Below the pieces are notes generated by a model that worked only from the letters and a program-made list of their open reading frames with translations, searched no databases and was not told the origin of the DNA. A stretch of 45,324 nucleotides of DNA, taken from assembly GCA_036002485.1 (NCBI GenBank), contig DASYTI010000122.1, forward strand, positions 1-45,324, read 5' to 3'. Made by a program: the position numbers and the translations under genes. Within the stretch, counting starts at the first letter, position 1. Every line of letters starts with the position of its first letter. Shown here piece by piece: positions 1-45,324 of this stretch. This DNA is from Candidatus Methylomirabilota bacterium. GTDB lineage: Bacteria > Methylomirabilota > Methylomirabilia > Rokubacteriales > CSP1-6.

Positions 1-1625
1 TGCTCCAGCTTGTAGATCAGGTTCCATCGCCCATAGTCGCCGAGCGGATGGCCTACCCGGACATCGCCACCCAGGGCATTGACGGTGTAGTCATTGAACA
101 CGCGGCGATTGTTGTACAGATCGAAGCCCGCTGCCAGCGGCCGGTCGAAGAGCCAGGGCTCGGTGAAGCCGATGGTGCCCTGCTGGGTGGAGGCGCCGCC
201 GCGCAGGCGGAGGAACACCTGCCACCCCCGGCCCAGGAAGTTGTTCTGCGAAAGGTCGAGAGTACCGAGGGCGCCGTCCTGAGAGCTGTAGCCACCGCCG
301 ATCGAGAAGAGGCCCGTCGGCTTCTCGGTCACCTCGATGTTGACGACGATCTTGTCCTTGGAGGAGCCCGGGGTGGTCTTGGTCTCGACCTTCTCGAAGT
401 AGTTCAGGTTGCGCAGCTTCTGCTTCGCCCGCTCGAGCTTCTGGGTGGTGAAGAGGTCGCCCTCGTGCATGGGGATCTCGCGGCGCAGGATCTTCTCCTG
501 GCTGCGGGTGTTGCCCGAGATGTTGATGCGCTCCACGAAGACTTCGGGACCCTCGACGATCTGGAACGTGATGTTGACCTTCCGGTTCGGCACGTCGAGG
601 GCGATCTGGGGATCGACGTCGGCGGAGGCGCGCCCGATGGTGCCGTACACGTCGCTGATGGCCTTGACGCTTTCGCGCAGCTTGCTGCGCGAGTAGATGT
701 CGTCGGGCTTGAGGAGCACGCGACGACGGATCTCCTCGATGGGCAGCACGTTGTTGCCGGTGATGTCCACCCCGCCCACCTTGAACTGCGGACCTTCGAC
801 CACAACGATCTTGATGGTGACCCGGGCGTTCTGGCGGTCCACCTGGGTGTCGGTCGACTCCACCCGGGCCTGAATGTAGCCGTTGTCGTTGTAGAAGGCG
901 ACGATCCGGTCCACGTCCTCCTCGAGCTTCTGCCGCTGCACCGTCCCGCGCAAGATGAAGAACTGCCGCTCCTGCGTGAGCATGATCTCCTTGATCTTGT
1001 CCGGCTTGACGCCCTGGGCGCCTTCGATGACGACCTTCTCGATGGTCATCTTGCGCCCCTCGACGATGCGGAAGGTCACCGCCACGTCGCCGTCCGGCAG
1101 CTTGGTCACATCCGGCGAGATGCCGACCTCGAAGTACCCCTCCTCCTCGTACACTTCCTTGAGCTTCTCGGCCGCCCGCGTCACCTCCACGGGGTTGTAG
1201 ACGCTCCCCAGCTTCAGGTCGATCTTCTCCTGGAGGTTGGCCGCGTCGAGACGCTTGTTGCCCGCGAAGGAGAGATCCCGGACGAAGGGACGCTCGGTGA
1301 CCACGAAGGTCAGCTTCACGCCCCCCTCGAAGTCCTCGACCTTGAGCTGGACGTCGTCGAAGAAACCGAGGGCGAAGATCGACCGGATGTCGTCCGCCGA
1401 GCGCGCGGGCAGGAAGGGCGTGCCCACCTTGGATTGTACCCGCCCCAGGATGACCGCTTCCTGGACGCGCCGGTTGCCCTGAATGGCGAGATCCTTGATG
1501 AGAATCTGCTGCTCCCCGGCCGGGGGAGGGGCCTGGGCGGCGGCCGGACGAGCCACGTTGACATCGATTCCCGCCAAAGTGAGGACAAAAAAAATGGAGA
1601 GAAGAAATCTCCCCCGCGCGGTCAT
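1..1625 (-). CDS. bamA: Outer membrane protein assembly factor BamA (3' end cut by window edge)
   Basis: Central subunit of the BAM complex, which folds beta-barrel proteins into the outer membrane. I translated it by hand from the ATG at 1625; the frame stays open to base 1, so the C-terminal barrel is missing. Residues 1-31 form a signal peptide ending near AAAQ-A. Five POTRA repeats follow, starting at about residues 41, 117, 197, 277 and 362; each opens with a motif such as VRDLSFAGN or VERINISGN. The first barrel strands begin near residue 435 (TGLFSIGGGYSSQDG). The gene starts 33 bases after clpC and probably shares its transcript. Five POTRAs, a signal peptide and the barrel onset fit BamA better than TamA, which has three POTRAs. 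The long plus-strand reading frame over this gene is a G+C shadow. Confidence 0.95.
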   Translation of the reverse strand, partial: MTARGRFLLSIFFVLTLAGIDVNVARPAAAQAPPPAGEQQILIKDLAIQGNRRVQEAVILGRVQSKVGTPFLPARSADDIRSIFALGFFDDVQLKVEDFEGGVKLTFVVTERPFVRDLSFAGNKRLDAANLQEKIDLKLGSVYNPVEVTRAAEKLKEVYEEEGYFEVGISPDVTKLPDGDVAVTFRIVEGRKMTIEKVVIEGAQGVKPDKIKEIMLTQERQFFILRGTVQRQKLEEDVDRIVAFYNDNGYIQARVESTDTQVDRQNARVTIKIVVVEGPQFKVGGVDITGNNVLPIEEIRRRVLLKPDDIYSRSKLRESVKAISDVYGTIGRASADVDPQIALDVPNRKVNITFQIVEGPEVFVERINISGNTRSQEKILRREIPMHEGDLFTTQKLERAKQKLRNLNYFEKVETKTTPGSSKDKIVVNIEVTEKPTGLFSIGGGYSSQDGALGTLDLSQNNFLGRGWQVFLRLRGGASTQQGTIGFTEPWLFDRPLAAGFDLYNNRRVFNDYTVNALGGDVRVGHPLGDYGRWNLIYKLE

Positions 1626-1658
1626 GGTCCCGGTCGGCCCAGTCGAGTGTCGGTCCGT

Positions 1659-4106
1659 CTAGTGCTCGGCCAGCGCGAGCCGCGGCTCGGCGATCTGTAT
1701 CTCCCGGAAGATGAAGCCGTCTCCGTTTACGTCCACCTCGATCCGCGCGCCGTCGGCGAACTGTCCGCGCACGATGGCCTCCGCGAGCGGATCCTCGACC
1801 TCTTTCTGAATGGTCCGCCGCAGCTGGCGCGCCCCGTAGGTGGGGTCATAGCCCTTCTTCACGAGGAGGTCCAGGGCGGCCTCCGTGGGCTCGAGCTGGA
1901 TGCCCTTGTCGGAGATCTGGGCATTGATGCGGGTCAGCATGAGGCGGACGATGGCCGTGATGTGTTCCCTCGACAGCGCGTGGAACACGATGATGTCGTC
2001 GACCCGGTTGATGAACTCCGGCCGGAAGGCGCGCTTGAGCTCGTCGAGGACCTTTTCCTTCATCTTGTCGTGCGTCTCGCCCTCGCCCTCGGCCAGGAAG
2101 CCCGGGGCCGTGCGCTTGCCGATGAAGCTCGTGCCCAGATTCGAGGTCATGATGAGGATGGTGTTCTTGAAGTCGACCACGTGGCCCACGGAGTCCGTGA
2201 GGCGGCCGTCGTCGAGCACCTGTAGGAGCATGTTGAAGACATCGGGATGGGCCTTCTCAATCTCGTCGAAGAGGACGACGGAGTAGGGCCGCCGGCGCAC
2301 TTTTTCGGTCAGGAACCCACCCTCTTCGTACCCCACATAGCCGGGAGGGGCGCCGAGGAGGCGCGACACCGAGAACTTTTCCATGTACTCGGACATGTCC
2401 ACCCGGATGAGGGCGTTCTCGTCCCCGAAGAGATACTCCGCGAGGGCCCGGGCGAGCTCGGTCTTCCCCACTCCGGTGGGCCCGAGGAAGATGAACGAGC
2501 CCACGGGACGGCGGCTGTCCTTGAGCCCGGCCCGCGAGCGCCGGATGGCCCGCGCCACGGCCATCACCGCGTCCTTCTGTCCCACGATGCGCCCGTGGAG
2601 GGCCTCTTCCATCCGGGCGAGCTTCGCCGATTCCTTCTCCTCGAGCTTGGACAGGGGGATCCCCGTCCAGCGGGACACGATGTACTCGATGTCCTCCTCG
2701 CTGACCGTCTGCGGACCCTTGCCCTTGCGCTTGTCCCACTCCCGCTTCATTTCCTCGTCGCGACCGCGCAGGAGCTTTTCCTTCTCCCGGAGGGAGGCGG
2801 CCTTCTCGAACTCCTGCGCCTCGAGGTACATGTCCTTCTCACGGACGACGCGCTCGACTTCCTTGCCGATCTCCTTGATCTCCGGGGGCGGCGTGAGGGC
2901 CATGAGCCGCGTCCGCGAGGACGCCTCGTCAATGACGTCGATGGCCTTGTCGGGCAGCTGGCGATCTGTGATATAGCGATCGGCGAGCTTGACCGCCGCG
3001 TCGATCGCCTCGTCGGTAATCTTCACCCGATGATGCGCCTCGTACTTGTGACGGAGCCCCTTGATGATCTCGATCGATTCGGGCACGGAAGGGGCCCGCA
3101 CGATGACGGGCTGGAAGCGTCGCTCGAGGGCGCCATCCTTCTCGATGTACTTGCGATACTCGTCGAGGGTGGTGGCGCCGATGGTCTGGATCTCGCCGCG
3201 GGAGAGGGCCGGCTTCAGCATGTTCGAGGCATCGATGGCGCCTTCGGCCGCCCCCGCCCCGATCAGCGTATGGAGCTCGTCGAGGAAGAGCACGACGTTC
3301 TCCGACGGGCGGATCTCCTTCATGACGGCCTTGAGGCGCTCTTCGAACTGGCCGCGATACTTGGTCCCGGCCACCAGGGCTCCCAGGTCGAGCTGGAGCA
3401 AGCGCTTCTGGGCGAGCACGTCCGGTACTTCGTGCCCGACGATGCGCTGGGCGAGCCCTTCGACGATGGCCGTCTTGCCCACGCCCGGCTCGCCGATGAG
3501 GACAGGATTGTTCTTGGTCCGGCGGGCCAGGATCTGGATCACCCGCTCGATCTCCATCTCGCGCCCGATGACCGGGTCGAGCTTGCCCTCCCGGGCCAGC
3601 TGGGTCAGGTCGCGCGCGAACTCGTCGAGGACGGGGGTCTGGGAGCGCTTCTTCGGCCGCGGGTAGTACTGGTCACCCAGGAGGGCCAGGGTCTCCTGCC
3701 GCACCTCGTCGAGACGCGCCCCGAGAGACTCGAGGATCTTGGCGGCTATGGACTGGCCCTCTTTCATGAGACCCAGCAGGAGGTGCTCGGTCCCGATGTA
3801 GTTGTGGCCGAGCTGGCGCGCTTCCTCGATGGACAGCTCGAGGACGCGCTTGGCCTGGGGGGTGAACGGCACTTCACCGAAGGTCAGGGTCTTGGGGAAG
3901 CCGGCCAGGGCCCGCTCGACTTCCGCCTTGACCGTTTCCAGGCGGAGCCCGAGTCGCTGGAGGACGGCGGTGGCTATGCCTTCGCCGTCCCGGATCAGCC
4001 CCAACAGGATATGCTCGGTCCCGACGAAGTCGTGGCGGAACCGGCCCGCCTCCTCTCTCGCCAGGATGATGACCCGCCGCGCCCTCTCGGTAAATCTCTC
4101 GAACAC
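1659..4106 (-). CDS. clpC: ATP-dependent Clp protease ATP-binding subunit ClpC
   Basis: Hexameric AAA+ unfoldase that feeds substrates to ClpP in the cytoplasm. The 815-residue protein has the full ClpC plan: two N-terminal Clp-N repeats (about residues 1-145), a first AAA+ domain with Walker A GEPGVGKT near residue 204, a UVR-type middle segment near residue 420 ([17 protein letters not shown]), a second AAA+ domain with GPTGVGKT near residue 541, and a C-terminal D2-small domain. The UVR segment and total length separate it from ClpA and ClpB. The start is GTG at 4106, within the conserved opening [11 protein letters not shown], with a purine-rich GGGAGCGAGGG stretch upstream. It lies between lolD and bamA, an unusual place for a protease chaperone. 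A TATAAT box in the 170-base gap upstream may give it its own promoter. Confidence 0.95.
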
Positions 4107-4220
4107 TTGGCGCCCTCGCTCCCTAGGGTTTGGACTGCCCGAAACGTGGCCCCGAACCTGCTGTGAGTATACCTCCCAAGTCCTCGGTCAGCCTAGCCTT
4201 TTCTTGCTTGGAAGGTCCCG

Positions 4221-4249
4221 ATTATACCGAAATACCTGAAACGTTGGAC
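4221..4249 (-). promoter_or_regulatory. Candidate sigma-70 promoter for clpC-bamA
   Basis: A perfect TATAAT is read on the minus strand at 4226-4221, in the 170-base gap between lolD and clpC. At the usual 17-base spacing the -35 position reads GTCCAA, a poor match. A second, weaker TATACT lies at 4171-4166. A perfect -10 box is uncommon in DNA this rich in G+C, so a clpC promoter is plausible. Nothing else recognisable occurs in this gap. Confidence 0.35.
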
Positions 4250-4276
4250 TCGCCGCCATGAAAAAGCATTCAGAGA

Positions 4277-4960
4277 TCAGGGCCAGGCGACGGCGCGTCC
4301 CTCCAACAGACGGTAGCCGCGGTCCGCCCTCCGGGCCAGGTCGTGATTGTGGGTGGCGACGACGATGGCGAGTCGACGCTCGGCCTGAAGCCGCATGAAA
4401 AGGTCCCAGATCACCTCGCTCGTCTTTGGATCGAGATTGCCGGTGGGCTCATCGGCCAGTATCACCTTCGGCTGAGCGACCAGGGCTCGGGCTATGGCCA
4501 CGCGCTGCTGCTCGCCACCCGAGAGCTCTCCCGGTCGGTGGCCGAGGCGATCACCCAGCCCGACCTCGTGCAAGGCGCCCGCTCCCCGCTCCCGGGCCTC
4601 GGTGGCCGACAGGCGCTGGAGCCGAGCGGGCAGCATGGCGTTCTCGAGCGCCGTCATCTCGCCGAGCAGGTTGTAGAACTGGAAGATGAAGGCGATCTCC
4701 GTGCGGCGGAGCCTCGCCAGCGAGCTCTCGGAGCGGGCGTACATGTCCTCACCGGAGAACAGGACCTGACCTCCCGTGGGCCGGTCCAGCCCGCCCAGGA
4801 GATGGAGCAGGGTCGACTTCCCCACCCCGGAGGCGCCGATGAGGGCCACGCTCTCCCCTTGATTGACGGCAAGGCTGACGCCGCGCAGGACCCGGACGAT
4901 CTCCGGCCCCACCCGATACTCCTTCTCGAGCTCTCGTACGGCGAGGAGGGGCTCACTCAT
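4277..4960 (-). CDS. lolD: Lipoprotein-releasing system ATP-binding protein LolD
   Basis: ATPase of the inner-membrane LolCDE-type transporter that extracts outer-membrane lipoproteins and passes them to the periplasmic carrier. At 227 residues it has the normal LolD length. Walker A GASGVGKST lies near residue 42, the Q-loop region reads FIFQFYNLL, the ABC signature LSGGEQQRV lies near residue 145, and Walker B is VILADEPTGNLDP. The gene overlaps the 3' end of lolC by eight bases, so the permease and ATPase are translationally linked. Family members such as MacB and FtsE ATPases look similar; the adjacent LolC-type permease decides the call. The neighbouring lnt and bamA genes place it in an outer-membrane biogenesis context. 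Confidence 0.93.
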   Translation of the reverse strand: MSEPLLAVRELEKEYRVGPEIVRVLRGVSLAVNQGESVALIGASGVGKSTLLHLLGGLDRPTGGQVLFSGEDMYARSESSLARLRRTEIAFIFQFYNLLGEMTALENAMLPARLQRLSATEARERGAGALHEVGLGDRLGHRPGELSGGEQQRVAIARALVAQPKVILADEPTGNLDPKTSEVIWDLFMRLQAERRLAIVVATHNHDLARRADRGYRLLEGRAVAWP

Positions 4961-6197
4961 ACCGGAGGACCTCGACGGGGTCGAGCCGAGCGGCGCGGCG
5001 CGCGGGCGACAGCGTGGCGAGAAAGGAGATCAGCAGCGTGGCGGAGGTCACCAGCGTGAAGTCGAGCCACGTCAGCTTCATGGGCAGATGGTCGATCTGG
5101 TAGACGTCACCGGCCAGGCGGATGATCTTGTAGGTGTTCTGGACCCAGATCAGGAGGAGCCCGAAGAGGCTGCCCCCGAGGGTGCCGACGCCGCCGATCA
5201 GCATGCCCGTGACAAGAAAGACGGTGCCTATGCTGCCTGCCGAGGCGCCCATGGCCTTGAGGATGCCGATTTCCTTTCGCTTCTCGGCCACGAGGAGCAC
5301 CAGGTGCCCGATGATGGCGAAGCCCGCCACGAGGACGATGATGGTGACGATGACGAAGAGCGCGAGCTTCTCGAGCTGGAGGGCGGCGAACAGATTGCGG
5401 TTCATCCCCATCCAGTCGCGGATCCAGAGCCCGGGCCCCGCCGCCGCCGCCACGCGCCGCCCCACGGCCTTGGCATCGAAGGGGTCGTTCAGCTTGATCT
5501 CGACACCGGAGACGCGCTCGCCCAGCCCGGCGAACTCCTGGGCCGCGGCCAGCGAGGTGTAGGCCATGGAGGCGTCGTACTCGTAGAGCCCGATCTCGAC
5601 GTAGCCGGCCACCTCGAAGCGCCGCATCTTGGGCACGAGGCCGACGGCGGTCATCGCCCCCTGCGGGGAGATGACGGTGACGTGATCCCCCGGCGCGAGC
5701 CCGAGCGTGCGCGCGAGCTCGCGCCCGAGCAGGAGAGCGGGCTCGCCCGAGGTCCGGAGGAGCGGCTCGAGGCTGCCCGCGCCGATATCGGCCTGGAGCT
5801 GCTTGCGCACGGCGGGCGCGGCGAGGTCGACGCCGCGGAGAAGACCGCCGGTGGCGCCGCCGCGCTGACCGGTGAAGAGCGCCTGCTGCAGCACGAACGG
5901 CGTGGCCGAGCGCACGCCGGCCACCGGCTGGACGCGCGCGGCCACCCCCGGGCCGTCCTCGATCCCGCGGCCGCTCGGGTCCACCACGAGGATGTGCGGG
6001 TTGGCCGCGATGATCTTCTCCTTGATGCCGTCCTGGAATCCGGTCATCACGGCCAGGACGACGATCAGGGCGCTGACGCCGAGGAAGACGCCGCCCACGC
6101 CGATCCACACGAAGAGAGAGAGGTTGGCCCGCTGGCCGCGCGCGCGCAGGTAGCGCAGCGAGAGGAAGAGTTCGACGGGCAGGCCGCGTCCGGCCAT
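4953..6197 (-). CDS. lolC: Lipoprotein-releasing ABC transporter permease, LolC/LolE family
   Basis: Inner-membrane permease that releases acylated lipoproteins from the periplasmic leaflet. The 414-residue protein has the MacB/LolC architecture: one N-terminal membrane helix (about residues 25-50, FVWIGVGGVFLGVSALIVVL), a periplasmic domain of about 200 residues, then three C-terminal helices near residues 270-300, 320-350 and 375-395. The coupling segment EKRKEIGILKAMGAS and the C-terminal LSPARRAARLDPVEVLRYE are typical of the family. Only one permease gene is present, so a homodimer in place of a LolC/LolE heterodimer is likely, as in many non-enteric bacteria. The start ATG overlaps the lysS stop by one base (TGATG). 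Confidence 0.93.
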   Translation of the reverse strand: MAGRGLPVELFLSLRYLRARGQRANLSLFVWIGVGGVFLGVSALIVVLAVMTGFQDGIKEKIIAANPHILVVDPSGRGIEDGPGVAARVQPVAGVRSATPFVLQQALFTGQRGGATGGLLRGVDLAAPAVRKQLQADIGAGSLEPLLRTSGEPALLLGRELARTLGLAPGDHVTVISPQGAMTAVGLVPKMRRFEVAGYVEIGLYEYDASMAYTSLAAAQEFAGLGERVSGVEIKLNDPFDAKAVGRRVAAAAGPGLWIRDWMGMNRNLFAALQLEKLALFVIVTIIVLVAGFAIIGHLVLLVAEKRKEIGILKAMGASAGSIGTVFLVTGMLIGGVGTLGGSLFGLLLIWVQNTYKIIRLAGDVYQIDHLPMKLTWLDFTLVTSATLLISFLATLSPARRAARLDPVEVLRYE

Positions 6198-7780
6198 CAG
6201 GCTTCGGATTCCTCGTCCGCAGACGCGGGCTCGCCCGCCGCGCGACGCTCGGGGCGGAGGTGCGGAAAGAGGATGACGTCCCGGATCGACGGAGAGTCGG
6301 TGAAGAGCATGGCCAGCCGGTCGATGCCTATCCCCTCTCCGGCCGTGGGCGGCATGCCGTATTCCAGAGCCCGCACGAAGTCCTCGTCCATCCAGTGCGC
6401 CTCTTCGTCGCCGCGCTCGCGCTCGCGCGCCTGCTCTTCGAATCGCCGCCGCTGGTCGATGGGATCGTTGAGCTCGGAATAGGCGTTGGCGATCTCCCGC
6501 CGGCAGATGTAGAGCTCGAAGCGGTCGACCAGGCGCGGATCATCCGGCTTGCGCTTGGACAGGGGAGAGAGCTCGATCGGGAAGTCGGTGATGAAGGTCG
6601 GCTGGATCAAGCCCGGCTCCACCAGGGTGTCGAAGACGTCCTTCCAGAGGCCAGTCACGCCCGTGCCCGGCTTCGGGGCGGGCACGCCGGCGGCCCCCGC
6701 CGCCTTCCCGAGCGCCTCCGCGTCGGTGTCCGGCCCCACCGCGAGACCGAGAGCCTTCGAGATCGCGTCGAAGAACGGCACTCGGCGCCAGGGCCCGGCG
6801 AGGTCGATGGCCTCGCCCTGGTACTGGAGCGCGGTGCGGCCGAGGAGCTGCGTGCCGAGGTGGGCAAGCATCTCCTCGGTCAGGGCCATCAGGTCCTCGT
6901 AGTCGGCATAGGCCTGGTAGAACTCGAGCATGGTGAACTCGGGGTTGTGCTGGGTCGAGATGCCCTCGTTGCGAAAGTTGCGGTTGATCTCGTAGACGCG
7001 GTCGAGGCCGCCCACGACCAGACGCTTGAGATAGAGCTCGGGGGCGACGCGAAGGTAGAGTGGCATGTCCAGGGCGTTGTGGTGCGTGACGAAGGGCCTG
7101 GCCGACGCCCCACCGGGAATGGGCTGCATCATGGGCGTCTCGACCTCGAGAAAGCCGCGCGCGTCGAGGAAGGCGCGCAGCTCACGGATGAGCCGGCTCT
7201 TCACCACGAAGGTCTCGCGCACCTGCGGATTCATCACGAGATCGACATAGCGCCGCCGATAGCGCGTCTCGACGTCCTTGAGCCCGTGCCACTTTTCGGG
7301 CAGCGGCCGGAGCGACTTGGCGAGGAACTCGAAGACGCGCACGGCCACCGTCAGCTCCCCCGTCCGCGTCCGGAAGAGATCTCCCGTGACGCCGATGAAG
7401 TCGCCCACGTCGAGCTCGGTGAATGCCGCATACCGCTCGCCGAGGGCGTCGGCCCGCGCGTAGAGCTGGATCTGCCCGCTCTGGTCCTGCAGGTGGGCGA
7501 AGCAGGTCTTGCCGTGATGCCGCAGGGCGACCACCCGTCCCGCCACGGTGACGGGTCCGGCCGCCTTGAGCGCCTCGTCCGAGGCGTCCGGGTAGCGGCG
7601 CGCGAGCTCCCCGCCCCCGTGGGTGACCGGGAAGCGCTGGCCGAACGGATTGACCCCGCTCTCGCGGAGCGCCTCGAGCTTCTCGAGCCGGCGCCGGACG
7701 AGCGGATTGGGATCGCCGGGCTGTCCATGCGGCGGCGGCGGCGACGGTGGCGGGGTAGCCGGAGGTGGCGGGGCGCTCAT
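6197..7780 (-). CDS. lysS: Lysyl-tRNA synthetase, class II
   Basis: Attaches lysine to tRNA-Lys in the cytoplasm. The 527-residue protein has an N-terminal OB-fold anticodon-binding domain (about residues 70-190) and a class II catalytic core. Visible class II signatures include [17 protein letters not shown], the motif 2 region [20 protein letters not shown], and motif 3 [13 protein letters not shown] near residue 490. The first 25 residues are a Pro-rich tail ([19 protein letters not shown]) not normal for LysS. A downstream start cannot be excluded, but no better Shine-Dalgarno site is evident. It follows prfB with a one-base gap. The prfB-lysS-lolC-lolD order resembles an arrangement I recall from deltaproteobacterial genomes. 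Confidence 0.96.
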
Positions 7781-7781
7781 C

Positions 7782-8880
7782 TCATGCCGATCTCGGCTGC
7801 CGAAGGTACGCCTCGATGAAGGGATCTATCCCGCCGTCCATGACCGCCTCGACATTGCCCACCTCGACGCCCGTCCGGTGATCCTTGATGATCTGGTAGG
7901 GATGGAACGTGTACGTCCGGATCTGGCTGCCGAAGGCGATCTCCTTCTTCTCTCCGCTCAGCTCCGCCAGCTCCTCGCGCTGCTTCTTCTCGTAAACCTG
8001 GTAGAGGCGCGACTTGAGGATGCGCATGGCGGTGTCGCGGTTCCGCAGCTGGGAGCGCTCGTTCTGGCAGGCCACCACGATTCCCGTGGGCAGGTGCGTG
8101 ATCCGCACCGCCGAGTCCGCCGTGTTGACGCCCTGCCCGCCCGGCCCCGAGGAGCGATACACGTCGACGCGAATCTCCTCGTCCTTGACCACCACCTCCA
8201 CGTCCTCGACCTCCGGGATCACCGATACCGAGGCGAAGGAGGTGTGGCGACGCTTGGAGGCGTCGAAGGGTGAGATGCGGATCAGCCGGTGCACGCCGAT
8301 CTCGCTCTTGAGATACCCGTAGGCATATTCGCCCGTGATCTCGATGGTGACAGACTTGATGCCTGCCTCTTCCCCCGGCAGGAGGTCGAGGACCTCGGCC
8401 TTGAAGCCGGCCCGCTCCGCCCAGCGCAGGTACATGCGCATGAGGATCTGGGCCCAGTCTTGCGACTCCGTGCCGCCCGCCCCGGGATGTATCGAGAGGA
8501 TGGCGTTCTTCTTGTCCTGGGGCCCGGAGAGCACGATCTTGAAAGCAAAGGTCTCGAGGTCGCGCGCGAGCGAGGCGAGCCCCTTTTCGATATCCGAAGC
8601 CTCGCTCTCATCGCCCGCTTCGGTGGCCATCTCCCAGAGGACACGAAGGTCTTCGGCCTGCTGGGCAAGCTCCCTGAAACGACCGACGGTGCGGGCGAGC
8701 TCGGCGCGCTCCTGGACGAGGGCCTGGGCCTTGCGGCTGTCGTCCCAGAAGGCGGGCGCCGACATCTCCTGGTCGATCAGGGCCAGCCGCGCCTCCTTGG
8801 CGGGAAGGTCAAAGATGCCCCCGGAGGTCCTGGAGGCGCTTCTCGACGTCGGCCAGATCTCGCTTGAGGTCGCCGAGCAT
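7782..8880 (-). CDS. prfB: Peptide chain release factor 2 with programmed +1 frameshift
   Basis: RF2 recognises UAA and UGA and triggers peptide release on the ribosome. Two reading frames must be joined. A 23-codon leader begins at the ATG at 8880 ([20 protein letters not shown]) and ends at an in-frame TGA (8811-8809) within CAT CTT TGA C. Slipping forward by one base gives L-D-L-P-A-K-E-A-R and leads straight into the main frame, about 350 residues in total. The codon-recognition tripeptide SPF ([11 protein letters not shown]) and the peptidyl-transferase motif GGQ ([10 protein letters not shown]) are both present. This matches the RF2 autoregulation known from Escherichia coli, in which scarce RF2 favours the shift. 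The stop lies two bases before the lysS start codon. The region upstream of the leader has no clear Shine-Dalgarno site. Confidence 0.95.
8808..8823 (-). promoter_or_regulatory. prfB programmed +1 frameshift signal
   Basis: Read on the minus strand, the site is CGG GGG CAT CTT TGA C. It has a slippery CTT, a UGA stop followed by C (a poor termination context), and a GGGGG stretch three bases upstream of CTT that mimics a Shine-Dalgarno sequence. The Escherichia coli counterpart is AGG GGG TAT CTT TGA C, so all functional elements are kept. Confidence 0.93.
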
Positions 8881-8895
8881 GGCTAGGTTGTCACT

Positions 8896-8960
8896 CGGAG
8901 GGGGGCTTCGCCCCCCTTCCGAAGCCTCCCCCCAACCAGGCTGCGCCGGCGAAGCTGGCG
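8896..8960. repeat. Tandem palindromic (REP-like) element between prfB and lnt
   Basis: The 134-base gap holds two hairpin-forming palindromes. The first, 8896-8921, pairs CGGAGGGGGGC with GCCCCCCTTCCG around a three-base TTC loop, with one bulged base. The second, 8944-8960, pairs GCGCCGGC with GCTGGCGC around GAA. A further GAAGCCTCCCCCC at 8922-8934 could pair with the first arm instead. There is no T-run on either strand, so it is not a classical intrinsic terminator. It resembles extragenic palindromic repeats, but I see no second copy in this window. Confidence 0.5.
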
Positions 8961-9014
8961 CTCGAAGCGGAGCATTCTTGTCCGCGAGGGCGTGGGAATC
9001 ACTTGGACCATCTC

Positions 9015-10559
9015 CTAGGCCGCTCGCCGGCGGAAAGCCGTCCCCGCCGCGATCCCGGAGAGGGCGAGACAGAGGTAGGGCAGCCAGTCGCCCCAGCGCG
9101 TGTAGAGCGTGGTCCGGGCGCGCTGGGCCACGCGCGCCGAAAGGTAGCCGCGCTCGAAGAGAGGCATGATCGGCCCCACCATACCCGATGGGCTCACGAA
9201 TCCCGAGATTCCCGTGTTCGCCGCTCGCGCGATGGCCACGCGATTCTCGACCGCGCGCAGGGGCAGCGTGCCCAGATGTTGCCAGGGCCCGCTCGTGCGC
9301 CCGAACCATGCATCGTTGGTGATATTCGCCATGAAGCTCGCACCCCCGACCACGAAGTCCCTGAACAGCTCGGGGAAGATGACCTCGTAACAGATCACGG
9401 TGCCGAATGGGGCCCCGGGCAGCTCGAATACGGTCTGGCTGTTCCCGGCCGCGAAGTCCGAGATGAACTCGGCCCAGCTCCTGACGAAGCCGATCAGACC
9501 GGCGAGGGGAACGTACTCGCCGAATGGCACGAGGTGAATCTTATCATACTTGGCCCTAATCCCCTGTTCTCCCAGCAGAAAAGCGCTGTTCAGGAATTGA
9601 GCGCGAGGCCCCGGCAGCCTGTCGATGGAGCCGACCAGGATGGGCGCTCCAAGCTCCGCTGACAGCGCGGTGAGCCGCAAGAGGAGGACGGGATCGCCGC
9701 GCAGGAAGATGGGCGCTGCCGTCTCAGGCCAGAGGATGACGGCGGGCTTGGAGCGCGCCGCCTCCCGGGTGAGCCGCTCGTAGCGGTCGAGAGCCTCGGC
9801 CTGATGGGCGGGATCCCACTTGAGGGACTGCGCGATCGCGGGCTGGATCACGGCGACCTCGATGGACTGGACGGGGGGGCGGGCGGCCGGGCCGTATTCG
9901 TGAGCAAGAACCCACCAGCCGAACGCGAGCGATCCCGCCGCGAGGACAGCCGCCGTGGTAATGCCGGGCGCGGATCGACGAAAGCCCAGCACGCACCAAG
10001 ACGCCAGGGCGGCATTGACCGCGACGATCAGCAGGGAGACCGCGTAGACGCCGCCGATCTCGGCGATCTGGATGACGGCGAGCGCCCGGTGCTGAGAGTA
10101 GCCGAGCAGTCCCCAGGGGAAGCCGCCCATGAGCCAGCCGCGAATCCACTCGCCGGCCACCCATAGTCCGGGCGCCGCGGCCAGCCCCCAGCCACGACCG
10201 AGCCGGCTTCCCAGCCACGACACCACGGCGGCCATCGCCCCGACGTAGAGCCCGCAGTAGGCGGCCAGCGCCGCGATAGGAAGCCAGGTTAGCGGCCAGG
10301 GGATGGCGCTATAGCCCTGGAAGGTGTGATCGAGCCAGCGGAGAAGAACGAGGAAGAAGCTCAGTCCCGCCAGCCATCCGTCGCCGAGCGCGCCGCGCGG
10401 AGACCGCTCCGATGCCGACACGAGGACGGGCACCAGCCATACCCAGGCAAAGAGCGACCAGTCGCCCGTGGGAAAGGCCAGCGCCCCTGCCGCGCCCGAG
10501 ACGAGAAGACCGAGCCGCCGGCGAGCATGAGCTCCCGGCCAGCCCGGCCTAAACCCCAT
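9015..10559 (-). CDS. lnt: Apolipoprotein N-acyltransferase
   Basis: Inner-membrane enzyme that adds the third acyl chain to the N-terminal cysteine of lipoproteins, normally required before Lol export. The 514 residues comprise about seven hydrophobic N-terminal segments (up to about residue 215), a periplasmic nitrilase-like domain (about 230-490) and a final C-terminal helix. The nitrilase triad can be placed at Glu near 279 (LWPETAAP), Lys near 340 (YDKIHLVPFGEYVP) and Cys near 389 (VICYEVIFPE). The ATG start lies inside the end of the metallophosphoesterase gene (11-base overlap). It fits functionally with lolC, lolD and bamA downstream. Confidence 0.95.
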   Translation of the reverse strand: MGFRPGWPGAHARRRLGLLVSGAAGALAFPTGDWSLFAWVWLVPVLVSASERSPRGALGDGWLAGLSFFLVLLRWLDHTFQGYSAIPWPLTWLPIAALAAYCGLYVGAMAAVVSWLGSRLGRGWGLAAAPGLWVAGEWIRGWLMGGFPWGLLGYSQHRALAVIQIAEIGGVYAVSLLIVAVNAALASWCVLGFRRSAPGITTAAVLAAGSLAFGWWVLAHEYGPAARPPVQSIEVAVIQPAIAQSLKWDPAHQAEALDRYERLTREAARSKPAVILWPETAAPIFLRGDPVLLLRLTALSAELGAPILVGSIDRLPGPRAQFLNSAFLLGEQGIRAKYDKIHLVPFGEYVPLAGLIGFVRSWAEFISDFAAGNSQTVFELPGAPFGTVICYEVIFPELFRDFVVGGASFMANITNDAWFGRTSGPWQHLGTLPLRAVENRVAIARAANTGISGFVSPSGMVGPIMPLFERGYLSARVAQRARTTLYTRWGDWLPYLCLALSGIAAGTAFRRRAA

Positions 10560-11295
10560 TGGCGAGACGATCCGCGAGCACGCGTGGCAGAGAGGCGGCG
10601 AGGATCTTGGCGGCGGCCGCGCGATGGTCGTACGCCACCCGCCGGAGCGTCACGCTGCGCGCTTCCTCGTCCCACAGCATGTAGGCGGCCCGCCGATCCC
10701 TGTCCCGCGGCTGACCCACGCTCCCCACGTTGACGATGTAGCGCCGTCCGTCGTGGAACCCGATGCTTCGGTCGGCCCCTTCGGGACCACCGAGATCCTG
10801 GAAATCGGGGCCGCTCGAACCGAGTGACCAGACCCCCGGCCGGTGCGAGTGACCGACGAAGCAGAGGCGAGTCGAGAAGTCGGGGAACGCGCTCCAGCCA
10901 TCCTCAGCCGAGATCAGATAGTCCCACTCTTCCGGGCGGCTCGGACTGGCGTGGACGCAGGTCGCTTCTCCGAGCCCGGCGGTGAGCGGGAGGGCGGCCA
11001 GATACCCCGAATGATCCGGCCCCAGCTGATCACGGGTCCAGAGCGCCGCGGCCCTGGCCGCGGGATTGAACCAGTCGAGGTCCATCAGGCCCAGGGCGCC
11101 GTGCTCGTGATTTCCCGCGACCATCCGCACGGCCCGCTCGCCCAGGAGCTCCACGCACGCGACGGGATCCGCCCCATAGCCCACCGTGTCGCCCAGGCAG
11201 AGGAGACCGGTCGCCCCTTCCTGGGCGGCGTCGGCGAGAACGGCGGACAGGGCCTCGAGATTGGCGTGCACGTCCGAGAGCACCGCGTAGCGCAC
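10549..11295 (-). CDS. Metallophosphoesterase, YfcE/DUF2437-like calcineurin superfamily
   Basis: Predicted cytoplasmic two-metal phosphoesterase of unknown substrate. From the GTG at 11295 it is 248 residues. The metal-binding motifs occur in order: D8-x-H10 (VLSDVHAN), GDTVGYG near residue 38, GNHEH near residue 68, a later CVHASP, and GHSHRP with NVGSVGQPRD. This arrangement is typical of the YfcE/MJ0936-type group that includes phosphodiesterases. The GTG was chosen because a GAGG sits five bases upstream, it begins exactly at the conserved strand RYAVLSDVH, and it leaves a seven-base gap after nusB. A longer version starting at 11346 would run into nusB and adds no conserved sequence. 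Specificity cannot be read from sequence alone. Confidence 0.85.
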   Translation of the reverse strand: MRYAVLSDVHANLEALSAVLADAAQEGATGLLCLGDTVGYGADPVACVELLGERAVRMVAGNHEHGALGLMDLDWFNPAARAAALWTRDQLGPDHSGYLAALPLTAGLGEATCVHASPSRPEEWDYLISAEDGWSAFPDFSTRLCFVGHSHRPGVWSLGSSGPDFQDLGGPEGADRSIGFHDGRRYIVNVGSVGQPRDRDRRAAYMLWDEEARSVTLRRVAYDHRAAAAKILAASLPRVLADRLANGV

Positions 11296-11302
11296 GCAGG
11301 CC

Positions 11303-11719
11303 TCAGTCGGACGGGCGCAGCTCTTTGTGTATGCGGTCCAGGACACCGTTGATGAAGCGGGACGATTCTTGCGTGCTGAACTTCTTCGCGACCTCGAGCG
11401 CCTCGTTGATGGCCACCTTGGGCGGCACTTCCTCGGCCCACAAGAGCTCGAAGATGCCCTGGCGGAGGATATTGCGGTCGACCACGGCCATGCGCTCGAT
11501 CTCCCAGTTCTGGGCGTACTCGGAGATCATCTCGTCGATCTTCGTCTCGTGGAACTTGGTGCCCCGGATCAGGGACTCCGTGAAGTCTCGCACCTCCGCG
11601 TCCACCGGATGTCGCATCCAGAACTCGTCGAGGTGAGGCTCGGGCGAGGACTCCCCCTGCAAATCGAGCTGGTACAGGAGCTGGAGCGCGAGCTCGCGTG
11701 CTTTCCGGCGCTTGCCCAT
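11303..11719 (-). CDS. nusB: Transcription antitermination factor NusB
   Basis: All-helical RNA-binding protein that joins NusE and boxA RNA to promote antitermination of rRNA transcription. At 138 residues it has typical NusB length. It opens with GKRRKARELALQLLYQLDL and ends with the family-typical PPKVAINEALEVAKKF and SSRFINGVLDRI. The ATG at 11719 overlaps the ribH stop by one base (TGATG). An upstream in-frame extension to 12055 is an Arg/Gly-rich shadow of ribH and was rejected. The ribH-nusB pairing is widespread in bacteria and supports both calls. Confidence 0.95.
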   Translation of the reverse strand: MGKRRKARELALQLLYQLDLQGESSPEPHLDEFWMRHPVDAEVRDFTESLIRGTKFHETKIDEMISEYAQNWEIERMAVVDRNILRQGIFELLWAEEVPPKVAINEALEVAKKFSTQESSRFINGVLDRIHKELRPSD

Positions 11720-12222
11720 CAGCGGCGCCCCTCCCGGCGTGGCGACCGTGCCTCCCGCATCCACCCGGCCATCTCGAGGGCGGCCCGCGCCGCCTCTTCC
11801 CCGCGGTGGCCGACGCGTCCCCCCGCGCGCTCCCAGGCCTGCTCCTCCGTCAACGAGGTGATGACGCCGAAGGTGACGGGGACGCCGGTTTCGAGAGCCA
11901 CGCGCGACAGCCCCTGCGCGGCCGCGCCGGCCACGTACTTGAAGTGGGGCGTCTCCCCGCGGATCACCACGCCCACACAGACGATGGCCGCGTAGCGGCG
12001 CGTGCGGGCCAGCGTCATGGCGGCGAGGGGCAGCTCGAACGAGCCGGGCACCCAATGGACGTCGACGCGCTCGGGTCTCACGCCCCCCTCGCCGAGGGCA
12101 GCCACCGCGCCGTCGGCGAGCTTCTTCGAGAGGGCCTCATTGAAGCGCGCCGCCACCACGGCGAAGCGTCCCGCCGGCGTCGAGCGCGGCCGCGACGCAG
12201 TCCTGGGCGCTCGGCCGGCCAT
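11719..12222 (-). CDS. ribH: 6,7-dimethyl-8-ribityllumazine synthase
   Basis: Condenses 5-amino-6-ribitylamino-uracil with 3,4-dihydroxy-2-butanone 4-phosphate to form lumazine, the penultimate riboflavin step. The 167-residue protein has the family motifs AVVAARFNEAL, WVPGSFELPLAA, VCVGVVIRGETPHFKYV (with the catalytic-region His) and PVTFGVITSLTEEQAWERAGG. The first 17 residues are an Arg-rich tail with no family counterpart. The C-terminal REARSPRREGRR is also basic. It sits one base after the ribBA stop and overlaps nusB by one base, in a full riboflavin cluster. Confidence 0.95.
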   Translation of the reverse strand: MAGRAPRTASRPRSTPAGRFAVVAARFNEALSKKLADGAVAALGEGGVRPERVDVHWVPGSFELPLAAMTLARTRRYAAIVCVGVVIRGETPHFKYVAGAAAQGLSRVALETGVPVTFGVITSLTEEQAWERAGGRVGHRGEEAARAALEMAGWMREARSPRREGRR

Positions 12223-12223
12223 G

Positions 12224-13450
12224 TCAGTCCGGGAACGAGGAGAAGAGATGGCCCATCTTGTCGCGCTTGGTCAGGAGATATCGCCGGTTGCTCTCCGTGG
12301 GAGGAATCTCGATAGGCACGCGCTCGACCACCTGGAGGCCATAGCCTTCGATGCCGACGATCTTCTTGGGATTGTTGGTCAGGATCCTCAGGCGCTTCGC
12401 TCCGAGATCGACGAGGATCTGCGCGCCGATCCCGTAGTGCCGCAAATCCGCCTGGAAGCCCAGGACGGTGTTCGCCTCCACCGTGTCCTTGCCCTGGTCC
12501 TGGAGCTCATAGGCGCGAAGCTTGTTCAAGAGTCCGATCCCGCGCCCTTCCTGGCGCATGTAGAGGAGGATGCCGCGGCCCTCGCGCTCGATGATGGCCA
12601 GCGCCTTGTGGAGCTGAGAGCCGCAATCGCAGCGCCGGCAGCCGAAGACGTCGCCGGGCAGGCACTCGGAGTGGACGCGGACGAGGACGGGCTCCTCACC
12701 CCGCACATCGCCCATGACGAGGGCGAGGGGCAGCCGGTCGTCCACCGTGGTCTCGTAGGCGATGCAGGTGAACTCGCCGTACTCCGTGGGCAGCTGCGTG
12801 GTGGCGGCACGCCGGACCAGCTTCTCCTGATGGATCCGGTATTCGATGAGGTCCTTGATGGTGATGCATTTGAGGCCGTGCCGTCGCCCCAGGGCGAGGA
12901 GGTCCGGCACTCGCGCCATGCCTCCCTCGTCGTTGAGGATCTCGCAGATGACGCCGGCCGGATAACAGCCGGCGAGTCTGGCCAGATCTATGGCGGCTTC
13001 CGTGTGGCCGGCCCTCCTCAGGACGCCCCCCGGCATCGCGCGCAGGGGAAAGATGTGCCCCGGCCGAGCCAGGTCATCGGGCCGCGCGGTCGGGCTCACC
13101 AGGGTGCGGATGGTCACCGCCCGGTCATAGGCGGAGATGCCGGTGGTGACCCCCCGCCGGGCGTCCACGCTGACCGTGAAGGCCGTGCCGAGGGGCGCCG
13201 TGTTCTCGCTCACCATCATGGGGATCTGCAGCTCTTCGAGCCGCTCGGCCAGCATGGGCATGCACATGAGCCCGCGGCCGTGCATGATCATGAAGTTGAC
13301 GGCCTCGGGCGTGGCCCGGTCGGCGGCCATGAGGAAGTCGCCCTCGTTCTCGCGATCCTCATCGTCCACGACCATGATGATCTGCCCCGCGCGGATGTCC
13401 TCCACCGCGGCCTCGATGCTCGCGAACTCTCGTCGGCTCTCCGTGGTCAC
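12224..13450 (-). CDS. ribBA: Bifunctional 3,4-dihydroxy-2-butanone 4-phosphate synthase / GTP cyclohydrolase II
   Basis: Supplies both precursors of riboflavin: the four-carbon unit from ribulose 5-phosphate and the pyrimidine from GTP. Residues 1 to about 205 are the RibB domain, with the acidic metal and substrate loop [11 protein letters not shown] and the histidine motif GHTEAAIDL. Residues from about 206 are the RibA domain, with the zinc cysteines in [20 protein letters not shown] and the GTP-site stretch RQEGRGIGL. Both active sites look intact, so this appears to be a genuine dual enzyme. The start overlaps the ribE stop by four bases, consistent with translational coupling. Confidence 0.97.
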
Positions 13451-14040
13451 CGTGGCTCCCCTCTCAAGCTCAGTATCCGTAGCACGTATTTCCCGATCAC
13501 GTCCATCTCGAGGTTGACCCTCCGTCCCGGCTTGAGGGCTCCCAGAGTCGTGCGCTCCAGTGTATGCGGGATGAGCATGGTCGCGAAAGCCCTGGCCTCA
13601 AGTCCCGCCACGGTCAGGCTGACCCCGTCCACGGCCACCGAGCCCTGCGGAATGAGCAGAGGTGCCAAGTCCTGACCTGGCCATTCGATCTTGAGTCGCG
13701 CCGTCTCCCCCGCCCGATCGAGCGCGATCACCGAGCCGACCCCGTCAACATGACCGAGCACGAAGTGTCCACCCAGGAAGCCGTCGAGCCGCATCGGCCG
13801 CTCGAGATTGACGGAGTCGCCCGGGCCGAGATCGGCGAGGGCGGTCCGCGCCAGGGTCTCGGGACCCAGATCGAAGGCGAGGTGTCCGGAGGCGATCTCG
13901 ACCGCGGTCAGGCACACACCATTGACGGCCACGCTCGAGCCGACCTCCGTGCCGCCGAGCGTGGCTTTGGCCTCGACCATGAGCCGCGAGCCGTCGCGCT
14001 CGAGGACGCGTCCGCACTCCTCGACGATGCCGGTGAACAT
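13447..14040 (-). CDS. ribE: Riboflavin synthase, alpha subunit
   Basis: Dismutates two lumazine molecules into riboflavin and a pyrimidine that is recycled. The 197-residue length and the invariant opening [10 protein letters not shown] identify the family. The protein has two lumazine-binding barrels, about residues 1-95 and 96-195, each with a conserved pattern: [14 protein letters not shown] in the first and [14 protein letters not shown] in the second, with the linker region [12 protein letters not shown]. The start codon directly follows the ribD stop with no gap. Some databases call this gene ribC. Confidence 0.95.
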
Positions 14041-15201
14041 CTACGCCTCCCGCGCCACGGCCACGTCGCCTTCGAGCATCCAGTCGTCGCCGACCGAGCG
14101 CGCCTCGAGGCGAACCATCCCAAGCGCCTCCGGCAGCCGAAGCCCGCTGCCGGCAAGGGGTCCTGGCGCATCGCGTCCGCCCAGGAGCATGGGAGCGACG
14201 AATGCGACGACGCGGTCGACCAGTCCCGCCCGGAAGAACGAGGCGGCCAGCTCTCCACCGCCTTCGAGCAGGAGGCCCGTCACGTCGAGGGCGCCGAGGC
14301 GGGCGAGCAGATCGGCGGGCTCCACGCGGCCGTCCCCTTCTTTGCACCGGAGCACGGTGACCCCCCGAGCCTCGAGCGCCGCCACGCGCTCGGGGTCGGC
14401 GAGATCGGTCACGGCGACGACGGCGCGGGAGGGGCTGCCCGCGGTGAGAACTCTCGCGTGAAGGGGCAGCCGGGCCCGGCTGTCCACCACCACCCGGAGC
14501 GGCTCGCGGGGCCACGGCGTGGCCAGGCGCACGTCCAGGGCCGGATCATCGGCGAGGGCCGTGCCGACCCCGACCACGACGGCATCGCTCCAGCTTCTCA
14601 GCCGGTGCCCTTCGGTTCGCGCCCGCTCGCCCGAGATCCAGCGCGAGCGGCGCTCGTGGTCGGCGGTCTTGCCATCGAGAGTGGCCGCCCACTTGAGCGT
14701 CACGTGCGGCCTCCCGAGGCGGGCCACGGTGAAGAAAGCTCGGTTCAGGGCGATCGCCTCCCGCTCGCGACAGCCCAGGGTGACGTCAACTCCCGCCGCG
14801 GCCAGGGCACGGGCCCCGCCCCCCGCAACCTTCGGGTTGCCGTCTCCCACGGCCGCCACGACGCGACGCACCCCTGCCCGCGCGATGGCCTCCACACAGG
14901 GCGCCGTCCGGCCGGCATGATTGCACGGCTCGAGCGTGACATAGAGATCCGAGCCACGGGCGAGGGCTCCCGCCGCGGCGAGGGCCTCGACCTCGGCGTG
15001 AGGCGCACCCGCGCGCGCGTGGAAGCCCTCGCCGAGCGCCCGCCCGTTGCCCACGATGACGGCGCCCACGGCGGGATTCGGCGAGGTCATGCCCCGGCCC
15101 CGCTCCGCCAGCTCGAGGGCGCGCCCCATCCACCGGACGTCATGGGGACGAATGTCGGTGGAACGAAGGTCCGTCATGCTCGAGCTCACGGCGCCCATCA
15201 T
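14041..15201 (-). CDS. ribD: Bifunctional diaminohydroxyphosphoribosylaminopyrimidine deaminase / 5-amino-6-(5-phosphoribosylamino)uracil reductase
   Basis: Carries out the deamination and NADPH-dependent reduction that follow GTP cyclohydrolase II. The N-terminal deaminase domain has the zinc motifs HAEVEAL and PCNHAGRTAPCVEAI plus TSPNPAVGAVIV. The C-terminal reductase domain (from about residue 165) shows VTLKWAATLDGKTAD and LLEGGGELAASFF. I chose the ATG at 15201, which overlaps the ftsY stop by four bases; an ATG at 15198 or at 15177 (MTDLRSTD) is equally possible. That gives about 386 residues, slightly longer than usual. A further upstream extension is a shadow of ftsY. Confidence 0.94.
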   Translation of the reverse strand: MMGAVSSSMTDLRSTDIRPHDVRWMGRALELAERGRGMTSPNPAVGAVIVGNGRALGEGFHARAGAPHAEVEALAAAGALARGSDLYVTLEPCNHAGRTAPCVEAIARAGVRRVVAAVGDGNPKVAGGGARALAAAGVDVTLGCREREAIALNRAFFTVARLGRPHVTLKWAATLDGKTADHERRSRWISGERARTEGHRLRSWSDAVVVGVGTALADDPALDVRLATPWPREPLRVVVDSRARLPLHARVLTAGSPSRAVVAVTDLADPERVAALEARGVTVLRCKEGDGRVEPADLLARLGALDVTGLLLEGGGELAASFFRAGLVDRVVAFVAPMLLGGRDAPGPLAGSGLRLPEALGMVRLEARSVGDDWMLEGDVAVAREA

Positions 15202-16124
15202 TCGCCGGCGAGGCCCGCCGCGAAGCTCTTCGGGTCGAAGGGCTGGAGATCCTCGATGCGCTCGCCCACCCCGATCAGCTTGATGGGGACGCCCAGTTCT
15301 TTCCAGATCCGCACGACGATGCCGCCCTTGGCCGTCCCGTCGAGCTTGGTGAGCACGAGTCCCGTGAGCCCTATCGCTTCGTGAAAGAGCCGGGCCTGCT
15401 GGAGTCCGTTCTGGCCGGTGGGCGCCTCGATGACCATGAGGGATTCGTGGGGCGCGCCCGGGAGCTGCCGCGCGATCACACGCTTGAGCTTGGCGAGCTC
15501 GTCCATGAGATTGCTCTTGGTGTGGAGGCGCCCCGCCGTGTCGACGAGGAGAACGTCCATCCGGCGCGCCATGGCCGCCTTCACGGCGTCGAAGACCACC
15601 GCGGCGGGATCCGCGCCGGTGGCCTGGCGGATGACCTCGGCGCCCGAACGTCGTCCCCACTCCTCGAGCTGCTCGACGGCTGCGGCCCGGAAAGTGTCGG
15701 CCGCGGCCAGCAGCACGCCCTTCCCTGATTCCGTGAGGGCGGCGGCGAGCTTGCCCGTGCTCGTGGTCTTGCCGGAGCCGTTGACTCCCAGCATGAGCAC
15801 CACGCTCGGCTTGGCGTCGAGCTCGAGCGGGGCCGCCGCCCCCGCGAGCGTCTCCTCGAGGAACTGGCTCAAGAGGGTCCGAAGATCGGATGCGGAGAGC
15901 GAGCCCGTCCGCTTGGCCGAGGATCGCACCAGGGAGACGAACTCCTGACTCGTCTCGGCTCCGAGGTCCGCGGCGAGCAGAAGCTCCTCTAGCTCGTCGA
16001 GCATGGACTCGTCGACCTGACGGCCCAGGGCGAGCAGGCTGTCAAGCCCCTGACTCATGGCCTGGCGGGAACGCTCCAGCCCCTGGCGGAAGCGATCGGC
16101 AAACCCGCTCAGGAAGGCCATCAC
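15198..16124 (-). CDS. ftsY: Signal recognition particle receptor FtsY
   Basis: SRP-type GTPase that docks ribosome-SRP complexes to the SecYEG translocon. The 308 residues cover a short helical N domain and the G domain, without the acidic A domain of the Escherichia coli protein. Visible motifs are G1 GVNGSGKTTSTGKLA near residue 113, DTFRAAAVEQLEEW, G3 DTAGRLHTKSNLMDEL, G4 TKLDGTAKGG, and the C-terminal GVGERIEDLQPFDPKSF. The usual DATTGQN segment reads EAPTGQN, a conservative but uncommon change. The start overlaps the rodZ-like stop by four bases. FtsY rather than Ffh is clear from the short length and the absence of an M domain. Confidence 0.95.
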   Translation of the reverse strand: MMAFLSGFADRFRQGLERSRQAMSQGLDSLLALGRQVDESMLDELEELLLAADLGAETSQEFVSLVRSSAKRTGSLSASDLRTLLSQFLEETLAGAAAPLELDAKPSVVLMLGVNGSGKTTSTGKLAAALTESGKGVLLAAADTFRAAAVEQLEEWGRRSGAEVIRQATGADPAAVVFDAVKAAMARRMDVLLVDTAGRLHTKSNLMDELAKLKRVIARQLPGAPHESLMVIEAPTGQNGLQQARLFHEAIGLTGLVLTKLDGTAKGGIVVRIWKELGVPIKLIGVGERIEDLQPFDPKSFAAGLAGE

Positions 16125-16882
16125 GAAGCCTCGGGGCTATCCGGGGGAAGCACGAGCCGTTGGATCACGGCGCCGCGCGCGCCGAGCGGCGGAATGCGGC
16201 GGCCGTTGAAATCGACCTCGATCCCTCCCGCATTGCCCACGGTGAGCACGAATCGGCGGGCGGCCGTCCACTCGCGTACGGCTCCCGTCGGCAAGAGCTC
16301 CTCGGCGACCTGGCCATCGTCGATCTGGACGCGGACCCAGGTCGGCTCGATGGCGCGCATCACGAGCCGCTGGGATGCCACGGGCTTGGCCACCGGGGTT
16401 GTAGGGGTCGCAGGGGTCAGAGCGGCTGGCTCGGGCGTCGCAGGTGCCGCCGCGGCAGGCTCAGGGGGCCGAGGGGTGACGCTCGAAGCCTGAACCTTCT
16501 CGCGGGCGGGGCCCTTGAGTCCGAGGTGCAGGGCGAAGAGGCTGCCGCCCAGCGCCAGGACGAGGATGGCGCTCACGAGCAGCGGTCCACCCCGACGCGG
16601 CCGCGAACCGAAAGACGGCCGCGCCGCGGGGCGCTCGGGCCGAGTCGGCTCCCCGGCCGTCTGGCGAAAAAGATCGTACGCGTGGTCGGGTGGCGCCTCG
16701 AGGGTTTCGCAGTACGCGCGGATGAACCCCTTGACGAAGACCCGGGCGGGCAGATCCTCCAGCTGGTCGCTCTCCAGCGCTTCCAGGTGGCGTCGTCCCA
16801 CGCGCGTGGAGCGCGAGATGTCGTCCAGCGACACCCCTTTGGCCTCGCGCAGCCCGCGCAGATACACCCCTAGAGAGCTCAT
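16121..16882 (-). CDS. RodZ-like membrane protein: helix-turn-helix, membrane helix and DUF4115-type C-terminus
   Basis: Likely a cell-shape or cytoskeleton-linked membrane protein. Residues 1-75 form a Cro/RodZ-type helix-turn-helix (LRGLREAKGVSLDDISRSTR, then VFVKGFIRAYCETL). One membrane helix spans about residues 99-120 (LLVSAILVLALGGSLFALHL), followed by a Pro/Ala-rich linker and a C-terminal beta domain with TWVRVQIDDGQ, as in DUF4115. In RodZ of known function the helix-turn-helix binds MreB, not DNA. No mreB lies in the window, so the function is inferred from architecture only. The gene ends in a four-base overlap with ftsY. Confidence 0.82.
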   Translation of the reverse strand: MSSLGVYLRGLREAKGVSLDDISRSTRVGRRHLEALESDQLEDLPARVFVKGFIRAYCETLEAPPDHAYDLFRQTAGEPTRPERPAARPSFGSRPRRGGPLLVSAILVLALGGSLFALHLGLKGPAREKVQASSVTPRPPEPAAAAPATPEPAALTPATPTTPVAKPVASQRLVMRAIEPTWVRVQIDDGQVAEELLPTGAVREWTAARRFVLTVGNAGGIEVDFNGRRIPPLGARGAVIQRLVLPPDSPEAS

Positions 16883-16939
16883 GGTTTCTCACGCGGAGTC
16901 TACGCCCCCCCGTGGCGAACAGTCAATTCGGAGAGATAG

Positions 16940-20512
<3,573 letters not shown>

Positions 20513-20633
20513 GGTTTGCGCCGCCGAGGCGCACTTACTGATACCACGGGGTGCCGGGGACCGCCAAAGAAAAAACCCTACACGTGGGGGCCCGGGCGGC
20601 CACCGGACACCAAATGCTGGGCTGGACGCTAGC
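20513..20633 (-). terminator. Possible weak terminator after secA
   Basis: The 121-base gap between secA and smc has a T6 run on the minus strand (20575-20570), preceded by a G+C-rich segment with partial self-complementarity (GTGG and CCAC arms around a GCCCGGGC palindrome). The stem is interrupted and the spacing to the T-run is long, so termination would be partial at best. Confidence 0.25.
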
Positions 20634-23435
<2,802 letters not shown>

Positions 23436-23450
23436 GCGTTGTATCTTACA

Positions 23451-25163
23451 CTACTCGCCCGAGCGCGCGGCTTTGAGCAGCTCCCGCGCGTGACGCCGCG
23501 AGGCGTCCGTGATGTGCTCACCGCCCAGCATGCGGGCGATTTCCTCGACCTGGCCGGCGGCGTCGAGGGCCGTCACCGTGGTTTTGGTGGCACCCTTCAC
23601 CACGCGCTTGTCCACGAGCAAGTGGTGTTCCGCATACGCGGCGATGGGGGCCAGGTGCGTGACGCAGAGGACCTGCCGGCCGGCCGCCGTCTGCCGGAGC
23701 TTGTGGCCGACGGCGTCCGCCACGCGGCCGCCGATGCCTGCATCCACCTCGTCGAACACCATGCTCGGCACCTCCTCGGTCGCGGCCAGGATGGTCTTGA
23801 TGGCGAGCATGGTGCGCGAGAGCTCGCCTCCCGACACGACCTTGGCCAGAGGCTTGAGCGCTTCCCCCGGATTGGCGGAGAGGAGGAACTCGGCGCTCTC
23901 CGCCCCCCGCCCCCCGAGCCGCCATCCCTCGGGGCCGCTGGCGAGATCTTCGGCGCCCGCCACCTCGCAGCGAAGGGCCACGCGAAATCGGGCGTGGTCC
24001 ATGCCGAGCGTCCGCAGCTCACGCTGGATCATCCGCTCGAGCCGCGGGGCCGCCTCCGCCCTCGCCTCCGAGAGCTCGCGCCCCTCACGCTCCGCCGCCT
24101 CCCTTGCCCGCTCGACCTCGCCCTGCATCTCCTCGACGATGGCGTCGTGCCGCTCGATTCGATCGAGGGCGCGCGCGATCTCGTCGCGGTACGCGCTGAC
24201 GGCGGCGGCGGTCTCGCCGTACTTCCGCTTGATGGCGCCGACGGCGTCCAGGCGCTCGTCGATCAGGCGGAGGCGGTCCGGATCCATGACCGCGCGGTCG
24301 CGGAGGGCGCGGGCCCGGGCCACGGCGTCCTCGACATAGGCCTGGGCGCCTTCCAGAGCCTCGATGGGCGCGGCCACATCGGGATCGAAGCGCGAGAGCT
24401 CGCGCAGCAGAGAGGCGGCGCGCCCGAGACGGGTCCCGGCGGCCTGGGCGTCCTCTTGCAGGAGACCCATGACTTCCTGCAGGCCGCCATAGATCCGCTC
24501 GGCGTTCTGCAGTCGCCGGCGCTCGCCGCGCAGCTCGTCCTCTTCCCCGTCCCGGAGCTGGACGGCGTCGATCTCCGACAGTTCCCAGCGGTAGAGCTCC
24601 TCCTTCCGGACGCCTTCGCGCGCTTCGTCCCGGATGCGGGCGAGCTCGGATCGCGCGGTGTCCCAGCGCCGCCAGAGCGCGCCCAGCCGGAGCCTTGCCT
24701 CCTCGCAGCTGGCGAAGCGGTCGAGCAGGTCGAGCTGGCGGGCGGGCTCCATCAGCCGCTGATGCTCGTGCTGCCCGTGGATCTCGACCAGGAGATCGCC
24801 CAGCCGCTCGAGCAGTCCGGCGGTGGCCGCCGAGTCGTTCACGAAGACCCGATGCCGTCCCGATGGTGAAAGCTCCCGCTTGATGACGAGCTGCCCATCC
24901 GTGGCCCCGTGCCCGGCCTCGTCGAGAATGGCGGCCACCGGTCCGGAGGGGGGCACCTCGAAGACCGCTTCCACGGAGGCCGTCTCGGCGCCGGTGCGGA
25001 TGAGGTCGGCCTGGACGCGGGCGCCGCGGACGAGGAGGAGTGCGTCGATGACGATGGACTTGCCGGCTCCCGTCTCCCCGGTGAGCACGTTCAGCCCGGC
25101 GGCGAAGGAGACCCTCGCCTCCTCGAGGACGGCGAGGTTGCGGATGGTGAGCTCGCGCAGCAT
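23451..25163 (-). CDS. recN: DNA repair protein RecN
   Basis: SMC-like ATPase that acts early in double-strand-break repair. The 570-residue protein starts MLRELTIRNLAVLEEA, with Walker A LTGETGAGKSIVIDALL near residue 30. A central coiled coil spans about residues 155-370. The C-terminal half has the signature VVSGGELSRTMLAIK and Walker B PSMVFDEVDAGIGGRVA, followed by VLCVTHLAPIAAYA. Length and motif order match RecN rather than RecF or SbcC. It lies between nadK and secA. The nadK-recN adjacency occurs in many bacteria; here 82 bases separate them. Confidence 0.96.
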   Translation of the reverse strand: MLRELTIRNLAVLEEARVSFAAGLNVLTGETGAGKSIVIDALLLVRGARVQADLIRTGAETASVEAVFEVPPSGPVAAILDEAGHGATDGQLVIKRELSPSGRHRVFVNDSAATAGLLERLGDLLVEIHGQHEHQRLMEPARQLDLLDRFASCEEARLRLGALWRRWDTARSELARIRDEAREGVRKEELYRWELSEIDAVQLRDGEEDELRGERRRLQNAERIYGGLQEVMGLLQEDAQAAGTRLGRAASLLRELSRFDPDVAAPIEALEGAQAYVEDAVARARALRDRAVMDPDRLRLIDERLDAVGAIKRKYGETAAAVSAYRDEIARALDRIERHDAIVEEMQGEVERAREAAEREGRELSEARAEAAPRLERMIQRELRTLGMDHARFRVALRCEVAGAEDLASGPEGWRLGGRGAESAEFLLSANPGEALKPLAKVVSGGELSRTMLAIKTILAATEEVPSMVFDEVDAGIGGRVADAVGHKLRQTAAGRQVLCVTHLAPIAAYAEHHLLVDKRVVKGATKTTVTALDAAGQVEEIARMLGGEHITDASRRHARELLKAARSGE

Positions 25164-25245
25164 GCCGGCCGCTATGCTACGCCGCGAGGACAGCCGGACT
25201 CAAACTGTATCCCACCGGACACGCCAGATGGTTCCGACGCTACGT

Positions 25246-26103
25246 TCAGCGCTCTCCCCATTTGAGCTTGGTACGGAGCACCGAGAAGAAATGCTTCTGG
25301 GGGAAGCGAAGGAGACGGATGCGCGCGGTGGCCTGGCTGATGGCCACCACGTCGGCCTCCTTGAGGGCGAAGCCGACCTGGCCGTCCAGTGTCAACATCA
25401 CGTCCTGGTCCGACTGGAGGGTGACCTCGATCCGCTGATCCGCGGGCAGCACGATGGGGCGATTGGTCAGGGTGTGAGAGCAGATCGGCGTCAGCACCAC
25501 GGCGGGCATGGTCGGAAACACGATGGGCCCGCCGGCCGAGAGGCAGTAGGCCGTGGAGCCGGTGGGCGTGGAGATGATGAGCCCGTCGGCGCGATAGGCC
25601 GTGGCGAACTGGCCATCTACCGACACGGCGAGGTTGATGATCCGGCTCATGGCCGACTTGGTGATGACGACGTCGTTGAGGGCCGCGTATTCCGAGAGGC
25701 GCTCGCCCTGGCGCCACACCTGCGCGGCGAGCATGACGCGCTCCTCGATCACGAGGTCGCCGGCCAGGAAGGCCTCGAGGGCCGGGAAAAGCTCGTCCTT
25801 GGTCAGGGCGGTCAGGAAGCCCAGGCCGCCGAGGTTCACGCCCAAGATGGGCACGCCCAGGTCCCCCACGAGGCGGGCCATGGACAGGAGCGTGCCGTCG
25901 CCGCCCAGCACGAGAAGGAGATCGACCTGTCCCGGCAGATCGGGCTTGCGCGCCGTGGCCGCCTGCGCGTCCGGACAGAGCCCGGCTGTCTCCTTCTCGA
26001 GGACGGGCTGCAGGCCCCGCTCGGCACACCAGGCGAGGAGGCGGGCGACCACCGCGGCTGCATCTGGCCGATCGGGCTTGGCGACGATGCCGATGCGCTT
26101 CAT
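25246..26103 (-). CDS. nadK: NAD kinase
   Basis: Phosphorylates NAD+ to NADP+, the only route to NADP in most bacteria. The 285-residue protein has the diagnostic GGDGT motif (LLVLGGDGTLLSMARL) near residue 62 and NLGGLGFLT near residue 84. The substrate region includes NDVVITKSAMSRII and the Gly-rich STPTGSTAYCLSAGGP. Its start overlaps the tlyA stop by four bases, implying translational coupling with the rRNA methylase gene. The tlyA-nadK-recN order is common in Actinobacteria and several other phyla. Confidence 0.96.
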   Translation of the reverse strand: MKRIGIVAKPDRPDAAAVVARLLAWCAERGLQPVLEKETAGLCPDAQAATARKPDLPGQVDLLLVLGGDGTLLSMARLVGDLGVPILGVNLGGLGFLTALTKDELFPALEAFLAGDLVIEERVMLAAQVWRQGERLSEYAALNDVVITKSAMSRIINLAVSVDGQFATAYRADGLIISTPTGSTAYCLSAGGPIVFPTMPAVVLTPICSHTLTNRPIVLPADQRIEVTLQSDQDVMLTLDGQVGFALKEADVVAISQATARIRLLRFPQKHFFSVLRTKLKWGER

Positions 26104-26975
26104 TCCGGCTCGGGAGTCTCCACGGCACGAGTGATGAGCTCATCGAGATCGGCGGCGGTGCGCCCCGTGCGCGTCAGGTGGAGAAAGAACTCGCGATTGC
26201 CCTTTGGCCCTTTGAGGGGCGAGACCGCGACACCCCGCGCGTGCCATCCGTGGAGCACACAGTAACGCGCCACCCGCGAGACCACCGTCTTGTGATGGGC
26301 GGCATCCCGCACCACGCCGCCCTTACCCACGAGCCCCTTGCCGATCTCGAACTGCGGCTTCACCAGGGCGATGGCCTCGCCGTCGGGGGTGAGCACGGTA
26401 AACACGGGCGAGAGCACCTTCTCAAGCGAGATGAACGAGATGTCGATGGTGGCCAGACTCGGAGGGTCCGGGAAAGCCTCGGGGGTCAGCTGGCGCGCAT
26501 TGGTCTTCTCCATGACCACGACCCGCCCGTCGGCCCGGAGGGAAGCGTCCAGCTGACCCTGCCCCACGTCCACGGCGTAGACGCGCGCGGCGCCATTTTC
26601 CAGGAGGCAGTGCGTGAACCCGCCCGTGGAGGCCCCGACGTCCACGCAGACCCGGCCCTTGGGCTCGACCCTGAAAGCGGCCAGGGCATGGGCGAGCTTG
26701 TCCCCCCCGCGGCTGACGAATTTCTGGCGTGCCGTCACCTTCAGCTCCGCGCCGGGGGCCACGAGGACGCCGGGTTTGTCCACGCGCCGGCCGTCGACGA
26801 GCACCGCGCCCGCGAGGAGGAGCCGGGCTGCCTTCTCGCGCGTCGGGGCAAGCCCCCGGCTCACGAGCGCCACGTCGATCCGCTCCTTGACCTTCGCCTG
26901 CCCGCCCACGGGCGTGCGGCCCGGGGCGGGGCGCGCGGATCCAGGGTTCGGCTTCTTCGCGAGCGATTTCTTCAC
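26100..26975 (-). CDS. tlyA: TlyA-family rRNA (cytidine-2'-O)-methyltransferase / hemolysin-like protein
   Basis: Predicted S-adenosylmethionine-dependent 2'-O-methylase of rRNA. It is 291 residues from the GTG at 26975, chosen because AAAGGAG sits five bases upstream and the codon overlaps the preceding stop (GTGA). After a basic N-terminal tail comes an S4 RNA-binding domain at about residues 30-90 (RIDVALVSRGLAPTREKAAR), then an FtsJ-type Rossmann domain with CVDVGASTGGFTHCLL, YAVDVGQGQLD, and IDISFISLEKVL. The longer frame to 27212 has no homologous sequence and runs into the fusion gene. Methylation of 16S and 23S rRNA is known for mycobacterial TlyA; the target here is inferred. Confidence 0.92.
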   Translation of the reverse strand: MKKSLAKKPNPGSARPAPGRTPVGGQAKVKERIDVALVSRGLAPTREKAARLLLAGAVLVDGRRVDKPGVLVAPGAELKVTARQKFVSRGGDKLAHALAAFRVEPKGRVCVDVGASTGGFTHCLLENGAARVYAVDVGQGQLDASLRADGRVVVMEKTNARQLTPEAFPDPPSLATIDISFISLEKVLSPVFTVLTPDGEAIALVKPQFEIGKGLVGKGGVVRDAAHHKTVVSRVARYCVLHGWHARGVAVSPLKGPKGNREFFLHLTRTGRTAADLDELITRAVETPEPE

Positions 26976-29479
26976 GCAGGCTCCTTTCTCCAACCTGTGA
27001 TGCGTTCGCGATATTCGTCGGCCAGGCGCTGCGCGCGTTCTCGGTCCGAGGCTTCCGCGACGACATGAAAGGTGGCCCGGTCCGCATCGGGGATTGCCGC
27101 CACCCAGTCCTCGCCCATCTGCACACGGACGCCTTCGATCAGCTCCACCTTGCCGTGCTTGGTCGCCTCGATGAGCCGGCGCATCACGGCCCCCTTGCGC
27201 TCGTCCGGGCACGGAACCTCGATCCGTACCATGTGGCTCTCCGGTACCGCGCGGGTCAGCTGATGGAGGCGCACGTCCAGGCGGGCCATCATTTCGAGGA
27301 CCCGGACCACCGCGGACATGCCATCGAAGGCGGGGTGGAAGCTGGGAAAGATCAGGCCGCCCATCTCCTCACCCACCAGGGCCACGTCTGGAGCGAGGGC
27401 GGCTTCGGTGAGGGCGCGCGAGGTCCCGCGCGAGCGCGTGACCACGAAGCCGTGCTCCTCGGCCATCCGTTCCACGGCCCGCGAGGCGGTGATGGGGACG
27501 ACGATCCGACCGGGAGGACGCGTGCGCATGACGAGGAGGGAGACGAGGGCGAGGGCGAGGTCGCCGGGGAGGATCTCGCCCTTCTCGTCCACGAGGAACA
27601 CCTTCTCGCCGCCCGTGTCGAGGAGAACGCCCAGGTCTGCCCCCAGCGTCCGGACGATGTTGGAGAGCTGCTGGAGCGACCGCCCAAACTCCTCCGCGGT
27701 CTTCGAGATGCGCGTCTCGTCGAGGTAGGCATTGAGGGCGATGACCTCGACGCCGAGGGCACCCAACACGGCGGGGAAGATCGAGGAGGCCGCGCCGAAG
27801 GCGTAGTCGAGCACCATCTTGAGCCCCGCCTTGCGCACGACCTCGCGGTCGACGGATTCGAGCAGGCCGTCCCGGTAGCGGTCGGTCCCCGCGTGAGGGA
27901 AGGACAGCGTGCCGATCTCGTCCATGGGCGCCCGCTCGAAGTCCTCCATGAAGAAGAGCCGCTCGATGGCTTTCTCTCGATCGGGCGCGATCTCGAGGCC
28001 GCGCGCGTCAAAGAACTTCACGTCGGCGAGCTGGGGATCGTACGGGGACTTGCGGACATGGGTGCCGCCCGCCAGCCCCAGCGCCCCCACCTGGTAGCGC
28101 ACCACGGGGATGGGGGCTACCCCCAGATCCTGGACCTCCACGCCCACCGAGAGGAGACCGGACATGAGCGCGCGGTTGATCATCCGGGAGGCTTTGTGGT
28201 GGTCGCGGCTCGTGATCATGACCCGGTGGCGTCCGACCGTCGCTCCGAAGGCGGCTCCGAGCTTGGCCGCGAATTCCGGGGACAGCTCGATGTTCGCCAG
28301 GCCCGAGACCCCGTACCGCCCGAAGAGCGACCGGCTCCACCGCTCGCCCCACACCAGGCTCATGGCCAGGGTGGCGCCGTCCTCGACTTCCTTGTAGGGC
28401 CAGACCTTGACATTGGCCTTGACCACGCTGCCCTCCCCGATACGGCAGGAGTCCGCGATGACCACACCTTCGGCCAGGAAGGCGTTGGCGCGCACGATCG
28501 TCTTGCGCCCGATGACCGCCTCCTTGATCACCGCGCCGGCCCCGATCTCCACTCCGTCCCACAGGACGCTGCCCTGGATGTCCGCCCCGGCATGGACCTG
28601 GCAATCCGCGCCGATGACCGAGTTGCCCACCCGCGCGCCAGGGTCGATCTGCGCGCCTCGTCCGACGATGACCGAGCCCGTCAGTCGGGCGGAATAGTCC
28701 ACGCGCGCCCCCTCGCCGAGCCAGACCGTGTGTCCCGCGCCTTCGTGCCGCTCCCCGGGAATGTCCACCCCGACGGCGCCCTGAAGCAGGTCGATATGCG
28801 CGGCCCGGTACTCGGTCAGATCGCCTACGTCGCGCCAGTACCCTCGCGCCACGTGACCCCAGAGAGAGCGGCCGGAAGCGAGGAGAGCCGGGAACAGCTC
28901 CTTGCCGAAGTCGTACGGCCGGTTGGGCGGGATGGCTCCGAAGACCGAGGGCTCGAGCAGGTAGATGCCGGTATTGATGGTGTCGCTGAAGACTTCGCCC
29001 CAGGCTGGCTTCTCGAGAAACCGCAAGATGCGGCCGTCTTCGTCCGTGATGACGATGCCGTAGGCGAGCGGCATCTCCACCCGCGTCAGCACCATGGTCG
29101 CCTCGGCGCCCTTCGCTTTATGGAAGGCGACGGCCGCCTCGAGGTCGAAGTCGGTCAGGACATCGGCTGACATGACCAGGACGGGCTCGCGAGTCCCCTC
29201 GGCCGCGAAGCGGACAGCTCCGGCGGTGCCGAGATCGGCGGCGGGCGTGATGTACGTCATGTTCACGCCCCAGCGGCTCCCATCGCCGAAATGAGACGTG
29301 ATGGTCTCGGGCATGAAATACAGGAGGACAACCAGATCGGAGAATCCGTGGCGTTTGAGCAGGCGGACCGTGTGCTCCATGATGGGCACATTGCCCACGG
29401 GCACGAGCGGCTTGGGCACGTGCGCGGTGAGCGGTCGAAGACGGGTGCCAAAGCCCCCCGCCATGATGACGGCCTTCAT
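26972..29479 (-). CDS. Nucleotidyltransferase / left-handed beta-helix / phosphomutase-like fusion (mannose-1-phosphate guanylyltransferase-like)
   Basis: An 835-residue three-part protein. Residues 1-235 are an NDP-sugar pyrophosphorylase with the nucleotide loop MAGGFGTRLRPLT, KPLVPVGNVPIMEH and VMSADVLTDFD. Residues about 250-370 are hexapeptide repeats of a left-handed beta-helix (IDPGARVGNSVIGADCQVHA). Residues about 380-835 have the phosphomannomutase fold order, but both catalytic loops are altered. The phosphoserine loop TASHNP is replaced by GGTHVRKSPYDPQ, and the metal loop DxDxDR by LLDTGGEKVF. The N-terminal half probably makes an NDP-sugar (GDP-mannose or a glucose nucleotide) for envelope glycans. 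The C-terminal half may be regulatory or structural. Similar fusions exist in cyanobacteria and actinobacteria. It overlaps tlyA by four bases. Confidence 0.85.
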   Translation of the reverse strand: MKAVIMAGGFGTRLRPLTAHVPKPLVPVGNVPIMEHTVRLLKRHGFSDLVVLLYFMPETITSHFGDGSRWGVNMTYITPAADLGTAGAVRFAAEGTREPVLVMSADVLTDFDLEAAVAFHKAKGAEATMVLTRVEMPLAYGIVITDEDGRILRFLEKPAWGEVFSDTINTGIYLLEPSVFGAIPPNRPYDFGKELFPALLASGRSLWGHVARGYWRDVGDLTEYRAAHIDLLQGAVGVDIPGERHEGAGHTVWLGEGARVDYSARLTGSVIVGRGAQIDPGARVGNSVIGADCQVHAGADIQGSVLWDGVEIGAGAVIKEAVIGRKTIVRANAFLAEGVVIADSCRIGEGSVVKANVKVWPYKEVEDGATLAMSLVWGERWSRSLFGRYGVSGLANIELSPEFAAKLGAAFGATVGRHRVMITSRDHHKASRMINRALMSGLLSVGVEVQDLGVAPIPVVRYQVGALGLAGGTHVRKSPYDPQLADVKFFDARGLEIAPDREKAIERLFFMEDFERAPMDEIGTLSFPHAGTDRYRDGLLESVDREVVRKAGLKMVLDYAFGAASSIFPAVLGALGVEVIALNAYLDETRISKTAEEFGRSLQQLSNIVRTLGADLGVLLDTGGEKVFLVDEKGEILPGDLALALVSLLVMRTRPPGRIVVPITASRAVERMAEEHGFVVTRSRGTSRALTEAALAPDVALVGEEMGGLIFPSFHPAFDGMSAVVRVLEMMARLDVRLHQLTRAVPESHMVRIEVPCPDERKGAVMRRLIEATKHGKVELIEGVRVQMGEDWVAAIPDADRATFHVVAEASDRERAQRLADEYRERITGWRKEPA

Positions 29480-29565
29480 TCGGTGCTCTCCGCGGGGGTG
29501 GGTTGCCCGGGGATAGTCTCCGGGGCGGCCTGGGGCCCTTCAGAAGGATCACCGAGCATACGGAA

Positions 29566-29595
29566 AGTATAGCGGAAATCCCCGCCGAGACAGAA
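29566..29595 (-). promoter_or_regulatory. Candidate promoter for the nucleotidyltransferase fusion gene
   Basis: On the minus strand, TATACT at 29571-29566 is preceded, after 18 bases, by TTCTGT (29595-29590). It lies in the 117-base gap after the rhomboid gene and would give a leader of about 80 bases. The -35 match is modest. Confidence 0.35.
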
Positions 29596-29596
29596 C

Positions 29597-30328
29597 TTAC
29601 CAGGATCGACGGGCCCCGCCGCTCGCGGGGCGTCGCGGCTGGAGCGCATAGAGAAGCGCCATGCCCACCACAAAGCCTCCGATATGGGCAAACCACGCCA
29701 CGCCCGCTGCCTCCCCTGACCTGCTGCTCGCACTCCACGTCACCAGGCCATTCAGGAACTGTACGGCGAACCACAAGCCGAGCACGACGACGGCAGGGAT
29801 CCGGATGAGGCGAATGAAGAAGCCGAAGACGATGAGGGTCAGGACATTGGCCCGCGGAAAGAGGAGGAGATAGGCGCCCAGCACGCCGGATACTGCCCCG
29901 CTGGCCCCGATCATCGGCACGGTCGACTCTGGTCCGACGGCCGTCTGCACGAGCGCAGCGCCTACGCCCGATGCGAGGTAGAAGAGGACGAACCGGGCAT
30001 GCCCCAGGGTGTCCTCGACATTGTTACCGAAGATCCACAGGTAGAGCATATTGCCGGCGACGTGGAACAGGCCTCCGTGGAGGAACATCGAGGTGAACAT
30101 GGACACGACCGGCTGAGGAACCCCCGCGGGGGGCAGGCAATGGCCCGTGAGCCGGCAGGGTACCAGCCCGAACTCGAGGACAAAGGCTTGCGCGGCACGT
30201 GAGCCCTCCGCGGAGGCCATGCCCTGGAGCGATGCCTGGTAGAGGAAAATGAGCACATTGACGGCGATCAAACCGACGGTAACGAAAGGCGTCGAATTGG
30301 TCGGGACATCGTCTTTGAGCGGAAACAT
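29597..30328 (-). CDS. Rhomboid-family intramembrane serine protease
   Basis: Polytopic membrane protease that cleaves substrates within or near the membrane. The 243-residue protein has at least six hydrophobic segments, beginning VTVGLIAVNVLIFLYQ. The catalytic serine lies in IGASGAVSGVLGAYLLLF and the catalytic histidine in AHIGGFVVGMALLYAL. The family marker HGGLFHVAGNMLYLWIFG, including the conserved His and Asn, is also present. A loop between the first two helices carries three cysteines. It follows the M16 pair by 41 bases. Substrates are unknown. Confidence 0.9.
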   Translation of the reverse strand: MFPLKDDVPTNSTPFVTVGLIAVNVLIFLYQASLQGMASAEGSRAAQAFVLEFGLVPCRLTGHCLPPAGVPQPVVSMFTSMFLHGGLFHVAGNMLYLWIFGNNVEDTLGHARFVLFYLASGVGAALVQTAVGPESTVPMIGASGAVSGVLGAYLLLFPRANVLTLIVFGFFIRLIRIPAVVVLGLWFAVQFLNGLVTWSASSRSGEAAGVAWFAHIGGFVVGMALLYALQPRRPASGGARRSW

Positions 30329-30369
30329 CGGCCGGCCGGTCCTTCCGAGCGGCGGGGCGTGGGTCGCGA

Positions 30370-31671
30370 TCAGCGCGGCACAGGCTCGAGCCTCACCACC
30401 GTGGGCGATGCCAGGTAGGTCTTGGCCACGCGCAGCACATCATCGGCCGAGACGGCTTCGATCGCGCGAACGTAACGGTCCGCGAAGTCGTGGCCGACTC
30501 CGGCCGCTTCATAGAACGCCGCGTACCAGGCGAGGCGGGCATTGGTTCGTCGGTCGAGGGCGAACTGTCCGAGGAGGTAGGCTTTGGCCCGATCCAGCTC
30601 ACCTTCCGACACCCGCTCGCCGCGGATCCGCTCGACCTGTGCCCGCATGCCGTCCTCGGCCTTTCCCGCGCTGGCCGGCGCGGTGCCGATGAAGGCGAGG
30701 AAGAATCCCGGCTCGACGCGGGCTGGATAGAGCGCGCCCGTCGAGTAGGCCAGACCTTGCTTGTCACGGAGCTCGCTGAAGAGGCGACCGGCCATGCCAC
30801 CGCCGAGCGCCACCTGCAGAACCTTGACCGCGGCGTAGTCGGGGTGGCCGATGGGCGGGGCCAGAAAGCCGAGCATGATCTGCGCCTGGGCGGCTGGCCG
30901 ATTGATGACCAAGCGGTCGGGGGAGGCCGACGGGGCGCCCAGAGGCGCATCTCCCGTCTCTCGCTCCCGCGGCGCGTTCGCGAAGAGCCGAGCAACCTCA
31001 TCCACCGCTTGGCGGGCGGGCACCTGCCCGCTGATCGCGACGATGATGCGGCCAGCGCGATAGTAGCGATCGTAGTGCTCCACGAGAGTCTGCCGGTCGA
31101 GCCGCTCGACGGCGGCCCCCCGTCCGAGCGACGGGGCGCCATATGGGTGGCTCCGAAAAAGGCGGTCCATCAGCGTGTCGTAGGTGAGGGGAAACGGCTG
31201 GTCGAGTCGGTTCTTGATCCCGCTGGCGATGACCCGCCGCTCATTGTCGATCTCCGCCGGGGGCAATGCGGGATGGAGCGCCACGTCCGCCATCAGGGCG
31301 AGGAGCGACTTCCAGTGCCGCGCCAACGCCGTTCCCCTGATCTCGGCGTAGTCGGTGTCTCCCGACGCGCTGAGGCTGCCGCCCATGGCTTCGGCGGCCT
31401 CCGCGACATCGAACGCCGTCCGGCTGGTGGTGCCCTTGACGAGCACCTGCTGCAGCAGGTTCGTGATGCCAGCATTGTCTTCACGTTCCCAGCGGCTGCC
31501 GACCCTGACCAGCACAGAGACGGCCACCGCCGGCGTCGCCGGATTCTCCTGCACGAGGACGACGAGCCCGCTGTCGAGACGCTGGCGAATCCAGGTTGCT
31601 TCCGCGGGGGTCGCGACGGAGGAGGCTCCGAGAGCGGCGGCCATGATCGCCGCGAGTGCGGTGCGTGTCAC
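30370..31671 (-). CDS. M16 peptidase-like protein lacking the HxxEH zinc motif (inactive partner)
   Basis: Secreted or periplasmic member of the M16B (pitrilysin/MPP) family. From the GTG at 31671 it is 433 residues, with a signal peptide ending near ATPAEA. The two M16 domains are recognisable (LDSGLVVLVQENPATPAVAV, RLFRSHPYGAPSLG, then VLQVALGGGMAGRLFSELRD). Where the zinc motif HxxEH should lie, near residue 72, the sequence reads AGITNLLQQVL. It keeps the Arg and Tyr of SELRDKQGLAYST; known M16B heterodimers use such a pair from the inactive subunit to complete the active site. It overlaps the active M16 gene by four bases, so a heterodimer is the natural reading. The longer frame to 32172 is a shadow. 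Confidence 0.88.
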   Translation of the reverse strand: MTRTALAAIMAAALGASSVATPAEATWIRQRLDSGLVVLVQENPATPAVAVSVLVRVGSRWEREDNAGITNLLQQVLVKGTTSRTAFDVAEAAEAMGGSLSASGDTDYAEIRGTALARHWKSLLALMADVALHPALPPAEIDNERRVIASGIKNRLDQPFPLTYDTLMDRLFRSHPYGAPSLGRGAAVERLDRQTLVEHYDRYYRAGRIIVAISGQVPARQAVDEVARLFANAPRERETGDAPLGAPSASPDRLVINRPAAQAQIMLGFLAPPIGHPDYAAVKVLQVALGGGMAGRLFSELRDKQGLAYSTGALYPARVEPGFFLAFIGTAPASAGKAEDGMRAQVERIRGERVSEGELDRAKAYLLGQFALDRRTNARLAWYAAFYEAAGVGHDFADRYVRAIEAVSADDVLRVAKTYLASPTVVRLEPVPR

Positions 31672-33011
31672 GATCCCGCCCTTTTCGGCACGAGGGCAAG
31701 CCGGGCGTAAGAGGGTACGAGGTATCGCCGGGCTGCCTCCTGGATCTGCTTCCGCGTGACTCGATTCAGCCGCTCGACATACCCTCGATCCTCCTCCAGG
31801 CTCCACACTGTCTCGGCGCGGCCGTAGGCCAGTGCCAATCCTTCGGCCGTCTCCCGCCCGAACACGCGCTGAGCCTCGGCCGCCGTCACTGCCCGTTCGA
31901 CCTCGGCCGTCGTCACACCGTCCTCTTGGATCCGGCGGATCTCGGCGAGGATCGCCGCTTCCGCCTTTTCGAGATCCTTCGCCTCCAGCTGAGCGGTGAC
32001 CGTGACCGCCCCGCCACCCTCTAGTGTCCCGTAGCCCGCGCTGATCGTGGACACCAGCCGCGTGCGTTCGCGCAGCGACTGCGTGAGCCGCGACGTCAGC
32101 GACCCGCCCAGTATGTGGGCCAGGAGATCCACGGCGTACATGTCCTGGTCTCTCAGCTTCGGTGCGCGCCACCCCAACCCCAGAGATGCCTGACGCTCGG
32201 ACCGCTCGAGACTCTGGCGTCTATTCTCACCAAGGGCCGGCTGAGGCGGGAGGGGCACCCGGCGGAACGATCCGCCGGCCGCGTCTCCGAATGCCCGCAC
32301 GGCAGCGGCCCGAACCGAGGCTGGATCCACCGCGCCCACCACGACCAGCGTCATGTTGGCCGGGACATAGTGGCGCTTGTAGTAGCCACGCAGTGTCTCG
32401 CGCGATGCGGCCCGGAGCGCGGCAGGATCGCCGAGAACCGGGAACCCGTAGGGATGCGCCGTGAAAACCAGTTCGTAGAGTCGCCGCACGAGAAATGATC
32501 GCGGGTTGTCTTCACCGAGCCGCACCTCTTCAAACACGACTTCGCGCTCTCGAGCGAGCTCCGTCGAATCGAAGGTGGAGTTGAACGCCATATCGGCCAT
32601 GACCTCGATGGCGCGCTCTGCGCGGCGCGAGGGCAGCAGCATGTAGTAGTACGTATAGTCGAGCGAGGTCGCGGCATTCGTACGCCCTCCCACGCGTTCC
32701 ACCTCGCTGTCCACGAATCCCGGTCCCAATCTCTCCGTTCCCTTGAAGAGCATATGCTCGGCAAAGTGCGAGAAGCCTCGCTCAGAGGGTGCCTCATCGC
32801 GGCCCCCGACGCCCACCCAGAGCTGGACGGACACGACTTCGGCGGTGCGGTGTTCCTGGATGATGAGGCGAAGCCCATTGGGCAGCACTTCCCGTGATGG
32901 CGGCGTCAGCGGTGGGCTTGCGGATATGGACGTGCGGGATGTGGTACAGCTGACCAGGAGAACCGCGGCGACTGTCCAGACCGCGAATAACTCCATTGAT
33001 CGACGCTTCAT
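31668..33011 (-). CDS. M16 zinc peptidase, catalytic subunit, probable lipoprotein
   Basis: Catalytic half of an M16B peptidase pair. The zinc motif HFAEH (SHFAEHMLFKGTERL) lies near residue 83, with the downstream metal Glu in EREVVFEEVRLGEDNPRS. The N-terminus is a lipoprotein signal: VWTVAAVLLVSC, with the lipobox LVSC placing Cys near residue 22, so the mature protein is probably membrane-anchored in the periplasm. Residue 2 after the Cys is Thr, which favours outer-membrane sorting under the Escherichia coli rule; the rule may not hold here. The ATG at 33011 lies nine bases after a TAGGCT box. A second ATG at codon 6 would also keep the signal. Confidence 0.92.
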   Translation of the reverse strand: MKRRSMELFAVWTVAAVLLVSCTTSRTSISASPPLTPPSREVLPNGLRLIIQEHRTAEVVSVQLWVGVGGRDEAPSERGFSHFAEHMLFKGTERLGPGFVDSEVERVGGRTNAATSLDYTYYYMLLPSRRAERAIEVMADMAFNSTFDSTELAREREVVFEEVRLGEDNPRSFLVRRLYELVFTAHPYGFPVLGDPAALRAASRETLRGYYKRHYVPANMTLVVVGAVDPASVRAAAVRAFGDAAGGSFRRVPLPPQPALGENRRQSLERSERQASLGLGWRAPKLRDQDMYAVDLLAHILGGSLTSRLTQSLRERTRLVSTISAGYGTLEGGGAVTVTAQLEAKDLEKAEAAILAEIRRIQEDGVTTAEVERAVTAAEAQRVFGRETAEGLALAYGRAETVWSLEEDRGYVERLNRVTRKQIQEAARRYLVPSYARLALVPKRAGS

Positions 33012-33020
33012 ACAGGCGTG

Positions 33021-33049
33021 AGCCTAGCAGACCCGGACGGACCGCTCAA
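33021..33049 (-). promoter_or_regulatory. Sigma-70 promoter for the M16 pair, possibly leaderless
   Basis: On the minus strand TTGAGC (33049-33044), a 17-base spacer and TAGGCT (33026-33021) form a good promoter. TAGGCT ends only nine bases before the ATG at 33011, so transcription should begin at or within about two bases of the start codon. Confidence 0.55.
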
Positions 33050-33221
33050 CTCGGTCACCCGGGGGCCAGGGGGGAGTCCTCAGTGCGTCTTTTGGGGGCA
33101 CTTTGCCAAGAGCGGAGCGGGGATCTCCTCGGGCAGAACGCCGCCTCCCACCGTGTAAGGGTACCTGCTGTTAGCTATGCAAGTAGGTGATTCATTGGCA
33201 TTTACCGAGCTGGAGACCATG

Positions 33222-33237
33222 TGGCACCGCTTCTGCA
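33222..33237 (+). promoter_or_regulatory. Candidate sigma-54 (-24/-12) promoter for the repeat-protein gene
   Basis: TGGCACCGCTTCTGCA has GG and GC separated by exactly ten bases, as required by RpoN, with TGGCAC matching the -24 consensus and CTGCA close to TTGCA. Transcription would begin near 33248, leaving a leader of about 118 bases. No enhancer-binding site was identified. Confidence 0.35.
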
Positions 33238-33365
33238 CTCTACCCCCCGCGAATGGCAGAATCGAGTAATAACGACTGGATTCTTAGGGATGCCCCAGGC
33301 TCAGTGGGGAGTCGATGGGGCGAGCGGCAGTAGGGCCTACAACCTATATGGAAAGGACGAAGACA

Positions 33366-33905
33366 ATGAAGAAGTTGCTTGCAGCGGTTCTCAGCGTGGC
33401 GGTGGCGCTGTCGCTCTCGCCCGCTCTGAGCTCGGCTCAGTCCAGCAGTTGCCCCGCGGAAGTCACGCAGGCGAAGGACATGCTGAGCAAGAAGACGGCG
33501 TCGGTCAAGCCCGACGAGATCCAGGCCCCGCGGTCGCTGGCTGGCGCACGGCAGAACGAAGCCCAGCAGGCTCCTCGCGGCAACCAGAACCTCCAGGCTC
33601 CGCGTGGTAACCAGGATGTTCAGGCGCCCCGCTCTTTGGCTGGTGCGCGCCAGGACATTGAAGCTCCTCGCGGTAACCAGGACCTCCAGGCTCCTCGTGG
33701 CAACCAGAACGTGCAGGCGCCCCGCGGCAACCAGGATCTCCAGGCTCCTCGGACTAGCACTGGCGCCACCGCTACGGCCCAGGCTCCTCGGGCTGACATG
33801 ACGAAGGCTGCTTCGCTCGTGAAGGAAGCGGAAGCCGCTTGCAAGGTTGGCAACATGACGCTGGCTTCGGACAAGGCCAAGGCGGCGCTGGCGATCCTGA
33901 AGTAA
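33366..33905 (+). CDS. Secreted QAPR-repeat protein of unknown function
   Basis: I do not recognise this 179-residue protein. The ATG at 33366 is preceded by GGAAAGGACGAAGACA and opens a clear Sec signal peptide (MKKLLAAVLSVAVALSLSPA, cleavage near SSAQ). The mature part has an N-terminal helix-forming segment with Cys29 (CPAEVTQAKDMLSKK). Then come nine repeats starting [QE]APR (residues 53-142), most often nine residues long, as in QAPRGNQDL, with 13- and 15-residue variants QAPRSLAGARQ. An Ala/Lys-rich C-terminal helix with Cys159 follows. The two Cys could join the two helices. The array is Pro/Arg/Gln/Asn-rich and probably extended. It is one of only two plus-strand genes, is flanked by a strong terminator, and looks monocistronic. 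A role in the periplasm or at the cell surface is inference. Confidence 0.82.
   Translation: MKKLLAAVLSVAVALSLSPALSSAQSSSCPAEVTQAKDMLSKKTASVKPDEIQAPRSLAGARQNEAQQAPRGNQNLQAPRGNQDVQAPRSLAGARQDIEAPRGNQDLQAPRGNQNVQAPRGNQDLQAPRTSTGATATAQAPRADMTKAASLVKEAEAACKVGNMTLASDKAKAALAILK
33522..33791 (+). repeat. Nine tandem [QE]APR repeats inside the secreted protein gene
   Basis: Units start at codons 53, 68, 77, 86, 99, 108, 117, 126 and 139. Their lengths are 15, 9, 9, 13, 9, 9, 9 and 13 codons, then a final partial unit. Synonymous codons differ among units (CAGGCTCCTCGC, CAGGCGCCCCGC, CAGGCCCCGCGG), so the repeat is conserved as protein more than as DNA. Confidence 0.9.
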
Positions 33906-33929
33906 TAGAAGACTAGACGTCGATCCACC

Positions 33930-33968
33930 GAGGCCCCGGAGATCCCACCTCCGGGGCCTCTTCTTTTT
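33930..33968 (+). terminator. Intrinsic terminator of the repeat-protein gene
   Basis: A perfect 12-base stem, GAGGCCCCGGAG with CTCCGGGGCCTC, closes a seven-base loop and is followed by TTCTTTTT. It lies 24 bases after the repeat-protein stop. The T-run is on the plus strand only, so it does not clearly terminate the convergent HIT gene. Confidence 0.93.
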
Positions 33969-33990
33969 GGCTCGCGAGGGGCCAGAGCGA

Positions 33991-34323
33991 TCAACCACGA
34001 CGGCCCGCGGTGAGATGGAAGTGAAGGTGGTGAACAATTTGCCCGCCCTCGGGTCCCGTATTGCACGTGAGGCGGTAACCTCGCTCGCCATATCCCGCTC
34101 GCTCGGCCAGGAGCTTGGCGACGTGGACACAGCGACCCATCACCGCCTCGTCGCCGGGCTCGAGCCTCGCGATCGACTCCACGTGTCGTTTCGGGATGAT
34201 GAGCAGATGCACGGGTGCCTTGGGGTAGAGATCCTTGAAGGCCAGGACAAGATCGTCCTCGTATTCGATGTCCGCCTCGGTCTGGCGGGCAACAATCCGG
34301 CAGAAGACGCAGGCCGAGGTTAT
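33991..34323 (-). CDS. HIT-family hydrolase with an apparent ATA start codon
   Basis: Histidine-triad nucleotide hydrolase, HinT-like. Translating upstream of the short 73-residue frame gives a full 110-residue HIT protein: the N-terminal zinc-type CVFCRIVARQTEADI, VLAFKDLYPKAPVHLLIIPK, then GYRLTCNTGPEGGQIVHHLHFHL with the triad HHLHFHL. The only in-frame stop upstream is TAG, 20 codons before the first Cys, and no ATG, GTG or TTG lies between it and the core. ATA at 34323-34321 is the best start: it gives (M)TSACVFC and has AAGGG eight bases upstream. A GTG at 34212 would remove the first third of the fold. A mutated start, rare initiation, or a sequence error are the options. Confidence 0.78.
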   Translation of the reverse strand: MTSACVFCRIVARQTEADIEYEDDLVLAFKDLYPKAPVHLLIIPKRHVESIARLEPGDEAVMGRCVHVAKLLAERAGYGERGYRLTCNTGPEGGQIVHHLHFHLTAGRRG

Positions 34324-34341
34324 GGGTCGCCCTTGGTCGTG

Positions 34342-34347
34342 TATAAT
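34342..34347 (+). promoter_or_regulatory. TATAAT box for the 42-residue Cys/His gene
   Basis: A perfect TATAAT on the plus strand, with TTATGG 16 bases upstream as a weak -35. Transcription would start near 34354, leaving a leader of about 43 bases. The box lies just upstream of the divergent HIT start, so the two promoters may overlap. Confidence 0.45.
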
Positions 34348-34396
34348 CGCGTGGTCGATCGACGGCTATTCAGATCCCTTACCGAAGGAGACCGGG

Positions 34397-34525
34397 ATGG
34401 GCTCCTGCCCGAAGTGCAAGCTTAGGATTCGCAAGAACGGCAACCACGTCAAGCTCGGCTCGATCTGGTATCACAAGATGTGTCCGGCGAAGGCAGGTCG
34501 GGCCGCCCGCTCCACCGCTCGATGA
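34397..34525 (+). CDS. 42-residue Cys/His-rich (zinc-ribbon-like) microprotein
   Basis: I do not recognise this protein. The ATG at 34397 is preceded by AAGGAG at the ideal six-base spacing. The product (MGSCPKCKLRIRKNGNHVKL then GSIWYHKMCP and a basic tail) has a CPKC pair near residue 4 and an HxxC pair at residues 26-29 (YHKMC). Together these could hold one zinc ion. The protein is strongly basic (Lys, Arg), which suggests contact with nucleic acid or ribosomes. It is divergent from the HIT gene and convergent with tRNA-Ala. The strong ribosome site, TATAAT box and spaced Cys/His pairs make it a likely real gene despite its size. Confidence 0.72.
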   Translation: MGSCPKCKLRIRKNGNHVKLGSIWYHKMCPAKAGRAARSTAR

Positions 34526-34556
34526 AAAACGGGGCGCCGGCATCATCCGGCGCCCC
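34525..34556 (-). terminator. Intrinsic terminator after tRNA-Ala
   Basis: A perfect ten-base stem, GGGGCGCCGG with CCGGCGCCCC, closes a six-base loop (34531-34556). On the minus strand it is followed by GTTTTT. It ends transcription of tRNA-Ala and overlaps the last base of the convergent Cys/His gene. Confidence 0.88.
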
Positions 34557-34568
34557 GACACGTCCTGA

Positions 34569-34644
34569 TGGTGGAGGGTAAGGGATTCGAACCCTCGACC
34601 TCGGCGTTGCGAACGCCGCGCTCTCCCAACTGAGCTAACCCCCC
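34569..34644 (-). tRNA. tRNA-Ala (anticodon CGC)
   Basis: The 76-base minus-strand sequence folds as a complete cloverleaf with an encoded CCA. The acceptor stem is GGGGGGT with ACCCTCC and holds the G3:U70 pair that marks alanine tRNAs. The anticodon stem CGGCG/CGCCG closes the loop TTCGCAA, giving anticodon CGC, which reads GCG. The T arm has the usual GGTTCGAATCC. It has its own promoter upstream and a strong terminator downstream. Confidence 0.97.
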
Positions 34645-34658
34645 GAAACAGCCTCGTC

Positions 34659-34687
34659 ATTCTACCCGCCGGACCTTCTCGCGACAA
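34659..34687 (-). promoter_or_regulatory. Sigma-70 promoter of tRNA-Ala
   Basis: On the minus strand TTGTCG (34687-34682), a 17-base spacer and TAGAAT (34664-34659) form a good promoter. The predicted transcript starts about eight bases before the mature tRNA. It lies in the 73-base gap after the slipin gene. Confidence 0.65.
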
Positions 34688-34717
34688 GTCTCCTGGGCGT
34701 AGCCGCCCTGCCCGCCG

Positions 34718-35524
34718 TCACGATTTGGGAGCTTGGCTGTCTCCGAAGGCCTTGAGAAGTGGCGCGAAGAGGTCGAGCGGCAAGGGGAAGAACGTCGTCG
34801 TATTCCTCTCCGAAGCTACTTCACGCATGGTTTGGAGATAGCGCAGCTGCACGGCGATGGGGAAGCGGGCCAGGACCTCGGCCGCCTCGCTCAGCTTGGC
34901 GGCGGCCTGGGCCTCGCCCTCGGCGTTGATGACCTTGGCCCGACGCTCGCGCTCGGCCTCGGCCTGCTTGGACATCGCCCGCTGAAGATCCTGCGGAAGG
35001 TCGACGTTCTTGACCTCCACGGAGGTAACCTTGACGCCCCACGGGTTCGTGTGTTGATCGATGATCCGGGTCAGCTGCTCGTTGATCTTCTCTCGCGAGG
35101 ACAGGAGATCGTCCAGCTCCTGCTGGCCCAGCACGCTCCGCAGCGTCGTCTGCGCCATCTGCGAGGTCGCGTAGAGATAGTCCTCCACGCCGATGACCGC
35201 CTTGTTGGCGTCCAGTACGCGGAAGAAGATGACGGCGTTGACCTTGACCGACACGTTGTCCTTGGTGATGACATCCTGCGGGGGCACATCCATGGTGATG
35301 GTCCGGAGGCTGACCTTGACCATCTTGTCCACGAGCGGGATGAGGAGGAGCAGCCCGGGACCCGTCCCGTCGCCGCCGGGGTTGACCACGGCGCGAGCCT
35401 GCCTGCCGAAGCGAAAAATGACGGCCCGCTCGTACTCGCGCAGGATCCGGACGGCGTTCAGAATGATGAAGAACGCGATGATGGCAACGGGGATGAACCC
35501 CAGCGTCCAGTCGAATCCGAGCAT
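34718..35524 (-). CDS. Slipin (stomatin/prohibitin-like SPFH-domain protein)
   Basis: Membrane-anchored scaffold of the SPFH/band 7 superfamily. One N-terminal hydrophobic hairpin (about residues 5-25, [20 protein letters not shown]) is followed by the SPFH domain with [12 protein letters not shown] and [19 protein letters not shown], then a coiled coil rich in Ala and Glu ([20 protein letters not shown]). The hydrophobic C-terminal [19 protein letters not shown] matches the segment that the archaeal NfeD-type protease 1510-N is known to cut in its partner slipin. It lies 16 bases after nfeD. The pair ends the series that begins with mocA. Confidence 0.93.
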
Positions 35525-35540
35525 GTCGCGCCTCCTGCGT

Positions 35541-36848
35541 CTAGGAGCGGTTCGCGGCCCGGCTGACCCGGAGCGTCAGCCCGTCTACGCCGGTTACGCG
35601 CACCGTCTCGCCGGCCGGGACGGGCGCGTCCTCGGCCACGGCGCGCCAGATCTCGCCATCGAGCTGCACCTGCCCTTCGGGATCAAGCGCGGCTCGTACC
35701 ACGGCGCGCTGGCCGATCATCCCCGCGGCCCCCGTGGTCGGGGGACGCCGCATCGCGCGCACCCCGGCGGAGACGGCCCAGATCGCGAGCCCCGCGCTCG
35801 CCCCCACCGTGGGCAGGATCACCGCCCATGACACGCGGAAGCCCGCCTCGGGCGCTTCGTAGAGCATGAAGGAGCCGAGGACCATGGAGATGACGCCGCC
35901 GATGGTCAACACGCCGTGGCTCGCGATCTTGATCTCGGCGATGAGCAGGGCCACCCCAAACAGGATGAGCAGGAGCCCGGCCCAGTTGATGGGCAGGCTC
36001 TGGAAGGCGAAGAAGGCCAGGATCAGGGAGATGCCCCCGATCACGCCGGGAAGCACGACGCCCGGGTTCGACAGCTCGAAGAAGATGCCGAGCATGCCGA
36101 CCATCATGAGGATATAGGCGATGTTCGGATCCGTGATCAGAGCCAGGAAGCGGTCCCGGAACCGGATCTCGATGACTTTCACGGGCGCGTTCTTCGTCTC
36201 GAGGGTGACCAATCCCCGCTTCGTCTTGAGGACTCGCCCGTCGATCTTCTCGAGCAGGTCAGGCACGCTGTTGGCGATCAGGTCGATCACCTTCAGCTTG
36301 AGCGCCTCGCGCTCCGTGACGGATACGGACGACCGCACGGCTTTCTCCATCCATTCGGCATTTCGCCCGCGCTCCGTGGCGAGCGTCCGCGCGAAGGCCG
36401 CCGCGTCGTTCTCGACCTTCTTGAGCATGTCCTTGTCCATTTGCCCGCCCACGGCCACGGGATGCGCCGCGCCCATATTCGTGGCCGGCGCCATGGCCGC
36501 CACGTGCGCGGCCATGGTGAGGAAGACTCCGGCCGATGCCGCGCGAGCGCCCGTGGGGGCGACGTACACGATCACGGGAATCTCGGCATTGAGAATGCTC
36601 TGGACCATGGACCGCATGGAACGCTCCAGCCCCCCTGGCGTATTGAGCTGGACCACGAGCGCCTGCGAGCCGTCGGCCTGAGCCCGCTCGATGGCCGCGG
36701 CGAGCAGGCGGACCGTGATGGGTGTGATGGCGCCGTCGATGTCGATCACCGACACCGGTCTCGCGGCCCAGGCGCACGTGGGGGCCAGGGTGGCGAGCAG
36801 GAGCGAGACGAGCATGCACCGCCGTAACCGCCTGTCGGGCCCGGTCAT
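35541..36848 (-). CDS. NfeD-family membrane-bound serine protease (ClpP class, long form)
   Basis: Long-form NfeD protein of 435 residues. A signal peptide (about residues 1-28, cleavage near AWA) precedes a ClpP/SppA-like protease domain. Ser near residue 105 in [16 protein letters not shown] and Lys near residue 163 in EWMEKAVRS form the expected Ser-Lys dyad. Four to five membrane helices follow (about residues 230-370), then a C-terminal OB-like NfeD domain ([20 protein letters not shown]). This matches archaeal 1510-N plus NfeD in a single chain. It is paired with slipin, its usual genomic partner, and starts 19 bases after sufS. Confidence 0.93.
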
Positions 36849-36867
36849 GGAAGCCTCCCGGCGAAGA

Positions 36868-38085
36868 TCAGAGCGCGCCGCGAAGCGACTGGACGGCTTC
36901 GCTCAGGCGCTCGATCTCGGCGGCGGTATTGTAGACCGAGAAGCTGGCCCGCAGGGTGCCCACGATGCCGAGCCGCCTCATGAGCGGCTGCGCGCAGTGA
37001 TGCCCCGCCCGCACGCCGATCCCGCGCTCGTCGAGCAGGGCGGCGCCGTCGTGGGGGTGGAGGCCCTCCACGTTGAAGGCGACCACGGCGCCCCTGAGTT
37101 CGGCATTGCGCGGCCCGTAGAGGGTGACGCCGGGGATGCGCTCCAGAGCGTCGATGGCGAGCCGGCAGAGCGCGCGCTCGTGGGCCTCGACCCGGGCCAT
37201 GCCGAGCTTGTCGAGGTAGTCCACGGCCGCATGGAGACCGACGGCTTCGGCGATGGGCGGCGTGCCGGGCTCGAAGCGCCACGGAAGGTCATTCCACTGC
37301 GCGTGGTCGATCCAGACCTCTTTGATCATCTCGCTGCCGCCCAGCCCTGGCTCCAGTCTCTCGAGCACCTCGCGTCGGCCGTAGAGGACGCCGATTCCCG
37401 TGGGGCCCAGCATCTTGTGCGCCGAGAAGACGTAGAAGTCGCACCCCGTCCCCACGACATCGAGAGAGAGGTGAGGGGCCGCCTGCGCGCCGTCGAGAAG
37501 AACCAGCGCTCCCGCCTCGTGAGCCCACCGGGTCATGTCGGTGACGGGGTTGATGGTGCCGAGCACATTCGAGACGTGAGCGATGGCCACGAGTCGCGTG
37601 CGCGGCGACAGCAGGCGCCCGAACGCGTCCAGGTCGAGCACGCCCTCGCCGACCACGGGCACCGCCTTCACGACCGCGCCCCGCTCCCGGCAGATCATCT
37701 GCCACGGGATGAGGTTCGAATGGTGCTCCATCTCCGTGACCAGGATCTCGTCTCCGGGCTTGAGGGTGAGGGCCAGCGCGCGCGCCACGACATTGATGCC
37801 GTCGGTGGTCCCGCGCGTGAAGATGATCTCCTCTCGGAACCGGGCGGCCACGAATACCCGGACGGCATCCCGCGCGGCCTCGTAGACCTCCGTGGCCTCC
37901 TCGCCCAAGGTGTGAATGGAGCGATGGACATTGGCGTGCGTCCGCTCGTAGTAGTTCTGCATCGCCTCGAGAACCTGCCTCGGCTTCTGGCTGGACGCGG
38001 CCGAGTCGAGGTAGACGAGCGGCTGGCCGTGGACGATACGCCGCAGGATGGGGAAGTCGGCCCGAGTCTGCTCGCCGAGGGTCAT
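36868..38085 (-). CDS. sufS: SufS-type cysteine desulfurase
   Basis: PLP enzyme that takes sulfur from cysteine as a persulfide. From the ATG at 38085 it is 405 residues. The opening FPILRRIVHGQPLVYLDSAA is typical of SufS/CsdA. The PLP lysine lies in VFSAHKMLGPTGIGVLYG near residue 225, and the catalytic cysteine in GVRAGHHCAQPLMRRLG near residue 364, as in group II desulfurases. The start overlaps the sufU-like stop by four bases, so the two are translationally coupled. The longer frame to 38331 is a shadow of sufU. Its place behind coxF and the MoeA-like gene suggests a role in Fe-S or molybdenum-cofactor sulfuration, in addition to or instead of general Suf work; sufBCD are absent. Confidence 0.93.
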   Translation of the reverse strand: MTLGEQTRADFPILRRIVHGQPLVYLDSAASSQKPRQVLEAMQNYYERTHANVHRSIHTLGEEATEVYEAARDAVRVFVAARFREEIIFTRGTTDGINVVARALALTLKPGDEILVTEMEHHSNLIPWQMICRERGAVVKAVPVVGEGVLDLDAFGRLLSPRTRLVAIAHVSNVLGTINPVTDMTRWAHEAGALVLLDGAQAAPHLSLDVVGTGCDFYVFSAHKMLGPTGIGVLYGRREVLERLEPGLGGSEMIKEVWIDHAQWNDLPWRFEPGTPPIAEAVGLHAAVDYLDKLGMARVEAHERALCRLAIDALERIPGVTLYGPRNAELRGAVVAFNVEGLHPHDGAALLDERGIGVRAGHHCAQPLMRRLGIVGTLRASFSVYNTAAEIERLSEAVQSLRGAL

Positions 38086-38453
38086 CTCGCCACCTCCCGG
38101 CCCTCGAGGGCGCCCTGCAGCACCGACAGGGGCAGGGTGACGCATCTCATGCGGGTGGGGCGTATGTCGGCCTCCAGCCGCTCGAGCAGGGCGGGAGCCT
38201 GAAGGGACGCGGCATCCTCCACCGACTTTCCGAGCGCGAGCTCGATCAAAAGGTCTGCGGAGGCCGCGCAGATCGCGCAGCTGTCGCCGCGGTGCCGCGC
38301 ATCCGCCAGTCGACCGTCGGTGATCCGGCACTCGATGCGGATCCGATCGCCACAGAGTGGGTTGACGTCCTCGAAAGCCGCTTCAGGCGCGGGCAGGCTG
38401 CCTCGGAAGCGCGGCTTCCGGAAGCGCTCACGAATGACGTCGCTGTAGACCAT
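38082..38453 (-). CDS. SufU/IscU-like scaffold or sulfur-transfer protein
   Basis: Small partner of the neighbouring cysteine desulfurase. The 123-residue protein has the three conserved cysteines: NPLCGDRIRIEC near residue 34, SCAICAASADL near residue 59, and RMRCVTLPLSVL near residue 103. The Asp after the first Cys (CGD) is kept. Where SufU usually has GCSIS, this protein has SCAIC, giving an extra cysteine three residues on. It is shorter than Bacillus subtilis SufU and seems to lack the insertion before the third Cys that sets SufU apart from IscU. In Bacillus SufU is a zinc-dependent persulfide acceptor, not a scaffold, so both roles stay open. Confidence 0.85.
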   Translation of the reverse strand: MVYSDVIRERFRKPRFRGSLPAPEAAFEDVNPLCGDRIRIECRITDGRLADARHRGDSCAICAASADLLIELALGKSVEDAASLQAPALLERLEADIRPTRMRCVTLPLSVLQGALEGREVAR

Positions 38454-38456
38454 GAC

Positions 38457-39500
38457 CTACTCGGGCAGCTCGCCGCGCGCCGCGCTCTGCCGGTAGGGCG
38501 GAAAGCGCCACGCGCTCTCGCGAGAAAGCAGACCGCCATGTCCCATGCCGGCGAGCTCGGCGTTGCCGACCTCTTCGTCCGCCAGGAGGCGGGGCAGGAC
38601 GAGGTCGAAGGAGGTCGCCTGGGAGAACATCCCGCAGGCGGGCATGCCGAGGACCGGGCGCCCTTTCCATCGGGCGAGCCACAGGAGGCTTCCCGGATGG
38701 GCCGGCGTGCCATGGCGCACCATGACCCCGCCCGCTATCCTGAGGCCCTCGAAGATCGCGTCGAGCGGATCGAGGGAGGCGGCGCCGGCTCCGACGAGGA
38801 GCTGGGCGCCGGCCGCGGCCAGGGTCTCGAGGGCCCGGGCCACGGCGCCACCATCGTCGGGGCAGTACTGTATGGGCAGGAGACTCGAACCGAACCAACT
38901 GACCTTCTCAGTCAGCGCGGCCTCGAAGCGCGCCCGCTGCGGCGCCGGCAGATTGGCCCGGGTCAGCGCCCCGATCTTCAGTGGCCGGAAGGCCTTGACC
39001 GTGACCACGCCGCCCGTCGCCCAGGCCCGAGCCTCGGCCCGCTTGACCAGTGACTCGGCCATGGCGAGAGGAACGATCTTCGCGCGGGCCACCGCCTCAC
39101 CCGCCTCGACGGGCTGAAGATCGTACAGGGTGTAGACGGCCAGGCCTTCCTGGGCATTGATCTCCGCGAGAGCCTGCTCGCGCACTCTCAGCAGCCCGCG
39201 CTGCGCCGCCGCGAGCGTCCACTGCCCGCCGCTATATCCCCTCACCTCGACGCCCTCGCCGGCGGCCGCCTGCGAGAGCCGCGCGCCCGCCGGCTCCTCG
39301 TGGATATCGCCCGGCTCGAGCTCGAGGAGATGGAGCACGCGCCACGGAAGCTCGAGGAGGCGCCGGGCAAGCTCGGCATCGAGTACCTGCCCCTTCTCGA
39401 CCGCGACTTTCCCGTCCGCGCCACGCACGTCGCCACAGATGACGCGCCCTTCCAGGGTAGCCACAACGGCATCCTCGCGAGCGACGGCGACAGCCTTCAC
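38457..39500 (-). CDS. MoeA-like molybdopterin-binding protein linked to molybdenum hydroxylases
   Basis: Probable molybdenum-cofactor handling protein of 347 residues. The C-terminal half (about residues 165-335) is a MoCF-type molybdopterin-binding domain, with KIGALTRANLPAPQR, LLVGAGAASLDPLDAIF and MVRHGTPAHPGSLLWLARWK, then LGMPACGMFSQATSFDLVLP. The N-terminal half shows no clear MoeA domains I and II (CVAVREDAVVAT-type start only), so it is not a normal MoeA. Such genes are often found beside xdhC/coxF and mocA. It overlaps coxF by four bases and lies three bases before the sufU-like gene. A role in cofactor storage or insertion is inference. Confidence 0.78.
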   Translation of the reverse strand: MKAVAVAREDAVVATLEGRVICGDVRGADGKVAVEKGQVLDAELARRLLELPWRVLHLLELEPGDIHEEPAGARLSQAAAGEGVEVRGYSGGQWTLAAAQRGLLRVREQALAEINAQEGLAVYTLYDLQPVEAGEAVARAKIVPLAMAESLVKRAEARAWATGGVVTVKAFRPLKIGALTRANLPAPQRARFEAALTEKVSWFGSSLLPIQYCPDDGGAVARALETLAAAGAQLLVGAGAASLDPLDAIFEGLRIAGGVMVRHGTPAHPGSLLWLARWKGRPVLGMPACGMFSQATSFDLVLPRLLADEEVGNAELAGMGHGGLLSRESAWRFPPYRQSAARGELPE

Positions 39501-40588
39501 TTAATTCCCTTCCTCACCTTTTCGCTGATGGGCAGGCAGGTGGCGCCACGCTGAACGGCGAGCACCTCGGCCAGCACGGCCAGCGCGATCTCGGGCGCGG
39601 ACTGGGCGCCGAGGTCGAGGCCAATGGGTACCCGCACCCGGGTAAGCAGATCCTCCGCCACGCCATCCTCTCGCAAGAGGTCGAGGATGGCCTTGCCCCG
39701 CCGGCTCGAGCCCAGGAGGCCGATATAGCCGACGGGCGTCTGGAGCGCATGCTTGAGCACGGGCAGATCGTACTTGTAGTCGTGAGCCACCAGGACCAGC
39801 GCGGTGGTCGGGCCGAGGGGCACGCTCTGGACCAGCTCGGAAGGAATGCCGATCTTGAGCTCGTCCACGTCGGGAAAGCGCTCGCGGGTCGCGAATCGCG
39901 GCCGGCCATCGATCACCACGGTCTTGAAGCCGACGATGCGAGCGAGAGAGCAGAGGGGCATCGACACGTGACCGGCGCCCACGATGAGCATGATGGATGG
40001 CGGCGCGAAGACCTCCGCAAAGATGCGCGTCCCGTCAATGGTCAGAGTGGTGGACTTTCCTGCCCGCAGGGGTCCCTGGGTCTCGGCCACCGCCCGCTCG
40101 TCGAGCGCGGCGCTCCCCAGCCCGCCCTCGCGCGCCCCGGTGTCGAGGACAAGCAGCTTGGCCCCATGCTGGGGCGCGTCGAGCCGTGTCAGAAGCGCGC
40201 CCCGGCCCCCTGCTTCCGCGTGCTTGCGGAGCCGCTCGTAGTGCCGCAGGGTCTCGTCGCTCGCCTCGTGGAGATCGACGGGCTCCACGAAGACCTCGAT
40301 GGTGCCCCCACAGGTGAGCCCGATCTCCCAGGCGTCTTCGTCGCCCAGGTTGAGCTCGAGGAGTCGCGGCTTGTGCGTCGCGAGGACGGAGGCGGACTCC
40401 TCGATGACTTGCGCGTCGACGCAGCCGCCGATGGTGACGGAGCCCAGCACCCGCCCATCTTCGCCGACCAGCATCTTGGCGCCTTCCTTGCGCGGCGTCG
40501 TCCCCCGGGTATTGACGAGGGTCGCCACCGCCACCTTGCCCTCGGCATGGCGCAGCCGATCCAGATTCTCGAAGAGCTCTGTGGTCAT
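39497..40588 (-). CDS. coxF: XdhC/CoxF-family molybdenum cofactor chaperone
   Basis: Binds and protects the molybdenum cofactor and presents it for sulfuration and insertion into xanthine dehydrogenase-family enzymes. The 363-residue protein has the N-terminal XdhC/CoxI domain (VATLVNTRGTTPRKEGAKML, TIGGCVDAQVIEES, and LTCGGTIEVFVEPV) and a C-terminal Rossmann domain (about residues 195-345) with IVGAGHVSMPLCSLA, VIDGRPRFATRERFPD and YIGLLGSSRRGKAILDLL. In Rhodobacter capsulatus XdhC is known to work with a NifS-type desulfurase, which makes the nearby sufS significant. It lies seven bases after coxE. The CoxF name rests on the cox context; XdhC is an equally good family label. Confidence 0.92.
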   Translation of the reverse strand: MTTELFENLDRLRHAEGKVAVATLVNTRGTTPRKEGAKMLVGEDGRVLGSVTIGGCVDAQVIEESASVLATHKPRLLELNLGDEDAWEIGLTCGGTIEVFVEPVDLHEASDETLRHYERLRKHAEAGGRGALLTRLDAPQHGAKLLVLDTGAREGGLGSAALDERAVAETQGPLRAGKSTTLTIDGTRIFAEVFAPPSIMLIVGAGHVSMPLCSLARIVGFKTVVIDGRPRFATRERFPDVDELKIGIPSELVQSVPLGPTTALVLVAHDYKYDLPVLKHALQTPVGYIGLLGSSRRGKAILDLLREDGVAEDLLTRVRVPIGLDLGAQSAPEIALAVLAEVLAVQRGATCLPISEKVRKGIK

Positions 40589-40595
40589 GCTTGCC

Positions 40596-41753
40596 TCATC
40601 GTATGGTCAAGTGGCCGGCAAGCTCGCGCAGGCTCGCCAGGTTGTGCGCGGCGGCGAAGTGGTCGACGAGGGGCAGGGCGGCCGCCATCCCGCGGGTCAG
40701 CGGCTCGTAGGATGGATTGCCCAGGAGCGGGTTGAGCCAGATCAGGCGACCGGCCCGACGCTTGAGGGACAGCATCTCCTGAGCCAGGACCTCGGGTTCG
40801 CCGGTGTCCCAGCCATCCGAGAGGAGGAGCACGATGGTGCGCCGGTCGACCAGGTGCCCCCAGGTCTGGTTGAACTCCCGGAGGGAGTCGCCGATCCGGG
40901 TGCCGCCCGACCAGTCGCGTACCTCGGTCAGGCGCCGGAGCGCGCTCTTGTAGGACGGCCCCCGCAGCAGGTCCGACACGCGCGTCAGCCGGGTGGCGAA
41001 CGTGAACGTCTCCACGCGTCCGAAGACGTTCTGGAGCGCGTAGAGGAACTGCAGCAGGAACCGGCTGTAGAGGTCCATGGATCCCGAGACGTCGCAGAGC
41101 AGCACGAGGCGCACCTTGCGACGGCGCCGTGACCGGCGTCGGAGCTCGATGATCTCGCCGCGCGTGAGGTTGGCCCGCATGCTCCGCCGGAGATCCACCA
41201 CGCCGCCCCGCCGGGTGGGCTTGCGCCGGCGGCTCACCCGGCGCGCCAGACGCTTGGCGATCTGCACGGTGAGCCGCGCCACCTCCTCGAGCTGCTCGGC
41301 GGGGAAGGTCGAGAAGTCGTGCTCCATCAGCACCTCGCGATCGCTCTGCCCGGGCACCTCGAGCGGCTCGCCCTCCTGCGCCTCCCCCTCGTCCCAGTCC
41401 TCGAGGGCGATCTGCGCCTGCTTCTGCTGCGCCCCTTCCAGGCCGCCCGTCGGCGGCTCCTCCTCGCTGCCACGCGGCTGGACCGCCGCCACGAGCCCGT
41501 CGAGCCCCTGCCCGTCATCGGCCTGAAATTTCCAGAAGGCCTCGAAGCAGCGATCGAAGGCGGGCTGCTCCTCCATGCGGCTCACCAGCACGGTCCGGAG
41601 GGCGAGGTAGACCTGGGCGCGGTCCATCAGATCCACCACCTCGAGCGCGCGCACGGCGTCCATGAGAGCACCCGTGGTCACGGGCAGGCCAGAGGCGCGC
41701 AGCATGGCGCCGAAGCCGAGCATGGCGCGCATGAGGTCTCGGGGCACGGCCAT
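40596..41753 (-). CDS. coxE: CoxE, von Willebrand factor A-domain protein
   Basis: Partner of the CoxD ATPase in maturation of the CO dehydrogenase active site. The 385-residue protein has an N-terminal helical region and an acidic, Gln/Glu-rich middle (about residues 95-140). A very basic stretch (about 165-215, RRVSRRRKPTRRGG and RRRSRRRRKVR) follows. The C-terminal VWA domain has the metal-ion site DVSGSMDLYSRF near residue 220 and LLSDGWDTGEPEVLAQEM. In Oligotropha carboxidovorans CoxD and CoxE are known to take part in building the Mo-Cu centre. The gene starts six bases after coxD. Confidence 0.92.
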   Translation of the reverse strand: MAVPRDLMRAMLGFGAMLRASGLPVTTGALMDAVRALEVVDLMDRAQVYLALRTVLVSRMEEQPAFDRCFEAFWKFQADDGQGLDGLVAAVQPRGSEEEPPTGGLEGAQQKQAQIALEDWDEGEAQEGEPLEVPGQSDREVLMEHDFSTFPAEQLEEVARLTVQIAKRLARRVSRRRKPTRRGGVVDLRRSMRANLTRGEIIELRRRSRRRRKVRLVLLCDVSGSMDLYSRFLLQFLYALQNVFGRVETFTFATRLTRVSDLLRGPSYKSALRRLTEVRDWSGGTRIGDSLREFNQTWGHLVDRRTIVLLLSDGWDTGEPEVLAQEMLSLKRRAGRLIWLNPLLGNPSYEPLTRGMAAALPLVDHFAAAHNLASLRELAGHLTIR

Positions 41754-41759
41754 GCGCTC

Positions 41760-42650
41760 TCAGCTCTGCGCCGCGACGAAGCGGGCGATGCCGCCGGTGG
41801 CGAGCTCGCGCTTGAGCCGCTTGACGTCCTCGGCGTCCTTGACCACGCAGCCCAGGGTCTCGGCCACCAGCTCCTCGTCGAGATGATCGGCGTGGAGCGA
41901 GGTCAGGGCCTGGGCCCAGTCGAGCGTTTCGGCCACCCCGGGCACCTTGGCCAGCCGGATGGTCCGCACCGTCTCCATGAAGCGCGAGATCTCCCGGGCC
42001 AGACGCTCGTTCACCCCCGGCACCTTGCGGGTGACGATGCGCACTTCCTTCTCGAAGCCGGGAAAGTCGATCCAGAGGTAAAGGCAGCGGCGCCTGAGGG
42101 CATCCGACAGCTCCCGGATGCGGTTCGAAGTCAGGATGACATAGGGGGGCTGCGTCGCCTTGATGGTGCCGATCTCGGGGATGGTGACCTGGAACTCGGA
42201 GAGGACCTCGAGCAGGAAGGCCTCGAACTCCTCGTCGGCCCGATCGATCTCGTCGATGAGGAGGACGGGAGGCGTTCCCGTCTCGCTGATGGCCTGGAGC
42301 AGGGGGCGCTTGATGAGAAAGGGCGGCGAGAAGATGGCCGCCTCCTTCTCGGTCAGCGAATGGCTGGTGCTCTCCTCCAGCTTGATGTGCAGGAGCTGCT
42401 TCGGGTAGTTCCACTCGTACAGCGCCTGGGCGGCGTCGAGACCCTCGTAGCACTGAAGGCGGATGAGGTTGGTCTCCAGCATCTTGGCCATCACCTTGGC
42501 CACCTCGGTCTTGCCGACGCCCGCATGTCCCTCGATGAGCAGGGGCTTCTTGAGCGTCATGGCGAGGTGCACGGACATGGCGATGGCCGGGTCCGTGACG
42601 TACTCCGCCGCCTCCATCATCTCCTCGATCTTCTTGATCTCGGCTCTCAT
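41760..42650 (-). CDS. coxD: CoxD, MoxR-family AAA+ ATPase
   Basis: Chaperone-like ATPase that, with CoxE, is needed for functional molybdenum-copper active sites in CO dehydrogenase. The 296 residues carry Walker A GHAGVGKTEVAKVMAKML near residue 42, Walker B VLLIDEIDRADEEFEAFLLE near residue 130, sensor-1 VILTSNRIRELSDALRRRC, and a C-terminal helical lid. These are MoxR-type features. It lies between mocA (12 bases) and coxE (six bases), an order typical of cox accessory genes. Confidence 0.93.
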   Translation of the reverse strand: MRAEIKKIEEMMEAAEYVTDPAIAMSVHLAMTLKKPLLIEGHAGVGKTEVAKVMAKMLETNLIRLQCYEGLDAAQALYEWNYPKQLLHIKLEESTSHSLTEKEAAIFSPPFLIKRPLLQAISETGTPPVLLIDEIDRADEEFEAFLLEVLSEFQVTIPEIGTIKATQPPYVILTSNRIRELSDALRRRCLYLWIDFPGFEKEVRIVTRKVPGVNERLAREISRFMETVRTIRLAKVPGVAETLDWAQALTSLHADHLDEELVAETLGCVVKDAEDVKRLKRELATGGIARFVAAQS

Positions 42651-42662
42651 GGTTCTCTCAGT

Positions 42663-43253
42663 TTACCCTGGATTGCCGGGGCCCTTGAGCCTCTCGTAGT
42701 CCTCCGGCGTGTCGATGTCGGGCGGCATGGGCGTCGGGAAATCCACGACGGCCAGACGGGACCTCTCTCTTTCGACGACGGCGCGAGCGCCCCGGTCGCC
42801 GGGAAGATCGAGAAGCTCGGGGAAAACGGGGGCGGCAAAGAGCACGGGATTGCCCAAACCGTCGGCGTACCGTGGCACGGCGATCGACTTGCCCAGGGCC
42901 TTGATCGCTCCCAGCAGGGCCGGGATGACCCCCGATGGCACCGCGGGCTGATCGCCGAGCGCGATGAGAACGGCCGTCGTTCCCGGAGCCAGGGCGCGAA
43001 CTCCCGCGCCGACCGAAGACCCCTGCCCCGCCTCGGGCGTCGGATTGACAACCAGGCGCACTGGCAGTCCTTCCAGGGCGCGCGCCGTCGCCTCGTGCTC
43101 TGGCCCCACCACCACGACCACGTCGCGAATGCCTGCCGTGAGCACGCGCTCCGTCGCGTGTCGGAGCACGGTCGTGTCCCCGTAGGGGAGGAGCAGCTTG
43201 GACTTTCCCATGCGGCGCGAGAGGCCGGCCGCGAGCACGATGGCGGAGGTCAT
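42663..43253 (-). CDS. mocA: MocA-type molybdenum cofactor cytidylyltransferase
   Basis: Transfers CMP from CTP to molybdopterin to give the MCD cofactor used by CO dehydrogenase and related hydroxylases. From the ATG at 43253 it is 196 residues. The nucleotide loop LAAGLSRRMGKSKLLLPYG, NPTPEAGQGSSVGAGVRAL and LIALGDQPAVPSGVIPAL are typical of MocA/MobA; the LxAGxSxRMGxxK form without the bis-MGD guanine signature favours MocA. PRYADGLGNPVLFAAPVFPE is also characteristic. Frames extending to 43628 and 43296 are shadows. It is the first gene after the coxM terminator, so it probably has its own promoter; I saw no clear one in the gap. Confidence 0.9.
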   Translation of the reverse strand: MTSAIVLAAGLSRRMGKSKLLLPYGDTTVLRHATERVLTAGIRDVVVVVGPEHEATARALEGLPVRLVVNPTPEAGQGSSVGAGVRALAPGTTAVLIALGDQPAVPSGVIPALLGAIKALGKSIAVPRYADGLGNPVLFAAPVFPELLDLPGDRGARAVVERERSRLAVVDFPTPMPPDIDTPEDYERLKGPGNPG

Positions 43254-43325
43254 GGTCGAGCCGAAACGTGGCCGACGAGCCGGAGGCGAGGAGCACGGTG
43301 AGGCGAGGGCTGAAATGGTGGAGGC

Positions 43326-43362
43326 GAAAAAAGAGGCCCCGCGGACTCGCGCCCGCGGGGCC
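43326..43362 (-). terminator. Intrinsic terminator after coxM
   Basis: On the minus strand GGCCCCGCGG and CCGCGGGGCC (43362-43353 and 43344-43335) form a perfect ten-base stem with an eight-base loop, followed by TCTTTTTT. It lies 18 bases after the coxM stop and separates the structural cox genes from mocA-coxDEF. Confidence 0.92.
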
Positions 43363-43380
43363 GGGGAGTGCCGGGACGTC

Positions 43381-44241
43381 TCACTTCTTGGCGGCTGCCG
43401 CCTCCATGGCTCGCTTGGCGAATACTCGCAAGAGATGCTGCTTGTACTCGACCGAACCCTGGAGATCCGCCTGCACGTCCACGCCGTCGGCGGCCTTCTC
43501 GGCCGCGGCTTGTATCGAGGCCGCGTCGGCGGACTTGCCGGCGATCGCGGCTTCCACGCCCTTGGCGCGCGTCGCCTTCGTGCCGGCGCCCGTGAGACCG
43601 ATGCTGGCCTTGCTGATCTTGCCCCCATCCATGGTCAGCACGGCGGCCACGCCGACCACGGCGAACCGCGAGGCGGGATGGGGGAACTTCGCGTAGGCCG
43701 ACTTGACGTTGGCCGCGGCCGCGGGCACGCGGATTTCCGTGAGAATCTCGTCATCTGCGAGCGCGGTGGTCAGGAGGCCCTTGAAGAAGTCATCGATCTT
43801 GATCGTGCGCTTGCCCTTGGGCCCCTCGGCCACCATCTCGGCCCCCAGCGCGATGACGGCGGCCGGCCAGTCGGCGGCCGGATCGGCGTGGGCCAGACTG
43901 CCTCCGAGCGTGCCCATGTTCCGCACCATGGGATCGCCGATATGGCCGGCGACCTCAGGCATGAGCGGGCACTTGCTCTTGAGCACGGCGGAGGACTCGA
44001 TGGCGTAGTGCGTGGTCAGGGCCCCGATGACCAGGTTCCCGCCCTCCTCCTTGACGCCGGACAGCGACGAGATCTTGCCGATGTCGATCACGTGCTTGGG
44101 CTGGGCGAGGCGGAGCTTCATGGCGGGCAAGAGGCTGTGGCCGCCCGCCAGGACCTTGGCGTCGTCCTTGTGCTTGGCGAGAAGGTCGAGGGCTTCCTTG
44201 ACCGAGCCGGCCTTGTGGTACTCGAACTGGGCTGGATACAT
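43381..44241 (-). CDS. coxM: Aerobic CO dehydrogenase-family medium subunit (FAD-binding)
   Basis: Flavoprotein subunit that receives electrons from the [2Fe-2S] small subunit and passes them on. The 286-residue protein starts MYPAQFEYHKAGSVKEALDL. FAD-binding motifs are AGGHSLLPAMKLRLAQPKH near residue 32 and GTLGGSLAHADPAADWPAA near residue 112. The C-terminal CO-deh-flavoprotein domain contains AYAKFPHPASRFAVVGVAA. It starts 11 bases after coxL and ends at a strong terminator. The L-then-M order is that of the form II (SLM) arrangement, in contrast to MSL of form I. Confidence 0.93.
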   Translation of the reverse strand: MYPAQFEYHKAGSVKEALDLLAKHKDDAKVLAGGHSLLPAMKLRLAQPKHVIDIGKISSLSGVKEEGGNLVIGALTTHYAIESSAVLKSKCPLMPEVAGHIGDPMVRNMGTLGGSLAHADPAADWPAAVIALGAEMVAEGPKGKRTIKIDDFFKGLLTTALADDEILTEIRVPAAAANVKSAYAKFPHPASRFAVVGVAAVLTMDGGKISKASIGLTGAGTKATRAKGVEAAIAGKSADAASIQAAAEKAADGVDVQADLQGSVEYKQHLLRVFAKRAMEAAAAKK

Positions 44242-44252
44242 GAGTGTCTCCC

Positions 44253-45324
44253 TTACTTCTTCGATTTGGCGGCCTGGATGGTCTTCCAGACCCGCTCGGC
44301 CGTGAGGGGCATGGCTTCGATATGGTCCACGCCAAGGCCCGAGAGCGCATCGACGACGGCATTCATGACGGCGGGAGTCGACGCGATGGTCCCCGTCTCC
44401 CCTGCCCCCTTGACCCCGAGCGGATTGACTGGCGTCGGCGTCTCCGTGCGGCCCGTCTCGTACATGGTCAGCATGTCCGCCCTGGGCAGGGCATAGTCCA
44501 TCAAGCTGCCCGTGACGAGCTGTCCGGACTCCTCGTCGTAGACGGCGCCTTCCCAGAGGGCCTGGGCCACGCCCTGCGCGATGCCTCCGTGAACCATCCC
44601 ATCGACGATCATCGGATTGATGACGTTGCCGACATCGTCCACCGCGAGATAGCGGAGGATCTTCACGTGGCCGGTGTCCTGATCCACCTCGACCACGCAG
44701 GCATGCGCGCCGAAGGGGAAGCAGAAGTTGGACGGATCGTAGAAGCTCGTCGCCTCCAGGCCCGGCTCGACCCCGTCCGGATACTTGTGAGGCACGTAGG
44801 CGGTGAGGGCGACCTGGCCGAAGGGGATCTTCTTGCCGGGCGAGCCTTTCACCACGAACTCGCCCCCGACATAGTCCATGTCCTTGGCATTGGCCTCGAG
44901 AAGATGGGCGGCGATCAGCTTGCCCTTCTCTTTGATCTTGTCCATGGACATGACCAGCGCCGTGCCCCCCACCGAGGCCGAGCGGCTGCCATAGGTGCCC
45001 ATGCCGAAGGGCACGATACCCGTGTCGCCGTGGACGACCTCGACGTCGTCCATCGGAATGCCGAGATGGTCGCCCACGAGCTGGGCGAATGTCGTCTCGT
45101 GCCCCTGGCCATGCGAGTGCGAGCCGGTGAACACCGTTACCTTACCCGTCGGGTGCACGCGCACCGTTCCGGATTCCCAGAGTCCGGCCTGGGCGCCGAG
45201 GGAGCCGACCACCTTGGAGGGCGCGATGCTGCAGGCCTCGATATAGGTCGAGAAGCCGACGCCGAGGAGCTTGCCGCTCGATCGCCCGGCCTGCTGGTCG
45301 CTCCGGAATTTCTTGTAGTCGAGC
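44253..45324 (-). CDS. coxL: Aerobic CO dehydrogenase-family large subunit (5' end outside window)
   Basis: Catalytic molybdopterin subunit. Only the last 357 codons are here; the frame stays open to the right edge. The sequence reads through [16 protein letters not shown], then [20 protein letters not shown] and [40 protein letters not shown] and [20 protein letters not shown]. The conserved active-site glutamate lies in [20 protein letters not shown]. The motif that tells form I (AYxCSFR) from form II (AYRGAGR) lies outside the window. The true substrate, CO or another hydroxylated compound, is thus unsettled. The M-type start at 45212 is only an internal codon. Confidence 0.94.

Follow-up and report, generated by a model that had tools for sequence, protein, structure and literature searches.

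A predicted secreted protein with an array of QAPR repeats and a candidate sigma-54 promoter in Candidatus Rokubacteria

The window analysed here is the whole 45,324-nucleotide stretch of contig DASYTI010000122.1, from a 4.4 Mb genome whose named relatives are Candidatus Rokubacteria. On the plus strand, positions 33366..33905 encode a QAPR-repeat protein of 179 amino acids. The gene is preceded by a Shine-Dalgarno-like GGAAAGGA (33350..33357, plus strand), read directly, and followed by an intrinsic terminator on the same strand (33930..33960), with 12 pairs and then TTCTTTTT. Residues 1-24 (33366..33437) form a predicted signal peptide, with cleavage probably near ALSSA-QSS. According to the alignment of the ends and the AlphaFold model, an N-terminal helix with an invariant CP (residues 29-46, 33450..33503) and a C-terminal helical hairpin with the invariant Cys159 (residues 143-179, 33792..33902) flank an array of nine [QE]APR units (residues 53-142, 33522..33791) that is predicted to be disordered. 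In the model, the first helix spans residues 31-46 and the hairpin residues 140-161 and 164-178, with a pLDDT of about 40 for the array.

The initial annotation had taken the reading frame to be real in view of its ribosome binding site, signal peptide and own terminator, all of which are present. It had also described the array correctly: the units start at residues 53, 68, 77, 86, 99, 108, 117, 126 and 139, the spacings are exactly 15-9-9-13-9-9-9-13, and each end has one cysteine. When residues 51-142 were shuffled 20,000 times, the motif occurred on average 0.04 times and at most twice, versus nine times in the actual protein. The proposed secretion agrees with the signal peptide and with the hydrophobic N-terminus, which is conserved among relatives, and the AlphaFold model bears out the predicted helices on both sides of the array. 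In the relatives examined, the canonical gene contains no stop or frameshift, with several copies cut by contig ends or runs of N. An antisense frame (33240-34130) is also open, but this was attributed to the high G+C content, and the plus-strand frame is preferred because of its orthologues and its low pN/pS. The gene over-uses GCT and CCT (16 of 37 alanine codons are GCT, against about 7% in the genome). The genome's ribosomal genes do not show this excess, so that codon usage does not support high expression or high protein abundance.

Searches with the window protein did not connect it to a known family. The best Pfam score was 10.4 bits and the best NCBIfam score 30.1 bits (against 500), both below the curated cut-offs, a PDB sequence search returned no match at E 1, and a Foldseek comparison with PDB folds gave none with E below 0.8. 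A text search of open-licence papers found no description of a QAPR repeat. A match to the collagen-like adhesin Lcl (NF046116, E 1.7e-7) was rejected as compositional, at 30 bits against a cut-off of 500. Both are low-complexity, Gly/Pro/Gln-rich secreted arrays, but the QAPR array lacks Gly-X-Y periodicity. Matches to phage tail fibres and plasmids were likewise put down to composition. Judged by its sequence, the QAPR repeat thus belongs to no described family among the Pfam, PDB and NCBIfam libraries tested, as the initial annotation had suspected. For this analysis, we defined a QAPR family with helical ends by a CP-containing helix, a [QE]APR array and a C-terminal hairpin with a cysteine. 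The window protein has all three.

Of the 57 genomes from the window's family, 50 encode the QAPR protein, among them 34 of the 35 good ones. It was not found in the three other families of the order that were sampled. One family of Rokubacteria, uncultivated inhabitants of soil and groundwater, seems to carry it almost universally. The genome collections were scanned with GNQD-type peptides, which biases the apparent restriction to Rokubacteria towards this variant, and other QAPR variants may occur in other phyla. The locus is conserved as well. In the window, the gene is divergent from an M16 peptidase gene with an HFAEH motif (31668..33011, minus strand) and is followed by a gene for a HIT-domain protein (approximately 34010..34330, minus strand). 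In 22 other loci, genes for a rhomboid protein and two M16 peptidases, the divergent neighbour among them, lie on one side and the HIT-domain gene on the other; an ABC ATPase gene often separates the latter from the QAPR gene. Two loci (L033, L061) retain the QAPR gene, and the M16 pair was not detected in them. In four assemblies (G004, G063, G021, G018), contig ends fall inside QAPR arrays, which makes unit counts and absences in draft genomes unreliable.

The number of units varies greatly, as had been anticipated. It ranges from 6 to 41, with a median of 15, among 30 distinct full-length relatives, and differs widely even between near sisters (6 versus 25, 9 versus 23, 15 versus 21). Every full-length member with helical ends nevertheless keeps at least six. 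Comparison of units within arrays gave a pN/pS of 0.36 for the window gene and of 0.19 for 31 genes pooled, with pS of about 0.3-0.7. The initial suggestion of selection on the protein is thereby strengthened. Since synonymous divergence far exceeds nonsynonymous divergence, the units are not products of recent slippage, and the peptide sequence is maintained. In their DNA the units thus look old, and as protein they have stayed constant.

A profile built only from the helical ends, with the array left out, retrieves secreted proteins of 80-100 residues that lack repeats. Besides the window's family, a second family of the class contains them; array-bearing members were not found there. Profile-profile comparison (hhalign) links them to the QAPR ends with a probability of 98.3 and an E of 1.1e-14. 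For a repeat-less relative, AlphaFold predicts three helices, mostly with pLDDT above 90. The same three helices are predicted for the window protein, with the disordered array between the first and the second. Because the three-helix core is shared and the array sits between helices 1 and 2, the array is most simply read, from sequences and models, as an insertion into an older small secreted three-helix protein. Going by the tree, in which long branches meet, repeat-less lines may instead have lost it, but the second family has only repeat-less members.

Both cysteines are invariant in the alignment of the QAPR ends, and a disulfide between them had been proposed. In the repeat-less relatives, the N-terminal CP is also invariant, but the second cysteine is replaced by histidine, in an H..G.H motif instead of the C..G.M of the QAPR proteins. 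As these relatives keep the first cysteine and have a histidine at the second position, a metal site and a disulfide seem equally good readings of the sequences. The repeat-less relatives recall SmbP, a small secreted helical bundle. A Pfam match to SmbP (PF16785, E 0.024), seen for the repeat-less relative only, is below the gathering score (15.2 versus 29 bits), and its top Foldseek match, SmbP structure 3u8v (probability 0.91, E 0.84), is not significant. Moreover, the relative is not His-rich, and QAPR proteins have no SmbP match. The repeat-less secreted proteins at loci L120-L132, with conserved C and H..G.H, may bind metal and show the same weak resemblance. Matches to DUF4398 and TPR-like hairpins, which share a C-terminal A..L...A......G......A..A pattern, were sub-threshold and confined to repeat-less relatives.

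With the repeat alone as the query, other carriers were found. One group combines it with a peptidoglycan-binding domain (L025/L084, L037 and L085; PG_binding_1, Pfam E 5.7e-15). Another consists of tiny repeat-only proteins, in which two to eight QAPR-type units follow a signal peptide and the last residues are often QAPRG (L141-L150, L183-L195). Finally, the viral contig IMGVR_UViG_3300036860_000228 encodes, immediately after a portal gene (PHROG 156, E 2.4e-87), a 146-residue protein (L197, 9002-9442) that has five QAPR units but lacks a signal peptide. This contig has a G+C content of 60%, and its host is presumably Rokubacterial. Further searches of viral and phage sequences with other repeat variants did not find a second phage. 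The carrier at L037 (VAYJ01000065) belongs to a genome that is labelled Actinobacteria but stems from a sampling campaign that also yielded Rokubacterial genomes, and its contig may be mis-binned. Since the repeat recurs on unrelated exported scaffolds, it is most simply the repeat itself that acts as the functional element, as far as sequences can tell. This previously undescribed repeat vocabulary is displayed on exported scaffolds of three or more kinds and also occurs in the phage gene next to that for the portal.

At 11 loci, a repeat-only gene adjoins a gene for a membrane histidine kinase, in most cases with an NtrC/AtoC-type sigma-54 regulator beyond it. A search for the kinase sensor in the family gave 13 genomes with a close copy; in 11 of these, the kinase gene lies next to the repeat-only gene and is divergent from it. 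The sensor is of a multi-helix membrane type without an obvious periplasmic domain. The window genome has no repeat-only gene, and its kinase homologue is only distant. This gene arrangement led us to scan upstream regions for -24/-12 promoters. In the window, a candidate site GTGGCACCGCTTCTGCA of the form GG-N10-GC (33221..33237, plus strand) scores 13.5 of 15.5 and precedes the ATG by about 145 bp; the genome has a gene for RpoN. Scores of at least 13 of 15.5 were obtained for 35 of 45 QAPR upstream regions versus 14 of 142 control regions, taken from upstream of neighbouring genes, and scores of at least 14 for 23 of 45 versus none of 142. Of the 14 control sites, 11 precede the NAD kinase gene and fall within or beside conserved coding sequence. 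For QAPR genes with helical ends, 27 of 32 reach 13 and 15 of 32 reach 14; for repeat-only genes, 8 of 13 reach either threshold. No good site precedes the remaining five repeat-only genes or a few paralogues, and none was seen for the PG_binding_1 versions (L025/L084, L085, L037). When upstream sequences from many genera are aligned on the site, TGGCA and TGC are kept, whereas most of the flanking sequence has diverged. Activation of the QAPR genes apparently depends on RpoN, a stress-type sigma factor. Some 40 bases before the -24 box (33180-33200 in the window), canonical QAPR genes also keep an A+T-rich GTAAGTA-like element; inspection by eye did not find an enhancer motif common to canonical and repeat-only promoters. 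With the sites and the kinase/regulator pair nearby, what was an orphan curiosity becomes a regulon that can be tested, and one that offers a handle on the envelope or aggregation biology of abundant uncultivated soil bacteria.

Two known systems come close. In zraP/zraSR, the gene for a small secreted protein is divergent from a kinase/NtrC-type pair, with a sigma-54 site between them (PMC4987338). The likeness concerns the divergent repeat-only QAPR genes with their kinase, regulator and sigma-54 site, not the window gene itself. ZraP has no such repeats, no ZraP model is among the Pfam and NCBIfam matches of the window protein, which these scans covered, and the kinase and regulator stay below the ZraS and ZraR cut-offs (205 versus 479 and 391 versus 760 bits). 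PepA of Aquincola is an RpoN-dependent PEP-CTERM protein with a mapped TGGCAC/CTGCTT promoter, the overexpression of which lowered released exopolysaccharide and restored floc formation (PMC9850573). The PEP-CTERM/PrsK/PrsR/RpoN system shares with the QAPR genes secreted proteins, -24/-12 promoters and a histidine kinase with a sigma-54 regulator, and its TGGCAC...CTGCT sites are nearly identical to those of repeat-only QAPR genes. However, QAPR arrays are not a PEP-CTERM feature, QAPR proteins end in AxxILK or QAPRG instead of a PEP-CTERM sorting tail, and the regulator and kinase reach only 384 versus 503 bits (PrsR) and 89 versus 300 bits (PrsK). With their export, disorder, RpoN-type control and a repeat that recurs on a scaffold binding the cell wall, the QAPR proteins resemble both arrangements, and by sequence they are a member of neither.

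What the array does can be framed as follows, in a reading that we regard as an even call. RNA polymerase with sigma-54 (RpoN) would transcribe the QAPR gene, and the product would be exported to the envelope or extracellular matrix of Rokubacteria. There, a three-helix bundle, derived from a repeat-less, possibly metal-binding periplasmic protein, would carry the array between helices 1 and 2. The long, disordered, hydrophilic and net-positive strand would be the working part of the protein, a multivalent ligand whose target would lie in the periplasm, cell wall or exopolymer, and the lineage would tune the avidity through the number of units. The signal peptide, the conserved locus, the low pN/pS, the re-use of the repeat and the sigma-54 sites support this reading; it is weakened by the possibility that disorder and repeats make a mere spacer and by the QAPR genes without a sigma-54 site. 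We infer export to the periplasm or beyond and use of the promoter, and likewise that envelope stress or aggregation is the trigger and that the strand works by multivalent binding. The probable insertion into an older protein, the sharing of the repeat between unrelated exported proteins and a phage, and the conserved candidate sigma-54 promoter, none of which the initial annotation had recognised, outweigh the bare anatomy of the gene.

Other readings have to be weighed against this multivalent ligand. Unlikely, but with points in its favour, is a periplasmic metal-binding envelope-stress protein like ZraP or CpxP, which would feed back on the sigma-54-linked kinase and regulator while the strand contacts misfolded proteins or the sensor. 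The divergent arrangement of repeat-only genes with a sigma-54 site in between would fit, as would the weak SmbP signals of the repeat-less core and the ligand-like residues (Cys with His..Gly.His, or Cys with Cys..Gly.Met). Yet it is precisely the repeat-only proteins beside the kinase that lack a metal-binding-like core, the sensor shows no obvious periplasmic domain, and both the SmbP and the fold matches are below significance. We consider it improbable that the neighbouring M16 peptidases cut the array into short peptides, to serve as nutrient, signal or inhibitor. The divergent M16 neighbour of 22 other loci speaks for such a partnership, and the two same-genus genomes that lack the orthologous M16 gene make it suggestive, since the QAPR gene there immediately precedes another M16 gene, of 937 aa. 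The link is weakened by L033 and L061, and no repeat-only gene examined has an M16 gene next to it; the conserved neighbourhood may be plain synteny.

Still less probable is an idle flexible spacer, a minisatellite expanding at low complexity in a tolerant loop with no binding role. Free change of unit number between near relatives and predicted disorder would be expected of it, but not a pN/pS of 0.19 with high synonymous and low nonsynonymous divergence, a minimum of six units in all full-length members with helical ends, or the recurrence of the motif on unrelated scaffolds, some of them proteins made up almost entirely of it; this reading is already disfavoured. The least probable reading takes the arrays as multi-copy signal-peptide precursors, from which M16 peptidases would release (G)xQDVQAPR-type units; the kinase would sense them, its NtrC-type partner and sigma-54 would switch on more QAPR genes, and the phage copy would be a decoy. 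If true, this would amount to a peptide-signalling circuit in an uncultivated lineage. Near the kinase gene, L204 and L205 also contain genes starting MSWLD; in L204 (G063), the MSWLD gene lies downstream of a sigma-54 site, in the place where the repeat-only gene would be.
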